Assembly: GCF_021568905.1 (NCBI RefSeq)
Contig: NZ_JAKGSB010000001.1
Coordinates: 248,001 to 312,000, forward strand
Length of the DNA: 64,000 nt
Reading direction: 5' to 3'
Source: Zavarzinia marina
GTDB lineage: Bacteria; Pseudomonadota; Alphaproteobacteria; Zavarziniales; Zavarziniaceae
The position numbers and the translations under genes were made by a program. This document shows positions 1 to 64,000 of the stretch, piece by piece (position 1 is the first letter of the stretch; the number at the start of each line of letters is the position of its first letter). Under the pieces are notes generated by a model. It saw nothing but the letters and a program-made list of their open reading frames with translations, was not told the origin of the DNA and ran no database searches.

Positions 1-260
1 AGCAGGCCGTCCTCGACCAGTTGCAGGATCGCCGTTCCCGTCACCGCCTTGGTGCAGGAGAAGATGGCGAAGACCGTGTCCTCGGTCATCGGCGCCGGAT
101 CGGCCAGGGACCGGCGGCCGGCCGCCCCCGCGTAGATCGTGCCTTTCGCGTCGGTCGCCAGGGCGACGACACCCGGGACACCACTGTCGGGAACGCCACC
201 GGTACGCGCGACCGTGGCGGCCAGCACCGCGTCGGCGGCGGCTTTCATGTCCTTGGGCAT
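1..260 (-). CDS. Serine hydrolase, beta-lactamase/PBP-like family (N-terminal part only)
   Basis: The gene runs off the left edge of the window; only the first 86 residues are present, beginning [13 protein letters not shown] Ser-Cys-Thr-Lys tetrad at residues 68-71, in the context [12 protein letters not shown], fits the SxxK active-site motif of class C beta-lactamases, esterases and D-amino-acid-acting serine hydrolases (COG1680). No signal peptide is evident, which favours a cytoplasmic esterase-type member over a secreted beta-lactamase. The ATG at 258-260 has a GGGGAGAA-like ribosome site just upstream on the minus strand. The later YxN motif and C-terminus lie outside the window, so the subfamily cannot be set. 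Confidence 0.75.
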
Positions 261-354
261 TTTTTCTCCCCTTCTCGCGCCCTCATGAACGCGGGACGCT
301 GAGAGGAGGGTAGCCGCGGTCCGACCGTTCGTCGGCCCCCCTTACGGGTGGAGA

Positions 355-1128
355 TCAATCCTCGATGTCGCGCTCGCCCTGGTTCACGTCGCGCATGCGC
401 GCGATCGCCTCGTCCCCGGCGATCAGATGGGCGAGCATGTCGGGCGCGGCCGGGCCATCGCCCCGGATCAGCCGTTTCAGGCGCGCGCTGGCGTCCCGCG
501 ACTGATCGGCCAGGCGATGCGCCATGATCAGGGCGGCATCGAGGGCGAGGTCGGGCGCCATCTCCTGGGCGATGCCGAGCTGCATCGCCTCGATCGGCGA
601 GACGGTCCTGCCCATCAGCATCAGCTCGAGCGCCTTGGCCGGCCCGACCAGCCGCGCCAGATGCCGCGCGCCGCCGCCCAGCGGCACGAGGCCGATGTTC
701 GCCTCGGGAAAGCCGATCGTATAGTCGCCGTCCTCGACGATCCTTATGTCGCAGGCAAGGGCGATGTCGAAGCCGGCGCCGATGCAGGTGCCGTTGACGG
801 CGGCGATGAAGGGCAGGGGGCTCCCCTCGATCCGCGCGAGCTGATGCGCGAAGGCGGTGATCGCGGGCAGCGGATCGTCGCCCGGCGCCACGCTGGCGAC
901 GCGCAGGTGGCGGCCCATGTGTTCCAGTTCCGGCACCGAATAGGGCCCGGCGAAGACGCCTTCGGTGCCGCCGGTGACGACCACGGCGCGGGCGCGCGGC
1001 GCGGCCTCCACCGTATCGAGGGCGCGGGCGAGATCCGTCACGACCAGGGCGTCGATCAGGCCGTCGGGCGAATTGTCCAGGGTGATGATGGCGACCGAAT
1101 CCTCGATCCGAACCGAAACCTGGGCCAT
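355..1128 (-). CDS. Enoyl-CoA hydratase/isomerase (crotonase) family protein
   Basis: The 257-aa product has the usual length and fold signature of the crotonase superfamily, which acts on acyl-CoA thioesters stabilised by an oxyanion hole. The core VNGTCIGAGFDIALACDIRI (about 111-130) and TIGFPEANIGLVPLGGG (137-153) is clear. Of the two catalytic glutamates of rat mitochondrial hydratase (Glu144 and Glu164), the second is kept as Glu142, but the first is Asp121. Many isomerases and decarboxylases of the family keep only one acid, so hydratase activity should not be assumed. It lies 19 bp after recG on the same strand and may be co-transcribed with it. Confidence 0.85.
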   Translation of the reverse strand: MAQVSVRIEDSVAIITLDNSPDGLIDALVVTDLARALDTVEAAPRARAVVVTGGTEGVFAGPYSVPELEHMGRHLRVASVAPGDDPLPAITAFAHQLARIEGSPLPFIAAVNGTCIGAGFDIALACDIRIVEDGDYTIGFPEANIGLVPLGGGARHLARLVGPAKALELMLMGRTVSPIEAMQLGIAQEMAPDLALDAALIMAHRLADQSRDASARLKRLIRGDGPAAPDMLAHLIAGDEAIARMRDVNQGERDIED

Positions 1129-1147
1129 GAAGTCCTCGCGTCAGCGT

Positions 1148-3238
1148 TCAACCGGAGGCGAGATAGCGGACGGCCGCATCCCGCTCGAACAGATAGAGAA
1201 GCACGCGCAGCGCCTCGCCGCGCGGGGTCTTCAACTGCGGATCCTGATCGAGGATCAGCCGCGCGTCATCATGCGCGATTTCCATCAAGGGCAGATGACG
1301 GTCCATGTCGACCAGGCGGAACTCGGGCACGCCCGATTGCCGCGTGCCCAGGATTTCGCCGGCGCCCCGGATCTTCAGGTCCGCCTCGGCGATGACGAAG
1401 CCGTCGTCGGTGTCGCGCAGGGTCTCCAGGCGCTGGCGCGCGGTCTTGCCCGCACCGTCCGCCATCAGCAGGATGCAGAACGAGGCGGCGGCACCGCGCC
1501 CGACCCGGCCGCGCAACTGATGCAATTGGGCCAGGCCGAAACGCTCCGCCTGTTCGATCACCATCACCGTCGCCTGGGGCACGTCGACCCCGACCTCGAT
1601 CACCGTCGTCGCGACCAGGAGTTTCAGCCGCCCCTCGGCGAATTCCTGCATCACCCGGTCCTTCTCCGCCGCCTTCATGCGGCCGTGGACGAGGCCGACC
1701 AGGCCCGGGAAGCGCGCCGACAGATGGGCGAAGCGATCCTCGGCCGCCGCCGCGTCGGTGGTCTCGGATTCGGTCACCAGGGGGCAGACCCAATAGACCT
1801 GGGCGCCGCCGGCCATGGCCCGCTCGACCCCCGCCACCATCTCGTCGAGCCGGGACAGGGAGACGACACGGGTGTCGATCGGCTTTCGCCCCGCCGGCTT
1901 CTCCATCAGGCGCGAGACGTCCATGTCGCCGAAGGCGGTGAGGGTCAGGGTGCGGGGAATGGGCGTCGCGCTCATCACCAGGACATCCAGCCCGTCGTCG
2001 CCCTTTGCGGCGAGCGTGAGACGCTGGTCGACGCCGAAGCGGTGCTGTTCGTCGATGACGGCGAGGCCGAGATCGCGATAGACCACCTCGCCCTCCAGCA
2101 GGGCATGGGTGCCGATCAGGACGTCGATCTCGCCCGCCGCCAGATCGGACAGGATGCGCCGGCGCCCGGCGCCCGTATCCCGCGCCGTCAGCACCGCGAG
2201 GCGAAGCCCGGCCGCCTCGCACAGGCCCGCCAGGCTCTTGCCGTGCTGGCGCGCCAGCAATTCGGTCGGCGCCATCAGGCAGGCCTGGCGTCCGGCCTCG
2301 ACCGCGATCGCCATGGCGAAGAGCGCCACCACCGTCTTGCCGGCACCGACGTCGCCCTGCAGCAGCCGCAGCATGCGCAGGGGCGCCGCGAGGTCGCCCG
2401 CGATCTCGGCGATCGCCTGTTCCTGGCCGCCCGTCAGGCGATAGGGCAGGGCCGCGCGCAATTTCTCCTGCACCACGCCGGTGCCGACGACCGGCCTTCC
2501 CCGCGTGCGCCGCAGGCGCCGCCGCACCAGGGCGAGGGCCAGTTGATTGGCCAGCAGTTCGTCATAGGCAAGGCGCAGCCGCGCCGGCCCGTCGGCCGAA
2601 ACGTCCTCGGCCGTCTCCGGCCGATGGACCCTGGTCCAGGCCTCGAACCAGGCGGGCCAGCCCTCGCGCCGCATCAAGGGCCCGTCCAGCCATTCCGGCA
2701 GGTCGCGCGGCGCATGATCCAGCGCCGCGCCGACCACCCGCGCCATGGCCCGCGCCGTGATGCCGGCCGAAAGCGGATAGATCGGGTCGATGGGCGGGAT
2801 CTTGGCCGCGTCCTCGGGCGCCACCACATAGTCCGGGTGGGGCATCTGGCGCAGCCCCTCCCAGGTCTCGACCCTGCCGCTGACCAGGCGCATGGACCCG
2901 ATGGGCAGCAGACGCGTCAGCCAGTCGCCCTCCGCCTTGAAATAGACGAGCTGCATCTCGCCGGACGCATCGCCGACGGTCACGCGATAGGGCTGGCGCG
3001 GGCCGCGTCCCGGGCGATGCGACAGCACCTCGACCTCGATGGTCGCGATCTCGTTCACCGCCGCCGTCATGATCGTCGGCCGGGCGCGGCGGTCCACCAG
3101 GGCGAAGGGCAGATGGAACAGCACATCCACCACCCGCTCACCCCCGACGGCCTTGGCGATCGGCTTCGACGTCTTCGGCCCGACCCCGGAAAGGCCGGTC
3201 AGCGACGCGAAGAGGGGCAGGAGAGAGGCAGGGCGCAT
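1148..3238 (-). CDS. recG: ATP-dependent DNA helicase RecG
   Basis: RecG is a branch-migrating superfamily 2 helicase that remodels stalled replication forks and Holliday junctions. The 696-aa product has the N-terminal wedge/OB region (about 50-140), Walker A GDVGAGKT at 295-302, the DEQH box at 396-399, the SATPIPRT motif III region, and the RecG C-terminal signature around GRVGRGAAASFC. Length matches the family. Its position a few kilobases from sdhE-mfd on the opposite strand matches the common alphaproteobacterial recG/sdhE/mfd arrangement, here separated by about 2.9 kb of other genes. Confidence 0.97.
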   Translation of the reverse strand: MRPASLLPLFASLTGLSGVGPKTSKPIAKAVGGERVVDVLFHLPFALVDRRARPTIMTAAVNEIATIEVEVLSHRPGRGPRQPYRVTVGDASGEMQLVYFKAEGDWLTRLLPIGSMRLVSGRVETWEGLRQMPHPDYVVAPEDAAKIPPIDPIYPLSAGITARAMARVVGAALDHAPRDLPEWLDGPLMRREGWPAWFEAWTRVHRPETAEDVSADGPARLRLAYDELLANQLALALVRRRLRRTRGRPVVGTGVVQEKLRAALPYRLTGGQEQAIAEIAGDLAAPLRMLRLLQGDVGAGKTVVALFAMAIAVEAGRQACLMAPTELLARQHGKSLAGLCEAAGLRLAVLTARDTGAGRRRILSDLAAGEIDVLIGTHALLEGEVVYRDLGLAVIDEQHRFGVDQRLTLAAKGDDGLDVLVMSATPIPRTLTLTAFGDMDVSRLMEKPAGRKPIDTRVVSLSRLDEMVAGVERAMAGGAQVYWVCPLVTESETTDAAAAEDRFAHLSARFPGLVGLVHGRMKAAEKDRVMQEFAEGRLKLLVATTVIEVGVDVPQATVMVIEQAERFGLAQLHQLRGRVGRGAAASFCILLMADGAGKTARQRLETLRDTDDGFVIAEADLKIRGAGEILGTRQSGVPEFRLVDMDRHLPLMEIAHDDARLILDQDPQLKTPRGEALRVLLYLFERDAAVRYLASG

Positions 3239-3286
3239 GCCGTCTCGATACAGGCTTCGGGGCGGGCGCTCAAGGCACTGATGCTC

Positions 3287-3910
3287 TCAGCCGGGAGCGG
3301 GGCCCGCCGCGCGCCGAAGATCCGCCAGCTGGGTTTCGAGTTCGGCGATGCGCGCGTCACGCGCCGCCAATGCGGCGGCGACGTCGGCGGCCTCGAAGCG
3401 CTGGGGAATGTGCTGGGGACAATTGACGTCCCATGTCTCGATGTCGAACAGCAGAGCCCGCTCCGCACGGCCCTTGGTGTCCGGCACGCGCAGAACGTCC
3501 AGCAATGCCTCATCTCCCTCGACGATTTGCGCGGTGCCCCAAAGCTTGACCCGTCTCTGCATCACGTAGTCGATCAGGAAGATGAAGGCCCGCGGGTTTT
3601 CGGAGAGATTGCCCAGGGTGATGTACTGCCGGTTGCCGGCGAAATCGGCCAGACCGAGCCGGCGGTCCGACAATACGCGCAGAAACCCCGGTGGGCCGCC
3701 CCGGTGCTGGATATAGGGCTGGCCCCCGGCGCTGGCGGTGCCCAGGAAGAAGCTGGTCTGGCGGGCGATGAAATCGGCGAGGTCCGGCGTGACGCGATCC
3801 GGCCACGGGCGCCCTTCGGCATAGAGGCGGCGCGAGCCCTTGGCGGTCTGCACGGCCTTCACCGCCGGGGAGAAGGCGATGTCGCTGGGGGTCGGGGGCG
3901 ATCCGGTCAT
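3287..3910 (-). CDS. Pyridoxamine 5'-phosphate oxidase-family flavin-binding protein
   Basis: The 207-aa product resembles the PNPOx-like split-barrel family that binds FMN. The segment SFFLGTASAGGQPYIQHRGG (about 53-72) and the following NRQYITLGNLSENPRAFIF stretch are typical of the general-stress FMN-binding proteins. The C-terminal 40 residues (VAAALAARDARIAELETQLA onward) form a predicted coiled coil absent from the minimal fold, suggesting self-association. Substrate unknown; a role in flavin-linked detoxification is inference. It is followed on the same strand by recG and preceded by an array of 16-bp repeats. Confidence 0.75.
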   Translation of the reverse strand: MTGSPPTPSDIAFSPAVKAVQTAKGSRRLYAEGRPWPDRVTPDLADFIARQTSFFLGTASAGGQPYIQHRGGPPGFLRVLSDRRLGLADFAGNRQYITLGNLSENPRAFIFLIDYVMQRRVKLWGTAQIVEGDEALLDVLRVPDTKGRAERALLFDIETWDVNCPQHIPQRFEAADVAAALAARDARIAELETQLADLRRAAGPAPG

Positions 3911-3960
3911 CGGCTTCTCCTCGAAGATCGAAGGGGGTGGCGCATCGCGCCGCCCCCTCC

Positions 3961-4040
3961 AGGTCTTGGGTCAGGCAGGTCTTGGGTCAGGCAGGTCTTG
4001 GGTCAGGCAGGTCTTGGGTCAGGCAGGGCTTGGATCAGGC
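3961..4040. repeat. Tandem array of five 16-bp repeats
   Basis: Four identical 16-bp units (AGGTCTTGGGTCAGGC at 3961, 3977, 3993 and 4009) are followed by a degenerate fifth (AGGGCTTGGATCAGGC at 4025-4040). The fifth unit contains the stop codon of the AhpD-like gene (complement of 4035-4037). This suggests the array grew by duplication of that gene's end into the gap before the PNPOx-like gene. All units lie outside coding sequence except the last six bases. Confidence 0.95.
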
Positions 4041-4586
4041 GGCGATACCGGGCGCCACGGCCGGGAAGTCGATATCGGTCTGCGCCACTTCGTTCAGGTA
4101 GTTGGTCCAGATGTTGAGGGCGACGTGCTGGACGATCTCGATGATCTGGGCGTCGTCATAGTCGGCGGCGCGCAGGTCCCGCAGGTCAGCGTCCGAAACA
4201 TGGCCCCGGGTCTCCACGACCTTCCGGGCGAAGCGGACGGCGACATCGGCGCGGGCGTCGGTCGAGCGGCCGGCGCGATTGGCCGCGATCTCCTCGGGCG
4301 AGAGCTTGGCCAGATTGCTGCCGAGATAGGTATGGGCCGACAGGCAATAGCCGCAGCCGTTGAATTCGGCGATGGCGAGCGCGATCCGCTCGCGGGTGGC
4401 GGCCGGCAGGCGGCCCTTGCCGAGAGCACCGAAAATGCCGAGGTAGCCTTCCAGCGCGGCCGGGCTCCGGGCGGCGAGGCGGAACAGGTTCGGCGCGCTG
4501 CCGAGCTGCTTTTCGACCTGGCGCAGCAAGGGCTGCGAGGCTTCCGGGGCGGCGTCGATCGAGGCGGGGATGGTGATGCGGGACAT
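4035..4586 (-). CDS. AhpD-like / carboxymuconolactone decarboxylase family peroxidase-related protein
   Basis: This 183-aa protein carries the CxxC-x3-H redox motif of AhpD-type alkylhydroperoxidases: Cys78-Gly-Tyr-Cys81-x3-His85 in EFNGCGYCLSAH. Members reduce peroxides through a disulfide relay; the physiological partner here is unknown. I start at the ATG giving MSRITIPAS because an AGGAG lies 8 bases upstream; an in-frame start 69 bp further upstream would add a low-complexity Pro/Ser leader and is unlikely. It is divergent from a LysR gene, its likely regulator, with a small dyad between them. The stop codon lies in the last unit of the 16-bp repeat array. Confidence 0.85.
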   Translation of the reverse strand: MSRITIPASIDAAPEASQPLLRQVEKQLGSAPNLFRLAARSPAALEGYLGIFGALGKGRLPAATRERIALAIAEFNGCGYCLSAHTYLGSNLAKLSPEEIAANRAGRSTDARADVAVRFARKVVETRGHVSDADLRDLRAADYDDAQIIEIVQHVALNIWTNYLNEVAQTDIDFPAVAPGIAA

Positions 4587-4648
4587 GGGCTTGCTCCTGT
4601 TGGCCGGGGTGAGAGGGGGTGTCGGGGGTGACGGGGGCAAGCTACCGG

Positions 4649-4665
4649 CTTCCATATTTTAGAAG
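4649..4665. promoter_or_regulatory. Candidate LysR operator between divergent genes
   Basis: CTTC-N9-GAAG (4649-4652 and 4662-4665) forms a dyad around an AT-rich centre, CATATTTTA, in an otherwise GC-rich gap between the AhpD-like gene and its divergent LysR gene. LysR proteins often bind such interrupted dyads and control the divergent neighbour. The assignment is inferred from position only. Confidence 0.35.
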
Positions 4666-4699
4666 TAGACGGTATCATCGGGAACGCTTCTCCCATGAA

Positions 4700-5623
4700 A
4701 TGGAAGCCATGGTCGATCGTCTCGACAGCATGTCGATCCTCATCGCCGTCGTCGACGCGGGCAGCCTGTCGGCAGGTGCCCGCCGCCTGGGCTTGCCGCT
4801 GGCGACCGTCAGCCGCCGTGTCGCCGACCTCGAAGCGGCGCTCGGCACCCAATTGCTGATGCGCTCGCCCCGGGGCCTCGCGGCGACCGATGTGGGAACA
4901 GCCTATCTGGCGGCCTGCCGCCGCATCCTCGACGATGTCGCGGAGGCGGAACGCATCGCATCGGGCGAATTCGTGGCGCCCAAGGGCTTGCTCAGCCTGG
5001 CGGCGCCCATCGTCTTCGGGCGCCTGCATGTCGTGCCGGTGGTCACGGATTTCCTGGCGGCCTATCCCGAGATCGACGTCCGCCTGGAACAGAGCGACCG
5101 CAACGTCAGTCTGCACGAAGACCAGATCGATGCCGCCATCCGCATCGGCCAACTGCCCGACAGCGGGCTCCGCGCCCGCCGGCTCGGGCGGGTGCGGCGT
5201 GTCGTCTGCGCCGCCCCCGCCTATCTGGCCGCGCGCGGCATCCCGCAAAGGCCCGAGGATCTGAGTGCCCACGACTGCGTCAGTTTCGCCAGCCTGACGG
5301 CACCCGACCGCTGGTCCTTCGGCGAAGGAAGGTTGGAGCGCGCCGTGCGCATCCATTCCCGGATGACCGTCAATGCGGCGGAATCGGCGATCGCGGCTGC
5401 CACCGCCGGCCTCGGCCTGACCCGCGTCCTCTCTTATCAGGTGGCGGACGCCGTCGCCGACGGCCGCCTGCGCGTCGTGCTGGCGGATGACGAGCCGGCC
5501 CCCTGGCCGGTCCATATCCTCTATGGCGGCGGCCTCGTCCCCCGCAAACTCCGCGCCTTCATCGATTTCGCGGCGCCCCGGCTGGAAGCGGTGCTGACGA
5601 AGGCAATTCTGGCACCGGGCTGA
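4700..5623 (+). CDS. LysR-family transcriptional regulator
   Basis: About 307 aa with an N-terminal winged helix-turn-helix (MSILIAVVDAGSLSAGARRL onward) and a C-terminal periplasmic-binding-protein-like effector domain, the usual LysR layout. ARRLGLPLATVSRRVADLE is the recognition-helix region. The start could be 4700 (MEAMVDRLDS) or 4709 (MVDRLDS); neither has a strong Shine-Dalgarno site. The effector is unknown. It is divergent from the AhpD-like gene, so a peroxide- or aromatic-responsive switch controlling that gene is a reasonable inference. Confidence 0.9.
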   Translation: MEAMVDRLDSMSILIAVVDAGSLSAGARRLGLPLATVSRRVADLEAALGTQLLMRSPRGLAATDVGTAYLAACRRILDDVAEAERIASGEFVAPKGLLSLAAPIVFGRLHVVPVVTDFLAAYPEIDVRLEQSDRNVSLHEDQIDAAIRIGQLPDSGLRARRLGRVRRVVCAAPAYLAARGIPQRPEDLSAHDCVSFASLTAPDRWSFGEGRLERAVRIHSRMTVNAAESAIAAATAGLGLTRVLSYQVADAVADGRLRVVLADDEPAPWPVHILYGGGLVPRKLRAFIDFAAPRLEAVLTKAILAPG

Positions 5624-5688
5624 AACGCGGTGGGCCTTGTTGCGGGGGAATGGCGCGCTCATACTCTGTGTCGAGACGGGAGTGCCGC

Positions 5689-6135
5689 ATGGCCGAGACG
5701 AACCGAAGCCTCTACGACAGCGATTTCTATGCCTGGGCCAACGAGCAGGCGGCCCTGTTGCGTGCCGGTCGCTTTAGCGAGGCGGATGTCGCGAATATCG
5801 CCGAGGAGATTGAGAGCATGGGGCGCAGCGAAAAGCGCGAATTGGTCAGCCGCCTCGCCGTGCTTCTCGCGCATCTGCTGAAATGGCGATTCCAGCCCGA
5901 TCATCGTTCCGCTTCATGGCAGGCGACGGTCAGGCTCCAGCGCCGCGAATTGCTTGACCATCTGGCTGACAATCCGAGCCTGAAGGCATCGATAGACGAA
6001 GCCGTGGCGCGCGCTTATGGCCGAGCCGTGATCGAGGCGGGCGCCGAGACCGGCCTTGGGTCCGGGGCATTTCCGACGGATTGCCCCTGGCGTTTTGAGC
6101 AGATCATTGATGAGGGGTTCTGGCCGGAGACGTGA
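5689..6135 (+). CDS. DUF29 domain-containing protein
   Basis: The 148-aa product matches the DUF29 family: SLYDSDFYAWANEQAALLRA at the start, the IAEEIESMGRSEKRELVSRL helix, the LLKWRFQPDHRSASW core and the terminal FPTDCPWRFEQIIDEGFWPE. DUF29 proteins are small, mostly helical and without established function; they are often present in several copies in cyanobacteria and proteobacteria. The ATG at 5689 is preferred over 5650 because the family begins just before the LYDxDFYAW motif. It lies upstream of sdhE on the same strand with a 46-bp gap. Confidence 0.85.
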   Translation: MAETNRSLYDSDFYAWANEQAALLRAGRFSEADVANIAEEIESMGRSEKRELVSRLAVLLAHLLKWRFQPDHRSASWQATVRLQRRELLDHLADNPSLKASIDEAVARAYGRAVIEAGAETGLGSGAFPTDCPWRFEQIIDEGFWPET

Positions 6136-6181
6136 TCCTCGCAGGTGACAGGGCGCCTTCGCCGGCCTATATGATCGGCCC

Positions 6182-6448
6182 ATGCAGCAAGACGACATCG
6201 AGATCCGGCGGCGGCGGGCGCGGTACCGTTCGTGGCATCGCGGCACCAAGGAGACGGACATCATCCTCGGGCGCTTCGCCGATACCCATGTCGCGGGCTT
6301 CGGGGCCGACGAACTCGACCAATATGAAATCCTCCTCGAGGAGCAGGATCCGGACATCTATGCCTGGGTGACCGGCACCGCCGAGGTGCCGGCGCGCATG
6401 CGCGGCACGGTCATGGATCTCCTGCTGCGGTTTCGTGTCGACAACTGA
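6182..6448 (+). CDS. sdhE: FAD assembly factor SdhE
   Basis: SdhE is a small protein that promotes covalent flavinylation of the succinate dehydrogenase flavoprotein SdhA. The 88-aa product has the family length, an Arg-rich N-terminus and the invariant RGTKE motif at residues 20-24 (RGxxE family signature), followed by LGRFADTHV and the helical remainder with LLEEQDPDIYAWVTG. It is 14 bp upstream of mfd and almost certainly co-transcribed, an arrangement seen in many alphaproteobacteria. Confidence 0.95.
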   Translation: MQQDDIEIRRRRARYRSWHRGTKETDIILGRFADTHVAGFGADELDQYEILLEEQDPDIYAWVTGTAEVPARMRGTVMDLLLRFRVDN

Positions 6449-6462
6449 TTCCGTGTGACGCC

Positions 6463-9400
6463 GTGTTGCCGATTGCCAAGATCCTGAACGGCAGGCCCCG
6501 CCTGATCGTCGCCGAGGCGCCGGAGGGTGTCGACGCGCTCGCCATCGCCGAGGCGGCGAAGACAACGGACGTCCTTCACCTGGCGCGGGACGAGGCGCGC
6601 CTGCCGGCCCTGACCGCCGCCCTCGAATTCTTCGCGCCGGACCTCGAGGTGCTGGTGCTGCCGGCCTGGGACTGCCTGCCCTATGACCGCGTCTCGCCGG
6701 GGCCGGAAATCGTCGCCCGGCGCATGGAAGTCCTGAGCCGTCTGGCCCCGCCCCGCGAAAAGCCCGGCGGCCGCGTCGTCATCGCCTCGGTCGAGGCGGC
6801 ACTGCAGCGCCTGCCGCCCCGCGCCGCCATCGCGGCCGAGACGCTGCGCGCCAAGGTGAACGACGACCTGCCCATCGCCGGCCTGACCGCCTATCTGGCA
6901 CGGTCGGGCTACAGCAAGGTCGGCACGGCGACCGAGGCGGGCGAATTCGCCGTCCGGGGCGGCATCGTCGACATCCTGCCGCCGGGGGCGGAGGAGGGCT
7001 ATCGCCTCGATTTCTTCGGCGACACCATCGAAAGCGTGCGGCGCTTCGATCCAGAGAGCCAGCGCACCACCGGCACCGCGACCGAAATGGCCCTGGTGCC
7101 GGCCAGCGAAGTGCCCTTCGAGGCCGATGCCATCCGCCGCTTCCGTCAGGCCTATGTCGAATTGTTCGGCGCCGTGACCGACGATGATCCGCTCTATGAG
7201 GCGATTTCGGCCGGGCGGCGCCATGCCGGTGTCGAGCATTGGCTGGCCCTGTTCTACGAACGGCTCGACAGTCTGCTCGACTATTGCCCGGATTACCTCG
7301 TCACCCTGGACTCCCAGTTCGAGGCGGCGGTGGAAGCGCGCCTGGCGCTGGTTACCGATTATCACGCCGCCCGTGTCGCCGCGCGCGACCAGAAGACGGT
7401 GGTGGCCCAGGGCACGGTCTACAAGCCGCCGCCGCCGGGCCTCCTCTATCTGACCGGCTCGACGCTGGAGGATGCGCTGGCGAAACGCCAGGTCCGGGTG
7501 TTCGAGCCCTTCGCCGCGCCGAACGCGGCCCTCGACCTGAAGGGGCGCCCGGGCCGCGATTTCGCGCCGGAACGGGCCCAGGGCGGCAGCCCCTATCAGG
7601 CGCTCGCCGGCCATCTGGCGGGGCTGGTCGCCGCCGGCAAGCGCCCGGTGATCGCCGCCGCCTCCGCCGGCTCGCGCGATCGCCTGCACATGGTGCTGCG
7701 CGACCACGGGATCGAGCCGATCGCGGCGGTGGAAACGCCGGCGGCCATCGCCGATCTGCCGCGCAACTGCGTGGCGCTGGCGATCATCGGAATCGACCGC
7801 GGCTTCGAGACCGAGGATCTGGCCGTCGTCACCGAGCAGGACCTGCTGGGCGACCGCCTGATCCGCGCCTCGAAACGGGCACGCAAGGCCGACAATTTCC
7901 TGACCGATGCGTCGACGCTGTCGATCGGCGATCTGGTGGTCCATGTCGATCACGGCATCGGCCGCTTCGAGGGGCTGAAGACCATCGACGTTTCAGGGGC
8001 ACCCCACGACTGCCTGCATCTGGTCTATGACGGCGGCGACAAGCTGTTCCTGCCGGTCGAGAACATCGAACTGCTGACGCGCTATGGCTCCGGCGACAGC
8101 GAGGCGCAGCTCGACCGCCTGGGCGGCGGCGCCTGGCAGGCGCGGAAGGCGAAACTGAAGCGCCGCATCCGCGAGATCGCGACCCATCTGATCGACATCG
8201 CGGCGAAACGCGCCCTGAAGACCGCGACCTCGCTCCATGTCTCGGACGGGCTCTATCACGAATTCGCCGCCCGCTTCCCTTACGAGGAGACGGAGGATCA
8301 GTTGAAGGCCATCGCCGACGTGATGGCGGACATGACCTCCGGCAAGCCCATGGACCGGCTGATCTGCGGCGACGTAGGCTTCGGCAAGACCGAGGTTGCC
8401 TTGCGGGCCGCCTTCGTCGGCGCCATGTCGGGCAAGCAGGTGGCCATCGTCGCCCCCACGACGCTGCTGTGCCGCCAGCATTTCGCCACCTTCACCAGGC
8501 GTTTCGCCGGTCTGCCCATTCGCGTCGAGCAATTGTCGCGCCTGGTGACGGCGAAGGAGGCGACGGAGACGAAGAAGGCGCTGGCCGCCGGCGACGTCGA
8601 CATCATCATCGGCACCCATGCCCTGCTCGGCAAGAGCATCGCCTTCAAGGACCTGGGCCTTCTCATCATCGACGAGGAACAGCATTTCGGCGTCAACCAC
8701 AAGGAACGCCTGAAGCAGCTCCGGGCCGACGTCCATGTCCTGACCCTGACCGCGACGCCCATTCCGCGCACCCTGCAACTGGCCATGTCGGGTGTGCGCG
8801 AACTCTCGATCATCGCGACGCCGCCGGTCGATCGCCTGGCGGTGCGTACCTTCGTCATGCCCTTCGATCCCGTCGTGCTGCGCGAGGCGATCCTGCGCGA
8901 GCATTTCCGGGGCGGGCAGAGCTTCTATGTCGTGCCGCGCATCGCCGACCTCGACGAGGCGGCAGATTTCCTGCGCGAACATGTGCCGGAGGTGAAATAC
9001 GTCAAGGCCCACGGCCAGATGCCGGCGGGCGAGTTGGAAGACGTGATGAACGCCTTCTACGACGGCAAATACGACGTGCTGCTGTCGACCACCATCGTCG
9101 AATCCGGCCTCGACATTCCGACCGCCAACACGCTGGTCGTGCATCGCGCCGACATGTTCGGCCTCGCCCAGCTCTATCAGATCCGGGGCCGGATCGGGCG
9201 GTCCAAGAACCGCGCCTTCGCCTATCTGACGACGGTGCCGCGCGTCCGCCTGTCGACCACCGCCGAACGCCGCCTCGACGTCCTGCAAAGCCTCAATGAA
9301 TTGGGCGCGGGCTTCACGCTCGCCAGCCACGACCTCGACATTCGCGGCGCCGGCAATCTCCTGGGCGAGGAACAATCGGGTCACATCCGCGAAGTCGGCT

Positions 9401-10026
9401 TCGAGCTCTACCAGGAGATGCTGGAGGAGGCGATCGCCAATGCCCGCCTCGCCGGCGGCGCGATCGACGAGGAAGAGGCGGGCGAATGGTCGCCCCAGAT
9501 CAACCTCGGCGCCTCGGTCCTGATCCCGGAAGGTTACGTCGCCGATCTCGACCTGCGCATGCAGCTCTACCGCCGCATCTCCCGCCTCGAGACGCGGGGC
9601 GAGATCGACGGCTTCGCCGCCGAACTGATCGACCGTTTCGGCGATCTGCCGGAAGAGGTGAAGAACCTGCTGACGATCGTCGAGATGAAGGCGCTGGCGA
9701 AGCGCGCCGGCATCGAGAAGCTGGACGCCGGCCCCAAGGGCGCCACCGTCGCCTTCCGCGCCCAGGCCTTCGCCAATCCGGCCGGCCTCGTGCAATGGCT
9801 GTCGAAATCGGCCGGCACGATCAAGCTCCGCCCCGATCAGAAGCTGGTCTGGCTCCAGGACTGGAGCGACGTCGACACCCGCCTGAAGGGCGCCTTCCAC
9901 CTCGTCCGCCGCCTCGCCGACATCGCCGAAGCCGCGCCGGACGTGGACGCCGCCAAATCCCTGCCGAATGCGAAGCCGCAGCCCAGGGCCCCGGTTCCCG
10001 CCCATCTGGCGCCCCGCCGGCGCTGA
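6463..10026 (+). CDS. mfd: Transcription-repair coupling factor Mfd
   Basis: Mfd displaces RNA polymerase stalled at lesions and recruits UvrA. The 1187-aa product has the UvrB-like N-terminal module (to about 350), the RNA-polymerase-interacting CarD-like domain around DLVVHVDHGIGRFEG (about 485), a RecG-like translocase with Walker A GDVGFGKT at 636-643 and DEEQ at 737-740, and the C-terminal TRCF domain. The start is GTG (6463), 14 bp after sdhE, with no in-frame ATG nearby. recG, uvrB, uvrC and uvrD are also in this window. Confidence 0.97.
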   Translation: MLPIAKILNGRPRLIVAEAPEGVDALAIAEAAKTTDVLHLARDEARLPALTAALEFFAPDLEVLVLPAWDCLPYDRVSPGPEIVARRMEVLSRLAPPREKPGGRVVIASVEAALQRLPPRAAIAAETLRAKVNDDLPIAGLTAYLARSGYSKVGTATEAGEFAVRGGIVDILPPGAEEGYRLDFFGDTIESVRRFDPESQRTTGTATEMALVPASEVPFEADAIRRFRQAYVELFGAVTDDDPLYEAISAGRRHAGVEHWLALFYERLDSLLDYCPDYLVTLDSQFEAAVEARLALVTDYHAARVAARDQKTVVAQGTVYKPPPPGLLYLTGSTLEDALAKRQVRVFEPFAAPNAALDLKGRPGRDFAPERAQGGSPYQALAGHLAGLVAAGKRPVIAAASAGSRDRLHMVLRDHGIEPIAAVETPAAIADLPRNCVALAIIGIDRGFETEDLAVVTEQDLLGDRLIRASKRARKADNFLTDASTLSIGDLVVHVDHGIGRFEGLKTIDVSGAPHDCLHLVYDGGDKLFLPVENIELLTRYGSGDSEAQLDRLGGGAWQARKAKLKRRIREIATHLIDIAAKRALKTATSLHVSDGLYHEFAARFPYEETEDQLKAIADVMADMTSGKPMDRLICGDVGFGKTEVALRAAFVGAMSGKQVAIVAPTTLLCRQHFATFTRRFAGLPIRVEQLSRLVTAKEATETKKALAAGDVDIIIGTHALLGKSIAFKDLGLLIIDEEQHFGVNHKERLKQLRADVHVLTLTATPIPRTLQLAMSGVRELSIIATPPVDRLAVRTFVMPFDPVVLREAILREHFRGGQSFYVVPRIADLDEAADFLREHVPEVKYVKAHGQMPAGELEDVMNAFYDGKYDVLLSTTIVESGLDIPTANTLVVHRADMFGLAQLYQIRGRIGRSKNRAFAYLTTVPRVRLSTTAERRLDVLQSLNELGAGFTLASHDLDIRGAGNLLGEEQSGHIREVGFELYQEMLEEAIANARLAGGAIDEEEAGEWSPQINLGASVLIPEGYVADLDLRMQLYRRISRLETRGEIDGFAAELIDRFGDLPEEVKNLLTIVEMKALAKRAGIEKLDAGPKGATVAFRAQAFANPAGLVQWLSKSAGTIKLRPDQKLVWLQDWSDVDTRLKGAFHLVRRLADIAEAAPDVDAAKSLPNAKPQPRAPVPAHLAPRRR

Positions 10027-10036
10027 TGCCGCCGGG

Positions 10037-10678
10037 TCAGAACCCGAGGACCGGCCCCAGCCAGGCGGCGACGGCGTCCCAGGAAATCACCGTCATGTAG
10101 ATCAGGAAGACGATCGCCGAGAAACCGGCGGCGATGCCGACCATGGTCATCAGCCCGTCCTGCTCGATCAGGCCGAGGGCCAGGAACATGATGGCGAAGG
10201 ACAGCGGGATGTTGGTGAAGGGGATCGGGCTTGCCAGCATGACGCCGAGGGCCGCGATCAGCACCGCCGTCAGGCGCTCCGCCGCCGCCCCGGTCAGGAA
10301 GGCATAGCGCGGCTTCAGCACCTTCTCGAAGCGGTTGATGACGGGCAGGCCGCCCCTGACCACGCGGCGCAGGTCGTCGGTGCGGATGGTCCGGCGCAGG
10401 ATCCGCTTGGGCAGCCAGGGCCGCGGCATGCCGGCGACCATCTGCAGGGCGATGAGGGCGATCGGAAAACCGGCGATGGCGGAGAGCCCGGGCGGCGCCA
10501 CCGGCAGGCAGGTCGGCAGCGACAGCAGCAGGATGAGAAGGCCGAAGCCCCGTTCCGCCAGTTGATCGACGATGGCGCCGATGGCGATCCGTTCCTCCGG
10601 CCAGCCGAAGGCGAGAACCACCAGGGTTTCGGCGACGGTCGGTTCGCGCAGGACGGATTTCTTCTGGCGCCGTGCCAT
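10037..10678 (-). CDS. ExoD-family membrane protein (exopolysaccharide synthesis, ExoD)
   Basis: A 213-aa integral membrane protein with the ExoD family layout: a cytoplasmic N-terminal segment (SVLREPTVAETLVVL), a hydrophobic stretch with LSLPTCLPVAPPGLSAIAG, a polar region (WLPKRILRRTIRTDDLRRVV) and C-terminal membrane segments. ExoD was named in Sinorhizobium meliloti for exopolysaccharide and alkali-tolerance phenotypes; its molecular role is unknown. The ATG lies 5 bp after rodA, so the two are co-transcribed. It converges on mfd with only 10 bp between stops. Confidence 0.8.
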   Translation of the reverse strand: MARRQKKSVLREPTVAETLVVLAFGWPEERIAIGAIVDQLAERGFGLLILLLSLPTCLPVAPPGLSAIAGFPIALIALQMVAGMPRPWLPKRILRRTIRTDDLRRVVRGGLPVINRFEKVLKPRYAFLTGAAAERLTAVLIAALGVMLASPIPFTNIPLSFAIMFLALGLIEQDGLMTMVGIAAGFSAIVFLIYMTVISWDAVAAWLGPVLGF

Positions 10679-10683
10679 GGACC

Positions 10684-11829
10684 TCAGCCGTGGTCGAGAC
10701 GGCGGGGCAGGCGCCGTTCGCGATGCACGGAAACGGAAAGAATGAGTCCGACGCCGATCATCAGGGTCATGGTCGCGGAACCGCCATAGGAAACGAGAGG
10801 CAGGGGAATGCCGACCACCGGAATCAACCCCATCACCATGGACAGATTGATGAACACATAGAGAAACAATTGGGTTCCGATGCCCAGCGCCACGAGGCGC
10901 CCGAACTGGTGGCGGCAGCCCAGCCCGATGGCGAGCGCATAGCCGAACACGCACACATAGAGCAGGATCAGCAGAAGCCCGCCGATCATGCCGAACTCCT
11001 CCGCCAGTTGGGGAAAGATGAAGTCGGTATGGACTTCCGGCACGAAGCGCAGCTGGCTCTGGGTGCCGAGCAGGTAGCCCTTGCCGAACACACCGCCGGA
11101 GCCGAGCGCGATCATCGACTGCAGGATGTTGTAGCCGGCGCCGAGGGGATCCGCCTCGGGATCGAGGAAGGTCAGGACCCGTCGTTTCTGGTAGTCGTGC
11201 AGGAATTCCCAGGCGATGGGCAGGGCCGCCAGCCCCGCGCCGATGACGATGGCGAATTTCCAGAGCCTGACCCCCGCCAGGAAGAAGATCGCGCCGGAGC
11301 CGAGCAGCAGCAGGGTGGCGGTGCCGAGGTTCGGCTGTTTCAGGACCAGGGCGATCGGCAGCAGAACCATGATCAGGGGCACGATCAGCACCGTGGGGCG
11401 GCCGATGTGTTCCGGCATGACGCCGTGGAAATAGCGCGCCAGGGCCAGCACCAGGGCCAGCTTCATGATTTCGGAGGGCTGGATCTGGAAGAAGCCGAGG
11501 TCGATCCAGCGTTGCGCGCCCATGCCGATGGAGCCCATGACCTCCACCCCGACGAGGCCGACCAGGGTGACGCCATAGAGCAGATAAGCGTATCGGGCAT
11601 AGAGCGAGATGTCGATCACCGCGACCACCACCATGACGCAGAGCCCGATGATGAAACGCGCGAGCTGCCGCCCGGCCCAGGGGTCCCAGCTGCCGCCGGC
11701 GCTCGAATAGAGCATGGCGACCCCGATGGCGGCGATCGCGATCACCAGGAGCACGAGGCCCCAATTGATCGACAGGAGGCGCATTCCCAGGGATGGGCGA
11801 TCGCCCTCACGGCTCGAATAGACGCTCAA
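10684..11829 (-). CDS. rodA: Peptidoglycan glycosyltransferase RodA
   Basis: RodA is the SEDS-family polymerase that extends glycan strands during cell elongation, working with PBP2 and MreBCD. The 381-aa product has about ten hydrophobic segments and the SEDS signatures AQRWIDLGFFQIQPSEIMKL (about 105-124), and FPQLAEEFGMIGG and PLVSYGGSATMTLMIGVGLI near the C-terminus. RodA usually follows mreBCD-mrdA; none of those is upstream here, where an unknown gene, DUF423 and an amidase precede it. Confidence 0.95.
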   Translation of the reverse strand: MSVYSSREGDRPSLGMRLLSINWGLVLLVIAIAAIGVAMLYSSAGGSWDPWAGRQLARFIIGLCVMVVVAVIDISLYARYAYLLYGVTLVGLVGVEVMGSIGMGAQRWIDLGFFQIQPSEIMKLALVLALARYFHGVMPEHIGRPTVLIVPLIMVLLPIALVLKQPNLGTATLLLLGSGAIFFLAGVRLWKFAIVIGAGLAALPIAWEFLHDYQKRRVLTFLDPEADPLGAGYNILQSMIALGSGGVFGKGYLLGTQSQLRFVPEVHTDFIFPQLAEEFGMIGGLLLILLYVCVFGYALAIGLGCRHQFGRLVALGIGTQLFLYVFINLSMVMGLIPVVGIPLPLVSYGGSATMTLMIGVGLILSVSVHRERRLPRRLDHG

Positions 11830-11871
11830 GGCGCGGGTCCGATGTTGCGGTGTCGAAGGATTGACCCCGTT

Positions 11872-12279
11872 CTAGACCGGAATGTCCCCCCCGTCGATGG
11901 TCCAATCGTGATGGTCCGGGCGCATGACCGCCTCGGACCAGGCTTCGAGCGAAGGGAAGATCGCGGTGCGGGGCCAGCGCGGATCGCGTTCCATCTGCTT
12001 GGCGAAGGTCAGGTGCACCTGCGCGACTTCGCCGCCGTCGAGCAGAAAGAGCATGTCGTCCAGGCCGTCGACGCGGGCGATGGCGGCGGTCTTGCGCCGC
12101 CGCAGCACATGCTCGGGCCCGATTTCGGCACGGAGCTGGGCGTTGAAGACGGCGCGGTGCTCGGGATCGTCCAGGGGCACCCAGGGATAGAGCCAGTCGA
12201 TGTCGGGCGGTGGCGGCGGCGGCGAGGCGGGCTCGGTGCCCAGGCGCAGCAAGCCCAGCCAGCGCGGTTGCCGGGCCAT
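11872..12279 (-). CDS. Conserved hypothetical protein
   Basis: This 135-aa protein is not a family I can name. It starts MARQPRWLGLLRLG, contains a run of six prolines at about 19-24 before DIDWLYPWVPLDD, and ends in an acidic, Trp-containing tail. No signal peptide, membrane segment or known catalytic motif is evident. It sits between DUF423 and rodA on the same strand, 4 bp after the DUF423 stop codon in map terms, so it is likely part of one transcription unit with cell-envelope genes. The reading frame and spacing support a real gene. Confidence 0.65.
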   Translation of the reverse strand: MARQPRWLGLLRLGTEPASPPPPPPDIDWLYPWVPLDDPEHRAVFNAQLRAEIGPEHVLRRRKTAAIARVDGLDDMLFLLDGGEVAQVHLTFAKQMERDPRWPRTAIFPSLEAWSEAVMRPDHHDWTIDGGDIPV

Positions 12280-12283
12280 GGCG

Positions 12284-12655
12284 TCAGCCCCGGAACAGGG
12301 TGGTGACCAGGATCCAGGCCCAGCCGATCAGCATCATGGTGCCGCCGACGGGCGCGACCATGCCGAGGGAGAGATCCGCGAGCGCGATCGAATAGAGCGC
12401 GCCGGCGAAGATCAGCGCGCCGAGGGCGAGCGCCAGCGGCGCCGCGACCGACAGACGGCCCCGGTCGACCAGCCAGAGCGCGGCGACGGCGGCGGCGGCA
12501 TGCACCATCTGATAGAGGCTGCCGGTCTCGATCAGGCCGAGCTGATAGGCGGTGGCGGTGGCCTTCAGGCCATGGGCGGCGAAGGCGCCGATGCCGACCG
12601 CCAGCAGGCCGTCGAGGGCGGCGATCACCAGCGCGGCGCGGAACAGCGGATTCAT
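12284..12655 (-). CDS. DUF423 family small membrane protein
   Basis: The 123-aa product has four hydrophobic segments and the DUF423 signature near its start ([12 protein letters not shown]), matching the YgdD-like family. Function unknown; the family is widespread and inner-membrane located. I start at the ATG giving [16 protein letters not shown], where the family normally begins. A GTG 21 bp upstream overlaps the amidase stop codon and would add seven residues. It follows the amidase gene closely, so co-expression is expected. Confidence 0.85.
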
Positions 12656-12672
12656 GGAGGTGCTTTCACCAA

Positions 12673-13488
12673 TCACGCGACCTTGAGGGCGCCGGCGAAG
12701 GCATCCGCCAGCACGCCGGCGATCTTGGCCCGGCTGCGGTCGGAGGTCAGCAGTTTTTCGTCGGCGGCATTCGAGAGAAAGCCGGTCTCGATCAGCACGG
12801 CGGGCACGTCGGGCACGCGCAGCACGGCGAAATTGGCCGACCGGCGCGGATTGTCCATCAGGTGCAGCTTGGAGCCGGCGGCCTTGACGATATGGGCCTT
12901 GCGCGCCAGCGCCGTGTTGAGGGAATGGCGGCGGCTGAGGTCGAAGAGGATGGCGGCGACGTCCGGATCGGTCACGCCGATGTCGAGACCGTGGATCAGG
13001 TCGACCGCATTCTCCTTGTCGGCGATGGCCGCCGCCAGCCCGTCCGACGCCTTTTCCGACAGCGTATAGGCGGACAGGCCGCGCGCGTCGGGGTTCGGCG
13101 CCGAATCGGCATGGATCGAGATGAAGAGGTCGGCCTTCGCCTCCTGCGCGGCCAGCGCGCGGTTCTGCAGCGGCACGAAGACGTCGCGGCTGCGGGTCAT
13201 CTTCACGCGGCAGCGCCCGCCCGCCTCGATCCTGGCGGCGATGCGCCTGGCGAGGTCGAGGGTGATATCCTTCTCATAGGCGCCGCTGGGCCCGATGGCG
13301 CCGGGATCGCGGCCGCCGTGCCCGGGATCCAGCATGATCAGGGGCAGGCGCGCCGCCGTCCCGGGCTTGCGCGAGGGCATGGGCACGCCGCCCTCCAGCC
13401 GCGCGGCCAGTGCGCCCGACGCGCCGGCCGACAGCAGGAAGGGCAGTCCGAGCCCCAGTTTCAACATTTCGCGACGATCGATGCCCAT
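12673..13488 (-). CDS. N-acetylmuramoyl-L-alanine amidase (Amidase_3), exported
   Basis: This enzyme cleaves the bond between N-acetylmuramic acid and the stem peptide. The 271-aa product has the zinc amidase motifs [14 protein letters not shown], the glutamate of [21 protein letters not shown] and the terminal [10 protein letters not shown]. The N-terminus [19 protein letters not shown] resembles a twin-arginine signal, consistent with the Tat export known for AmiA and AmiC. The start at 13488 is chosen because it places the RR motif near the N-terminus; a longer frame begins at 13548. Confidence 0.9.
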
Positions 13489-13701
13489 CGCAGAACCCGC
13501 CGAAATCCCCAAGATGCGCCACCGTCCGCCGTGCCCGAAGCAAAGCATGGCCGGTGCCTGGCGCGATTACCCGTCCAGAGAGCCCGAATTTGTCAGAAAA
13601 TTTCTTCCGAATCAAGCGCTTGTAATTGGTTACTGAGATTCCGATGTAAGGCGCCGGCGGCGCTGTGTCGTGCAAGTTTCGGGATTTGTGACGCAGCCGT
13701 C

Positions 13702-13730
13702 TTGACAGGCGATGGGCCCGTGCCTAACTG
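13702..13730 (+). promoter_or_regulatory. groESL promoter
   Basis: TTGACA (13702-13707), preceded by C to give CTTGACA, lies 17 bp before TAACTG (13725-13730, read as CCTAACT). This fits a vegetative or RpoH-type promoter just upstream of the CIRCE element. The rest of the 327-bp gap between the amidase and groES (13489-13815) includes an AT-richer stretch around 13600-13640 and no further gene that I can see. Confidence 0.6.
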
Positions 13731-13741
13731 TGCGGCGGTTG

Positions 13742-13768
13742 CTGGCACTCGCCATTCGGGAGTGCTAA
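13742..13768 (+). promoter_or_regulatory. CIRCE operator (HrcA binding site)
   Basis: CTGGCACTC-N9-GAGTGCTAA (13742-13750 and 13760-13768) matches the CIRCE consensus TTAGCACTC-N9-GAGTGCTAA with a perfect right arm and two mismatches in the left. It lies downstream of the promoter and 48 bp before the groES start, the usual position for HrcA repression of groESL. The hrcA gene is not in this window. Confidence 0.92.
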
Positions 13769-13815
13769 CAACGCGGCCAGACAATAGGCCTTTGTCTAAT
13801 CCAGAGGAGGTTTCC

Positions 13816-14133
13816 ATGAGCTTTCGGCCGTTGCACGACCGGGTCCTGGTGAAGCGCATCGAAGCGGAAGAGAAGACCAAGGGCGGGATCATCATTCCCG
13901 ACACCGCGAAGGAAAAGCCGCAGGAAGGCGAAGTCGTCGCCGTCGGCTCCGGCACCCGCAACGAAAAGGGTGAACTGGTGGCGCTCGACGTCAAGGTGGG
14001 CGATCGCATCCTGTTCGGCAAGTGGTCCGGCACGGAGATCAAGCTGGACGGCGACGACCTGCTGATCATGAAGGAATCGGACATCCTGGGTGTTCTCGAA
14101 GTGACCGCGAAGAAGGGCAAGAAGGCCGCCTGA
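13816..14133 (+). CDS. groS: Co-chaperonin GroES
   Basis: The 105-aa lid protein of the GroEL folding chamber. It starts [15 protein letters not shown] and contains the mobile-loop region [20 protein letters not shown] (about 17-36) that contacts GroEL, and the conserved [16 protein letters not shown]. The C-terminal tail AKKGKKAA is lysine-rich and slightly longer than in E. coli. A strong AGAGGAGG ribosome site lies 5 bp before the ATG. It heads the CIRCE-controlled groES-groEL operon. Confidence 0.98.
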
Positions 14134-14187
14134 CCGGCGCCGCTGCTCCCTTCCCGTCAAAGAAGCCCAACACATTCAAGGAGCTAG

Positions 14188-15840
<1,653 letters not shown>

Positions 15841-15865
15841 GTCCGGCCCATCCAGGCTCGTTGAG

Positions 15866-15895
15866 ACGGGGCCGGCGAAAGCCGGCCCCGTTTTC
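15866..15895 (+). terminator. Rho-independent terminator of groESL
   Basis: A perfect 11-bp stem (ACGGGGCCGGC at 15866-15876 and its complement at 15881-15891) with a GAAA tetraloop is followed by TTTTC. It lies 26 bp after the groEL stop codon. Confidence 0.9.
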
Positions 15896-16004
15896 GTTCG
15901 GCCCGCCCGACCTTCGCCCGGGCCCTTTGCCGGCCCCTTCGGCAACCTCCGGCCCCGTCACGTGTTGATGACGACATGAGGACACGATTCGGCGGAGGAA
16001 AATC

Positions 16005-16739
16005 ATGACGGGACGGTCGATGCGCGCGCTGAGGACGGCTGTCGTCGTCCTCGCGCTGCCGGTGGCCCTGGCGGGCTGCGTCGCCTATACGGACGATCGC
16101 TACGGCTATTACGACGACGGCTACGGCTATGGTGACGGCCCGGGCTACGGCTATGGCGGCAGCTACGGCCAGAGCCATGGGTATGGTTATGGTTATGGCG
16201 GGCCGACCTACTACAGCCACGGCACGACCGTGGTGACCGTTCCGGCCTATCGGCCCGCGCCGGACTACCGCCGCGACGACCACCGCCACCGTGCCGCGGA
16301 GGCGGAGCGCCAGCGCCGCCACTACGAGGAACAGCGCCGGCGCGAGGCGGCCCTCGAGGAGCAGCGCCGCCGCCACGGCGGCGACCATCGTCGCGACGAC
16401 GACCGACGCCGCGCGGACGACCGGGGTCGCGACCACGATCAGCAGGAAGACTGGCGCCGCCGCCAGGCCGAAAGCGACCGGCGCCAGCACGAACAGCGCG
16501 AGCAGGCGGCGGATCAGCGCCGCCGCCAGCAGGAAATGCGCGAGCGTCAGGCCGATATCGACGCCGAACGCCGCCGCAATCGCGACCGGGATGCGCAGCA
16601 GACGATGCGCGCCCATCAGGATCGGCGCTACGAGGATCGTACCGGCAATCCGCCGCCCACGACGGACGGCCGCCGCACCGCCGATCGCCGTCAGCCGGGC
16701 CAGCCCTGGCCGCTCGATCCGAACGGCCAGACCCGCTGA
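16005..16739 (+). CDS. Low-complexity lipoprotein with Gly/Tyr-rich and charged domains
   Basis: The 244-aa product has a lipoprotein signal ending in LAGC (about 22-25), so it is probably anchored to a membrane facing the periplasm. Residues about 26-70 are a Gly/Tyr repeat region with many YGYG units. Residues 90-230 are extremely rich in Arg, Asp, Glu and Gln, likely a long helix or disordered polyelectrolyte. No catalytic motif is present. A GGAGGAAAA ribosome site precedes the ATG; a second ATG at 16020 is possible. The lipobox supports this strand over the long antisense frame covering the same bases. Confidence 0.75.
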   Translation: MTGRSMRALRTAVVVLALPVALAGCVAYTDDRYGYYDDGYGYGDGPGYGYGGSYGQSHGYGYGYGGPTYYSHGTTVVTVPAYRPAPDYRRDDHRHRAAEAERQRRHYEEQRRREAALEEQRRRHGGDHRRDDDRRRADDRGRDHDQQEDWRRRQAESDRRQHEQREQAADQRRRQQEMRERQADIDAERRRNRDRDAQQTMRAHQDRRYEDRTGNPPPTTDGRRTADRRQPGQPWPLDPNGQTR

Positions 16740-16761
16740 GCCGACGCCAGCCGGGCGGACC

Positions 16762-17448
16762 TCAGTCCTTCCGGCCGCGCGGTGTCCAGGCGGGATGGGG
16801 GCGTCGGGGCCCCGGATCATGGGTCGCGGCCCAGCCCTCCACCGTCAGGCGCTTCAGGTCGAAGAGATAGCGGGTGCTGGCATAGGCTTCGCCGCCCATG
16901 CGACCGACGGCGTCGAGACCATGGGCATCGACATGCAGGCGCTCCGTCAGGATGCAGTCGTCGACATGAGCGGCGACCACTTCCCCCAGAATGATGGCGC
17001 GGCCGGTCGGCAGGGCGATGTCCTGGAACAGCCGGCATTCCAGGGCGGCGCGCGCCTCCTTGATGTAGGGACAGCGGAGCTTGAGGCCGGGGGCCGTGGT
17101 CAGCCCCGCCTCGGCCAGTTCCTCCGTTCCATGGGGAAAGGGGATGGCGCAGACCGTCATCGCCTCGACGAGCGCGTTGGAGACGATGTTGACGGTGAAT
17201 TCGCCGGTCTCGCGGATGTTGCGGGTGGTGTCCTTCGCCGTGCCGTCGGCCTTGAGGTCGAGGCCGAGGGCGACGATCGCCGGCTCCGACGACAAGACGT
17301 TGAAGAAGCTGAAGGGCGCGGCATTGACGCGCCCCGAGCCGTCGACGGTGGTGACCCAGGCGATCGGGCGCGGCACCACGGTGCCGATCAGCAGCTTGTA
17401 CTGATCGCGGCCGGCGAGATCGGCGAAGTCGAAACTCTTCTTGCTCAA
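16762..17448 (-). CDS. Flavin reductase-like (DIM6/NTAB) family protein
   Basis: The 228-aa product has the flavin-reductase-like domain: RDQYKLLIGTVVPRPIAWVT near the N-terminus, NAAPFSFFNVLSSEPAIVAL (about 43-62), and the conserved TGEFTVNIVS. Such proteins bind FMN and supply reduced flavin to monooxygenases or act as small oxidoreductases. It overlaps the racemase-like gene by 4 bp (ATGA), so the two are translationally coupled; a joint role in catabolism of whatever the upstream transporter imports is an inference. Confidence 0.85.
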   Translation of the reverse strand: MSKKSFDFADLAGRDQYKLLIGTVVPRPIAWVTTVDGSGRVNAAPFSFFNVLSSEPAIVALGLDLKADGTAKDTTRNIRETGEFTVNIVSNALVEAMTVCAIPFPHGTEELAEAGLTTAPGLKLRCPYIKEARAALECRLFQDIALPTGRAIILGEVVAAHVDDCILTERLHVDAHGLDAVGRMGGEAYASTRYLFDLKRLTVEGWAATHDPGPRRPHPAWTPRGRKD

Positions 17449-18191
17449 GGAATGTCGGCTCCCGGCGACAGATGGGCGAGGGGGCCACTATAGGTCTTCG
17501 GCAGCGGCGGGGCGAGTTCGCCCCGCTTGGAGGTGGCGAGCCCGAGCCCGACCAGGGATTCGACCAGTTTCACGGCCGCCGTCACGCCGTCGATCACCGG
17601 CACGCCGAGGTCGGCCTGCAGCCGGGCCGCGAGGTCGGTCATGCCGGCGCAGCCGAGCACGATGGCGCCCGCCTCGTCCTCCGCCAGCGCCGCCCGGCAT
17701 TCGCCGAGGATGCGGGCATAGGCGCCGGTGGCGTCATCCTCCAGCGCCAGCACCTCGATCTCGGCGGCGCGGACACGGCGGCAGAAACGGGCCATGCCGT
17801 AGCGCTCGGCCAGATGGGCGGCCTGGCCCCTGGTCCTTCCGAGAGTGGTGACCACGGAAAAGCCGGGCGCGACCAGGCTCGCCACATGCATCGCCGCCTC
17901 GGCGACGCCGACGACCGGGCCACGGGCTACCTCCCGCGCGGCCAGCAGGCCGGGATCGCCGAAGCAGGCGACGACGTAGCCGTCGAACCCCTCGCGTTCG
18001 CCCGCGCGAATTTCCTCCAGAAGGCCGATGGTGGCGATCGCCTCGTCGTGATGACCCTCGATCGAGGCCGGTCCGCCGGCGGGCGAGACGGCGACGATCT
18101 CCGTTCCCGGGGCGGCGACGGCGCGGGCCGCCGCCGCCATCTTCTCGGTCATCGACCGGGTGGTATTGGGGTTGATGATCTTGATGCGCAT
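17445..18191 (-). CDS. Asp/Glu/hydantoin racemase family protein
   Basis: The 248-aa product begins MRIKIINPNTT, a hallmark of the hydantoin/aspartate racemase family, and has two cysteines at positions 76 (VVACFGDPG) and 181 (VLGCAGMTD). These are the positions reported as the catalytic pair in rhizobial hydantoin racemase HyuA, supporting a two-base racemisation mechanism. It lies 122 bp downstream of the ABC permease genes, beyond a hairpin, and overlaps the flavin reductase gene. The substrate may be a 5-substituted hydantoin or a related amide; this is not settled by sequence. Confidence 0.85.
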   Translation of the reverse strand: MRIKIINPNTTRSMTEKMAAAARAVAAPGTEIVAVSPAGGPASIEGHHDEAIATIGLLEEIRAGEREGFDGYVVACFGDPGLLAAREVARGPVVGVAEAAMHVASLVAPGFSVVTTLGRTRGQAAHLAERYGMARFCRRVRAAEIEVLALEDDATGAYARILGECRAALAEDEAGAIVLGCAGMTDLAARLQADLGVPVIDGVTAAVKLVESLVGLGLATSKRGELAPPLPKTYSGPLAHLSPGADIP

Positions 18192-18219
18192 GATTCAGGC
18201 GTTTCCACCACCATTCGGC

Positions 18220-18239
18220 ATTCCGGCGAAGGCCGGAAT
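18220..18239. repeat. Dispersed palindromic repeat (copy 1)
   Basis: ATTCCGGC-GAAG-GCCGGAAT, a variant of the intergenic palindrome family found elsewhere in the window. It lies between the racemase-like gene and the permease operon. Confidence 0.8.
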
Positions 18240-18269
18240 CATCTGGAGGTTACACACCCGCCCCTCGTG

Positions 18270-18300
18270 GAGAAAGGCCCCGGCCCGCACCGGGCCGGGG
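18270..18300 (-). terminator. Terminator-like hairpin after the ABC permease genes
   Basis: CCCCGGCCCG-CAC-CGGGCCGGGG (18278-18300) is a perfect 10-bp stem; on the minus strand it is followed by CCTTTCT. It sits 13 bp past the stop codon of the last permease gene. It could end or attenuate transcription before the racemase and flavin reductase genes, which would then be expressed at a lower level or from their own promoter. Confidence 0.6.
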
Positions 18301-18313
18301 CGACGGTCCCGGG

Positions 18314-19156
18314 TCAGGCCGCCTTGCCGGCGTCGGAACCCTTGCCGGCGCGCCGGCGCTGCACCCAGGTCAGGGTGAGCAGGGTCGCCGTGATCACCAC
18401 GATCGAAAGCAGGGTGGTGACCGTGCCGAGGGCATAGAGCACCGGCGTCGTGACACTGGTGGTCATGCCGTAGATCTCGAGCGGCAGGGTGTTGTAGCTG
18501 CCGGTGGTCATCAGGCTGCGGGCGAATTCGTCGTAGGACAGGGTGAAGCCGAACAGGCCGACGCCGATCAGGGACGGCAGCAGGATCGGCACCACGACGT
18601 GGCGCAGCGTCTGCCACGGGCTGGCACCCTGGTCCCGGGCGGCTTCCTCATAGGCCCGGTTGAAGCGGTTGAAGACCGCGAACATGATCAGGAGGCCGAA
18701 GGGCAGGGTCCAGGTCAGATGGGCGCCGAGGGCGGAGGTGATCCAGGTCGGCTCGATGCCGAGCACGTTGAACATCAGGCCGATGCCGAGGCTGACCAGG
18801 ATCGAGGGCACGATCAGGCTGGCGATCGCCATGTAGAAGAGGGGCGTCGCGCCGAAGAAGCGTCGCCGGAAGGCGAGCCCCGCCGCCAGCGAGACGGTGA
18901 CCGTCACCACCGTGACCACAAGCCCGAGGATCAGCGAGCGCGAGATCGAGCCGCCGAAATCGCCCACCGCCTGCTGTTCGAACAGGCGCCCGAACCAATG
19001 CAGCGAGAAGCCGTTCATGGGGAAGGTCAGGCCGCCGTTCTCGCCCTGGAACGACAGGATCATGATGGTGATCGTCGGCCCGTAGAGGAAGAGGACGAAG
19101 AGGCAAAAGAAACCGGCCAGCAGCCAATAGCCGAGGCCCTTGCGTTCACTGCCCAT
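18314..19156 (-). CDS. ABC transporter permease, PotC/PotI type
   Basis: The 280-aa inner-membrane subunit has six hydrophobic segments and the EAA loop EEAARDQGASPWQTLRHVVV (about 183-202), which contacts the ATPase. It belongs to the spermidine/putrescine/opine-type permease family. It begins 2 bp after the stop of the partner permease, so translation is coupled. A polyamine substrate is likely from family membership but other cations or opines are possible. Confidence 0.9.
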   Translation of the reverse strand: MGSERKGLGYWLLAGFFCLFVLFLYGPTITIMILSFQGENGGLTFPMNGFSLHWFGRLFEQQAVGDFGGSISRSLILGLVVTVVTVTVSLAAGLAFRRRFFGATPLFYMAIASLIVPSILVSLGIGLMFNVLGIEPTWITSALGAHLTWTLPFGLLIMFAVFNRFNRAYEEAARDQGASPWQTLRHVVVPILLPSLIGVGLFGFTLSYDEFARSLMTTGSYNTLPLEIYGMTTSVTTPVLYALGTVTTLLSIVVITATLLTLTWVQRRRAGKGSDAGKAA

Positions 19157-19158
19157 GA

Positions 19159-20031
19159 TCAGAGCTCCTTCCGGATGTCGACGACGCGCAGCATGGCCGC
19201 GACCATCATCAGGACGATGATCAGCAGCACCACTGCATTGGCGGCGGCCGCCGGGTATTGCAGCAGGGAAATCTGGTTGGCGATCATCAGTCCGACCGAG
19301 GCGCTCTGCCCGCCGGACATCAGGCGCACGGTGATGAAGTCGCCCATGACCAGGGTGACGACGAAGATCGAGCCGATGAGGATGCCCGACTTGGTCAGCG
19401 GAATGATGACGTTGACCAGGGTCTGGAAGCCGCTGGCGCCATTGTCGCGGGCCGCCTCGATCAGATTGCGGTCGATGCGCATCATCGAATTGAAGATCGG
19501 CACGATCATGAACTGGGCATAGAGATAGACGAAGGTCAGGATCACGCTGAAATCGGAGAACAGCAGGAATTCCAGCGGCTCGTCCGTCAGGCCGAGACCC
19601 ATCAGGGTCTGGTTCATGATGCCGTTCCGCCCGAGGAAGGGGATCCACGAGATCATGCGGATGATGTTCGAGGTCAGGAACGGGATGGTGCAGACGAGGA
19701 ACAGCGCCATCTGCGCGGTCGACGAGCGCACGTGGAAGGCCACGAAATAGGCGACCGTGAAGCCGATGCCCAGGGTAAAGGCCCAGACGAAGGCGGCATA
19801 TTTCAGGGTGTTCAGATAGGTCTTCCAGGTGACGTGGGAACCGAGCAGTTCCTCATAATTGAGGAAGATGAAATCGGGATAGATCATGACGCTGTCGTAG
19901 TCCCAGAAGGACACGATCACGATGGTCAGGATCGGAATGACCAGAAATACCGCCAGCACGAGGCCGAGCGGCGTCGCCTGCAGATAGGGGGCGAGGGCGG
20001 AAAGGCGCAAAGCGGGCTTGGCGGCGGACAT
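19159..20031 (-). CDS. ABC transporter permease, PotB/PotH type
   Basis: The 290-aa first permease of a PotABCD-type importer. It has six membrane segments and the EAA loop LIEAARDNGASGFQTLVNVI (about 202-221). I start at the ATG giving MSAAKPALRLSALAP because a GGGAGTG site lies just upstream. The second permease gene follows after 2 bp. The long periplasmic stretch after the first membrane segment (FWDYDSVMIYPDFIFLNYEE) is typical of PotB relatives. Confidence 0.9.
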   Translation of the reverse strand: MSAAKPALRLSALAPYLQATPLGLVLAVFLVIPILTIVIVSFWDYDSVMIYPDFIFLNYEELLGSHVTWKTYLNTLKYAAFVWAFTLGIGFTVAYFVAFHVRSSTAQMALFLVCTIPFLTSNIIRMISWIPFLGRNGIMNQTLMGLGLTDEPLEFLLFSDFSVILTFVYLYAQFMIVPIFNSMMRIDRNLIEAARDNGASGFQTLVNVIIPLTKSGILIGSIFVVTLVMGDFITVRLMSGGQSASVGLMIANQISLLQYPAAAANAVVLLIIVLMMVAAMLRVVDIRKEL

Positions 20032-20104
20032 CAGGCACTCCCATGCCGCCACGGCGCGGGGCCGTGGCGGTGGCTTTCGGGTAACGGGGTCAGGCGGCCC
20101 TGGA

Positions 20105-21397
20105 TCAGGCGGCGATGAATTCGTTCCACTTGCGGACCATGTAACGGTCCTCGTCCATCACCGAGTTCCAGCAGGCGACGTGGCCCATGCGCTCGTAGAA
20201 CGAACCGCCGTCGCGGACCGCGCCGGCCTTCTCCATGACCTTGCCCTCGGGGTTCAGGATGTCGACGGCGGCGGGCTTGCCCTCCATCCAGAACGCCCAT
20301 TCCTCGGGCGACATGAAGTCCTTGGCGGTGTCGAGAACGGCCGAATAGTAACCCTGGCGGTTCAGATAGGCGCCGCACCAGCCGGACAGGTACCAGTTGA
20401 TGTACTCATAGGCGCAGTCGAGCTCGAGCCCCGACAGATGCGAGGCGATGCCGAGGCCGCCGCCCCAGGCGCGATAGCCTTCCTCGAGCGGCTGATAGAC
20501 GCAGGGGATGCCCTTGGCGCGGACGGCGGCGACGGCCGGCGACCACATGGACTGGATGATCACCTCGCCCGACGCCATCAGGTTCACGCTCTCGTCGAAG
20601 CTCTTCCAGAAGGCGCGGAACTGGCCGGCCTGCTTGGCCTCGGTCAGCACCGCCATGGTCTTGTCGATCTCTTCCTTGGTCATGTTGCCCTTGTCGGCAT
20701 ACTTCATGAGGCCCATGGATTCGCAGACCATGGCGGCGTCCATGATGCCGATCGAGGGGATGTTCAGGATCGAGGCCTTGCCCTTGAAGGCGGGATCCAG
20801 CAGGTCCTTCCAGTTGGCGATCGGCCGCCCGACCAGGTCGGGGCGGATGCCCAGGGTGTCGGCGTTGTAGATGGTCGGGATCAGGGTCATCCACTGGGTC
20901 GGCTCGGACGCGAAGGCCTTCGACTCCGCGCCCTCGACGAAGGTGACGGTGTGGGGCGCGGTGCCCTGGGCGATCTCCGATTCCGGCGTCAGCTTGCCGG
21001 TGGTGAAGATCGGCACGATCTTGTCGTAATACTTGATCTTGGTGACGTCCATCGGCTGCAGGCCGCCGGTCGGGAACACCTTCTTGCAGATCCAGTATTC
21101 GATGTCGGCGACGTCGAACGACTTCGGCTGGGTGACGGCGCGCTGGGTGATGGCGTCGGAATCGAGGGCGGTCATCGCCAGCGAGAAGCCGAGGTCTTCC
21201 TTCACCTTGTCGGCGATGGCATTCAGGTTCGAGACGCCGGTGCCGAACTGGCGCAGCGTGACGTCCTTGATGTTCTGGGCCCAGATGGTCGGAAAGCCGG
21301 TCAGGGCGCCCGAGCCGGCGGCGAGGCCGACGGCGGCGGCGCCGCCCTTGAGGAACGAACGGCGGGTCTTCCCCTTGGTCTTGTTACCCGTGGTCAT
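20105..21397 (-). CDS. Periplasmic solute-binding protein, PotD-like, Tat-exported
   Basis: The 430-aa product has a twin-arginine signal (TRRSFLKGGAAAVGL at about 11-25) followed by a hydrophobic stretch and a cleavage region near IWAQ. The mature part resembles the polyamine/iron-type binding-protein class (bacterial extracellular family 1), with LIPTIYNADTLGIRPDLVG and the later GGGLGIASHL. It is longer than the roughly 350-aa E. coli PotD, and Tat rather than Sec export means it folds before crossing the membrane. The ligand cannot be read from sequence alone. Confidence 0.88.
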   Translation of the reverse strand: MTTGNKTKGKTRRSFLKGGAAAVGLAAGSGALTGFPTIWAQNIKDVTLRQFGTGVSNLNAIADKVKEDLGFSLAMTALDSDAITQRAVTQPKSFDVADIEYWICKKVFPTGGLQPMDVTKIKYYDKIVPIFTTGKLTPESEIAQGTAPHTVTFVEGAESKAFASEPTQWMTLIPTIYNADTLGIRPDLVGRPIANWKDLLDPAFKGKASILNIPSIGIMDAAMVCESMGLMKYADKGNMTKEEIDKTMAVLTEAKQAGQFRAFWKSFDESVNLMASGEVIIQSMWSPAVAAVRAKGIPCVYQPLEEGYRAWGGGLGIASHLSGLELDCAYEYINWYLSGWCGAYLNRQGYYSAVLDTAKDFMSPEEWAFWMEGKPAAVDILNPEGKVMEKAGAVRDGGSFYERMGHVACWNSVMDEDRYMVRKWNEFIAA

Positions 21398-21431
21398 GTC
21401 GTGATCCTTTTCCTGGTCTTAGGCTGCTGGT

Positions 21432-22442
21432 TCAGGCTTGGAGCGGGTGGGCGTGGGTGGCGTTCCAGGTCGCGATGACCCGGTCGCCGATGGCGAGCGG
21501 CTGCTCGTAGAAAGTGGCCTCGTCGACGACGACGTAGAATTCGTCCGAGACCGCGGTGTCGAGGCGCAGATGCACCGAGGTGCCGTGGTATTCCATGGAA
21601 CGCACGATGCCCGAGACCGTGTCGGTCTCGGCCACCACGTCGCCTTCGGGCGCGTGGGTGAGGCCGATGCGGTCCGTGCGCACCGCGACCTGGCCGTCGT
21701 CGACCTTCACCACGTTGTGGCCGCCGATGAAGCGGGCGATGAAGGCGGTGCGCGGCTTGTTGAACACCTGACGGGGCGGTCCGGCCTGCTCGATCTTGCC
21801 GTCCTTCATGATCACGGCGATGTCGGCCAACGCCATGGCCTCGCCCTGGCTGTGGGTGACATGGATGAAGGTGATGCCCAGTTCCGTCTGCAGGCGCTTC
21901 AGTTCCTCGCGCATGCGGTCGCGCAGGAACGGGTCGAGGGCCGAGAGCGGCTCGTCGAGCAGCAGCACGGACGGCCGGGTGATCAGGGCCCGGGCGAGGG
22001 CGACGCGCTGCTGCTGGCCGCCGGAAAGCTGCGCGGGCAGGCGGTCGGCATATTGTTCCATGTGGACGACGGCCAGCATGTCGCGGGCCTGCTTGCGCCG
22101 CTCCTCCTTGGCGACACCCTTCATCTTCAGGCTGAAGGCGACATTGTCGACGCAGTCGAGGTGGGGGAAGAGCGCGTAGCTCTGGAACATCAGCGCCGTG
22201 CCGCGCTTGGCCGGCGGTTCGTCCTCGATCTGACGGTTGCCGATGCGCAGCACGCCGTCGCTGATTCCCTCGTGCCCCGCGATCATGCGGAGCGTCGAGG
22301 TCTTGCCGCAGCCCGACGGGCCGAGAAGGCAGCAATAGGTACCGGCGGGAATCTTCAGGTCGATCGCATCGACCGCGATGGTGTCACCATAGGCTTTGGT
22401 GACCTGAACCAGTTCGACACTGCTGTCGTCGCGAATAGCCAT
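21432..22442 (-). CDS. ABC transporter ATP-binding protein, PotA type
   Basis: The 336-aa energising subunit has Walker A GPSGCGKT, the Q-loop in MFQSYALFPH, signature LSGGQQQR, Walker B LLLDEP and a C-terminal TOBE domain (about 260-336) that helps sense substrate. I start at the ATG giving MAIRDDSSVE, preceded by GGAGAG. It is the first gene of the operon: ATPase, binding protein, two permeases. About 105 bp upstream is a perfect 26-bp palindrome that may control the operon. Confidence 0.92.
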   Translation of the reverse strand: MAIRDDSSVELVQVTKAYGDTIAVDAIDLKIPAGTYCCLLGPSGCGKTSTLRMIAGHEGISDGVLRIGNRQIEDEPPAKRGTALMFQSYALFPHLDCVDNVAFSLKMKGVAKEERRKQARDMLAVVHMEQYADRLPAQLSGGQQQRVALARALITRPSVLLLDEPLSALDPFLRDRMREELKRLQTELGITFIHVTHSQGEAMALADIAVIMKDGKIEQAGPPRQVFNKPRTAFIARFIGGHNVVKVDDGQVAVRTDRIGLTHAPEGDVVAETDTVSGIVRSMEYHGTSVHLRLDTAVSDEFYVVVDEATFYEQPLAIGDRVIATWNATHAHPLQA

Positions 22443-22546
22443 GAGTCTCTCCAGCTTGCCCCGGTTCCGGACACGCACCCGGAACCCCTTGCTTGAGAGA
22501 AATTCTGCAGCGCAAACGGGAATTGTGGCAGCGCCGTAATCGCGGA

Positions 22547-22572
22547 ATCATTTTCAAAAAATTGAAAATGAT
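22547..22572. promoter_or_regulatory. Perfect palindrome upstream of the Pot-type operon
   Basis: ATCATTTTCAA-AAAA-TTGAAAATGAT (22547-22557 and 22562-22572) is an 11-bp perfect inverted repeat, strikingly AT-rich for this genome and flanked by CGCG on both sides. It lies about 105 bp before the ATPase start, on the path of transcription. It could be a repressor operator for the transporter operon. The stem is too A/T-rich and lacks a T-run suited to terminate the upstream gene. Confidence 0.6.
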
Positions 22573-22634
22573 CGCGAATTGGGCGCCTTTTGGTTAACGC
22601 CTGTTTTTTGTGCGATTCGAGCGGCGCGCGCGAG

Positions 22635-23690
22635 TCAGGCGTTCAAATCCTCGCGCCGGCAATCGGGCACTTCGAGGATGAGGTCGGGGCCATAGGCGCC
22701 GCCGGGGGTCTGATAGCCGGGCTGGAACGCGCCGGCGACGACCTTGCCGGCGATCAGCAGGGCGGTCTCGGCGGTCAGGGCATAGGGTTCGATCACGTCC
22801 AGCCGGCTGCGCAGGGTTTCGCCCGCGGCATTGGTCGCCTCGCCCAGCAGGATGGCGCGGGCGGTCTGGCGATGTTTCGCGTCGGGGCCCGCCGGCATCA
22901 GGTTCACCATCTGCTTCAGCAGAAATTGCGCCGGTGCCGTGCCGAGCAGGCGGCGCACGCCGCCCGGCAGGCCCAGCATGCGCGACAGTTCGGGTGTCGA
23001 TTCGAAGAACACCTCGATGTCGGGAATGGCGGTGGTGTGGAAGGCGGTGGCGACATCGCCCCAGGAGATGCCGATGGCATCGACCGGGCCCTTGCCGAAG
23101 TCGATCTTCGTCCGGGGCGTGCCGGCGACTTCCGTCAGGCGGCCGCCGCGCCGGACCATGGTGCCCTTGGCGATCGCCTCGATCGAGGTCTTGGCGGTGC
23201 CGCGCGACATGTTGGAGAGCCCGCTCATGGCGAGGCGCAGGCGGGTCGCGTCCGGCATCCGGCGTTTCATGTGGGCGGCCAGGCAATCCGACGGGACGAC
23301 GTCGAAGCCGACGCCGGGCATCAGCATCACGCCCGCCGCCGCAGCCTTCTCGCCGAGGCCGGCGCAGGTCTCGAAGACATCGATCTCGCCGGTGATGTCC
23401 AGGTAATGCACGCCCTTGGCGATGCAGGCATCGACCATCGGCCGGCTGGTGGCTGAGAAGGGGCCTGCGACATGGAGCACGATGGCGATGCCGTCGAGGA
23501 TGCGCGACAGCGCCGCCGGATCGTTCAGGGGGGCGGCGACATGGGGCAGGCCCAGGGGCGCCGCTACGGCGGCGACGCCGGCTTCGTCGCGTCCCGCGCA
23601 GACGAGGTCGATGCCACGCTTGGCGGCCGCCGCGGCGATCAGGCGCCCGGTATAGCCGGTCGCTCCATAGAGAAGAATCCGCCCGGTCAT
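22635..23690 (-). CDS. Saccharopine dehydrogenase-like NAD(P)-binding protein (trans-acting enoyl reductase-like)
   Basis: The 351-aa product opens with a Rossmann motif, LLYGATGYTGRLIA (about 5-18), and belongs to the saccharopine dehydrogenase NADP-binding family (COG3268), which includes membrane-associated trans-acting enoyl reductases as well as uncharacterised oxidoreductases. The stretch HYLDITGEIDVFETC and PGVGFDVVPSDCLA are family motifs. True lysine-pathway saccharopine dehydrogenases are different, so a lysine role should not be assumed. It is transcribed toward the Pot-type operon but separated from it by 192 bp. Confidence 0.8.
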   Translation of the reverse strand: MTGRILLYGATGYTGRLIAAAAAKRGIDLVCAGRDEAGVAAVAAPLGLPHVAAPLNDPAALSRILDGIAIVLHVAGPFSATSRPMVDACIAKGVHYLDITGEIDVFETCAGLGEKAAAAGVMLMPGVGFDVVPSDCLAAHMKRRMPDATRLRLAMSGLSNMSRGTAKTSIEAIAKGTMVRRGGRLTEVAGTPRTKIDFGKGPVDAIGISWGDVATAFHTTAIPDIEVFFESTPELSRMLGLPGGVRRLLGTAPAQFLLKQMVNLMPAGPDAKHRQTARAILLGEATNAAGETLRSRLDVIEPYALTAETALLIAGKVVAGAFQPGYQTPGGAYGPDLILEVPDCRREDLNA

Positions 23691-23811
23691 GTCTCTCTCC
23701 CCCTATATCGGGCGACCAATAACATGATCGGGGCCGGGCCGCACGAAGGTTGCGTCGCCGGCCCGCGCCGCCGACAATCTCGCCGCGCGGGGGAGTCGCG
23801 CCAGGGGAGAA

Positions 23812-24765
23812 GTGTCCGGCATGATCGACGTCCAGGGATTGTGTTTCGAATATCCGGCCAAACGGGCGCTGGACGAGGTGAGCTTCCGGATCGAGCCCGG
23901 CACGGTGACCGCCCTGGTCGGCCCGAACGGCGCCGGCAAGACGACGCTGCTGCGCTGCCTGTCGACCCTGGAGCCGCCCTATGCCGGGCGCATCCGCCTC
24001 GATGGCATCGACGTCGCCGAGGAGCCGCGCCGGGCCCGTCGCCTGCTCGGCTTCCTCGACGAATTCTTCGGTCTCTACGACGATCTCTCGGTCCTGCAGA
24101 GTCTGCGCTACTGGGCGGCGGCCCATGGCATCGACGATCCGGGCGATGCCGCGGCGCGCGACGTCGCCGCCCGCCTCGGCATCGAGGACCGCCTGTCGGA
24201 ACGCGCCGGCAGCCTGTCGCGGGGCCTGCGACAGCGTCTCGCCATCGCCCAGGTGATCATTCATCGCCCGCGCATCCTGCTGATGGACGAGCCGGCCTCG
24301 GGTCTCGACCCCGAAGCGCGCGCGGGCCTTGCCGAACTCATCCTCGGCCTTCAGGCCGAGGGCATGACGATCGTCGTCTCCTCCCACATCCTGTCGGAGC
24401 TCGAGGACTATTCGAGCCACATGCTGATCGTCGACCGGGGCCGCATCGTCGACCATGCGGCGACCGGCGCGCGTGCCGTGCCCGCCGTGGCCGGTCGGCA
24501 GGTGCGCCTGCGGGTCGTGCTGGCGGAGCCGGTCGCGGGTCTAGAGGACGCCTTGTCGCCGCCGCCCCTCGGCTTCGAGATCGGCGACGTCGTCGCCGAC
24601 GGCGAGGGGCGCATGGCGCGTTTCGAATTCGCCGGCACGCCGCGGGACCAGGCCCGTCTCCTCGAACATCAGATCGCGCAGGGGCTGCCGGTCGCCAGCT
24701 TCGCCGAGGATCATTCGAGCCTCCAGGACCGCTATATCGAGACGCTGAGGAAGGGCCGGTCATGA
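23812..24765 (+). CDS. ABC transporter ATP-binding protein (exporter type)
   Basis: A 317-aa ATPase of the CcmA/YadG class: Walker A GPNGAGKT (about 38-45), signature LSRGLRQRL in place of the canonical LSGGQ, Walker B ILLMDEP, H-loop in VVSSHIL, and a C-terminal domain of about 100 residues. The GTG at 23812 has a GGGGAGA site 5 bp upstream; an ATG at 23821 is the alternative. It overlaps the permease gene by 4 bp. The pair forms a two-gene efflux or membrane-remodelling ABC system; its substrate is unknown. Confidence 0.88.
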   Translation: MSGMIDVQGLCFEYPAKRALDEVSFRIEPGTVTALVGPNGAGKTTLLRCLSTLEPPYAGRIRLDGIDVAEEPRRARRLLGFLDEFFGLYDDLSVLQSLRYWAAAHGIDDPGDAAARDVAARLGIEDRLSERAGSLSRGLRQRLAIAQVIIHRPRILLMDEPASGLDPEARAGLAELILGLQAEGMTIVVSSHILSELEDYSSHMLIVDRGRIVDHAATGARAVPAVAGRQVRLRVVLAEPVAGLEDALSPPPLGFEIGDVVADGEGRMARFEFAGTPRDQARLLEHQIAQGLPVASFAEDHSSLQDRYIETLRKGRS

Positions 24766-26042
24766 GCACCATGAACCCCGAATTCCGCCGCAACCTCTGG
24801 CTCGAACTGACGCCCACCCGTCTCGTCATCATGCCGCTGGTGGTCGGGCTGCTGCTCGCCCTCGGCTGGATGTGGGGCGAGGCGGAGGGACTGTCGGCCG
24901 TGGGGACCACCGCGGGCTGGGTCATCCTGGTGCTGTGGGGGACGCGGCTGGCGGCCGACGGCGTCGCCGCCGAGGTTCAGGGCAAGACCTGGGACAGCCA
25001 GCGCCTGTCGGGCATCGGGCCGGTCGCCATGACCGTGGGCAAGCTGTTCGGCGCCACCGCCTATGCCTGGTTCGGCGGCCTGATGTGCATCGTCGCGATC
25101 TTCGCCGTCGGCGGCATGGCGAGCGATCCGCTGGGGCCGCTCCGCCTTCTGGTCACCGCGCTCTTCGCCCAGGCGGTGGCGCTCTGGTTCACCCTGGTGC
25201 AGGTGCGTCTCGGCACCGGCCTGCGGCGTTTCCAGGTCCTGCTGGCGCAGGTCGTCGGCATCATCGCCTCGGTGCAGCTGACGCCGCTGTTCGAATACGC
25301 GAAGCTGGATATCGGCTGGTACGGCGTGGATTTCCCGGGCGACGGCTTCGCCCTGTTCTTCACCGCGGTCATGACCTTCTGGGCCTGGATCGCCTGCTGG
25401 CGGCTCTTGCGGGCGGATTTCCTCTACCGCAACTGGCCGCTCGCCTTCGTCGCCTTCCTGATCTTCATCGCCGTCTATACGGAAGGCCTGGCGCCCGGGA
25501 CGTTCCCGCGCTTGGAATGGCTGATCTCCGGGGCGATCTCCTATCACCTGATGGTGGCGGCGGTCTGGATCGCCGCCCTGATCGAGCCGAAGAGCGTGGT
25601 GCAGCTTCGCCGTCTCCTGGAGCGCCTGCGGCGGCGCGATCTTTCGGGTTTCCTGTCGGATCTGCCCTGCGCCGTCGCCGGCCTGCCGGTGGTCGTGCTG
25701 GCCGGCCTCTTCACCCTCAGCCAGCAACCGTCGGTCGTGAACCTCGGGCCGCAGCTCCTTGCCGTGTTCCTGTTCCTGATCCGCGACATGCTGCTGGTCC
25801 AATATGTGGTGCTGGGGCCCCGGGCCCGGCGCGGCCATACGGCGGCGGTCATCTATCTGCTGGTGCTCTACGGCCTCGTGCCGGCGCTGCTGCAGGCGGG
25901 CGGCGCGGTCCAACTGATTCCGGCCTTCCTGCCCGCGACGGTGATCAATGCCACCATCGGCGTGATCGGGCCCCTGATCCAGGTCGGGATCTTCGCCTTC
26001 CTGCTGTCGACCCGTCTGGTCGCGCTGCGTGCCAGGGCCTGA
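24762..26042 (+). CDS. ABC transporter permease partner (hydrophobic, about 12 membrane segments)
   Basis: The 426-aa protein is almost entirely hydrophobic, with roughly 12 predicted membrane segments and short charged loops such as RRLLERLRRRDL near residue 285. It begins inside the last codons of the ATPase gene (ATGA), so it is its membrane partner. I cannot assign a substrate; the two-gene arrangement without a periplasmic binding protein points to export. It ends just before a lactone oxidase gene. Confidence 0.8.
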   Translation: MSTMNPEFRRNLWLELTPTRLVIMPLVVGLLLALGWMWGEAEGLSAVGTTAGWVILVLWGTRLAADGVAAEVQGKTWDSQRLSGIGPVAMTVGKLFGATAYAWFGGLMCIVAIFAVGGMASDPLGPLRLLVTALFAQAVALWFTLVQVRLGTGLRRFQVLLAQVVGIIASVQLTPLFEYAKLDIGWYGVDFPGDGFALFFTAVMTFWAWIACWRLLRADFLYRNWPLAFVAFLIFIAVYTEGLAPGTFPRLEWLISGAISYHLMVAAVWIAALIEPKSVVQLRRLLERLRRRDLSGFLSDLPCAVAGLPVVVLAGLFTLSQQPSVVNLGPQLLAVFLFLIRDMLLVQYVVLGPRARRGHTAAVIYLLVLYGLVPALLQAGGAVQLIPAFLPATVINATIGVIGPLIQVGIFAFLLSTRLVALRARA

Positions 26043-26046
26043 CGCC

Positions 26047-27336
26047 GTGGCGGCGGTCTGGCGTAACTGGTCGGGCCTTCAGCGCGCCGCGCCCGCGACC
26101 GTCTTCCGCCCGGTGGAGGAGACGGGCATCGTGGCCGCCGTGCGCGAGGCCGGCGTTCGGGGCTGGAACCTCCGGCCCATCGGCGCGGGCCATTCCTTCA
26201 CGCCGCTCTGCGTGACCGACGGCGCGCAGATCGACCTTTCCGGCCATGCCGGCATCGTCGCGGTCGACGGGGGGCGGGCGACGGTCAGGGCCGGCACCAC
26301 CATTCGGGCGCTCGGCCCGCTGTTGCGCGCCAAGGGGCTCAACCTCGCCAATCAGGGCGACATCGACGCCCAGGCGATCGCGGGCGCGGTCGGCACCGGC
26401 ACCCATGGCACGGGGATCCGCTTCGGCTGCCTGTCGTCCCTGGTCTCGGGCTTTCGCCTGGTCACCGCCACGGGCGAGGTGGTGGACGCGGATGCCGCGG
26501 GCGATCCCGACCTGTTCCAGGCCGGCCGGGTCTCCCTCGGCGTGCTCGGCGTATTCTCGACCCTGACCCTCGATTGCCCGCCCGCCTACAGCCTGCGGGA
26601 GGAGAGCCGGGTGCGCCCGCTCGACGCCGTGGCGACGGAATTCCCCGAGATCGCGGCGGCCCATGACCACGCCGAATTCTTCTGGTTCCCCATGGCCGAT
26701 CAGGTGGTGGTGAAAACCCTGGACCATACCGGCGATGCCCCGTCGGGCGGTCGGCGCCGCCGCGCCGTCAAGGCCATGGTGCTGGAGAATGGCGCGATCT
26801 GGACCATGGGCCGCCTGTCGCGCCTGATGCCGGGCCTGACCGCGCCCCTGTGCCGCCTTTCGGCCGCGCTCGGCGGCGGCGGGGTCCATGTCGATCATGC
26901 GGAGAGGGTTTTTCCCTCGCCCCGCTGGGTGCGCTTCAACGAGATGGAATATGCCGTGCCGGCCGAGCAGGGAATGGACTGCATCGCCGAGATCCGCAAG
27001 TGGTTCCGCCGTACCGGCACGCGCATCTATTTCCCGATCGAATTCCGCCGGGTCGCGGCCGACGACATCTGGCTCAGCCCGTTCCACGGCAGGGACAGCG
27101 CGACGATCGCCGTCCATCGTTTCGCCGGCGAGGATTTCACCGCCTATTTCGAGGCCATGGCGGCGATCTTCGCCAATCACCGGGGAAGGCCCCATTGGGG
27201 CAAGCTGCATTTTCTGAAACGCGCCGACCTCACCCGGCTCTATCCCGAATGGGAGCGTTTCGCCGCTTTACGCTGCCGCCTCGACCCCAAGGGCCTGTTC
27301 CTGAACGACCACCTGCGCGCGATCTTCGAGGGGTGA
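26047..27336 (+). CDS. FAD-linked sugar-1,4-lactone oxidase (D-arabinono/L-gulono-lactone oxidase family)
   Basis: About 429 aa with an N-terminal PCMH-type FAD domain, including IGAGHSFTPL (His in the position that is covalently flavinylated in some relatives), GAVGTGTHGTG, and a C-terminal ALO domain with HWGKLH near the end (about residue 390), the family hallmark. Such enzymes oxidise aldonolactones or alditols. The start is uncertain: GTG 26047 gives MAAVWRNWSG, the family-like N-terminus, while GTG 26029 would overlap the permease gene. The neighbours give no clear pathway. Confidence 0.85.
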   Translation: MAAVWRNWSGLQRAAPATVFRPVEETGIVAAVREAGVRGWNLRPIGAGHSFTPLCVTDGAQIDLSGHAGIVAVDGGRATVRAGTTIRALGPLLRAKGLNLANQGDIDAQAIAGAVGTGTHGTGIRFGCLSSLVSGFRLVTATGEVVDADAAGDPDLFQAGRVSLGVLGVFSTLTLDCPPAYSLREESRVRPLDAVATEFPEIAAAHDHAEFFWFPMADQVVVKTLDHTGDAPSGGRRRRAVKAMVLENGAIWTMGRLSRLMPGLTAPLCRLSAALGGGGVHVDHAERVFPSPRWVRFNEMEYAVPAEQGMDCIAEIRKWFRRTGTRIYFPIEFRRVAADDIWLSPFHGRDSATIAVHRFAGEDFTAYFEAMAAIFANHRGRPHWGKLHFLKRADLTRLYPEWERFAALRCRLDPKGLFLNDHLRAIFEG

Positions 27337-27350
27337 TCCGTTTTTCAAGT

Positions 27351-27378
27351 CGTCATCCCGGCCTGCGCCGGGATGACG
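27351..27378. repeat. Dispersed palindromic repeat (copy 2)
   Basis: CGTCATCCCGGC-CTGC-GCCGGGATGACG, a perfect 12-bp stem between the convergent lactone oxidase and hisI genes. It could work as a bidirectional terminator-like hairpin. Confidence 0.95.
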
Positions 27379-27385
27379 ACCTCTT

Positions 27386-27778
27386 TCAATGTTCGTGGCC
27401 GCAGGGGCTGAAGGTCTCCGCCGCGACGAGGCCGGTCTCGTCGGCCTTGCGGAAGAAGCAGGTGCGGGCGCCGGTGTGGCAGGCGGCGCCGGTCTGGTCG
27501 ACGATGGCGAGCAGCGTGTCGCCGTCGCAATCGACCCGCAATTCGTGGAGCACCTGGATGTGGCCCGACGTATCGCCCTTGCGCCACAATTGCCGGCGCG
27601 AGCGCGACCAATAGGTGACGCGGCCGGTGGTCAGGGTCTCGATCAGCGACTCCCGGTTCATCCACGCCATCATCAGCACCTCGCCGCCCTCGCGCGCCTG
27701 GGCGATGGCGGGGACGAGGCCGTCGGCGTCGAACCTCACGGTCGCGAGAAATTCGTCGATGGCTGCGGCGGAGGGCAT
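27386..27778 (-). CDS. hisI: Phosphoribosyl-AMP cyclohydrolase
   Basis: HisI opens the purine ring of phosphoribosyl-AMP in histidine biosynthesis. The 130-aa stand-alone enzyme (no HisE fusion) has [17 protein letters not shown] and the metal-binding segment [21 protein letters not shown] followed by TCFF. The three zinc cysteines and the DxDxD magnesium site known from the archaeal enzyme are all kept. It is divergent from a Zur-like gene, and a 13-bp palindrome lies 17 bp before its start, suggesting zinc-responsive control. Confidence 0.95.
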
Positions 27779-27794
27779 GGTCCGGATCTCCACT

Positions 27795-27807
27795 GTGATA
27801 TTATCAC
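27795..27807. promoter_or_regulatory. Palindromic operator between hisI and the Zur-like gene
   Basis: GTGATA-T-TATCAC is a perfect 13-bp palindrome in the 72-bp gap between the divergent hisI and Fur-family genes. Fur-family sites are AT-rich palindromes with alternating A/T centres, so this is a good candidate site for the adjacent regulator, possibly controlling both genes. Confidence 0.6.
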
Positions 27808-27850
27808 GTGCCGTTCTAGCATTGGCGGGCGAAGCCCGTATAGTGGGGCG

Positions 27851-28324
27851 ATGATGCACGATCACGACCACGATCACGGCCATTGTATCGCCGACGCCCT
27901 GTCGCGGGCGGAGACGATCTGTGCCGACCGTGGCGCCCGTCTGACCGACCTGCGCCGACAGGTGTTCGAACTGGTGCTGGACAGCCATCGCCCGGTCGGG
28001 GCCTACGATCTCGTCGCGCGCCTGGGCGAGGCGGGCGGCAAGACGGTCGCGCCGCAGACCGTCTATCGCGCCCTCGACTTCCTGATCGAGCAGGGGCTGG
28101 TGCACCGCATCGCCTCCCTCAATGCCTTCGTCGGCTGCAGCCATCCCCAGGTCGCCCATGCCGGCCAGTTCATGATCTGCACCGGCTGCAACGAAGTCGC
28201 GGAATTGGGCGATCCCCATGCCGTCGACGACCTGGTGGCGCGCGCCGCCGCTCAGGGGTTCGCCGTGCAGACCGTCTCGGTCGAACTGACCGGGCTCTGC
28301 GCCGCCTGTCGGGCCGCGTCCTGA
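27851..28324 (+). CDS. zur: Fur-family regulator, probably zinc uptake regulator Zur
   Basis: A 157-aa Fur-family protein: winged helix with [25 protein letters not shown] and [14 protein letters not shown], a metal-sensing region including [15 protein letters not shown], and two CxxC pairs (CTGC and CAAC) for the structural zinc. The N-terminal HDHDHDHGH tract is a probable metal-binding tail. [10 protein letters not shown] resembles Zur more than Fur. It is divergent from zinc-dependent hisI. Zur versus another Fur-family member is inferred. Confidence 0.8.
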
Positions 28325-28403
28325 TCCTGTCCTCGTCGTAGTCCAGCCGGGGGATGCGAGTCCTCCGCGATCATCGGACCCTGCCGTCAAACGGGAGGGC
28401 GAG

Positions 28404-29234
28404 ATGCGGGCGGAAACATCCCTGACGGGCAAGGTGGCGGTGGTCACGGGCGGCAGCGGCGGCATCGGTCTCGCGTGCGCGGCGCGGCTGGCGCAGGACG
28501 GCGCGGCGATCGTCCTGATGGCGAGGCGCGAGGCGGAACTGGCGGCGGCACGCGACCGCCTGATCGAGGCCTTTCCCGAAACGCGCGTCGCGATCTCGCC
28601 CGGCGATGCCGAAAGGCCGGCGGACGTCGCCCGGGCGATGGAGACGGCGCGGCGCCTCGGCGGGCTTGACATCGTGGTCGCCACGGTCGGCGGCAGCATG
28701 GGCCATCGGCCGATCGCCCTGCACGACGCCGACAGTTTCCGGGCGGTGATCGACCGCAATCTGACCAGTGCCTTCATCGCCATCAGCCAGGCCCTGCCGC
28801 GCATGGACCGTGGCGGCGCCATCGTCTGCATCTCGTCGGTCTGCGCCAGTCTGCCCTCGACCTTCCTGACTCCCTATTGCGCGGCGAAGGCGGGGCTGGA
28901 GGCGCTGGTGACCGGCGCCGCCAAGGAATGCGCGCGCCTCGGCGTCACCGTGAACGCCGTCCGGCCCGGCATGACGCGGGCGGCCGGCGTCCAATCCATG
29001 TTCGGCGAGAAGATCATGGCCGATCGGGCGCGGGAGCTGATCCCCCTCGGCGGCCCCGGCGATCCAAGCGCCGTCGCCGAGGCGGTGCGCTATTTCGCCG
29101 GCGCCGCCTGGGTCACGGGCCAGAGCTTCGCGGTCGACGGCGGCTCGGAACTGGCGCTCAATCCGGTGGTCGACAATGCCGATGCCGAACTCTTCGGCAA
29201 GGATTGGCCGGCGCCATGGGGCGATCCGATCTGA
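28404..29234 (+). CDS. Short-chain dehydrogenase/reductase (SDR)
   Basis: The 276-aa product has the classical SDR motifs: nucleotide-binding TGGSGGIG (about 15-22), catalytic Ser in CISSVCAS, and YCAAK (about 162-166). Note GGSMGHRP where many relatives have NNAG. The C-terminus has the usual GQSFAVDGG segment followed by about 20 extra residues. The substrate is unknown. The gene is single on its strand, between the Zur-like gene and a palindromic repeat. Confidence 0.88.
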
Positions 29235-29245
29235 CCACCCACAGA

Positions 29246-29275
29246 CCGTCATCCCGGCCTTCGCCGGGATGACGG
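29246..29275. repeat. Dispersed palindromic repeat (copy 3)
   Basis: CCGTCATCCCGGC-CTTC-GCCGGGATGACGG, a perfect 13-bp stem with a CTTC loop, between the convergent SDR and cystathionine beta-lyase genes. Confidence 0.95.
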
Positions 29276-29290
29276 TGCAGGAGGTCGAGA

Positions 29291-30478
29291 TCAGGCCGCC
29301 GCCATCCGGGCGAAGCCGGCTTCGAGATCCTCGATCAGGTCGGCGACGTCTTCCAGCCCGGCGTGGAAGCGGAGCAGGGGGCCGTCCTCGGTCCAGGGGC
29401 GGGCGGTGCGCAGTTTCTCCGGGTGCTGGGGAATGCACAGGCTCTCGTAGCCGCCCCAGGACCAGCCCATGCCGAAACATTCGAGGCCGTCGAGGAAGGC
29501 CGCGAGCTTGTCCCGCGAGATCGGGTGCAGCAGGGCGCCGAAGAGGCCGCTGGCACCCGTGAAGTCACGTTTCCACAGCGCGTGGCCCGGATCCTCGGCC
29601 AGGGCGGGGTGGAGGACGCGCTTCACCTCCGGCCTTGCCTGGAGCCAGCGCGCGAGCGCGATCCCCGTCTCCTGGTGGCGGGCCAGGCGAACGGCCAGGG
29701 TGCGCAACCCGCGCTGGGCCAGATACATGTCGTCCGGCCCGGTCAGGATGCCGAGGTCGCCCGCCGCCTTTTCGATCCGGGGGAACACGGCCTCATTGGC
29801 CGAAACGGTGCCGAGCATGGCGTCGGAATGGCCGACGATGTATTTCGTGCCGGCCTGGATCGAGACGTCGACGCCGAGCAGGATCGGCTTGAAGAAATAG
29901 GGCGAGGCCCAGGTGTTGTCGATCAGGGTGACCACTTCGTGATCGGCGGCCTTGGCGGCGCCGACGATCGCCGGCACGTCCTGGACCTCGAAGGTCAAGG
30001 AGCCCGGGCTCTCCATGAATATGGCCCTTGTGTTCGGGCGAATCAGCGTCGCGATGCCGGCGCCGGCCAGCGGATCGTAATAGGTCGTCTCGATGCCGAG
30101 CTTGCGCAGCATGCCGTTACAGAGGTTGCGGGTCGGGCCGTAGACGGTGTCGACCATCAGCAGATGGTCGCCGCTTTGGAGAACCGCCAGGAGGGCGATG
30201 GCGACTGCCGCGAGGCCCGAGGGGGTGATGGCGCAACCGGCGCCACCCTCGATGCCCGCGACCGCCTCCGAAAGGGCGAAACTGGTGGGCGTGCCGCGCC
30301 GGCCATAGACCATGCGGCGGGGATCGTCGCTCGGCCTCTGCGCGGCCTCGATCGTGTCGAGGGTCGGGAACAGGACGGTCGAGGCGTGATAGACGGGCGG
30401 GTTGACCGCGCCCTTCTGTTCTTCCGGATGCCGGCCCAGGTGGATGACGTCGGTATCGGGGCGGTTCTTGCGCGACAC
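29291..30478 (-). CDS. metC: Cystathionine beta-lyase (MetC-like, PLP-dependent)
   Basis: A 395-aa Cys/Met-metabolism PLP enzyme that converts cystathionine to homocysteine. The PLP lysine is Lys212 in QAGTKYIVGHSD; IDNTWASPYFF and FGMGWSWGGYESL are typical of the MetC branch. The start is GTG at 30478, with AAGGAG about 10 bp upstream; the frame stays open upstream but lacks a better start. Separation from cystathionine gamma-synthase and gamma-lyase rests on the Trp-Ser-Trp-Gly-Gly context and is fairly secure. It is divergent from aapJ. Confidence 0.88.
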   Translation of the reverse strand: MSRKNRPDTDVIHLGRHPEEQKGAVNPPVYHASTVLFPTLDTIEAAQRPSDDPRRMVYGRRGTPTSFALSEAVAGIEGGAGCAITPSGLAAVAIALLAVLQSGDHLLMVDTVYGPTRNLCNGMLRKLGIETTYYDPLAGAGIATLIRPNTRAIFMESPGSLTFEVQDVPAIVGAAKAADHEVVTLIDNTWASPYFFKPILLGVDVSIQAGTKYIVGHSDAMLGTVSANEAVFPRIEKAAGDLGILTGPDDMYLAQRGLRTLAVRLARHQETGIALARWLQARPEVKRVLHPALAEDPGHALWKRDFTGASGLFGALLHPISRDKLAAFLDGLECFGMGWSWGGYESLCIPQHPEKLRTARPWTEDGPLLRFHAGLEDVADLIEDLEAGFARMAAA

Positions 30479-30710
30479 GGGTGAGGACTCCTTGGATCGA
30501 TCCACCGTTGATAGCGCAAGGGTGCCCGCCCTGTCGCCGGTATTGGCGCGCCCAAATTTCAGGCGGTTCCGCCAAGTCACTGTTGCGGCGCACAAAAAGT
30601 GATCATAACGGCTTGGCAAGGCGCGCGAATGGCTGCTAGCGTGTTGGCCGTGACCGATTTGCATCGAGACAAATATCGGCCACGGCCACAGCCAAAGGGG
30701 GCTTTCTGAT

Positions 30711-31727
30711 ATGAACAAGCTGAGCCAGTTCACGATCGGCGCGATGCTCGCGCTCGGTTCGGTGACCGCAGCCCAAGCCGCTACGCTCGACGACGTGAAG
30801 GAGAAGGGGTTCGTACAGTGCGGTGTGAGCACCGGCCTCGCTGGCTTCTCGGCGCCGGACGACAAGGGCAACTACTCGGGCCTCGACGTCGACGTCTGCA
30901 AGGCGGTGGCTGCCGCGGTTTTCGGTGATGCCACCAAGGTCAAGTTCACGCCGCTGACCGCGAAGGAGCGTTTCACCGCTCTGCAGTCGGGCGAAGTCGA
31001 CATGCTGTCGCGCAACACCACCTGGACCCTGAACCGCGATACGGCTCAGGGTCTTTCGTTTACGGGCGTCACCTATTACGACGGCCAGGGCTTCATGGTG
31101 CGCAAGGACCTCGGCATCAAGAGCGCCAAGGAACTGGCGGGCGCCTCGGTCTGCACCGAGACGGGCACCACGACCGAACTGAACCTCGCCGACTATTTCA
31201 AGACCCACGGCATGGAATACACCGTGGTCGCTCTCGGTTCGAACTCGGAGGCGGTCGCCGCCTATGACTCGGGCCGCTGCGACGTCTATACGACGGACGC
31301 CTCGGGTCTCTACGCGACCCGCATCGCGCTCGAGGATCCGACCGCCCACATGGTGCTGCCGGAAATCATCTCGAAGGAGCCGCTGGGCCCCGTCGTCCGC
31401 CAGGGCGACAGCCAGTGGTTCAACGTCGTGAAGTGGTCGCTCTACGCCATGGTCGCGGCCGAGGAATACGGCGTCACGATGGCCAATGTCGACGAGATGA
31501 AGGAGTCGAAGAACCCCGAGGTGAAGCGTCTGCTCGGCGCCGAGGGCGAGTTCGGCACCCCGATGGGCCTGCCGAACGATTGGGCCTATCAGATCGTCAA
31601 GCAGCTCGGCAACTACGGCGAGGCGTTCGAGCGCAACGTCGGTGAAGGTTCGCCGCTGAAGATCGATCGCGGCATCAATGCCCTCTGGACCGAGGGCGGC
31701 CTGCAGTACGCTCCGCCCTTCCGCTGA
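30711..31727 (+). CDS. aapJ: General L-amino-acid ABC transporter, periplasmic binding protein
   Basis: The 338-aa binding protein of an AapJQMP/BztABCD-type importer, which takes up glutamate, glutamine, aspartate and other amino acids. A Sec signal ends at AQA-A (about residue 23). The mature protein has GVSTGLAGFSAPDDKGNYSG and GLDVDVCKAVAAAVFGD, typical of the family. An AAGGGGG ribosome site precedes the ATG. The 232-bp gap to the divergent metC gene holds a TTGGCA at 30613 but no convincing -10 box. Confidence 0.93.
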   Translation: MNKLSQFTIGAMLALGSVTAAQAATLDDVKEKGFVQCGVSTGLAGFSAPDDKGNYSGLDVDVCKAVAAAVFGDATKVKFTPLTAKERFTALQSGEVDMLSRNTTWTLNRDTAQGLSFTGVTYYDGQGFMVRKDLGIKSAKELAGASVCTETGTTTELNLADYFKTHGMEYTVVALGSNSEAVAAYDSGRCDVYTTDASGLYATRIALEDPTAHMVLPEIISKEPLGPVVRQGDSQWFNVVKWSLYAMVAAEEYGVTMANVDEMKESKNPEVKRLLGAEGEFGTPMGLPNDWAYQIVKQLGNYGEAFERNVGEGSPLKIDRGINALWTEGGLQYAPPFR

Positions 31728-31754
31728 TCGCGGACGGCCGAGTACGGAAACAAG

Positions 31755-31792
31755 CGCGGCGCATTCAGGGGGAGACCTCGGGATGCGCCGCG
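31755..31792 (+). other. Intercistronic hairpin between aapJ and aapQ
   Basis: CGCGGCGCAT (31755-31764) pairs perfectly with ATGCGCCGCG (31783-31792) across an 18-nt loop, and CTTTT follows closely. Such hairpins after binding-protein genes stabilise the upstream mRNA and partly stop transcription, giving excess binding protein over permease. Confidence 0.75.
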
Positions 31793-31839
31793 TCGCTTTT
31801 GGGGCCCCACTGGTGTCGTGGGGTGTGCGGGGGTGAAAG

Positions 31840-33030
31840 ATGGCGAAAGACGGCGCTGCCGCGGGTGATACCCAAAAAACATCGATGATGAACGATCCGG
31901 CCGTCCGGTCGATCGTCTTCCAGGTCGTGCTGCTCGGACTCGTGGTGTTCGTCGGCTGGTACCTGTTCCACAACACGACGCAGAATCTGGCCAGCCGCAA
32001 CATCGCATCCGGTTTCGGATTCCTGGAGCAGCCCGCCGGTTTCGACATCATCCAGTCGCTCATCCCCTTCAGCCAGTCGGCGACCTATGGCGACGCCTTC
32101 GTCGTCGCCCTGCTGAACACCCTGCTGATCTCGGCGATCGGCATCGTGATCGCCACCGTCGTCGGCTTCGTCGTCGGCATCGCCCGGCTTTCGGACAATT
32201 GGATCGTCGCGCGTCTCGCCACCGTCTATGTCGAGACCCTGCGCAACATCCCGCTGCTGCTGCAGATCTTCTTCTGGTATTTCGCGGTGCTGCGCGCCCT
32301 GCCGGGGCCGCGCGATTCCTACACGATCATGGACGTCTTCTTCCTCAACCAGCGCGGCTTCTACGGGCCGGCGCCGGTGATGGAGGACGGCTTCTGGACC
32401 ATTCCGGTGGCCCTGATCCTCGGCATCGCCATCGCCGTCGCCGTCTCGATCTGGGCCAAGAAGCGCCTGATGGCGACGGGCAAGCAGTTCCATTCCTTCT
32501 GGGTCGGGCTCGCCGTCATCATCGGCCTGCCGGTGCTGGCGGCCCTCGTCACCGGCGTCCCCTTCACCTGGGAATATCCGGCGCTCAAGGGCTTCAATTT
32601 CCAGGGCGGCGTGGTCATGATCCCCGAATTCATGGCGGTCCTGTTCGCGCTGTCGCTCTATACGGCGTCCTTCATCGCCGAGGTGGTGCGCTCCGGCATT
32701 CTCGCGGTCTCCAAGGGCCAGAGCGAGGCGGCCCATGCGCTGGGTATCCGTCAGGGCCTGACGCTGCGCCTCGTGGTCATTCCCCAGGCGCTGCGGGTCA
32801 TGATCCCGCCGCTGACCAGCCAATATCTGAACCTGCTGAAGAACTCGTCGCTGGGTGCCGCGGTCGGCTATCCCGAACTGGTGGCCGTGGTCGCCGGCAC
32901 GGTGCTGAACCAGACCGGCCAGGCGATCGAGGTGATCGCCCTCACCATGGCGGTCTATCTGACCTTCAGCCTGCTCATTTCCCTGTTCATGAACTGGTAC
33001 AACGCCCGCAAGGCGTTGGTGGAACGGTAA
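31840..33030 (+). CDS. aapQ: General L-amino-acid ABC transporter permease AapQ/BztB
   Basis: The 396-aa permease has the unusually long layout of AapQ: a membrane segment near the N-terminus, the HisM-type core (VALLNTLLISAIGIVIATVV), a large insert (about 150-250) and the EAA loop SEAAHALGIRQGLTLRLVVI (about 300). NYLNLLKNSSLGAAVGYPEL-like sequence near the end is typical of polar amino-acid permeases. It pairs with AapM as a heterodimer. Confidence 0.93.
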   Translation: MAKDGAAAGDTQKTSMMNDPAVRSIVFQVVLLGLVVFVGWYLFHNTTQNLASRNIASGFGFLEQPAGFDIIQSLIPFSQSATYGDAFVVALLNTLLISAIGIVIATVVGFVVGIARLSDNWIVARLATVYVETLRNIPLLLQIFFWYFAVLRALPGPRDSYTIMDVFFLNQRGFYGPAPVMEDGFWTIPVALILGIAIAVAVSIWAKKRLMATGKQFHSFWVGLAVIIGLPVLAALVTGVPFTWEYPALKGFNFQGGVVMIPEFMAVLFALSLYTASFIAEVVRSGILAVSKGQSEAAHALGIRQGLTLRLVVIPQALRVMIPPLTSQYLNLLKNSSLGAAVGYPELVAVVAGTVLNQTGQAIEVIALTMAVYLTFSLLISLFMNWYNARKALVER

Positions 33031-33045
33031 GGGGGAGGGAACATC

Positions 33046-34161
33046 ATGTCGAACGCATCCGACCCCATCGTCTTCACCCCGACGCCCGCCCAGCCGCCGC
33101 CGGCCAATACGGTCGGCGTGGTCGGCTGGCTGCGCGCCAACCTGTTCAACGGCTGGTTCAACTCGCTGCTGACGGTTCTCTCGGTCTATCTGCTCTATGT
33201 GACGATCCCGCCGCTGCTCGACTGGCTGTTCCTCTCGGCCACGGTGTCGGGCACCGACCGCTCGGCCTGCGAAGGGGCCGACGGCGCGTGCTGGACCTTC
33301 ATCAAGATGCGCTTCAACCAGATCCTGTTCGGCTTCTATCCGGACGGCGAGCAATGGCGGCCGATCGCGACCTTCGTCATCGGCTTCGGGGCGCTGATCT
33401 CCACCGTCTTCCCGTCGAAGGCGCGGAAGTGGACGGTGCTGTTCCTGCTCACGCTCTATCCGGTGCTGGCCTTCTTCCTGCTTTCGGGCGGCTATTTCGG
33501 CCTGGAAGAGGTCGAGACCGCGAAATGGGGCGGCCTGACCGTGACCCTGGTGGTTTCGGTCACCGGCATCGTCGCCTCCTTCCCGATCGGCATCGTGCTG
33601 GCGCTGGGCCGGCGCTCAAACATGCCGATCGTGCGTTCGGCCTGCGTCGTCTTCATCGAGGTGGTGCGCGGCGTGCCGCTGATCTCGGTGCTGTTCATGG
33701 CCTCGGTCATGCTGCCGCTGTTCCTGCCCGAGGGCATGAACTTCAACAAGCTGCTCCGGGCCCTGGTCGGCGTCACCCTGTTCACCGCCGCCTATATGGC
33801 GGAAGTGGTGCGCGGCGGCCTGCAGGCGGTGCCCAAGGGCCAGTACGAGGGCGCGGCGGCGCTGGGGCTCCGCTATTGGCAGATGATGATCCTGATCATC
33901 CTGCCCCAGGCCCTGAAGCTGGTGATCCCGTCGATCGTGAACAGCTTCATCTCGCTGTTCAAGGATACGACCCTCGTCTACATCGTCGGCCTGTTCGACG
34001 TCCTCGAAATCATCCGCGTCTCCACCAAGGACGCCAATTGGATCGGCTTCGAGAAGGAAGGCTATGTCTTTGCCGCCTTCATGTTCTGGATCTTCTGTTT
34101 CGCCATGTCGCGCGTCTCGCTCCGTATCGAGAAGCGCCTCGACACCAGCCACCGCAAGTGA
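33046..34161 (+). CDS. aapM: General L-amino-acid ABC transporter permease AapM/BztC
   Basis: The 371-aa second permease subunit. After a Pro-rich cytoplasmic start ([15 protein letters not shown]) there are about eight hydrophobic segments, a loop with a Cys pair ([10 protein letters not shown]), and the EAA loop [20 protein letters not shown] (about 266-285). It follows aapQ by 15 bp. [18 protein letters not shown] is a family motif of the HisM/GlnP class. Confidence 0.93.
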
Positions 34162-34177
34162 CGGAGTGCCCCGACCG

Positions 34178-34939
34178 ATGACCACCGAAAATCCCGCCGC
34201 TTCGGAAAAGCTCGCCGTCGAACTGGTCGACGTGAACAAGTGGTATGGCGAGTTCCACGTGCTTCGCAACATCAACCTGTCGGTCTTCCGGGGCGAGCGC
34301 ATCGTCATCTGCGGCCCGTCCGGTTCCGGCAAATCGACCATGATCCGCTGCATCAACCGGCTGGAGGAACACCAGAAGGGCAAGATCATCGTCGACGGCA
34401 TCCAGCTGACCAACGACCTGAAGCGGATCGACGAGATCCGCCGCGAGGTCGGCATGGTGTTCCAGCACTTCAATCTGTTCCCGCATCTGACCGTGCTCCA
34501 GAACTGCACGCTGGCGCCCATCTATGTGCGCGGCATGCCGAAGAAGGACGCGGAAGAGATCGCCATGAAATATCTGACCCGGGTGCGCATCCCGGAGCAG
34601 GCGGACAAGTTCCCCGGCCAGCTTTCGGGCGGTCAGCAGCAGCGCGTGGCGATCGCCCGCTCGCTGTGCATGAGCCCCAAGATCATGCTGTTCGACGAGC
34701 CGACCTCCGCCCTCGATCCCGAGATGGTGAAGGAAGTGCTCGACACCATGGTGTCGCTGGCGGAAGAGGGCATGACCATGCTCTGCGTCACCCACGAGAT
34801 GGGTTTCGCCCGCCAGGTCGCCAACCGGGTGATCTTCATGGACCGGGGCGAGATCGTGGAGCAGAACGAGCCGAACGAATTCTTCTCCAATCCGCGCAGC
34901 GACCGCACCAGGCTGTTCCTGTCGCAGATCCTGCACTGA
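34178..34939 (+). CDS. aapP: General L-amino-acid ABC transporter ATP-binding protein AapP/BztD
   Basis: The 253-aa ATPase completes the aapJQMP operon. It has Walker A GPSGSGKS (about 46-53), Q-loop [10 protein letters not shown], signature [13 protein letters not shown], Walker B IMLFDEP and the polar-amino-acid-type ending [11 protein letters not shown]. It starts 16 bp after aapM and is followed by a strong terminator. Confidence 0.95.
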
Positions 34940-34953
34940 TCCGGGAAACGCGG

Positions 34954-34990
34954 CGCCGCCGGCGGGGCAGCCCCCGCCGGCGGCGTTTTC
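34954..34990 (+). terminator. Rho-independent terminator of aapJQMP
   Basis: A perfect 14-bp GC stem (34954-34967 and 34972-34985) with a CAGC loop is followed by TTTTC. It ends the transporter operon 15 bp after aapP. Confidence 0.92.
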
Positions 34991-35010
34991 GTTCCTGCTG
35001 TTCGGTGGCC

Positions 35011-35715
35011 CTATTGCTCGATGGCGATATCGGCCTCGGCCATGGCGCCCCAGAAACGGTAGCGCAGGCGATAATCGCCGATGGCGAGGCGATTGCCGGG
35101 AATGTCGATCTGATCGCGGGTGACCAGGGTCTCCCCCGGTTTCAGGATCGCTTCCGCGACGACCTGGGCGCAGAGATCGGCTTCCTTGGCCAGGATCACG
35201 ATGCCTTCGCCGCTCAGTATCTCCCACCGCGTCACCTCGCAGGGCGTGGCGGCGCTGAGATGGACTTCGTTACCGCCCTCGTTGCTCAGGCGCGCCTCCA
35301 CCGGCAGGCTGACGGCGGTGGCGGTGCGGGGCAGGCTTTCGGGCGTGCGCAGGTCGAGGCGGAGACCGGTATCGACCGGCGCCAGGCCGGGCGTGTGCAC
35401 GGGCGCCGGGCTCGGCGGCGGCGGCGGCGCGACCAGGACCGGCGCCACCGGAGTGATCTCGGGCAGGGGCACCGCCGTCACGATGCCGTCCTCGGTGCCG
35501 CCGATCACGGCGGGTGGCGGCACGCTTGCCGCTTCCGCCGACTCGGTGACGGCGGGCACGGTCGGCGGCAAGGGACGGCGCGACGGCATGACGGGCGGGG
35601 TCTTGGGCGGGGCGGGGCTGATGGACGCACTCGCCGGCGGCGGGGCTTCCGGTACGGGCACGCAGGCGGTGACCAGCAACGCCGAAATCGCGAGAATGGA
35701 AGCAGCCCTGACCAT
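35011..35715 (-). CDS. Pro-rich lipoprotein with C-terminal beta-sandwich-like domain
   Basis: The 234-aa product has a lipoprotein signal with lipobox LVTAC (Cys18), then about 95 residues rich in Pro, Ala and Val that look disordered (APPPASASISPAPPKTPP onward). The C-terminal 110 residues (VDTGLRLDLRTPESL to the end) alternate hydrophobic and polar residues as in an Ig-like beta-sandwich and contain two cysteines. I do not recognise a named family. It is probably an envelope-anchored protein with a spacer. No operon partner is clear. Confidence 0.65.
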   Translation of the reverse strand: MVRAASILAISALLVTACVPVPEAPPPASASISPAPPKTPPVMPSRRPLPPTVPAVTESAEAASVPPPAVIGGTEDGIVTAVPLPEITPVAPVLVAPPPPPSPAPVHTPGLAPVDTGLRLDLRTPESLPRTATAVSLPVEARLSNEGGNEVHLSAATPCEVTRWEILSGEGIVILAKEADLCAQVVAEAILKPGETLVTRDQIDIPGNRLAIGDYRLRYRFWGAMAEADIAIEQ

Positions 35716-35811
35716 GGCGACAAGGGACCCTTTCCGGGGCCTTCGGTCAAGCGTCTTGTGCGCCGGCGGGCAAGCGCGGCGCCCGCGCCGCGTCCGCCGT
35801 GCCGCCGGTCG

Positions 35812-36615
35812 TCAGGGCTTTTCGCCGGCCTCGATGCGCAGGGGCTGCCAGCCGTCCGGGCCAAGTCCCTCCAGCGGCTGATAGCGGGCCTTGTAGACCA
35901 TCTTGCGGCAGCCCTCGATCCAATAGCCGAGGTAGACATAGGGCAGGCCGAGGATACGTGCCCGTTCGATCTGGCTGAGCACGACATTGGTGCCGAGCGA
36001 GCGGGTCTCGTCGTCCGGATCGAAGAAGGAATAGACGAGGGAAAGGCCGTCGGCCAGGCGGTCGACCAGGCAGGCCGCCAGCAGTTGATCGTCGCCGTCG
36101 CGGTACTCCGCGACATGGGTGTCGATCGGGCTGTCCTCGATCATGGCGGCGAAGTCCAGCGCGTCCATCTCCACCATGCCGCCGCCGGGGTGGCGCGCCT
36201 CGAGATAGTGGCGCAGCAGGGCGAATTGTTCCTCGGTCGCGAAGGGTGGCACCTCGCGCAGGCGCAGGTCGGCGTTGCGCGTCCGGATGCGCCGCGAATT
36301 GCGCGAGAAGGTGAAGCGGTCCACCGGCACCCGGACCGAGACGCAGGCCTGACAGCCGTCGCAGGCGGGCTTATAGGCGATGCCCTGGCTGCGCCGGAAG
36401 CCGGCGTGGGTGAGGGCGTCGTTCAGGCCGACCGGATCGTCGCCGTTGAGGCGCGTGAAGACTTTCCGTTCCATCCGCCCGGGAAGATAGGGACAGGGGG
36501 CGGGGACGGTGACGAAGAAATAGGGAAAACGAACCGTGGGATGCTCGGTCAACGGCGCCTGTCTTTCTTCCAGATCCAGTCTCTCAATTCGACGCCCAAG
36601 GACCCGTCCTGTCAA
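35812..36615 (-). CDS. bpt: Aspartate/glutamate leucyltransferase (bacterial Ate1-like)
   Basis: Bpt transfers leucine from Leu-tRNA to proteins with N-terminal Asp or Glu, marking them for ClpS/ClpAP degradation. The 267-aa product has the family motifs PCPYLPGRMERKVFT, the Cys cluster ACDGCQACVSVRVPV (about 85-99), FSRNSRRIRTRNADL and LGYWIEGCRKMVYKARYQP. The start appears to be TTG at 36615: it has a GGTGGAG ribosome site, and no in-frame ATG precedes the conserved core. It follows a small gene by 18 bp. Confidence 0.92.
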   Translation of the reverse strand: MTGRVLGRRIERLDLEERQAPLTEHPTVRFPYFFVTVPAPCPYLPGRMERKVFTRLNGDDPVGLNDALTHAGFRRSQGIAYKPACDGCQACVSVRVPVDRFTFSRNSRRIRTRNADLRLREVPPFATEEQFALLRHYLEARHPGGGMVEMDALDFAAMIEDSPIDTHVAEYRDGDDQLLAACLVDRLADGLSLVYSFFDPDDETRSLGTNVVLSQIERARILGLPYVYLGYWIEGCRKMVYKARYQPLEGLGPDGWQPLRIEAGEKP

Positions 36616-36633
36616 CGCATCGCTCCACCAGGA

Positions 36634-36936
36634 TCACGCCGAATCCACCGGATCGGGGATCATGATCATGAATTCCTCCCCGCCTTCGGGGGTCCAGCCT
36701 TCCTCCATCTGATCGAGGAGGAAACCGATGCAGGTATTCGCCTGATGGCGGTAGTCCGTCATGGTCGCCTCGCGGACCTGTTCGGGGAAGAGGCAGCGCA
36801 CCAGGACCGAGACGTCGGTCTCGCCCCGCGACAGGCCGATGACGTATTCGACGCCTTCCCGCGCCGGCTCGTCGTCGATCATGATGGTCGCGTGGAACGC
36901 ATCCTGGACCCTGAAACCCCATTCCGTTACGGACAT
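36634..36936 (-). CDS. Small acidic hypothetical protein
   Basis: A 100-aa acidic protein beginning MSVTEWGFRVQDAFHATIMI. No known domain, signal or membrane segment is recognisable. GGAGAG lies just before the ATG, which is why I prefer this start to one 60 bp upstream that would overlap the divergent oxidase gene. It precedes bpt on the same strand with an 18-bp gap and is likely co-transcribed. Confidence 0.65.
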   Translation of the reverse strand: MSVTEWGFRVQDAFHATIMIDDEPAREGVEYVIGLSRGETDVSVLVRCLFPEQVREATMTDYRHQANTCIGFLLDQMEEGWTPEGGEEFMIMIPDPVDSA

Positions 36937-36994
36937 ACCTGCTCTCCATGCGTGCGGGCTTGACGGGAAAGGATGCCCCGGCGAGCTTGGCGCC

Positions 36995-38272
36995 ATGACA
37001 GGATACGAACCCTCCTACTATGTGGCCAGCCGAAACCCAGGCCCGCGCCGCCACGGCCTGGCCGGGCGGGTGTCGACCGACGTCTGCGTCGTCGGCGGCG
37101 GCTATGCCGGTCTTTCCGCCGCCCTCGAACTCGCGGAACGCGGCTTCCACGTCACCCTTCTCGAGGCGGCGCTGGTCGGCTTCGGCGCATCGGGGCGCAA
37201 CGGCGGCCAGATGCTGAACGGCCTGAACCCGGGCGTCGCGGCGGTGGAGAAGCTGGCGGGCGAGACCGCGTCCCGCGCCATCTGGGACATGACGGTCGAG
37301 GCGACGGACATCGTGCGCCGGCGCATCCAGCGCCATGCCATCGCCTGCGACTGGCGGCCCGGCTACGTCCATGCCGCGACCAAGCCGTCCCATTTCAAGG
37401 CGATGGTCGAGGATGCGGAGATGATGGCCGCGCGCTACGGCTATCACGACCAGACCGTGCTCGACCGCGCGGCGCTGGCCGCCCACGTCGTCTCCGAGCG
37501 TTACCATGGCGGTGTCTTCGATCACGGCGGCGGTCATCTGCATCCGCTGAACTACGCCCTGGGGCTTGCGGAAGCGGCGGAGACCGCGGGCGTCGTCATC
37601 CACGAGGACAGCCGCGTGACCGAGATCCAGGAAGGTCCGCGGCCCCTGGTGCGCACGGCCCATGGCGAGGTCGACTGCGCCCATGTCGTGCTGGCGGCCA
37701 ATGCCTATGTCGGCGATCTGCGGCCCCGGCTGGCGCGCACCATCATGCCGGTCGCGACCTTCATCATCGCGACCGAACCGCTTGGGGCCGAGGTGGTGAA
37801 CCGGCTGATGCCGTCGAACCCCTGCGTCTCCGACAGCAATTTCGTCCTCGACTATTTCCGCCGCTCGGCCGACCACCGCATCCTGTTCGGCGGCGGCGCA
37901 TCCTATTCGGGGCGTACCGGCCCGCACGAGCCGATGGTGATGCGCGGCAAGATGGCCAAGACCTTCCCCGAACTGCGCGACGTGAAGGTGGAGCATTTCT
38001 GGGGCGGCCTCGTCGACATCACGGCCAACCGCCTGCCGGACTTCGGCCGCCTGGGCGACAATCTCTGGTACCTGCAGGGCTTCTCCGGCCATGGCATCGC
38101 GCTGACCAATCTGGCGGGCAAGCTGGTCGCGGAGGCGGTGGCGGGCGATGCCGGGCGTTTCGACGTCTTCGCGCGCCTGAAGCACCGGCCGTTTCCCGGC
38201 GGTCCCCTGCTGCGCACGCCGCTGCTGATGGCGGCCATGATGTGGTTCCGCCTGCGCGACCTTCTGTCGTGA
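36995..38272 (+). CDS. FAD-dependent amine oxidase (DAO family, PuuB-like)
   Basis: The 425-aa product is a DAO-fold flavoenzyme: GGGYAGLSAALELAERG (about 34-50) for ADP binding, the GFGASGRNGGQML motif (about 61-73) characteristic of gamma-glutamylputrescine oxidase and related amine oxidases, and the C-terminal FSGHGIALTNLAGKLVAEAV. PuuB oxidises gamma-glutamylputrescine in putrescine catabolism, which would suit the Pot-like importer and ornithine decarboxylase elsewhere in the window. No other puu genes are adjacent, so the substrate is an inference. Confidence 0.85.
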   Translation: MTGYEPSYYVASRNPGPRRHGLAGRVSTDVCVVGGGYAGLSAALELAERGFHVTLLEAALVGFGASGRNGGQMLNGLNPGVAAVEKLAGETASRAIWDMTVEATDIVRRRIQRHAIACDWRPGYVHAATKPSHFKAMVEDAEMMAARYGYHDQTVLDRAALAAHVVSERYHGGVFDHGGGHLHPLNYALGLAEAAETAGVVIHEDSRVTEIQEGPRPLVRTAHGEVDCAHVVLAANAYVGDLRPRLARTIMPVATFIIATEPLGAEVVNRLMPSNPCVSDSNFVLDYFRRSADHRILFGGGASYSGRTGPHEPMVMRGKMAKTFPELRDVKVEHFWGGLVDITANRLPDFGRLGDNLWYLQGFSGHGIALTNLAGKLVAEAVAGDAGRFDVFARLKHRPFPGGPLLRTPLLMAAMMWFRLRDLLS

Positions 38273-38275
38273 GGG

Positions 38276-38524
38276 TCAGCCGCCGGTGACGGGCGGGAAG
38301 ATCGCGATCTCGTCGCCGGCGGCGACCGGCGTCGCGTCGGTCGCGAAATCCTGATTGACCGCGACCCGAAGCGCCGCCCGGTCGGCCAGGGCGTCGGCAT
38401 GGCGCGGGCTCTTCGCGCGCAGGAAGGCGATCAACTCCCCGACCGTCGCGATCGGCGGCGTGCCCAGGTCCTCCTCGGCGGTGCCGGTCTTTTCCCGCAC
38501 CCAGGCGAAATAGAGCACGCGCAT
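38276..38524 (-). CDS. moaD: Molybdopterin synthase sulfur-carrier subunit MoaD
   Basis: The 82-aa ubiquitin-like protein ends in the required Gly-Gly (FPPVTGG), which is thiocarboxylated to deliver sulfur to molybdopterin. It begins [14 protein letters not shown], typical of MoaD. Its ATG overlaps the pgsA stop codon by one base (TGATG), so translation is coupled. moaE does not follow here; a FAD oxidase converges from the other side. Molybdenum cofactor would be needed by MsrP in this window. Confidence 0.93.
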   Translation of the reverse strand: MRVLYFAWVREKTGTAEEDLGTPPIATVGELIAFLRAKSPRHADALADRAALRVAVNQDFATDATPVAAGDEIAIFPPVTGG

Positions 38525-39102
38525 CACGCCGTGCCCCCCGTCATGTGCTTCAGGCCGGCGCGCAGATAGTCGTAGCCGGTGACGAGGGTGAGCCCCGCCG
38601 CCAGCCACAGGCACCAGAGGCCGATGGTCTCGCTCGGGATCGCGGCGGGGGAGGCGCGGCCGACCAGCAGGAAGCCGAGGGCCAGCATCTGCACCGTGGT
38701 CTTCCACTTGGCGAGTTTCGAGACCGGCAGCCCGACCCTTATCTCCGCCAGGAATTCGCGCAGGCCCGACACCAGGATCTCGCGGCACATGATGATGACG
38801 GCGGCGATCACGGCAAGACCGGTGATGTGCTTCATCGCGACCATCATGACGATCGCGGCGGCGACCAGCAGCTTGTCGGCGACGGGATCGAGGAAGCGGC
38901 CGAGGGGCGAGGTCTGATTCCATGCCCGCGCCAGCAGGCCGTCGAAATAATCGGTGATCGAGGCGGCGGTGAAGAGCCCGAAGGCGAGCCAGTTCGAAAC
39001 CGGGAAATCCAGGAAGAATGCCCCTACCATCAGGGGAATGACCACGATGCGGAACAGGGTAAGCAGGTTGGGCAGGGTGCTGATCATCGTGAGCCACGTC
39101 AT
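38524..39102 (-). CDS. pgsA: CDP-diacylglycerol-glycerol-3-phosphate 3-phosphatidyltransferase
   Basis: PgsA makes phosphatidylglycerol phosphate in the inner membrane. The 192-aa product has several membrane segments and the CDP-alcohol phosphotransferase motif spread over [18 protein letters not shown] and RFLDPVADK (about 51-76), with all acidic residues present. The ATG at 39102 overlaps the uvrC stop (ATGA); [11 protein letters not shown] five codons later is an alternative. The uvrC-pgsA-moaD order is common in alphaproteobacteria. Confidence 0.95.
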
Positions 39103-41021
39103 CCTTTTTCGTGGAAGTGATCATAGACGAGCTTCGCGACGCTTTTCGAGATGCCCGGGGCTTTTTCGAGATCGGCGAGGCCGGCCCGCGCCACCGCCTT
39201 GGCCGAACCGAAATGATGCAGCAGCGCCTTCTTGCGGCTGGGGCCGACACCCGAAATCTCGTCGAGGGCGGAACGCACGGCTTCCTTGCCGCGCTTGGCG
39301 CGGTGGGTGCCGATGGCGAAGCGATGCGCCTCGTCGCGCAGGCGCTGGAGGAAATAGAGCACGGGCGAGCGCGGCTCCAGGGTGAATTCCGAGCGGCCGG
39401 GCATGAAGAAACGCTCGCGCCCGGCGTTGCGGTCCGGGCCCTTGGCGATGCCGACCAGGGCGACGTCCTCGATGCCGAGGTCGCGCAGGATGCCGAGGGC
39501 GGCGCTCAACTGCCCGGCGCCGCCGTCGATCAGCACGAGATCGGGCCAGGCGGCGCCATTCTCGTCCCGGTCCGGGTTCTCGGTCATCAGGCGCTTGAAG
39601 CGCCGGGTCAGCACTTCGCGCATCATGCCGAAGTCGTCGCCCGGGGTCAGGTCCTCGCCCTTGATGTTGAACTTCCTGTAGGCGTTCTTCTGGAACCCCT
39701 CGGGCCCGGCGACGATCATGCCGCCGACCGCATTGGTGCCCATGACGTGGCTGTTGTCGTAGACCTCGATCCGCGCGGGCGGGCCGTCCAGGTCGAAGGT
39801 CTCGGCCACGGCGGCGAGCAGGCGGGCCTGGCTCGAGGTTTCGGCCAGGCGCCGGCCCAGGGCCTCGCGGGCATTGGTGCGGGCATGGCCGACCAGATCG
39901 GCCTTGGCGCCGCGCCGCGGCTCGGCGATGTCGACCTTGCGCCCGGCGACGGTCGTCAGGGCTTCCGCCAGCAGGTCGGCGTCGTCGACCGGCCCGTCGA
40001 CCAGCACCAGACGCGGCGGCGGCCGCTCGTCGTAGAACTGGGCGATGAAGGCCGCGCGGATGGCGGGGGCCTCGTCGGTCTTGTCGATCCTCGGAAAATA
40101 GGCGCGGTTGCCCCAGTTCTGGCCGGCCCGGAAGAAGAAGACCTGCACGCAGGCCTGGCCGCCCTCCATGTGCAGGGCGACGACGTCGGCTTCCGAGACG
40201 GCATCGGTGTTGATGTCCTGGTGGGCCTGGATCGCCGTCAGGGCCTTGATGCGGTCGCGGAAGATCGCGGCGCGCTCGTAATCCAGATCCTCGGCGGCGG
40301 CCGACATCCTGGCCGAAAGCTCGCGCTGGATCGCCTGGCTGCGGCCGGACAGGAAATCCTCCGCCTGTTCGACCAGGCGCCCGTAGTCAGCCTTGTCGAT
40401 GAGGCCGACGCAGGGGCCCGAACAGCGCTTGATCTGATAGAGCAGGCAGGGCCGGCTGCGCGAATTGAAGATGGCGTCGGAACAGGAGCGGAGCTGGAAG
40501 GCACGCTGAAGGTCGTTCAGGGTGCGGGTGACGGCGCCGGCGGAGGCGAAGGGTCCGAAGTAACTGCCCTTGGTGCCGCGGGCGCCCCGGTGCTTGCCGA
40601 GGCGCGCCCATTCGCCGTCCTTGGCGATGACGATATAGGGGAAGGACTTGTCGTCCCGGAGGAGGACGTTGTAACGCGGCTTGAGCCGCTTGATCATGTT
40701 CGCTTCGAGGAGCAGGGCCTCGGCCTCGGTGTGGGTGACCACGACCTCGAGTTGGGCCGTCTCCGCCACCATGCGGGCGATGCGATTCGACGGGTGGACA
40801 CCGTTGGCATATTGCGAAACGCGACGCTTGAGGTTCCGCGCCTTGCCGACATAGAGGAGGTCGCCACGGGTATCGATCATGCGATAGACGCCCGGACCGT
40901 TGCCCAATGTCGACAAATGCCGACGGATCACGTCGCGGCCGCGCGCATCGGGCGCTACGCTCGTTTCCTGCACCGCATTCTCCGCCGCGTCGGCGGTATC
41001 ATCGGAATTGACCGCATTCAT
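39099..41021 (-). CDS. uvrC: Excinuclease ABC subunit C
   Basis: UvrC makes both incisions in nucleotide excision repair. The product (about 640 aa from the chosen ATG) has the GIY-YIG nuclease domain (GPGVYRMID and [14 protein letters not shown]), the UVR motif region for UvrB binding (about 210-250), the RNase H-like endonuclease domain ([31 protein letters not shown]), and C-terminal helix-hairpin-helix motifs. I choose the ATG at 41021 (MNAVNSDD); an upstream in-frame start at 41084 adds a Cys/Arg-rich segment not seen in the family. Confidence 0.95.
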
Positions 41022-41463
41022 ATGTTCGACCCGCAATGGCGCGATTCGGCGCGGTACACGGCAGACGCAAATGCCGTGCTGCACCTGCGAAGAAGCCCCT
41101 TGTTACAGTGCGACAAACCCTGCGCGAGGCCCTGGAAGCCGCAGGAATCCAAGGGTGCCGCTTGACGCGTCGGGGGGTGCTGAAACTTTGTCGACATCAA
41201 GCTGACACTTTCCACGATTCCTGTGGAAAACCCTGTTGGCAACTCTGGACTCAAGGCCGTACCCCCGCAGGTTTCTTGGGTCCTTGCGTCCTTGCTCAAT
41301 TATTGAGCAGGGAAGTGGGGTGTCAATGAAATCAGATACTTAGCCATGGGGCGCCCAAAAACTCAGACTCTGTTTACTATTTTTCCGCTTGACGCCCGGG
41401 GGCGCCCATTGCTAGGCGCGCCTGTGTACAAATTCGCGGTCCGCGACACCCCGGCCGCCTGCC
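41022..41463. other. 442-bp intergenic region upstream of uvrC
   Basis: No convincing gene is present. On the minus strand it holds a good promoter overlapped by a palindrome (41294-41326). An inverted repeat TTTCCAC-N7-GTGGAAA lies at 41209-41229; its right arm reads TTTTCCACA on the minus strand, one mismatch from a DnaA box. The stretch 41330-41400 is AT-richer than its surroundings. Nothing here suffices to call an origin or an RNA gene. Confidence 0.5.
41294..41326 (-). promoter_or_regulatory. Candidate promoter with overlapping operator upstream of uvrC
   Basis: On the minus strand TTGACA (41321-41326) is spaced 16 bp from AATAAT (41299-41304), a strong vegetative-type match. The palindrome GCTCAAT-T-ATTGAGC (41294-41308) covers the -10 region, so a bound protein would block polymerase. 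The start site would lie about 270 bp upstream of uvrC. Confidence 0.55.
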
Positions 41464-41886
41464 TCAGGGCAGCACCTCGGGCGATCGCGTGGCCAGGCGA
41501 ACGATCTCGATTCCGGCCCCGTCGGCGCCCCGAATCGCCCCGGGTTTCTCCACGCGGATGCGAACGGCGTGAACCCTGGGATCGCATAGGAGACGTGCCG
41601 CGATCTCTTCGGCGAGCCTTTCGACGAGGTTGAAGTGACCGCTGGCGATCACGTCGCGCGCCTCGTTCGACGCCCATTCGTAACACACCACTTTCCCATG
41701 GTCGTCGCCGGCGGAACGTGTGTCGTCCACCGCCAGATCCATGTCCAGACGGATGATCTGACGGCGCCCTTTCTCGTGCGACCAGACGCCGATCTCGGCC
41801 TCGACCGTCAGGCCGCGCACGAAGAGATGGGCGAGTCCCTGATGGGCGTCGGCAAATCCGACAGGGGTGATGAAACTCTTGGTCAT
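41464..41886 (-). CDS. folB: Dihydroneopterin aldolase FolB
   Basis: FolB splits 7,8-dihydroneopterin in folate synthesis. The 140-aa product matches the family: LFVRGLTVEAEIGVWSHEKG (about 21-40) with the catalytic-region glutamate, IRLDMDLAVDD, and VRIRVEKPGAI near the end with the conserved Lys-Pro. It stands alone rather than with folP/folK. It is downstream of uvrB on the same strand with a 53-bp gap. Confidence 0.85.
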   Translation of the reverse strand: MTKSFITPVGFADAHQGLAHLFVRGLTVEAEIGVWSHEKGRRQIIRLDMDLAVDDTRSAGDDHGKVVCYEWASNEARDVIASGHFNLVERLAEEIAARLLCDPRVHAVRIRVEKPGAIRGADGAGIEIVRLATRSPEVLP

Positions 41887-41939
41887 GGGACGGGAAAACC
41901 TTGGCGAAAACGGGGCATGTCGAAGGGCCGCGGCGCGTC

Positions 41940-44123
41940 TCAGCGCCGGGCGGGTTTCTTCTTCGGGGTGCGGACGCCGGGGCGCCCGCCGCTGGACCGG
42001 CCGCGCGACGGCGGACGTGCCGGAGAGGGGGCCGGGCGCAGGCTGGGGTTCTGGGCGATTTCGAGCTCGGACGCCTCCAGCCGGCGGATCTCGTCGCGGA
42101 GCCTTGCCGCTTCCTCGAATTCGAGGTCGGCGGCGGCGGCGCGCATGCGTTTGTCGAGATCGGCCAGATGTGTCTTCAGATTGTTGCCGACCAGATGATC
42201 CGTGTGCTCGATGTCGATCTTCAGATGGTCCGCCTCGTAGACGGATTCGAGGATGTCGCCGATCGCCTTGCGGACACTTTCTGGCGTGATGCCGTGGGCC
42301 TCGTTATAGGCGCGCTGCTTGGCGCGGCGGCGGTCCGTCTCCTCGAGGGCGCGCTTCATGCTGTCGGTGATCTTGTCGGCATAGAGGATGGCGCGGCCGT
42401 CGACGTTGCGCGCCGCCCGCCCGATGGTCTGCACCAGCGAGGTCTCGGAGCGGAGAAACCCCTCCTTGTCCGCGTCCAGAATGGCGACCAGGGCGCATTC
42501 CGGAATGTCGAGGCCCTCGCGCAGCAGGTTGATGCCGACCAGGATGTCGAAGGTGCCGAGACGCAGGTCGCGCAGGATCTCGATCCGCTCCAGCGTGTCG
42601 ATGTCGGAATGCATGTAGCGAACCCGGAGACCGGCTTCGTGCAGATATTCCGTCAGATCCTCGGCCATGCGCTTGGTCAGCGTCGTGACCAGCACGCGGT
42701 TGCCCTTGGCGGCGACCGCGCGGCATTCGGCGATCAGGTCGTCCACCTGTTTCTCGACCGGGCGGATGTAGCATTCGGGGTCGATCAGGCCGGTCGGGCG
42801 GATCACCTGTTCGGTGAAGACGCCGCCGGTCTGTTCCAGCTCCCATTTGCCCGGCGTCGCGGAGACGAAGATGCTCTGCGGCCGCATGGCATTCCATTCG
42901 GAGAACTTCAGGGGCCGGTTGTCGATGCAGGACGGCAGGCGGAAGCCGTATTCCGCAAGCGTCGACTTCCGCTTGTTGTCACCCCGTTCCATGCCGCCGA
43001 GTTGGCCTACCGTCACATGGCTCTCGTCGACCACGACCAGGGCATTGTCCGGCAGATATTCGAACAGGGTCGGCGGCGGTTCCCCCGGGCGGCGGCCGGT
43101 CAGGTAGCGCGAGTAATTCTCGATCCCGGCGCAGACCCCCGTCGCCTCCAGCATCTCGATGTCGAAGTTGCAGCGCTGTTCCAGGCGCTGGGCTTCGAGG
43201 AGGCGGCCTTCGGCGTTCAACTGCTCCAGCCGCGCGGCGAGTTCGACGCGGATCTGCTTCACCGCCTGATGCAGGGTGGGGCGGGGCGTCACATAGTGGC
43301 TGTTGGCATAGACCTTCACGAAGTCCAGCGGATCGGTCTTCTCGCCGGTCAGCGGGTCGAATTCGGCGATGCCGTCGATCTCGTCCCCGAACAGGGTGAC
43401 GCGCCAGGCCCGGTCCTCGTAGTGGGCGGGGAAGATCTCGATACTGTCGCCGCGCACCCGGAAGGTGCCGCGCTGGAAGGCGGCATCGTTCCGCCGGTAC
43501 TGGAGGGCGACGAGCTGGCGCAGGATCTCGTTGCGGTCGACCACGTCGCCGACCTTCAGGGCGAAGGTCATGGCGGTATAGGTCTCGACCGAGCCGATGC
43601 CATAGATGCACGACACCGAGGCGACGATGATCACGTCGTCCCGTTCCAGAAGGGCGCGGGTGGCCGAGTGGCGCATGCGGTCGATCTGCGCGTTGATCGA
43701 CGCTTCCTTCTCGATATAGGTGTCGGTCCGGGGCACATAGGCTTCCGGCGTGTAGTAGTCGTAATAAGAGACGAAGTATTCCACCGCATTGTCGGGGAAG
43801 AAGGCCTTCATCTCGCCATAGAGCTGGGCCGCCAGGGTCTTGTTCTGGGCGAGGATCAGGGTCGGGCGCTGGGTCCGCTCGATGACATGGGCGATGGTGA
43901 AGGTCTTGCCCGAACCGGTGACGCCCAGCAGGACCTGATCCTGCTCCCCGCCGTCGATTCCGCCCACCAGTTCCTCGATCGCGGTCGGCTGGTCGCCCGC
44001 CGGCGCGAAGTCGGAGACGAGCCGGAAACGCCGGCCGCCTTCCGATTTCTCGGGGCGGTCGGGCCGGTGCGGCACCCAGGCCGCGATCTCGGCAACCGTC
44101 GGGCCATTCATCGCATTCGCCAT
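41940..44123 (-). CDS. uvrB: Excinuclease ABC subunit B
   Basis: UvrB is the damage-verifying helicase of nucleotide excision repair. The 727-aa product has Walker A GVTGSGKT at 67-74, the beta-hairpin [20 protein letters not shown] that clamps DNA, helicase motif [12 protein letters not shown], and a C-terminal UVR domain ([20 protein letters not shown]) that binds UvrC. A Lys/Arg-rich tail of about 40 residues ([20 protein letters not shown]) follows. No SOS-type GAAC/GTTC operator is evident in the gap to aatA. Confidence 0.97.
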
Positions 44124-44258
44124 ATGTTCCTTATAGGGATGCCGGGCCCGCCCCGCCAGAGCCGAGGCGCGTTTCGACCCCGCGTGGCGCGCATAGCCCG
44201 GCGGCGCGGTGGAATGCCGCGCCGAAGCTGCGTCCCATACGTGCTACGCACTTGATGA

Positions 44259-45521
<1,263 letters not shown>

Positions 45522-45604
45522 GGGCGGGCACATGCGGGGCGGCGTCCTGGCTCGGGGCCTGCAATGGCGGGGCCCGAGACGCTTCGTCGCGGGCCTCTCA
45601 GAGC

Positions 45605-45621
45605 TTTAGAAACATTCTAAA
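45605..45621 (+). promoter_or_regulatory. Iron control element (Irr box) upstream of dps
   Basis: TTTAGAA-ACA-TTCTAAA (45605-45621) is a perfect match to the ICE consensus bound by Irr, the haem-linked iron regulator of alphaproteobacteria. It lies just upstream of a plausible promoter, TTGAAA (45629-45634), 17 bp, TACATT (45652-45657). Irr is known to repress iron-storage genes when iron is scarce. irr itself is not in the window. Confidence 0.85.
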
Positions 45622-45684
45622 AATTGCCTTGAAACGGGCCAAATGCCTTCCTACATTCAACCCTGAGGACAGGAGGTAATGATC

Positions 45685-46170
45685 ATGACCAAGAGTAACG
45701 AACCGGCCATCGACATCGGGCTCGACGATGCCGCCCGCGAGAAGGCCGCCGGCATCCTGAGCGTCGCCCTGGCGGACACGTTCACGGCTTATCTGAAGAT
45801 CCACAACTACCATTGGAACGTCACGGGTCCGCAGTTCCGTCAGCTCCACACCGCTTTCGAGGAGCAGTACACGGAGATGCACGACTCGATCGACGAGATC
45901 GCCGAGCGCATCCGTGCCCTGGGCCACAAGGCGCCGGGTTCGCTGACCGCCTTCTCGAAGCTCACCACGATCTCCGAGGCGGCCGAGAACGCGACCTCCG
46001 ACGAGATGGTGCGCGACGTCCTCTCCACCCATGAGACCCTGACCCGCGTGCTGCGCAAGTCGGAAGGCGAGCTGGGCGAGCTGGGCGACACGGCGTCCGC
46101 CGACATGCTGGTGGGCCGTATCGCGGCCTCCGAAAAGGCCGCGTGGATGCTCCGCGCGATGCTGGCCTGA
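45685..46170 (+). CDS. dps: Dps-family DNA-binding ferritin
   Basis: Dps stores iron oxidised by peroxide and protects DNA. The 161-aa product has the inter-subunit ferroxidase motif: HNYHWNVTGPQFRQLHTAFE (about 39-58) with His and Asp/Glu ligands continued in EMHDSIDEIAERIRALG. An AGGAGG site at 45671-45676 lies 8 bp before the ATG at 45685; an ATG at 45679 is only 2 bp from it and so less likely. A perfect Irr box lies about 65-80 bp upstream. Confidence 0.95.
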   Translation: MTKSNEPAIDIGLDDAAREKAAGILSVALADTFTAYLKIHNYHWNVTGPQFRQLHTAFEEQYTEMHDSIDEIAERIRALGHKAPGSLTAFSKLTTISEAAENATSDEMVRDVLSTHETLTRVLRKSEGELGELGDTASADMLVGRIAASEKAAWMLRAMLA

Positions 46171-46194
46171 CGCCCGCACTTTCTATGATCGGAC

Positions 46195-46219
46195 GGCCGG
46201 CGGGTGTAACCTGCCGGCC
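46195..46219 (+). other. Hairpin after dps
   Basis: GGCCGGCGGG-TGTAA-CCTGCCGGCC forms a 10-bp stem with one G-U pair, 25 bp past the dps stop. No T-run follows, so it may be a weak or Rho-assisted terminator, or protect the mRNA end. Confidence 0.5.
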
Positions 46220-46267
46220 GGTCCCGGCGAACTTACCGGATAGACCGCCAATGCCGGAGTGTTCGCC

Positions 46268-47296
46268 ATGCTCATCAAGATCCGCAAGGCCTGGGACAGC
46301 CTGAGGGAAGGGGACGCCACAGCGGAGTCCGTCTTCCTCGACCGCAGGCGCCTGATGAAGATCGCCGCGGCGGGTACCGTGCTCGCGATCGCCGGCTGCG
46401 ATGGCGAGGACGCGATGTCGAGCGACGCATCGTCCTCCGCCACCCCTGGCGCCACCCCCGGCGCCGCCAGCGGCACCACCGCCGCCGCCGATCCTTCCGC
46501 CCATCTCTATCCCGCGGCCCGGAACGAGGCCTTCACCCTCGACCGCGCGGTGACCGACGAGCAATGGGCGTCGACCTACAACAACTTCTACGAATTCGGC
46601 ACCCACAAGCAGATCTGGGCCAATGCCGAGAAACTCCCCGTGCGTCCGTGGGAAGTGGTGATCGACGGCATGGTGGCGAAACCCATGCGGCTCGCCATCG
46701 ACGACCTGCTGTCCCGGGTTCAGCTCGAGGAACGGCTCTACCGCCATCGCTGCGTCGAGGCGTGGTCGATGGCCGTGCCCTGGACCGGCTTTCCGCTCGG
46801 CAGCCTTCTCGCCATGGTCGAGCCGACGAGCGACGCCCGCTACGTCCGCTTCGAGACCTTCAACAATCCGGATGTGGCCAGCGGCCAGCGCAGCCCCTTC
46901 TATCCCTGGCCCTATGTCGAGGGCCTGACCATGGCCGAGGCGGCGAATGATCTCGCCTTCATGGTCACCGGGGTCTACGGTAAGCCGGCGGCGCCGCAGT
47001 TCGGCGCGCCGCTGCGCCTCGCGCTGCCGTGGAAATACGGCTTCAAGTCGATCAAGTCGATCGTGCGCATCACCCTGACCGACCAGCGGCCCGTGAACTT
47101 CTGGCAGGATCTGAGCCCGGACGAATACGGCTTCTGGGCCAATGTGAACCCCCAGGTTCCGCACCCGCGCTGGTCCCAGGCCTACGAGCGCGTGCTCGGC
47201 ACCGACGATCGGCGCCCGACCCTGCTGTTCAACGGCTATGGCGAGCAGGTCGCCGGGCTCTACAAGGGACTCGAGGGCGAAGCCCTCTACATGTAG
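46268..47296 (+). CDS. msrP: Protein-methionine-sulfoxide reductase catalytic subunit MsrP (YedY)
   Basis: MsrP is a periplasmic molybdopterin enzyme repairing oxidised methionines. The 342-aa product has a Tat motif (DRRRLMK, about 25-31), the molybdenum-ligand cysteine Cys162 in YRHRCVEAWSMAVPWTGFPL, and the family ending with NFWQDLSPDEYGFWANVNP. A Cys at position 44 in LAIAGC also fits a lipobox, so it may be a Tat-exported lipoprotein with a Ser/Ala/Gly-rich linker. The membrane partner msrQ (yedZ) is not adjacent: the next genes are on the other strand. Confidence 0.92.
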   Translation: MLIKIRKAWDSLREGDATAESVFLDRRRLMKIAAAGTVLAIAGCDGEDAMSSDASSSATPGATPGAASGTTAAADPSAHLYPAARNEAFTLDRAVTDEQWASTYNNFYEFGTHKQIWANAEKLPVRPWEVVIDGMVAKPMRLAIDDLLSRVQLEERLYRHRCVEAWSMAVPWTGFPLGSLLAMVEPTSDARYVRFETFNNPDVASGQRSPFYPWPYVEGLTMAEAANDLAFMVTGVYGKPAAPQFGAPLRLALPWKYGFKSIKSIVRITLTDQRPVNFWQDLSPDEYGFWANVNPQVPHPRWSQAYERVLGTDDRRPTLLFNGYGEQVAGLYKGLEGEALYM

Positions 47297-47300
47297 CCGT

Positions 47301-47597
47301 TCAGAAGCGGTGGCCGGCGGCCAGCATATCGGCGCCGCGCCGGGTCAGCGCCACATGGTCGTAGGCGAGGCCGGTGTCGACCAGGCCGCGCTGGCGCGCG
47401 CGCCGCAGCAGGGCATCCAGCTCGAAGCCGTCCATGCCCATGTCGACGCGGCAGGTATTGCGCGGCACCAGGCCGAAATCCGCCCCCTGGCCCCGCCGCT
47501 GCAGCACCAGAAGGAGTTCGGTCAGCCTGCGATCCAGGGCGGCAGGGCGGGCGACGGGCAGGTCCGTCGCGGGGGAGAACAGGTTCTGGTAACTCAT
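47301..47597 (-). CDS. Hypothetical protein, possible winged-helix fold
   Basis: A 98-aa protein. The pattern LDRRLTELLLVLQRR, then FELDALLRRARQRGLVD and DHVALTRRGADML looks like helices and a wing of a small DNA-binding or adaptor domain, but I recognise no family. It follows another unknown gene by 4 bp, so the two form an operon. The stop lies 4 bp from the convergent msrP stop. Confidence 0.6.
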   Translation of the reverse strand: MSYQNLFSPATDLPVARPAALDRRLTELLLVLQRRGQGADFGLVPRNTCRVDMGMDGFELDALLRRARQRGLVDTGLAYDHVALTRRGADMLAAGHRF

Positions 47598-47601
47598 GGC
47601 A

Positions 47602-47889
47602 TTACTTCCCGGTTTCGGCGGTCGAGCCGTCGGACGACGATTTCAGCCGGTCGAGGACGATTTCGGTCAGCGATAGGCTGTTCTTCAGCACCCGGGCGAT
47701 TTCATGGGCGAGGGCGAATTCCTCCTGCTTCAGGCGGCTGTCCAGAAAGTCCTGGTTCGCCGTCATCAGCGCGTCGAGCACGCTGTCCTGCATGTCGCGG
47801 CGCATCGATTCGATCTGACGCACGGTCATGTTGATGATGCGGAGATCATGCATCTGCGGGGGACGGAGCGTTTCGCGTAGTGTTTCCAT
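47602..47889 (-). CDS. Hypothetical helical protein
   Basis: The 95-aa product begins METLRETLRPPQMHDLRIIN and is predicted almost entirely helical, with heptad-like spacing across MRRDMQDSVLDALMTANQDF and LAHEIARVLKNSLSLTEIVL. No known domain. A TTG-started frame extends 90 bp upstream, but the ATG start is preferred. It is co-transcribed with the adjacent 98-aa gene. Confidence 0.55.
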   Translation of the reverse strand: METLRETLRPPQMHDLRIINMTVRQIESMRRDMQDSVLDALMTANQDFLDSRLKQEEFALAHEIARVLKNSLSLTEIVLDRLKSSSDGSTAETGK

Positions 47890-48066
47890 GTGAGCCCAAG
47901 CCTCGGTCACCGTCGCCGCGCGACCGCGGCTTTTCGTTTGAAGAATTTCAGCCCAGAAAACCCCCACAATCGACAGCAATAAAACCCGAAATGGTTATAT
48001 ATGAATGGTCGTTAACCGTGTTGCGGGGCGAAACCCCTGATGCACGGTAGATTTGGGGCGATTTCG

Positions 48067-48195
48067 ATGCGCGAAAACAATCCGAAATGGGAGGAAAAGC
48101 CACATCCATTGCAGGCGATTCTCGTCTCGCGCCCGATTGGGGAATTTATGATAAAGGCACACATTAAGGTGGTGGAGCAGGAGAATGGGGACTGA
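48067..48195 (+). CDS. Very small protein, first gene of a micro-operon (42 aa)
   Basis: An unannotated-size ORF starting MRENNPKWEEKPHPLQAILV and ending VVEQENGD. It overlaps the next ORF by 11 bp in another frame. GGGG about 9 bp upstream could act as a ribosome site; an in-frame ATG at 48040 would add nine residues. A TTATATAT at 47995-48002 is a possible -10 box. Function unknown. The case rests on the tight overlap chain and on base composition lower in GC than the surroundings. Confidence 0.4.
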   Translation: MRENNPKWEEKPHPLQAILVSRPIGEFMIKAHIKVVEQENGD

Positions 48196-48340
48196 GACAA
48201 TTCAGCGTGAAATAATCTCCGGCGTCGTCCGCGAACGCCGCAGTAACGAAAACGAAACGCGAAGCGAGAAGAACTTCCAGAATATGGCGATGTTCAAGAT
48301 GGCGCCGAAGTTCGATTGGAAGGCGGGAAACACAAGATGA
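48185..48340 (+). CDS. Very small basic protein, second gene of a micro-operon (51 aa)
   Basis: A 51-aa ORF starting MGTETIQREIISGVVRERRS and ending MAPKFDWKAGNTR. A textbook AGGAG lies 4-5 bp before the ATG. Its TGA stop overlaps the ATG of the following 71-aa gene (ATGA at 48337-48340). The product is rich in Arg, Lys and Glu, with no membrane segment. The exact overlap with a recognisable downstream gene supports translation. Confidence 0.6.
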   Translation: MGTETIQREIISGVVRERRSNENETRSEKNFQNMAMFKMAPKFDWKAGNTR

Positions 48341-48552
48341 ACTTCTACGTCTATGAGAACTGGACGCTCGATCGCGCCCGAATCCATCGCGCTGAATGCG
48401 GTTACTGCAACAACGGTCGTGGTATTCAGGCTTCGGATTCAGGGCGCAACGGGCGGTGGCATGGGCCATACGATGACCGAGCCCTGGCGTTCCGCGTAAT
48501 GGAGCGTCTTCGAAGAGCCGATGCGAAACCGTGCGGGATTTGTTCCCCTTAG
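48337..48552 (+). CDS. Small CxxC protein of the YVYENW family (71 aa)
   Basis: The product starts MNFYVYENWTLDRARIHRAE, then CGYCNNGRG, RWHGPYDDRALAFRVMERL and ends in CGICSP. The two CxxC pairs suggest a zinc ribbon or a redox pair. I recognise the general pattern of a short accessory protein scattered among proteobacteria (Y-V-Y-x-N-W, a Cys pair, W-H-G-P-F/Y, C-terminal Cys) but know no function for it. It is translationally coupled to the 51-aa gene. Confidence 0.75.
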   Translation: MNFYVYENWTLDRARIHRAECGYCNNGRGIQASDSGRNGRWHGPYDDRALAFRVMERLRRADAKPCGICSP

Positions 48553-48579
48553 CCAGGACTCGCAAAATACTTCATCGCC

Positions 48580-48609
48580 AAAAAAAAGGCCGGGCCACTA
48601 GGGCCCGGC
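48580..48609 (-). terminator. Rho-independent terminator of the candidate sRNA
   Basis: On the minus strand an 8-bp GC stem (48589-48596 with 48602-48609, loop CTAGT) is followed by C and eight T residues (48580-48587). There is no ORF directly before it, which points to a non-coding transcript. Confidence 0.9.
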
Positions 48610-48745
48610 AAGTCTTACAGGGAGGCTTCACGTCAAAAAGACCGTGAAGTGGTCAGGGCTTGGGGGGCAAGCAACCTGACCGAACGCGGAGCCGGGGGAG
48701 GAGGGAGGCCCCGCATTCAAGGCCGCCGATAACGGCGGCGTCGAA
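48580..48745 (-). ncRNA. Candidate small RNA with CCUCC-loop hairpins (cuckoo/CcsR-like)
   Basis: Read on the minus strand: (1) GCCGCCG-UUAU-CGGCGGC (48722-48739); (2) GCGGGGCC paired with GGCUCCGC, displaying a 13-nt loop UCCCUCCUCCCCC (48686-48714); (3) GGUCAGG/CCUGACC enclosing GCUUG-CCCCC-CAAGC (48651-48681); (4) CUUCACG/CGUGAAG (48626-48649); (5) a free CCUCCC; (6) a terminator, GCCGGGCC/GGCCCGGC then U8 (48580-48609). Every stem is perfect or has one G-U pair. Pyrimidine loops complementary to Shine-Dalgarno sequences are the mark of alphaproteobacterial cuckoo/CcsR sRNAs. The 5' end and promoter are not defined. Confidence 0.75.
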
Positions 48746-48870
48746 ATCTATGTAATCCCGCACCTGCGAAATCACCATTGCTATTGCGAGCGGCGGCTGT
48801 TGCAAAAAATGCATGGAACTTGCCGGACCGTCTTTGTCAAGAAGAATCAATGGCTTGTCCGGAGGGCAGC

Positions 48871-48891
48871 GGGGCCGCCGGCGGCGGCCCC
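48871..48891 (-). other. Hairpin after the LysR gene
   Basis: GGGGCCGCC-GGC-GGCGGCCCC, a perfect 9-bp stem directly after the stop codon of the LysR gene. It has no T-run on the minus strand, so it may be a weak terminator separating the LysR gene from the sRNA. Confidence 0.55.
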
Positions 48892-48896
48892 GGCCG

Positions 48897-49790
48897 TCAG
48901 AAGCCCCACTCCGCCACCTTGCGCAGCATGAAGTCGCGGAACACGCCGATTCGCTTGGTGTCGCGCAATTCCTCGGGGTAGACGAAATAGGTATCGAAGG
49001 TCGGGCCGCCGGTTTCCGGCAGGACCTGGGTCAGCTTGGTGTTGCCGCGCGCCACATAGTCGGGCAGGGCGGCGATGCCGATGCCGGATTCGACCGCCAG
49101 CATCAGGGCGTAGATATTGTTCACCGTGAACACGGGCTTTCGCGGCTTCTGCGGGTCCGACGATTTGGCCAGCAGCCAGTTCACTTCGGACAGCGGCTGC
49201 GGCACGGCGGCGCCGTAGGCGAGCAGGGAGTGGTTGTCCAGGTCCTCCAGGTTCTTCGGCGCGCCGAAACGCTTCAGATAGCTCGGCGCGGCGTAGAGGT
49301 GGTTGGTCACCTGCACCAGCCGGCGCTGCACCAGATCCGCCTGCACGGGGGCGCGGAAGCGGATGGCGATGTCGGCCTGGCGCATGCCGAGGTCGAGCTC
49401 GTCGTCGTCCAGGATCAGATGGACGCGAATGTCGGGATAGAGGTCGGTGAATTCCTTGATCCGCGGCGTCAGCCACAGCATGCCGAAGCTGACCGTGGTG
49501 GTCACCCGCAGTTCGCCGCGCGGCTTGTCCTTGGAATCCGCCAGCATGGCCTCCGCCATCGCAAGCTTGGCGAAGACTTCATGGGCCGTCCGGAACAGCA
49601 GCTCGCCCTGCTCGGTCAGGATCAGGCCGCGCGCGTGGCGGTGGAACAGCGACACCTTCAGGCTTTCCTCGAGGGCGCTGATCTGGCGGCTGACGGCCGA
49701 TTGCGAGAGGTTCAGCACTTCACCGGCATGGGTGAAGCTGCCGGCCTCGGCGACGGCGTGAAAGATCCGCAATTTGTCCCAATCCATCAT
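48897..49790 (-). CDS. LysR-family transcriptional regulator
   Basis: About 297 aa. The helix-turn-helix is WDKLRIFHAVAEAGSFTHAG and LNLSQSAVSRQISALEESLK. The effector domain includes RGELRVTTTVSFGMLWLTPR. This closely resembles a conserved alphaproteobacterial LysR subfamily usually encoded next to trxB, as here (87 bp away, same strand). A link to redox control is an inference from that synteny. ATG 49790 or 49787 are both possible starts. Confidence 0.92.
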   Translation of the reverse strand: MMDWDKLRIFHAVAEAGSFTHAGEVLNLSQSAVSRQISALEESLKVSLFHRHARGLILTEQGELLFRTAHEVFAKLAMAEAMLADSKDKPRGELRVTTTVSFGMLWLTPRIKEFTDLYPDIRVHLILDDDELDLGMRQADIAIRFRAPVQADLVQRRLVQVTNHLYAAPSYLKRFGAPKNLEDLDNHSLLAYGAAVPQPLSEVNWLLAKSSDPQKPRKPVFTVNNIYALMLAVESGIGIAALPDYVARGNTKLTQVLPETGGPTFDTYFVYPEELRDTKRIGVFRDFMLRKVAEWGF

Positions 49791-49877
49791 CGCACGTCCC
49801 CCGGGCGCCGGCGTCAAAGCCCGCTCGCCGCCCCAGATGCCCCATTCACCGCGAGCCGCCCTTGAAGGCGCGGCCCG

Positions 49878-50846
49878 TCATTCCGCGGCCGCGGCCGCCT
49901 CGCCTTCCTGCTGGCCGAGGAAGCGTTCCGCCTCCAGCGCCGCCATGCAACCCATTCCGGCCGAGGTCACCGCCTGGCGGAAGACGTGATCCTTCACGTC
50001 GCCGGCGGCGAAGACGCCCGGAATGCCCGTCGCCGTCGAATCCGGCGCGGTCAGCAGATAGCCGTGCTCGTCCATCGGCAGCTTGCCCTTGAACAGCTCG
50101 GTCGCCGGCGCATGGCCGATGGCGACGAAGAAACCGTCGGTCGCCAGTTCCGAAACCTCGCCCGTCACCAGGTTCTTCAGCCGCACGCCGGTCACCCCCG
50201 GGGGATCGTCGTCGCCCAGGATCTCCTCGACCGCGCTGTTCCAGATCACGTCCACCTTGGGATGGGCGAGCAGGCGGCGCTGATTGGTCATGTCGGCGCG
50301 CAGCGTGTCGCGCCGGTGGATCAGGGTCACCTTGGTCGCGTGATTGGTTAGATAGAGCGCTTCCTCGACCGCCGTATTGCCGCCGCCGACCACCACCACG
50401 GTCTTGCCGCGATAGAAGAAGCCGTCGCAGGTGGCGCAGGCCGAGACGCCGAAGCCCTGGAACTTCTCCTCCGACGGCAGGCCCAGCCATTTGGCGTTGG
50501 CGCCGGTGGCGATGACCACGGCGTCGGCCGTGTAGACCGTGCCCGAATCGCCTTTCAGGGTGAAGGGACGCTCGGTGAAATCGACCTCGGTGATGATGTC
50601 GTCCAGAATCTCGGTGCCGACGTTGCGGGCCTGGGCCTCCATCTGCTCCATCAGCCAGGGGCCCTGGATGGCATCGGCGAAGCCCGGGTAATTCTCGACC
50701 TCGGTGGTGATGGTGAGCTGCCCGCCGGGGACCAGCCCGCGCACCATGACGGGATCGAGGCAGGCGCGCGCGGCATAGATCGCCGCGGTGCAGCCGGCGG
50801 GGCCGGAGCCGATGATCAGCACCCTGGCATGGCGGCGCTCGGACAT
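49878..50846 (-). CDS. trxB: Thioredoxin-disulfide reductase
   Basis: TrxB passes electrons from NADPH through FAD to thioredoxin. The 322-aa product has the FAD motif GSGPAGCTAAIYAARA, the redox-active Cys137-Ala-Thr-Cys140 in SACATCDGFF, the NADPH motif VVGGGNTAVEEALYL and the C-terminal GVFAAGDVKD. The length is normal. It is divergent from an Lrp-family gene across 305 bp. Confidence 0.97.
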   Translation of the reverse strand: MSERRHARVLIIGSGPAGCTAAIYAARACLDPVMVRGLVPGGQLTITTEVENYPGFADAIQGPWLMEQMEAQARNVGTEILDDIITEVDFTERPFTLKGDSGTVYTADAVVIATGANAKWLGLPSEEKFQGFGVSACATCDGFFYRGKTVVVVGGGNTAVEEALYLTNHATKVTLIHRRDTLRADMTNQRRLLAHPKVDVIWNSAVEEILGDDDPPGVTGVRLKNLVTGEVSELATDGFFVAIGHAPATELFKGKLPMDEHGYLLTAPDSTATGIPGVFAAGDVKDHVFRQAVTSAGMGCMAALEAERFLGQQEGEAAAAAE

Positions 50847-51019
50847 GGTCGTGATACTCCAATCGGTTCATGAGCCCCGCGGGGGCGGCGGTCGGCCGGA
50901 CGCGGCGCAAGACCATACATGGCCCCGAGAATCGCCCATGGAAGATTCCCTGTCCGGAACATGTTATGCGTTGCGGGCATGGCTCGCCAAGAGGCGGGAC
51001 GCGGGTTTCGGCGCGATGC

Positions 51020-51093
51020 TTGACGCCGGCCGCTCGTTGCGTCTATTCCCCCGGTTTCGCCGCCGAATCCATCGCATTGCACCATGCCTGGTG
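51020..51093 (+). promoter_or_regulatory. Candidate lrp-like promoter and dyad
   Basis: In the 305-bp trxB/lrp gap, TTGACG (51020-51025) is followed after 16 bp by TCTATT (51042-51047). CACCA-TGCC-TGGTG (51080-51093) is a dyad about 60 bp before the Lrp start and could be an autoregulatory site. No other structure is evident in the gap. Confidence 0.4.
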
Positions 51094-51151
51094 AAATTTT
51101 CTTTCGCAACGCCGTGCCGGGCCCGATAATGCGCCGCCACAGGGGGAGCGC

Positions 51152-51649
51152 ATGACCAAGGTAAAGCTCGACGACATAGACCTTCAGATCCTGGATCATC
51201 TCCAGTCCGACGGTCGCATGACGAATGTGGATCTGGCGCGCCAGGTCGGCATTTCGGCGCCGCCCTGTCTGCGCCGCGTCCGGGCGCTCGAGGAATCGGG
51301 TTTCATCAAGGGCTATCACGCCGAGGTCGATGCCGAGGCGCTCGGCTTCGAAGTGACGGTCTTCGCCATGGTCGGTCTCGCCAGTCAGGCGGAATCGGAT
51401 CTCGTCGCCTTCGAGGAACGGGTGCGCGGCATGCCGCTGGTCCGCGAATGCTGGATGCTGAACGGCGAGATCGACTTCATCCTGAAGATCGTCGCCCGCG
51501 ATCTGGCGGAATTCCAGTCGTTCCTGACCCGCGAACTGACGCCGGCGCCCAATGTCGCTTCGGTGAAGACCAGTTTCACCATCCGCAACGGCAAGCACGC
51601 CCCGGGCGTTCCCTTCGGTCTCCCGCCTCGTCCCGCGCGCCAGCGCTGA
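51152..51649 (+). CDS. Lrp/AsnC-family transcriptional regulator
   Basis: The 165-aa product has the Lrp helix-turn-helix (LDDIDLQILDHLQSDGRMTN, then ISAPPCLRRVRALEESGFIK) and the C-terminal RAM ligand-binding domain (VTVFAMVGLA to the GEIDFILKIVARDL strand). It resembles the leucine-responsive subgroup more than the amino-acid-specific AsnC type. Target genes are unknown; it is divergent from trxB. Confidence 0.92.
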   Translation: MTKVKLDDIDLQILDHLQSDGRMTNVDLARQVGISAPPCLRRVRALEESGFIKGYHAEVDAEALGFEVTVFAMVGLASQAESDLVAFEERVRGMPLVRECWMLNGEIDFILKIVARDLAEFQSFLTRELTPAPNVASVKTSFTIRNGKHAPGVPFGLPPRPARQR

Positions 51650-51678
51650 CGACGCCCCAATGTCACCCCAAGGCCGTC

Positions 51679-51698
51679 ATCCCGGCGGAGGCCGGGAT
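51679..51698. repeat. Dispersed palindromic repeat (copy 4)
   Basis: ATCCCGGC-GGAG-GCCGGGAT between the Lrp gene and the convergent metallo-beta-lactamase-like gene, 33 bp from copy 5. Confidence 0.9.
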
Positions 51699-51701
51699 CC
51701 T

Positions 51702-52382
51702 TCAACGGCAGGGCGTGCTTTTCGGCGGGCGATCCCGGCCTTCGCCGGGATGATGCGCGGGATGTGACAGAAGGCGGTGGTCGCCGGGGGCGCCGCGGCC
51801 GGGGATGACGATGGCGGGAGCGCCGAATCGGGCCCTGGTGGCGGTCAGCGCCGCCGCGACGTCATCATCGCCGCCGATCAGACTGCCGCCGTGCAGCAGA
51901 TCGGCATCGCCGACATAGACGACCGTGTTGCCGCGGGTGAGGGCGGCGCCCGGGTGGAAGGCTTCGATCTGGCGCGCGCCGACCTCGAAGGCCAGGGTCT
52001 CGCCGTTCCAGCCGGAGCGGGGCAGGGGCAGGCCGCGCGCCATGGCGGCGGCCAGCGTGGTCTCGTGGCCCAGGCTGCGCAGGCCCCGCTCGTGCACCAC
52101 GGCAAGGCCGCCCAGGCGTTCGGGCCGCGCCTCGGTGACATAGACCTGGAGCGGCGCGCCCCGGGTCAGGCGTTCGACCGCATCGATCAGGCGCCGGGTC
52201 TCCGCCGTCGTGGCGGCGATGTCGACCAGCAGGGCGCCGTCATGGCCGACGACCAGCAGGCCGTTGGACGCAGGTGCCCCGTCGGTGGCCGTGACATGGA
52301 CGAATATCCCGGGTGCCACCGGCAGCAGCGCCGGCGGCGCAGGATCCTGGTCGCCCTTGATGGCGGCGTTGGCGGAAGCCAT
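51702..52382 (-). CDS. Metallo-beta-lactamase-fold protein lacking zinc ligands (pseudoenzyme)
   Basis: The 226-aa product follows the class B1 layout strand for strand, but the metal ligands are gone. The HxHxD segment is TEARPE (83-88) before LGG; the second-site His segment is PGAALTRGN (144-152); the GGC segment is GGSLIG (165-170); the last His is Arg in IPGRGAPGD (193-201). It lacks a signal peptide. AGAGGGG supports the ATG at 52382. The last 20 or so residues are encoded by a dispersed palindromic repeat and look acquired. A binding or scaffolding role is inferred. Confidence 0.7.
   Translation of the reverse strand: MASANAAIKGDQDPAPPALLPVAPGIFVHVTATDGAPASNGLLVVGHDGALLVDIAATTAETRRLIDAVERLTRGAPLQVYVTEARPERLGGLAVVHERGLRSLGHETTLAAAMARGLPLPRSGWNGETLAFEVGARQIEAFHPGAALTRGNTVVYVGDADLLHGGSLIGGDDDVAAALTATRARFGAPAIVIPGRGAPGDHRLLSHPAHHPGEGRDRPPKSTPCR
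51732..51751. repeat. Dispersed palindromic repeat (copy 5), inside a coding region
   Basis: ATCCCGGC-CTTC-GCCGGGAT, lying within the 3' end of the metallo-beta-lactamase-like gene, where it encodes part of the C-terminal tail HPGEGRDRP. Confidence 0.9.
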
Positions 52383-52469
52383 GGAACCCCTCTTCGAATG
52401 CGGAAGGGACCATGCGGCCCGGATCGGGCCCCGGTCGGGCCGGAACAAGGCGAAAATGGGGCGGGCGGA

Positions 52470-54539
52470 TCAGCCGATCGGCGCCGTCGCCGCCCGCAGC
52501 CAGTCACGCGTCCCGGCATCGACCAGGGGCGAAAGCTCGGATGCGACGCGGGCGTGATAGGCATTCACCTGCGCGATCTCCGCCGCCGTCAGCAGCGAAA
52601 CGTCGATCAGGCGCCGGTCGTAGGGCACCAGGGTCAGGGTCTCGAAGCCCAGCATCTCCCGCTCCGCGCCGACCGGCGCCGCCAGGGTGGTGACGGCGAT
52701 CAGATTCTCGATGCGGATGCCATAGGCGCCGCTCTTGTAGTAGCCGGGCTCGTTGGAAACGATCATGCCGGGGCGGAGCGCCACAGTGTTCGGCATCTTG
52801 GAAATGCGCTGCGGCCCCTCGTGCACGCAGAGGAAGGCGCCGACGCCGTGTCCCGTGCCGTGGTCGTAGTCGAGCCCGGCCGACCACAGCGGGGCGCGCG
52901 CCAGGATGTCGAGCTGGCTGCCCGACGTGCCGGCCGGAAAGCGCGCATGACCCAGCGCCAGATGGCCCTTCAGCACCAGGGTGTAACGGTCGCGGTGCTC
53001 CGGGCTGGGCAAGCCGATGGCGAAGGTACGCGTGACGTCCGTGGTGCCGTCCGGATATTGCCCGCCCGAATCGAGCAGCAGCAGCGTGCCTTCCGTCAGC
53101 GGGCGGTTGGTCTCTTCCGACGCCCGGTAATGGACGATGGCGCCATTTGGCCCGGCGCCCGCGATCGTGTCGAAGCTCGGCCCCCGGAACCAGGCGTGGC
53201 CGGCGCGCGCGGCCTGCAGCCGCTCCACGACGGTCAGTTCGTCCCAGGATTCGCCCGATGCCAGCGCCGCCTCCATCTCGCACAGGAAACGGCAGATGGC
53301 GGCGCCGTCGCGGACGTGGGCGGCACGGCTGCCCGCGATCTCGACCGCGTTCTTCAGGGCGCGGGGCAGGGCGCAGGGATCGAGACCGGGCAGCGCGGTG
53401 CCGCCGGCGGCGCCGATCCGCTCCGACAGGAAGACGGCGGCGGTCGCCTGATCCAGGCGGACACGGGCGCGGGCCGCCCCCAGCCGGTCGAGGGCGGGGG
53501 CGAGGTCGTCCGGCGTCTCGACCGTCACCCGATTGCCCAGATGCTCGCGGACCGCCGGCGTCACTTTCGCCGGATCGACGAAGAGCCGGACACGGCCGCC
53601 GTCCGCCGCCTCCAGGATGGCGAAACAAAGGCTCAGGGGATTGTTGGGCACGTCGCGGCCGCGCACGTTCAGCAGCCAGGCGAGACCGTCCGGCGCGCTG
53701 ATCACGGCGGCGTCCAGCCCGTCGTCGGCAAGGCCGACGGCGAGGCGGGCGATCTTGTCCTCATGGGGTTCGCCGGCCCGCGACAGCGGCTGGGCCATCA
53801 TGGGCGACAGCGGCGCGGGTGGGCGGTCGCGCCAGATGGCATCCACCGGATTTTCGGCGACGGCCACGAGTTCGGCCCCGGCCCGCGCGACCGCGCGCTC
53901 GATGGCGGCGATGCCGGCGCGCGTGTGCAGCCAGGGATCGAAGCCCAGGCGGTCGCCCGGCTTCAGCACGGCTTCCAGCCAGGCGGCCGGCGGCTCCTCG
54001 ATCAGGTGACGGGCTTCATAGAGAGTCATGTCCACCTGATCGCGGACCTGGAGCGTATAGCGACCGTCGACGAAGATGGCGGCGCGGTCCGACAGCACGA
54101 CGGCAAGGCCGGCCGAGCCGCCGAAGCCGGTCAGCCAGGCCAGGCGCTGGGCGGACGGCGGGATATATTCGCCCTGATGTTCGTCCGCCATGGGCACCAG
54201 GAAGCCGGTCAGGCCCCGGCGGGCAAGCTCGGCGCGCAGGTCGGCGATGCGCGCGGCGCTGGCCTTGCGGCCGGCCGCGATCGGGGCGAGCAGGCGGGGC
54301 CGCGCGGCCTGGACCAGTCGGGCGATCGCGTCGCCGGCCGAAGCCTCCGCCCCGGGCGCCACCACCGCCAACAGGTCGTCCGCCCCCTCCGCCGTGCCCG
54401 CGGCCGCCGCGATCAGCCGATTTTCCAGCTTTTCCAGCGCCGTGGCCGGCAGGCTGGCGCTCAGGGCGGCCAGCGCCGCCGCGTCCAGGACGGGCCGGGC
54501 TTCGGGGGCAAGGGCCGTGGCGGTGTCGGCTGTGCTCAT
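52470..54539 (-). CDS. M24-family aminopeptidase P (Xaa-Pro aminopeptidase)
   Basis: The 689-aa product has the three-domain layout of the large aminopeptidase P type (like eukaryotic XPNPEP1): two creatinase-like N-terminal domains and the pita-bread catalytic domain. Metal ligands are visible: Asp in LLDSGGQYPDGTTDVTRT (two Asp), His in DYDHGTGHGVGAF, Glu in SNEPGYY and Glu in GIRIENL. It removes N-terminal residues preceding proline. About 85 Ala-rich residues precede the usual N-terminus (SASLPATALEKLENRL), longer than typical. Confidence 0.9.
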   Translation of the reverse strand: MSTADTATALAPEARPVLDAAALAALSASLPATALEKLENRLIAAAAGTAEGADDLLAVVAPGAEASAGDAIARLVQAARPRLLAPIAAGRKASAARIADLRAELARRGLTGFLVPMADEHQGEYIPPSAQRLAWLTGFGGSAGLAVVLSDRAAIFVDGRYTLQVRDQVDMTLYEARHLIEEPPAAWLEAVLKPGDRLGFDPWLHTRAGIAAIERAVARAGAELVAVAENPVDAIWRDRPPAPLSPMMAQPLSRAGEPHEDKIARLAVGLADDGLDAAVISAPDGLAWLLNVRGRDVPNNPLSLCFAILEAADGGRVRLFVDPAKVTPAVREHLGNRVTVETPDDLAPALDRLGAARARVRLDQATAAVFLSERIGAAGGTALPGLDPCALPRALKNAVEIAGSRAAHVRDGAAICRFLCEMEAALASGESWDELTVVERLQAARAGHAWFRGPSFDTIAGAGPNGAIVHYRASEETNRPLTEGTLLLLDSGGQYPDGTTDVTRTFAIGLPSPEHRDRYTLVLKGHLALGHARFPAGTSGSQLDILARAPLWSAGLDYDHGTGHGVGAFLCVHEGPQRISKMPNTVALRPGMIVSNEPGYYKSGAYGIRIENLIAVTTLAAPVGAEREMLGFETLTLVPYDRRLIDVSLLTAAEIAQVNAYHARVASELSPLVDAGTRDWLRAATAPIG

Positions 54540-54616
54540 TTTTTAGCCTTTGTGTGACGGTTCATCGGGGCCTTGGTGCTTAGCCATGCATGTAGCGGGA
54601 CGATAAATTGTTTCCA

Positions 54617-54631
54617 ATGCACTTTGTGCAT
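54617..54631. promoter_or_regulatory. Small palindrome upstream of the DUF1127 gene
   Basis: ATGCAC-TTT-GTGCAT, perfect 6-bp arms, about 90 bp before the DUF1127 start and between it and the divergent peptidase gene. A TATATAT at 54677-54683 could be the -10 box. Operator function is only suggested by position. Confidence 0.35.
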
Positions 54632-54718
54632 ATCTCGCCTGCCGCGCCCCCACTGCCCGGAGGGTGCCGCGCGACGTATATATCCCTCGACGGTAACGCC
54701 AACACACGGAGAAGCAAC

Positions 54719-55108
54719 ATGGCTTACATCCCGTATATGGCGTCCCGTTCGCATGTTGGGCATGGGGCCCGCACGGTCGATCTTTTCGCCATGGCGACGG
54801 CACCGGTTTCGGTGCGCGCGCTGCCGGTGGCGGATACGAGCACTTACGTTTGGGAGGTCTTGATGGATATCGCCAAGGCGCCGGGCAAGATGGTGTCGTC
54901 CGTGCTGGCCATGATCAGGCGGGAACGCCTGCGTGCCGAATTGTCCGCTCTGGACGACCGCCTGCTTGCCGATATCGGCATCGCGCGGAACCAGATCGAC
55001 GGTGTCGTCACCGGCGCCATCCGGCGGGAAGCCGGCACGTGGGTGACGGTGGCTGCGGAAGCGACGACGGCGGCGAACGAAAACGCCGCTCGGCGCACCG
55101 CCGCCTGA
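54719..55108 (+). CDS. DUF1127 domain protein
   Basis: The 129-aa product contains the DUF1127 motif IRRERLRAELSALDDRLLAD followed by IGIARNQID (about 68-96). This Arg-rich short domain is widespread in alphaproteobacteria. Small DUF1127 proteins bind RNA in some species (for example Rhodobacter CcaF1) and affect phosphate and stress responses. Here it has about 65 extra N-terminal and 30 C-terminal residues. A GGAGAAG site precedes the ATG. Confidence 0.85.
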   Translation: MAYIPYMASRSHVGHGARTVDLFAMATAPVSVRALPVADTSTYVWEVLMDIAKAPGKMVSSVLAMIRRERLRAELSALDDRLLADIGIARNQIDGVVTGAIRREAGTWVTVAAEATTAANENAARRTAA

Positions 55109-55203
55109 CGGCCGGGCAACCGGCCCCCTGACGTTCCTGGCGCGGGATTTCCACGCGCCGGACATTGTGACGAGACGCCGCGATGGGCGGCCCCGGTCTT
55201 TCC

Positions 55204-56085
55204 CTAGCGGGAGAGCACCAGGGTCGCCCATCCGTTTTTCCGGATCCGGTCGGCGAGATGGAGGCCCCGGGCGCGATAGGCGGCCAGCACCATCCGCTCC
55301 TGCCCGACCAGCAAGCCCGACAGCACCACGACACCCTGCGGGGCCAGCGCCGCCTCGATAGACCGCGCCATTTTCGTCAGCGGCACCGCCAGGATGTTGG
55401 CCGCGATCAGGTCGAAGGGGCCGGCCGCGCGGATGCCGCGCTCCGCCACGCCGTCGGCGACGGCATAGCGCGCGGCATTCCACAGACCATTGGCGACGGC
55501 ATTGTCCCGCGCCGTCGCCACCGCCACCGGATCGACGTCACTCGCCCAGAGCACCGGGGGATGCATCAGCTTCGCCGCGACCATGGCCAGGATGCCGGAA
55601 CCGCAGCCGACGTCGATCACGCGGCGAAAGCGACGGGCGCCCGCCAGACGCTCGATCGCCTCGACGCAGCCCGCCGTGGTCGCGTGGCGCCCGGTGCCGA
55701 AGGCGAGGCCGGCCTCGATCTCCAGCGGGATCATGGCGACGGGCGGGGGCTCTTCTGCCTCGGGGCCGTGGATCCAGAAACGCCCGATCGCCAGCGGCGC
55801 CAGGATCTTCTGCGTCTCCGACACCCAATCGACGTCCGGCAGCACGCGCCATTCGATGGCCGGCAGCTCGATGCCCGCGATTTCCGCCGCCTGAACGAAC
55901 GCATCCGCCAGCGCCTCGCGGTCGCCGTCGGGGCCGAGCAGGGCTTCCAGGGTCCAGGTCGCGCCGTCGTCCGGGGTCATGGTGGTCAGCGCCACCACGA
56001 TGTCCGACAGCATCAGCTCGAAAGTGGGCACCGCTTCGGGCGGCAGGATCAGATGGGCCTCGATCAGGCCGGCGCCGGGATTCAT
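55204..56085 (-). CDS. prmA: Ribosomal protein L11 methyltransferase
   Basis: PrmA trimethylates ribosomal protein L11. The 293-aa product has an N-terminal substrate-recognition domain, GLAFGTGRHATTAGCVEAIE, the SAM-binding motif VIDVGCGSGILAMVAAKL (about 155-172) and AANILAVPLTKM (the family NILA/NPP-type motif). The ATG at 56085 gives MNPGAGLIEA; the frame is open further upstream but without a better start. It follows uvrD downstream on the same strand, separated by a palindromic repeat. Confidence 0.9.
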   Translation of the reverse strand: MNPGAGLIEAHLILPPEAVPTFELMLSDIVVALTTMTPDDGATWTLEALLGPDGDREALADAFVQAAEIAGIELPAIEWRVLPDVDWVSETQKILAPLAIGRFWIHGPEAEEPPPVAMIPLEIEAGLAFGTGRHATTAGCVEAIERLAGARRFRRVIDVGCGSGILAMVAAKLMHPPVLWASDVDPVAVATARDNAVANGLWNAARYAVADGVAERGIRAAGPFDLIAANILAVPLTKMARSIEAALAPQGVVVLSGLLVGQERMVLAAYRARGLHLADRIRKNGWATLVLSR

Positions 56086-56117
56086 GTCGATGTCTCGGAA
56101 GGTGGAATGTCTTTGAT

Positions 56118-56145
56118 CGTCATCCCGGCTTTCGCCGGGATGACG
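56118..56145. repeat. Dispersed palindromic repeat (copy 6)
   Basis: CGTCATCCCGGC-TTTC-GCCGGGATGACG, a perfect 12-bp stem between uvrD and prmA, which are transcribed in the same direction. Confidence 0.95.
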
Positions 56146-56174
56146 AGTCTGGAAGGGACGTGGGAACTGCACGG

Positions 56175-58529
56175 TCACGCCTTGGTGACGAAACTGGCGA
56201 TCACCTTCTTGGCGCCCGCCGTGTCGAACTGGATGTCCAGCTTGTTGCCGTCGATATGGGTGACGCGGCCGTGGCCGAATTTCTGGTGGTGGACGCGCTG
56301 GCCGGGCGCGAAATCGTCGCCGGTATTGTCGGTCACGATCATGCGTTCGACCGCGAGGTCGAGCTTGCGGGTCGGCTTTGCCTGGGCGGCGCGCTGGAAC
56401 CCCGGGCTGACGCCGCGATCGCCGAACAGGTCGTTGTCGCGCAATTGGGAGCCGAAGCCGCCGCCGGCGGCGTTGTAACCGCTGCCCGAGCCGCCCCAGA
56501 GGCCGGGGCGTGCCTCGCTCTCGACATGATCCGCCGGCAGTTCGTCGATGAAGCGTGACGGCAGGGCGCTCTGCCATTGGTTATAGACGCGGCGGTTGGC
56601 GGCATGGCTGATGACCGCCGTCTCCCGCGCCCGCGTGATCCCGACGTAGCCGAGGCGGCGTTCCTCCTCGAGGCCGGCGAGGCCGCTTTCGTCCAAGCTG
56701 CGCTGGCTGGGGAACAGGCCTTCCTCCCAGCCGGGCAGGAAGACGACGGGGAATTCCAGGCCCTTGGCGCCGTGGAGCGTCATCAGGGTGACCATGTCCT
56801 GATCCTCCGCCCCGCGCTCGATCTCCATCACCAGGGCGACATGGTCGAGGAAGGCGGGCAGGCTCTCGAAACCCGCCAGGGCGTCGATCAATTCCTTCAG
56901 ATTGTCCAGCCGGCCCGGCGCCTCCGCCGATTTGTCGGCCTGCCACATGGACGTGTAACCGCTCTCGTCCAGGACGATCTCGGCCAGTTCGGTATGGGGC
57001 AGTTCGCGGCCCAGGGAACGCCAGCGCGCGAAACCTTCCATCAGGTCGCGCAGGCTGTTGCGCGCGCGCGGCTTCAATTCGTCGGTCTCGACGATCAGGC
57101 CGGCGGCATGATGCAGCGAGATATTGCGCGCCCGCGCCAGCACGTGAAGCTGCTGCACCGTGGCATCGCCGAGGCCCCGCTTCGGCACGTTCACGATGCG
57201 CTCGAAGGCCAGATCGTCGTCCGGCTGCACCAGGACGCGGAAATAGGCCATGGCGTCGCGGATCTCGAGCCGTTCGTAGAAGCGCGGCCCGCCGATGACG
57301 CGGTAGGGCAGGCCGATGGCGACGAAACGTTCCTCGAAGGCGCGGGTCTGATGGCCGGCCCGCACCAGGATCGCCATCTCGGACAGGCGCCGGCCGTGAC
57401 CGCGCATGCCCTCGATCAGGTCGGCGGTCGACCGCGCCTCTTCCTCGCCGTCCCAATAGCCGATGACGCGGACCCTCTCGCCCAAGTCGTCCTCGGTCCA
57501 CAGCGTCTTGCCGAGGCGGCCCTCGTTGGCGGCGATCAGGCCCGAGGCGGCGGCCAGGATATGGCCGGTGGAGCGGTAGTTGCGCTCCAGCCTGATGACG
57601 GCGGCGCCGGGGAAATCCTGTTCGAACTTCAGGATGTTGCCGACCTCGGCGCCGCGCCAGCCGTAGATCGACTGGTCATCGTCGCCGACACAGCACAGGT
57701 TACGCCATTTCTGGGCCAGCAGGCGCAGCCACAGATATTGCGCGACATTGGTATCCTGATATTCGTCGACGAGGATATATTTGAAGCGCCGCTGCCAGGT
57801 CTCCAGCACGTCCGGATGCTTCTGGAAGATGGTGATGACATGGAGGAGGAGATCGCCGAAATCGGCGGCGTTCAGGGTCTTCAGGCGCTCCTGATAAAGG
57901 GTGTAGAGCGCCTTGCCCCGGCCATCGGCGTAACTCGCGTCATCATCGGCCCCCAACCTTTCGGGCGTCAGGGCGCGGTTCTTCCAGCGATCGATCAGGC
58001 TGGCCAGCAGGCGCGCCGGAAAGCGCTTCTCGTCGAGCCCTTCCGCCTGGATCAACTGCTTCAAGAGGCGGATCTGATCGTCGGTGTCGAGGATGGTGAA
58101 ATTGGGCTGCAGGCCGACCAACTCGGCATGGCGGCGCAGGATGCGCGCCGCGACCGAATGGAAGGTGCCGAGCCAGCTCATGCCCTCGGCCACGCCGCCG
58201 ATCAGGGCGGCGACGCGCTGCTGCATCTCGCGCGCCGCCTTGTTGGTGAAGGTGACCGCCAGGATCTGCCCCGGCCAGGCCCGGCCCATGTAGAGAAGAT
58301 GGGCGATCCGCGTGGTCAGCACCCGGGTCTTGCCGGTGCCGGCGCCGGCCAGCACCAGCACCGGGCCTTCCGTCGCCTCGACGGCGGCGCGCTGTTCGGG
58401 ATTGAGGCCGTCCAGATAGGGCGGCGGCGCATTGGGCACCGGGGGGGCGCTGGCGGTGGTCGTCTCGTTGCCGGCCTGGGGGGCTGGCGGATCGTCCCAG
58501 CCGGCCGGATCGAAGGGGTCGCTGCTCAT
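56175..58529 (-). CDS. uvrD: ATP-dependent DNA helicase UvrD/PcrA
   Basis: The 784-aa superfamily 1 helicase unwinds DNA in excision and mismatch repair. It has Walker A LAGAGTGKT (about 60-68), DEYQDTN, GDDDQSIYGWRGA, VMTLHGAKGLEF-like VTLMTLHGAKGLE and the C-terminal Tudor-like domain (APGQRVHHQKFGHGRVTHID) typical of PcrA/UvrD for RNA polymerase contact. An N-terminal Pro-rich extension of about 40 residues precedes LDGLNPEQRAAV. Confidence 0.96.
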   Translation of the reverse strand: MSSDPFDPAGWDDPPAPQAGNETTTASAPPVPNAPPPYLDGLNPEQRAAVEATEGPVLVLAGAGTGKTRVLTTRIAHLLYMGRAWPGQILAVTFTNKAAREMQQRVAALIGGVAEGMSWLGTFHSVAARILRRHAELVGLQPNFTILDTDDQIRLLKQLIQAEGLDEKRFPARLLASLIDRWKNRALTPERLGADDDASYADGRGKALYTLYQERLKTLNAADFGDLLLHVITIFQKHPDVLETWQRRFKYILVDEYQDTNVAQYLWLRLLAQKWRNLCCVGDDDQSIYGWRGAEVGNILKFEQDFPGAAVIRLERNYRSTGHILAAASGLIAANEGRLGKTLWTEDDLGERVRVIGYWDGEEEARSTADLIEGMRGHGRRLSEMAILVRAGHQTRAFEERFVAIGLPYRVIGGPRFYERLEIRDAMAYFRVLVQPDDDLAFERIVNVPKRGLGDATVQQLHVLARARNISLHHAAGLIVETDELKPRARNSLRDLMEGFARWRSLGRELPHTELAEIVLDESGYTSMWQADKSAEAPGRLDNLKELIDALAGFESLPAFLDHVALVMEIERGAEDQDMVTLMTLHGAKGLEFPVVFLPGWEEGLFPSQRSLDESGLAGLEEERRLGYVGITRARETAVISHAANRRVYNQWQSALPSRFIDELPADHVESEARPGLWGGSGSGYNAAGGGFGSQLRDNDLFGDRGVSPGFQRAAQAKPTRKLDLAVERMIVTDNTGDDFAPGQRVHHQKFGHGRVTHIDGNKLDIQFDTAGAKKVIASFVTKA

Positions 58530-58536
58530 GGCCGGC

Positions 58537-59040
58537 TCAGGCGGCGCGCGGGCCGAGGCTCATCACCCGGCCGAGGCCGTCGGGCCGGGGCAGAGGGGCG
58601 TGAGCCGTCGCGAGATCGGCGAACAGACGGTCGAGATGGGGCGGCATGGGCGCGGCCCGGCGCTGGCCGAGATCGACATGCAGCGCCATCTGTTCCGAGG
58701 TCGCGGAGAGGAAACCGTCACGGCCATGGCGCATTTCGCAGAAATAATGCAGGCGCTTGGCGTCGCGGGCGATGAGCTGGAAATTGAAGGCGAGGGGATC
58801 GCCCAACGTCACCTCGCGCAGATAGCGGACATGGGTTTCCAGCACGAAGAAGGAATGATTGGTCCGCTCGACATAGGCCTTGCCGCAGTCGAAGCGATCG
58901 AAGGCACGGTCCAGCGCCTGATCGAAGGCGAGGTTGTAATAGCCGACGTTCATATGGCCATTGTAGTCCACCCATTCGGGCAGCACGGTGGCTTCACCGC
59001 AATCGAGCGGGGCGTCGAGGATGGGGCGCGGGGTCGTCAT
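58537..59040 (-). CDS. Hotdog-fold acyl-CoA thioesterase (4HBT-like)
   Basis: The 167-aa product has the 4HBT-type motif EWVDYNGHMNVGYYNLAFDQ (about 22-41), where Asp/Asn and His fit the catalytic region of hydroxybenzoyl-CoA-type thioesterases, and HVRYLREVTLGDPL. It starts at the ATG giving MTTPRPILD. The gene lies 7 bp upstream of the uvrD start in the direction of transcription reversed, so it precedes uvrD in a likely operon. The acyl group is unknown. Confidence 0.85.
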   Translation of the reverse strand: MTTPRPILDAPLDCGEATVLPEWVDYNGHMNVGYYNLAFDQALDRAFDRFDCGKAYVERTNHSFFVLETHVRYLREVTLGDPLAFNFQLIARDAKRLHYFCEMRHGRDGFLSATSEQMALHVDLGQRRAAPMPPHLDRLFADLATAHAPLPRPDGLGRVMSLGPRAA

Positions 59041-59133
59041 GGCGCGGGATCGTAACGGGAACATCCGGGCCTGGGAAGCGAGTCGGGCATCGCCCATCTC
59101 GCCGTCCTCTCAAATTCTTCCCCGAATTCGTCG

Positions 59134-59151
59134 TCCCGGCGAAGGCCGGGA
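59134..59151. repeat. Dispersed palindromic repeat (copy 7)
   Basis: TCCCGGC-GAAG-GCCGGGA, in the gap between the thioesterase gene and the 82-aa gene. Confidence 0.85.
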
Positions 59152-59186
59152 TCTGATGACCAGAAAGCGCCCTTGCCCGGGGAAGA

Positions 59187-59204
59187 TCCCGGCCGCCGCC
59201 GGGA
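59187..59204. repeat. Dispersed palindromic repeat (copy 8)
   Basis: TCCCGGC-CGCC-GCCGGGA, 35 bp after copy 7; the paired arrangement resembles copies 4 and 5. Confidence 0.8.
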
Positions 59205-59221
59205 GGACGGCGTGAGAAACA

Positions 59222-59250
59222 AAAGGCGCGACCCTGGGGGCCGCGCCTTT
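59222..59250 (-). terminator. Terminator downstream of the 82-aa gene
   Basis: AAAGGCGCG (59222-59230) and CGCGCCTTT (59242-59250) form a 9-bp stem; on the minus strand the hairpin ends in CCTTTTGTTT. It lies 19 bp past the stop of the 82-aa gene. The T/A-ended stem would also work in the other direction. Confidence 0.8.
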
Positions 59251-59269
59251 CATGTGAAGATCGCTGCGA

Positions 59270-59518
59270 TCAGGCCGCGACGGCCTCGGCCGCCGGGGCG
59301 CCATAGGCGCGGCGGGCGCGGTTCAGGCGGAACAGGCGTTCCGGCGTGTCGCTCGACACGCGGCCGTCGTCCAGGCGGTAGACCACCACATGGGAGACGC
59401 GGCCGGCGTTGCGGCCCATCATGGTGGCGAAATCGACGACGGTGCCCATCTGCTCGCCCCAGAGTCCGGGGACGGTGATGCGCTCGCCGACGCGGAAACC
59501 CCAATGTTCGTTGATCAT
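59270..59518 (-). CDS. Small hypothetical protein downstream of ornithine decarboxylase
   Basis: The 82-aa product begins MINEHWGFRVGERITVPGLW and includes GTVVDFATMMGRNAGRVSHV and LDDGRVSSDTPERLFRLNRA. The spacing of turns and short strands suggests a small SH3-like barrel. No family name is known to me. An AAGGAAA site precedes the ATG. It lies 32 bp after the ornithine decarboxylase gene and before a terminator, so it is probably co-transcribed with it. Confidence 0.7.
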   Translation of the reverse strand: MINEHWGFRVGERITVPGLWGEQMGTVVDFATMMGRNAGRVSHVVVYRLDDGRVSSDTPERLFRLNRARRAYGAPAAEAVAA

Positions 59519-59550
59519 CGGCTTTTCCTTTCCTGTCTCTCGAGGGGCCG

Positions 59551-60681
59551 TCAGATGCAGATCGTGTTCAGCGGCGCGAAGCCGTTGAAGTTCACGGAGG
59601 AGTAGGAGGTGGTATAGGCACCGGTCGCCAGGATCTCGATCTTGTCGCCGATCTGGAGATCCATCGGCAGTTCGTAATTCGCCTTCTCGTAGAGGATGTC
59701 GGCGGAATCGCAGGTCGGGCCGGCCAGCACCACGGGGCCGGTGTCGCCACCGTCGCGCGGGGTGCACAGGCGGTACTTGATCGCCTCGTCCATGGTCTCC
59801 GCGAGGCCGGAGAACTTGCCGACGTCGAGGTAGATCCAGCGCTTGTCTTCCGACGCGTCCTTCTTCGAGATCAGCACGACTTCGGTCTGCAGGATGCCGG
59901 CATCGCCGGCCATGCTGCGGCCCGGCTCGATGATGATGTCGGGGATCGCATTGCCGAAGTGGTTGTAGATCGCGTCCATGACCGCGGCGGCATAGGCCTC
60001 CAGCGGCGGCACGTCCGCGCGGTACTTGGCCGGGAAGCCGCCGCCCAGGTTGATCATGCGCAGGTCGACGTCACGCTCGCGCAGCACCGAGAAGAGCTGC
60101 GACACGCCGCCGATGGCCTTGTCCCACTGGCCGAGATCGGTCTGCTGCGAGCCGACGTGGAAGGAGATGCCATAGGCGTCGAGGCCATGGTCGCGAGCCT
60201 TCACCATCAGGTCGGCGGCCATTTCAGGCGTGCAGCCGAACTTCCGCGACAGCGGCCATTCGGCGCCGTCGCATTCGACCAGCACGCGGCAGAACACGCG
60301 CGAACCGGGGGCGGAGCGGGCGATCTTCTCGAGCTCGGCTTCCGAGTCGAAGGCGAACAGGCGGACCCCCAGGGCATAGGCCGTGGCGATGTCGGTTTCC
60401 TTCTTGATCGTATTGCCGAAGGAGACGTTCTCCGGCTGCGCGCCCTGGGACAGGACGAGCTCGATCTCACCGCGCGACGCGGTGTCGAAGGACGAGCCGA
60501 GGGTGTTCAGCCGCGACACCACTTCCGGCATCGGGTTGGCCTTCACGGCGTAGAAGATCTTCGCCTGGGGCAGCAGGCGGGAAAGGGTCAGGTAATTGTC
60601 CTCGATGACGTCCAGATCGACCACCAGGCAGGGAGTGGCGGGTCGGCGCTCGTCGAGGAAACGGCGAATCTTCTCGGTCAT
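59551..60681 (-). CDS. Ornithine/lysine decarboxylase, alanine-racemase-fold type
   Basis: The 376-aa PLP enzyme makes putrescine from ornithine (some relatives also accept lysine). PLP lysine is Lys47 in FYAVKANP; YGISFHVGSQ, MINLGGGFPAKY, IEPGRSMAGDAGIL and catalytic Cys in GPTCDSADILYE match the eukaryote-like ODC family found in alphaproteobacteria. The start at 60681 (MTEKIRRFLDERRPATP) fits the family; an extra 29 codons upstream are open. It has a long leader with its own promoter. Confidence 0.93.
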   Translation of the reverse strand: MTEKIRRFLDERRPATPCLVVDLDVIEDNYLTLSRLLPQAKIFYAVKANPMPEVVSRLNTLGSSFDTASRGEIELVLSQGAQPENVSFGNTIKKETDIATAYALGVRLFAFDSEAELEKIARSAPGSRVFCRVLVECDGAEWPLSRKFGCTPEMAADLMVKARDHGLDAYGISFHVGSQQTDLGQWDKAIGGVSQLFSVLRERDVDLRMINLGGGFPAKYRADVPPLEAYAAAVMDAIYNHFGNAIPDIIIEPGRSMAGDAGILQTEVVLISKKDASEDKRWIYLDVGKFSGLAETMDEAIKYRLCTPRDGGDTGPVVLAGPTCDSADILYEKANYELPMDLQIGDKIEILATGAYTTSYSSVNFNGFAPLNTICI

Positions 60682-61067
60682 GTGCGTAGTCCCAAGCGTG
60701 CCGCGCACGAACGCGGACGAAAGCTGCAATGCGAATTTTACGGGTGCGAAGGGATGCGGTCGGCCCATCGGGGCCGGGTGCCGGAAGTCAGTCCGGCGCC
60801 CGCATACTCGAGCTTGGGGCGCATTGGCCGACGGCCGTGCCGAACCCAGCCCGGCAGATCAGACTCTGATCGGCCGCCAGGGTGCGGGATACGGCGGAAA
60901 GCAGGCCGTTGATGCGGGGAGCAGCGCCCGCCATGGGGCCTCTATGGTCCAACATCGTGGTTCCCTCTCGGGTTTCGGCGGGGAGTCTCACCCCGGAAAT
61001 TCCAAAAAGGACGCCTAACGTCGTTGCTGTACCACCATGGGCCAAAGGCACGTGCGGGTGCGTCTGG
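60682..61067 (-). promoter_or_regulatory. Long 5' leader of the ornithine decarboxylase gene
   Basis: The inferred transcript from the promoter at 61074-61101 carries about 385 nt before the ODC start, rich in potential GC stems (for example GGCGCCGG with CCGGCACC around 60780-60800). It contains a 55-codon ORF and, nearer the 5' end, a seven-codon frame MVVQQRR. A cis-element named speF (Rfam RF00518) has been described upstream of alphaproteobacterial ODC genes; whether this leader matches it was not tested. The start of ODC itself has only a weak ribosome site. Confidence 0.55.
60788..60955 (-). CDS. Possible leader ORF (55 aa) in the ornithine decarboxylase mRNA
   Basis: The ORF starts MLDHRGPMAGAAPRINGLLS and ends at SSSMRAPD, with GAGAGGG about 8 bp upstream of its ATG. 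It stops 106 nt before the ODC start. It shows no known domain. It may be a regulatory upstream ORF, as known for polyamine genes in other bacteria, or merely an open stretch in a structured leader. Confidence 0.3.
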   Translation of the reverse strand: MLDHRGPMAGAAPRINGLLSAVSRTLAADQSLICRAGFGTAVGQCAPSSSMRAPD

Positions 61068-61073
61068 AGCGGA

Positions 61074-61101
61074 GATATAGGGCAAAATCGCGGGGGTGCA
61101 A
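61074..61101 (-). promoter_or_regulatory. Promoter upstream of the ornithine decarboxylase leader
   Basis: On the minus strand TTGCAC (61096-61101) and TATATC (61074-61079) are 16 bp apart, the best promoter match in the 667-bp gap. The remaining part, 61102-61348, contains no recognisable gene or repeat. Confidence 0.6.
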
Positions 61102-61348
61102 GTGTTAATTTTCGCATCCGGCCAGGGGCTTCCCGTGATGTGACCGAGATCACGCAATCGAGGCGGAAAGGGGCTCCAGCGCCGCAGGAACAATGGCTTT
61201 TCCAGGCCTGGGCCGACGCGGGCCGGGCCCGGGTCATCGCGGCCGAAATCGCCGGGCGGCCGTCGACGGGGAGAGGCGGAGCATCAAGGGCCCCGGCGTC
61301 AGCGGTTTCGAGCGGCGACTCGATGGTCCGTCCGCGTCGCGCCGAGGA

Positions 61349-61714
61349 TCACCGCGAGGGGGTGGCAGCGCCCAAGGCACCGACGTCGGTGCCTTCCCGC
61401 TGCGCCGCCCAGGTCAGAAGTGCATCCAGCGCCGGGCACAAAGCCTGGCCCCAGTCCGTGAGGCAGTATTCGACCTTCGGCGGCACCTGATGGTGAACGA
61501 TGCGGCACACGATCCCGTCCTTCTCCATCTGGCGAAGCTGCTGGATCAGCATCTTCTGGGAAATGCCCGGGATCGCGCGCTCCAGATCGGAGAAGCGCAG
61601 AACCTGTCCGCCAAAGAGGTGGAACAGAATGACGAGCTTCCAGCGCCCCTCGAGAAGCTTGAGAGCATTCTCGACGCCTTCCGCCGCCGTTTCCCGTGTA
61701 TAGATGTGTCCCAT
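61349..61714 (-). CDS. HxlR-family transcriptional regulator
   Basis: The 121-aa winged-helix protein has the HxlR signature: ALKLLEGRWKLVILFHLFGG (about 17-36), FSDLERAIPGISQKMLIQQL and the wing KVEYCLTDWGQAL. Relatives respond to aldehydes, quinones or oxidants. It is divergent from a SnoaL-like/SDR pair, which it likely represses; a short dyad lies between. Confidence 0.92.
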   Translation of the reverse strand: MGHIYTRETAAEGVENALKLLEGRWKLVILFHLFGGQVLRFSDLERAIPGISQKMLIQQLRQMEKDGIVCRIVHHQVPPKVEYCLTDWGQALCPALDALLTWAAQREGTDVGALGAATPSR

Positions 61715-61722
61715 ACTTTTCC

Positions 61723-61735
61723 GTAAGTACCTTAC
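61723..61735. promoter_or_regulatory. Candidate HxlR operator
   Basis: GTAAG-TAC-CTTAC (61723-61735) lies in the 97-bp gap between the divergent HxlR and SnoaL-like genes, and ACTTTT/ACTTTTT runs flank it. HxlR-family operators are often short GTAAGT/ACTTAC-like dyads, so this fits in form and position. Confidence 0.6.
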
Positions 61736-61811
61736 TTTTTCGTGCGTTCTTGCTATTTCCGGAAGTTAGATCGATTTCCTTGGGCGGACAAGCTCAAGTC
61801 GGAGACCGATC

Positions 61812-62138
61812 ATGCTGCTCTCACTCCCCAAACCCATAGCGGCCTATTTCGCGGCGGACACCGCGGACGGCGCGGCCGTCGCGCAATGCTTCACGTTCGA
61901 TGCCGTGGTGATCGATGAGAAACGGACACACCGGGGACGCGAGGCCATTGCGCGCTGGAAGACCGAGGCGTCCGCCAAATTCGATTATGTCAGCGAACCC
62001 GTGGCGCTCGATGACCAGGGCGACAGGACCATCGTCACCGCCCGCTTGACCGGGAATTTTCCGGGAAGTCCCTTGAACCTTCGCTTTGCCTTCACGCTCG
62101 CCGGCGATGCCATCGCCCGGTTGGAGATCGCGCCATGA
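61812..62138 (+). CDS. SnoaL-like (NTF2-fold) small protein
   Basis: The 108-aa product has the NTF2-like pattern: helix [20 protein letters not shown], then [20 protein letters not shown] and the later beta strands ([20 protein letters not shown]). Such proteins bind or isomerise small hydrophobic ligands. It overlaps the following SDR gene by 4 bp, so both act together. It is divergent from the HxlR gene. Confidence 0.85.
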
Positions 62139-62917
62139 GCTTCGATCTCGGTCTCGGCGGCCAGCGCGCATTGGTCACCGGCGGCACGAAGGGCCTGGGG
62201 GCTGCCGTCGTTCGGGTTTTGGCGGACGCCGGCGCGAAGGTCACCGCCGTCGCCAGGACGATCCCCGAAAATGGATCGGGAGACGTCCGATATGTCGCTG
62301 CGGACCTCATGACCGCGAAAGGGTGCGCGGATGTCGCCGAAGAGGTGCTCCGTGTCTTTGGCGGCCCGGACATCGTCGTCAATGTGCTGGGGGGATCGAG
62401 CGCACCGGCGGGCGGCTTCGCGCGTTTGACCGATGAGGAATGGCTGAAGGAGATCGATCACAATCTCTTGCCCGCAATCCGCCTCGACCGCGCGCTGCTG
62501 CCGTCGATGATCGATCGAGGTTCGGGCGTCATCATCCATGTGACGTCGATCCAGCACGAATTGCCCCTGCCGGAATCGACGACGGCCTATGCCGCCGCGA
62601 AGGCTGCGCTGTCGACCTACAGCAAGAGCCTGTCGAAGGAAGTAACCCCCAAAGGTGTAAGGGTGGTGCGCGTATCGCCGGGGTGGATCGAGACCGACGC
62701 CGCCGTCGCCCTTGGGGAACGGCTCGCCAAGGCGGCGGGCACGGACTATGAGGGCGGCAAGAAGATCATCATGAATGCACTCGGCGGCATTCCACTCGGC
62801 CGACCGGCGAAACCCGGCGAGGTCGCCGATCTGATCGCCTTCCTCGCATCGCCGCGCGCCGCAGCGATCACGGGTACCGAATATGTCATCGACGGGGGGA
62901 CCGTTCCCACCGTGTGA
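62135..62917 (+). CDS. Short-chain dehydrogenase/reductase (SDR)
   Basis: The 260-aa SDR has TGGTKGLG (about 15-22), VNVLGGSS in place of NNAG, the catalytic Ser in HVTSIQHE, and Tyr-Ala-Ala-Ala-Lys (YAAAK, about 152-156). The C-terminus [16 protein letters not shown] is usual. The gene is coupled to the SnoaL-like gene. With an HxlR regulator, a role in detoxifying a carbonyl or quinone compound is plausible but inferred. Confidence 0.9.
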
Positions 62918-62957
62918 GGCATGCGGCGCGCCCGACCCCTCAATCGAGCCCGAACCT

Positions 62958-63617
62958 TCAATCGAGACGGAGCGGGCCCCAGGCGAGACAGGCATAGGAC
63001 GTCTTCGTGCCTTCGGCATCGACGCGGGTCAGGCGGGTGCCGCCGTTGCGGGACCAGCGCAGCGTCAGGGATTCCGCGCTTTCCGGATCCTGCCAGTCGG
63101 CGCGGATCCGGGGGCTGCCCAGGGATTTCTCGCAGCATTCGTCCTCGCCACAGCCGGCGGCGCAGCAGCCCCAGGGTTTGTCGGGGTCGGCGAGACAGGC
63201 GTGGAGGGCCGGGGGCAGGGCGGCGCTTGTCTTCGGCGCGGGCAGGGCCCGGGCGCCGTGGTCGGGGGTTGCCGCGACCAGGGTCATTTCGGCGAAGGCG
63301 GCGGCGATGGCGGTGTTGGCGGCATCCAGGGGCAGGGTCTCGGACAGGCGGCGCATGTCCTTGTCGCCCATCGGCCAGGACATGACGTAGGCGCGGGGCG
63401 GGGCGCCCTGGAAGGCGTGGTCCAGATATTTGGGGCCGGTGCGGACGTCGGTGTCGCCGCAGGCGATGACACCGCGCGTGGCGCAGTCGGGGCAGGCGGC
63501 GGTGATGGCGGCGACCAGGGCGGCAGGCAGGTGCAGGCGCTCCCGCGCGTCGGCGCCGGTCGCCGAAAGCATGAGAAGCAGCGGAAAAACCGTGACAGCG
63601 GCAAGCCGGCGCATCAT
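62958..63617 (-). CDS. Secreted Cys-rich hypothetical protein
   Basis: About 219 aa with a signal peptide (MMRRLAAVTVFPLLLMLSAT, cleavage near GADA). The mature protein has at least nine cysteines, including the cluster WGCCAAGCGEDECCEKS (about 150-166). This implies disulfides or metal binding in the periplasm. I recognise no family. A DsbD/ScsB-like gene starts divergently 60 bp away, a fitting neighbour for a disulfide-rich secreted protein. The start at the ATG after GAGG is preferred over a GTG 3 bp upstream. Confidence 0.7.
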   Translation of the reverse strand: MMRRLAAVTVFPLLLMLSATGADARERLHLPAALVAAITAACPDCATRGVIACGDTDVRTGPKYLDHAFQGAPPRAYVMSWPMGDKDMRRLSETLPLDAANTAIAAAFAEMTLVAATPDHGARALPAPKTSAALPPALHACLADPDKPWGCCAAGCGEDECCEKSLGSPRIRADWQDPESAESLTLRWSRNGGTRLTRVDAEGTKTSYACLAWGPLRLD

Positions 63618-63677
63618 CACTTGGCCTCAATCCGGCGTATAAGTCTCGACATGCTAATCCGGGACGCCGCCAGAACC

Positions 63678-64000
63678 ATGCCGAAAATCCTCCTCCGTCT
63701 CTGTCTCCTGCTGGCGCTCGGCCTGTCCGCGCTCGCCCCGGCGGCGGCGGCGCCGGTCCGGACCGAGAACGCGGAGGCCGAACTGGTGGCCGAGGGGGTG
63801 GCGGTGCCGGGCGCCACGGTGACCGTGGCGCTGCGCCTCGTCGCGCGGCCGGGCTGGCATACCTATTGGCTGAACCCGGGCGATACGGGTCTGCCCACGA
63901 CCATCGCCTGGACCCTGCCCGAAGGCGTCGGCGCGGGGCCGATCCAATGGCCGCTGCCCGAGGCCCTGCCGGTCGGGCCCTTCGTCAACTACGGCTACGA
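63678..64000 (+). CDS. DsbD/ScsB-like thiol-disulfide protein, N-terminal part
   Basis: The gene runs off the right edge; 107 residues are visible. A signal peptide (KILLRLCLLLALGLSALAPA) is followed by the periplasmic DsbD-alpha-like domain with WHTYWLNPGDTGLPTTIAWT and IQWPLPEALP, characteristic of ScsB-type proteins that carry electrons to periplasmic substrates. The membrane and thioredoxin domains lie outside the window. An in-frame ATG at 63651 would lengthen the signal region by nine residues. Confidence 0.8.
   Translation, partial: MPKILLRLCLLLALGLSALAPAAAAPVRTENAEAELVAEGVAVPGATVTVALRLVARPGWHTYWLNPGDTGLPTTIAWTLPEGVGAGPIQWPLPEALPVGPFVNYGY

Follow-up and report, generated by a model that had tools for sequence, protein, structure and literature searches.

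SorX and SorY are small RNAs (sRNAs) of Rhodobacter sphaeroides. According to the excerpts consulted of three papers (PMC8625941, PMC6238624, PMC8307010), SorX is processed by RNase E out of the ompR1 3' UTR and acts on the mRNA of a spermidine transporter; SorY, made from a promoter of its own and not processed, acts on that of a malate transporter; RpoHI/RpoHII are given as controlling both, and these excerpts mention no LysR regulator. AbcR1 and AbcR2 are described as acting through two anti-Shine-Dalgarno motifs, one carried by a hairpin loop, the other in a single-stranded region, and abcR1 of S. meliloti as having a sigma-70 promoter activated by LsrB through a box at -61 to -49 (PMC8844928). 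Reports on S. meliloti conflict in the parts seen, one finding AbcR unchanged without lsrB whereas another (PMC8844928) finds AbcR1 LsrB-dependent. In Agrobacterium, VtlR is reported to be a direct activator of abcR1 and atu1667 (PMC7486931); atu1667 is orthologous to small Brucella proteins, and their homologues in B. melitensis bear the name DUF1127 (PMC12595884, in part). The nfeR1 gene is described as LsrB-activated, its box spanning -72 to -57 (PMC10746234), and the same excerpted literature has abcR1, nfeR1 and DUF1127 genes activated by LsrB/VtlR in rhizobia and Brucella. Agrobacterium LsrB reportedly carries a redox switch formed by C144 and C273. LsrB has been stated in print to be unique to Rhizobiales (PMC11975290, as excerpted), and in the part seen of another paper the trxB-vtlR arrangement is already called conserved in the class.

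As far as the open-licence literature searched shows, SorX/SorY and AbcR/NfeR1 have been studied apart. Our search of open-licence papers found none joining SorX or SorY with LsrB, VtlR or AbcR; a Sor name and LsrB occur together only in a Salmonella study, among the matches listed and as excerpted, and in PMC11089165 SorX, SorY and LysR appear in the reference list only.

Here we analyse an intergenic locus in a stretch of 64,000 nucleotides (the window), where a structured sRNA with anti-Shine-Dalgarno-like loops had been predicted from sequence and tentatively placed with the cuckoo/CcsR RNAs. We regard it as likely that the locus carries an sRNA gene of the SorX/SorY kind, which lies after trxB-lysR in the place occupied by abcR1/abcR2 in Agrobacterium and Sinorhizobium, is activated by the LysR regulator and acts by anti-Shine-Dalgarno pairing.

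The predicted sRNA gene and its structure

Inspection of the letters bore out the central feature of the original prediction, namely that the minus strand from 48748 to 48580 forms a run of four hairpins followed by a terminator with U8. Folding of 48760-48578 reaches a minimum of -89.2 kcal/mol, whereas shuffles average -61.4 (sd 3.7; z -7.59), and none of 200 shuffles was as stable. The terminator gives the 3' end and the 5' end would lie near 48743, for a predicted length of about 165 nt. The parts of the gene, all on the minus strand, are as follows:

48580..48748, minus: sRNA gene, supported by its fold, by folding into five hairpins in 7 of 7 sequences and by covariation
48722..48739, minus: hairpin 1, 7-bp stem; 100% of cells paired and 2 pairs changed on both sides (7 sequences)
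48682..48718, minus: hairpin 2, stem of 12 bp, C-rich loop UCCCUCCUCCCCC at 48706-48694; candidate anti-Shine-Dalgarno site 1
48651..48681, minus: hairpin 3, 7-bp stem around UUGCCCCCCA at 48670-48661; candidate site 2
48626..48649, minus: hairpin 4 (CUUCACG/CGUGAAG), which opens a SorX-like 3' module
48617..48625, minus: conserved core CCUCCCUGU, single-stranded, linking hairpin 4 to the terminator; candidate site 3
48580..48609, minus: intrinsic terminator, 8-bp stem at 48609-48589 and T8 at 48587-48580

Three C-rich stretches are thus wholly or mostly unpaired: UCCCUCCUCCCCC in loop 2, UUGCCCCCCA in the region of loop 3, and CCUCCCUGU. The 13-nt loop UCCCUCCUCCCCC had been described correctly, but on a stem of 8 bp, where the stem in fact has 12. 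The CCCCC loop at 48667-48663 is likewise real, but the 5-bp inner stem that presents it is peculiar to the window genome; the inner helix at this position has only 2 + 2 bp in the five other members of the genus and differs in the same-family genome G006. CCUCCC at 48625 is unpaired, as had been stated, when the gene is folded alone.

The claim that no reading frame occupies the stretch needs a small correction: a mechanically called 65-aa ORF with a TTG start (48653-48850) overlaps the sRNA. Its frame is broken among genus members by single-base gaps in the alignment, and it does not look like a gene. A further 70-aa, cysteine-bearing ORF on the plus strand (48340-48552) converges on the sRNA and matched nothing in Pfam or NCBIfam at E 0.001.

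Conservation and covariation

Homologues were taken from five genomes of the same genus and one of the same family, making seven sequences with the window. Folded alone, all seven form the five hairpins in the same order, with extra enclosing pairs in some minimum-energy folds. On the model-fitted alignment of these sequences, both sides changed at 10 of 41 pairs, a number reached by none of 500 shuffles, and 20 cells carry a both-sided change against a shuffled mean of 7.6; the unfitted MAFFT alignment gave nearly the same counts. When the pairing partners were slid, no more than 52% of cells were paired, against 88% before. Further pair types are no more numerous in the family than in shuffles, 265 of 500 of which reach the observed number, and the covariation sample is a small one of seven related sequences. 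The covarying stems that had been named as support, if seen in an alignment of orthologous regions, are present, and this conserved structure backs the prediction of a structured sRNA with anti-Shine-Dalgarno-like loops.

Both-sided changes affect 5 of the 12 pairs of hairpin 2 (7 sequences) and 3 of the 7 pairs of hairpin 3. Within the family, hairpin 4, whose register on the alignment is poor (53% of cells paired) yet which every sequence folds individually, and the terminator, invariant in all seven, are uninformative. CUCCCC is found in the hairpin 2 loop region of all seven sequences, inner pairing of that hairpin deviating in the individual folds of L018 and L011, and UUGCCCCCCA within the outer 7-bp stem of hairpin 3 is kept in all seven. 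The C-rich loops are thus kept while the stems around them change.

The SorX-like 3' module

No Rfam family matched the window at gathering thresholds. Below them, the SorX model (RF02784) aligned over its full length (1-73 of 73) to 48654-48583 with 43.2 bits, under the cut-off of 46.6 (E 1.2e-9 over 201 bases, 4e-7 over the window), and this full-length alignment places hairpin, unpaired CCUCCCUGU and terminator in the SorX order. Two relatives exceed the cut-off, one of the same genus (G001, 47.0 bits) and one of the same family (G006, 51.0 bits). Across 60 genomes, 36 match SorX up to E 1 and only 3 are over the cut-off; weak matches mean little here, because 8 of 14 control genomes also match, none of them over the cut-off. 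A weak BjrC68 sRNA-like match was noted elsewhere in the window (15816-15900, plus strand; 26.2 bits against 39, E 0.014).

For wider searches a model, R1, was built from 49 such 3' modules picked by the word CCTCCCTGT, so that invariance of the picking word and of the core CCUCCCUGU among them is by construction. RNAalifold on the MAFFT alignment of these modules recovered hardly any structure (4 pairs, -0.24 kcal/mol), because the terminator stems were misaligned, and the R1 structure was therefore set by hand.

48580..48653, minus: SorX-like 3' module; RF02784 43.2 bits, R1 74.1 bits (a model that includes the window sequence)

R1 gave 76 matches in the 67 loci searched (L200 not being among the matches at that threshold). 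In these wide homologues both sides changed at 14 of 14 pairs, against a shuffled mean of 10.0, and the share of paired cells is 93%, shuffles giving 72%, on an alignment that leans toward structure. At E <=0.001 R1 matches 189 of 386 alphaproteobacterial genomes sampled, in 134 of 275 genera, some of these genomes having contributed sequences to the model; the window's own genome has one match.

The LysR regulator, trxB and the module

The original prediction rightly noted an adjoining LysR gene and a DUF1127 gene 6 kb away, but treated the former as an unusual partner and the latter as the usual one. The meaningful neighbour is in fact the LysR gene, and the DUF1127 gene matters too. The LysR protein has A. 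tumefaciens LsrB (9HH1; PMC11975290, in part) as its best PDB match, at E 6e-102 with the next at 1.5e-33, and is by sequence LsrB/VtlR-like; a binding-site-like palindrome stands ahead of the RNA, and the DUF1127 promoter bears the same palindrome. The sRNA trails lysR by about 150 nt on the same strand, and trxB directly precedes lysR.

48750..48755, minus: putative -10-like element TTACAT, about 55 nt past the box centre, as at the DUF1127 gene
48800..48814, minus: LysR-type (T-N11-A) palindrome ATGCATTTTTTGCAA between lysR and the sRNA, one mismatch to ATGC-N7-GCAT
48897..49817, minus: LysR regulator, LsrB/VtlR-like by best PDB match, cysteine-free
49878..50846, minus: trxB, thioredoxin reductase (TIGR01292, 397 bits, over cut-off)
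50966..50980, minus: palindrome ATGCCCGCAACGCAT upstream of trxB, lying between the two elements of a promoter-like TTGGCG-N18-TAACAT
54617..54631, plus: palindrome ATGCACTTTGTGCAT before the DUF1127 gene, exact ATGC-N7-GCAT
54719..55108, plus: DUF1127 gene, start set at ATG 54719 (PF06568, 36.3 bits)

The window LysR contains no cysteine, C144 and C273 thus being absent; the Agrobacterium redox switch therefore cannot operate here, stress induction is not to be assumed, and the question arises of what a cysteine-free LsrB senses. The LysR is cysteine-free in 33 of 44 module-bearing loci and in 20 of 36 others (3 of these 36 not searched for the module).

Related LysR loci were found with eight LysR proteins, all from module-bearing loci, a choice that favours the module. 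Among the best 80 of 571, trxB lies within 400 nt before LysR in 68 and within 500 nt in 3 more, and 9 have none; LysRs like that of the window, with its LsrB best solved match, occur next to trxB outside Rhizobiales, contrary to the published statement (PMC11975290).

Three of these loci (L040, L079, L114) end too soon, leaving 77 in which R1 was searched; 44 carry a match at E <1e-5 downstream of LysR, which is not an independent estimate because the LysR queries were module-linked and R1 was built partly from those loci. In L067 and L057 the R1 match lies about 1.3 and 2.0 kb after LysR, respectively. Taken from the other side, 18 of the best 30 class matches of R1 follow a same-strand LysR at 1.5 kb or less, and 12 have no LysR in that range; the upstream lysR is about 4.5 kb away in G004 and about 2.8 kb in G043 (L130). 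Some loci hold more than one copy after LysR: three in tandem in L039, L041 and L048 (about 4050-4660; Sneathiella and a related MAG) and two in L054, L059 and L064.

The module is absent from 33 of the 77 loci, of which we take 26 to be Rhizobiales/Hyphomicrobiales and L042, L043, L055, L076 and L080 to be non-rhizobial. In six module-less loci that we inspected (L088, L103, L111, L074, L090, L108) an AbcR-like sequence follows LysR, with ar15 scores of 34.3 bits in L088 and 29.7 in L111, below the cut-off of 40; in L088 ar15 and SorX match one place. Homology of the module to AbcR was considered from R1 matches in L103, L111, L074 and L090 and set aside, these being weak (E 0.07-0.9) and, by eye, resting on the terminator. 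In L087 (Hyphomicrobiales) two ar14-like RNAs follow LysR (27.9 and 30.6 bits; cut-off 58.8).

Palindromic boxes

The box before the sRNA deviates from ATGC-N7-GCAT by one base, with its centre about 64 nt before the putative sRNA start. The same form, ATGC-N7-GCAA, occurs in all seven genus and family sequences, 177-182 nt before the core. Of the 44 module-bearing LysR loci, 32 have an exact ATGC-N7-GCAT 60-260 nt before the module (shuffles 0.3), and 40 have one there when a single mismatch is tolerated (shuffles 6.1); three control patterns gave 0-1 and 0-8, respectively. A sigma-70 consensus scan of 47900-49000 found no promoter and did not pick up TTACAT.

Within the 64-kb window the stricter ATGCAN5TGCAW occurs at two places only, the sRNA and the DUF1127 promoter, giving 3 strand-counted matches against 0.14 expected, a count reached by 1 of 100 shuffles; the loose ATGCN7GCAT with one mismatch allowed is not enriched there (23 found, 34 expected). 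Over DUF1127 loci in eight genomes the strict box is exact in 2 of 30 and has one mismatch in 1 of 30. Where the DUF1127 gene lies about 13 kb or less from the sRNA on the same contig, an exact ATGC-N7-GCAT precedes it in 4 of 5 genus genomes; in G001 the box, read by eye, has one mismatch. Two further exact ATGCAN5TGCAT sites, elsewhere in the window's own genome, were not counted as regulon, one (C11:398090) preceding a frame that looks MocR-type by its translation and the other (C13:291698) lying inside a 203-aa frame.

The palindrome before trxB is exact in 5 of 5 genus genomes (the window included, G002 left out) and missing in G006 and G007. It is a candidate autoregulatory box, and its position between -35-like and -10-like elements suggests autorepression.

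The box recurs in five genomes of family f23, which we treat as Rhodobacter-like on the strength of G028, where two copies of SorX exceed the cut-off. Downstream of the LysR orthologue each of the five has an RNA to which the SorY and SorX models align at a single position, and each of these RNAs is preceded by an exact box; SorY scores are 33.5-62.1 bits (cut-off 111), and SorX exceeds its cut-off in four of the five.

Proposed control and origin of the RNA

We propose that the LsrB/VtlR-like LysR binds the palindrome some 64 nt before the putative start and activates the sRNA promoter. The RNA so made, of about 165 nt and ending at 48580, would pair through its three unpaired C-rich stretches, the two loops and CCUCCCUGU, with the ribosome-binding sites of target mRNAs and block their translation. 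The same LysR probably activates the DUF1127 gene and probably represses its own trxB-lysR operon. Our confidence in this account is lowered by the reported RpoHI/RpoHII control of SorX and SorY, and by the drawing of the LysR loci with module-linked proteins.

The RNA might be real but driven by RpoH, a heat-shock-type sigma factor, with the LysR box secondary or serving another step. The excerpted R. sphaeroides work speaks for such a drive, as does the lack of a sigma-70 match in the scan of the locus; yet the box keeps a nearly fixed distance in 7 of 7 sequences and is exact in 32 of 44 wider loci, and S. meliloti abcR1 is described as having a sigma-70 promoter and needing LsrB (PMC8844928, in part), so that we judge RpoH drive in place of LysR unlikely. 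The two kinds of control could act together. A promoterless origin, in which RNase E releases the RNA from the 3' UTR of the trxB-lysR mRNA as it releases SorX from ompR1 mRNA, would fit an RNA on the lysR strand with no terminator-like site found by our scan in the intervening 150 nt or so, and SorX itself is described as 3'-UTR-derived. We think it distinctly unlikely, since the palindrome precedes the RNA in all seven genus and family sequences, the RNA of G004 has its own box about 4.5 kb from lysR, and SorY, the closer positional parallel, is reported to have its own promoter without processing.

Membership of the cuckoo/CcsR group, as first suggested, or of ar14 (NfeR1), appears highly improbable. 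Although loop 2 contains CCUCCUCCC, ar14 aligns over 48724-48635 and NfeR1 is reported to be LsrB-activated, the scores fall far below the cut-offs (CcsR1 14.0 bits against 65.3 in the Rfam search with the CcsR-type model that had been proposed as a check; ar14 22.1 against 58.8), the RNA lies outside a DUF1127 3' UTR, and exact CCUCCUCCC in loop 2 is confined to the window, in one of seven sequences. We give only a very slight chance to the locus being a structured terminator or mRNA-stabilising 3' end with no trans-acting function: strong stems and a terminator would suit it, and the targets of the RNA are candidates only, but the C-rich loops persist while the stems change, and copies exist with no LysR within 1.5 kb.

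Candidate targets

A search of the window's own genome for CAGGGAGG-N-ATG gave 32 matches, two of them at one gene. Among the fetched matches, 20 have a frame of at least 90 aa, and 10 of these were searched against Pfam, yielding two DUF1302 proteins, DUF1329, an MFS transporter, a ChrR-type cupin, PhnJ, phenol hydroxylase, a 2OG oxygenase, a short-chain dehydrogenase and DUF2189. CAGGGAGG, complementary to CCUCCCUG, stands ahead of the start codon in the two DUF1302 genes and the one DUF1329 gene (L139, L149, L156). As candidate targets, the CAGGGAGG-bearing genes are only a lead.

Comparison with known systems

The trxB-adjacent LysR, the box and the shared place tie SorX/SorY and AbcR/NfeR1 to one regulator, and this link predicts a regulon in many genomes, the module being present in 189 of the 386 sampled. 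It looks as if the arrangement of an sRNA next to its probable activating regulator has been kept in many alphaproteobacteria. With somewhat more conviction than doubt, we suggest a single ancestral alphaproteobacterial circuit in which an anti-Shine-Dalgarno sRNA gene lying immediately downstream of a trxB-adjacent LsrB/VtlR-type LysR is driven by that regulator: SorX, SorY and so far unnamed RNAs from Rhodospirillales and related groups would be products of this circuit or their copies, AbcR would occupy the same seat in Rhizobiales, DUF1127 would be a second ancient target, and the cysteine-free regulator described here would receive an input other than the Agrobacterium thiol switch.

SorX of R. 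sphaeroides (RF02784) shares the hairpin, unpaired CCUCCCUGU and terminator at 43.2 bits; it differs in coming, as far as its published description was seen, from the ompR1 3' UTR, whereas the window sRNA follows lysR, has three extra 5' hairpins, two additional C-rich loops among them, and scores below the SorX cut-off. SorY (RF02651) has the same core, and the RNA after LysR is SorY-matching in 5 of 5 f23 genomes; against the window, however, it reaches 20.0 bits and not its cut-off of 111. MmgR (suhB, RF00519) has in common a CUCCCU stretch ahead of the terminator (24.4 bits), but stays under its cut-off of 41, with gaps and unpaired positions in the first-hairpin alignment. CcsR1-4/cuckoo share with the window sRNA a C-rich loop with CCUCCUCCC, here loop 2; CcsR1, though, is at 14.0 bits against 65.3, and CcsR1-4 are described as located in a DUF1127 3' UTR, whereas the DUF1127 gene of the window is on the opposite strand at 54719-55108. 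NfeR1 (ar14, RF02344) is reported to be LsrB-activated with an upstream box, and the ar14 model has C-rich loops, but it reaches only 22.1 bits against 58.8 over 48724-48635. AbcR1/AbcR2 (ar15, RF02345), on the excerpts seen, are placed after trxB-lsrB/vtlR like the window sRNA; their LsrB box has a candidate counterpart in the palindrome here, as do their anti-Shine-Dalgarno motifs, one on a 5' hairpin loop and the other unpaired, in the C-rich stretches; the core sequence differs, and in the window's whole own genome ar15 (cut-off 40) has one match up to E 10, of 13.9 bits on another contig. Because ar15 has no match at the sRNA, the link to AbcR is one of place, box and design, not of sequence.
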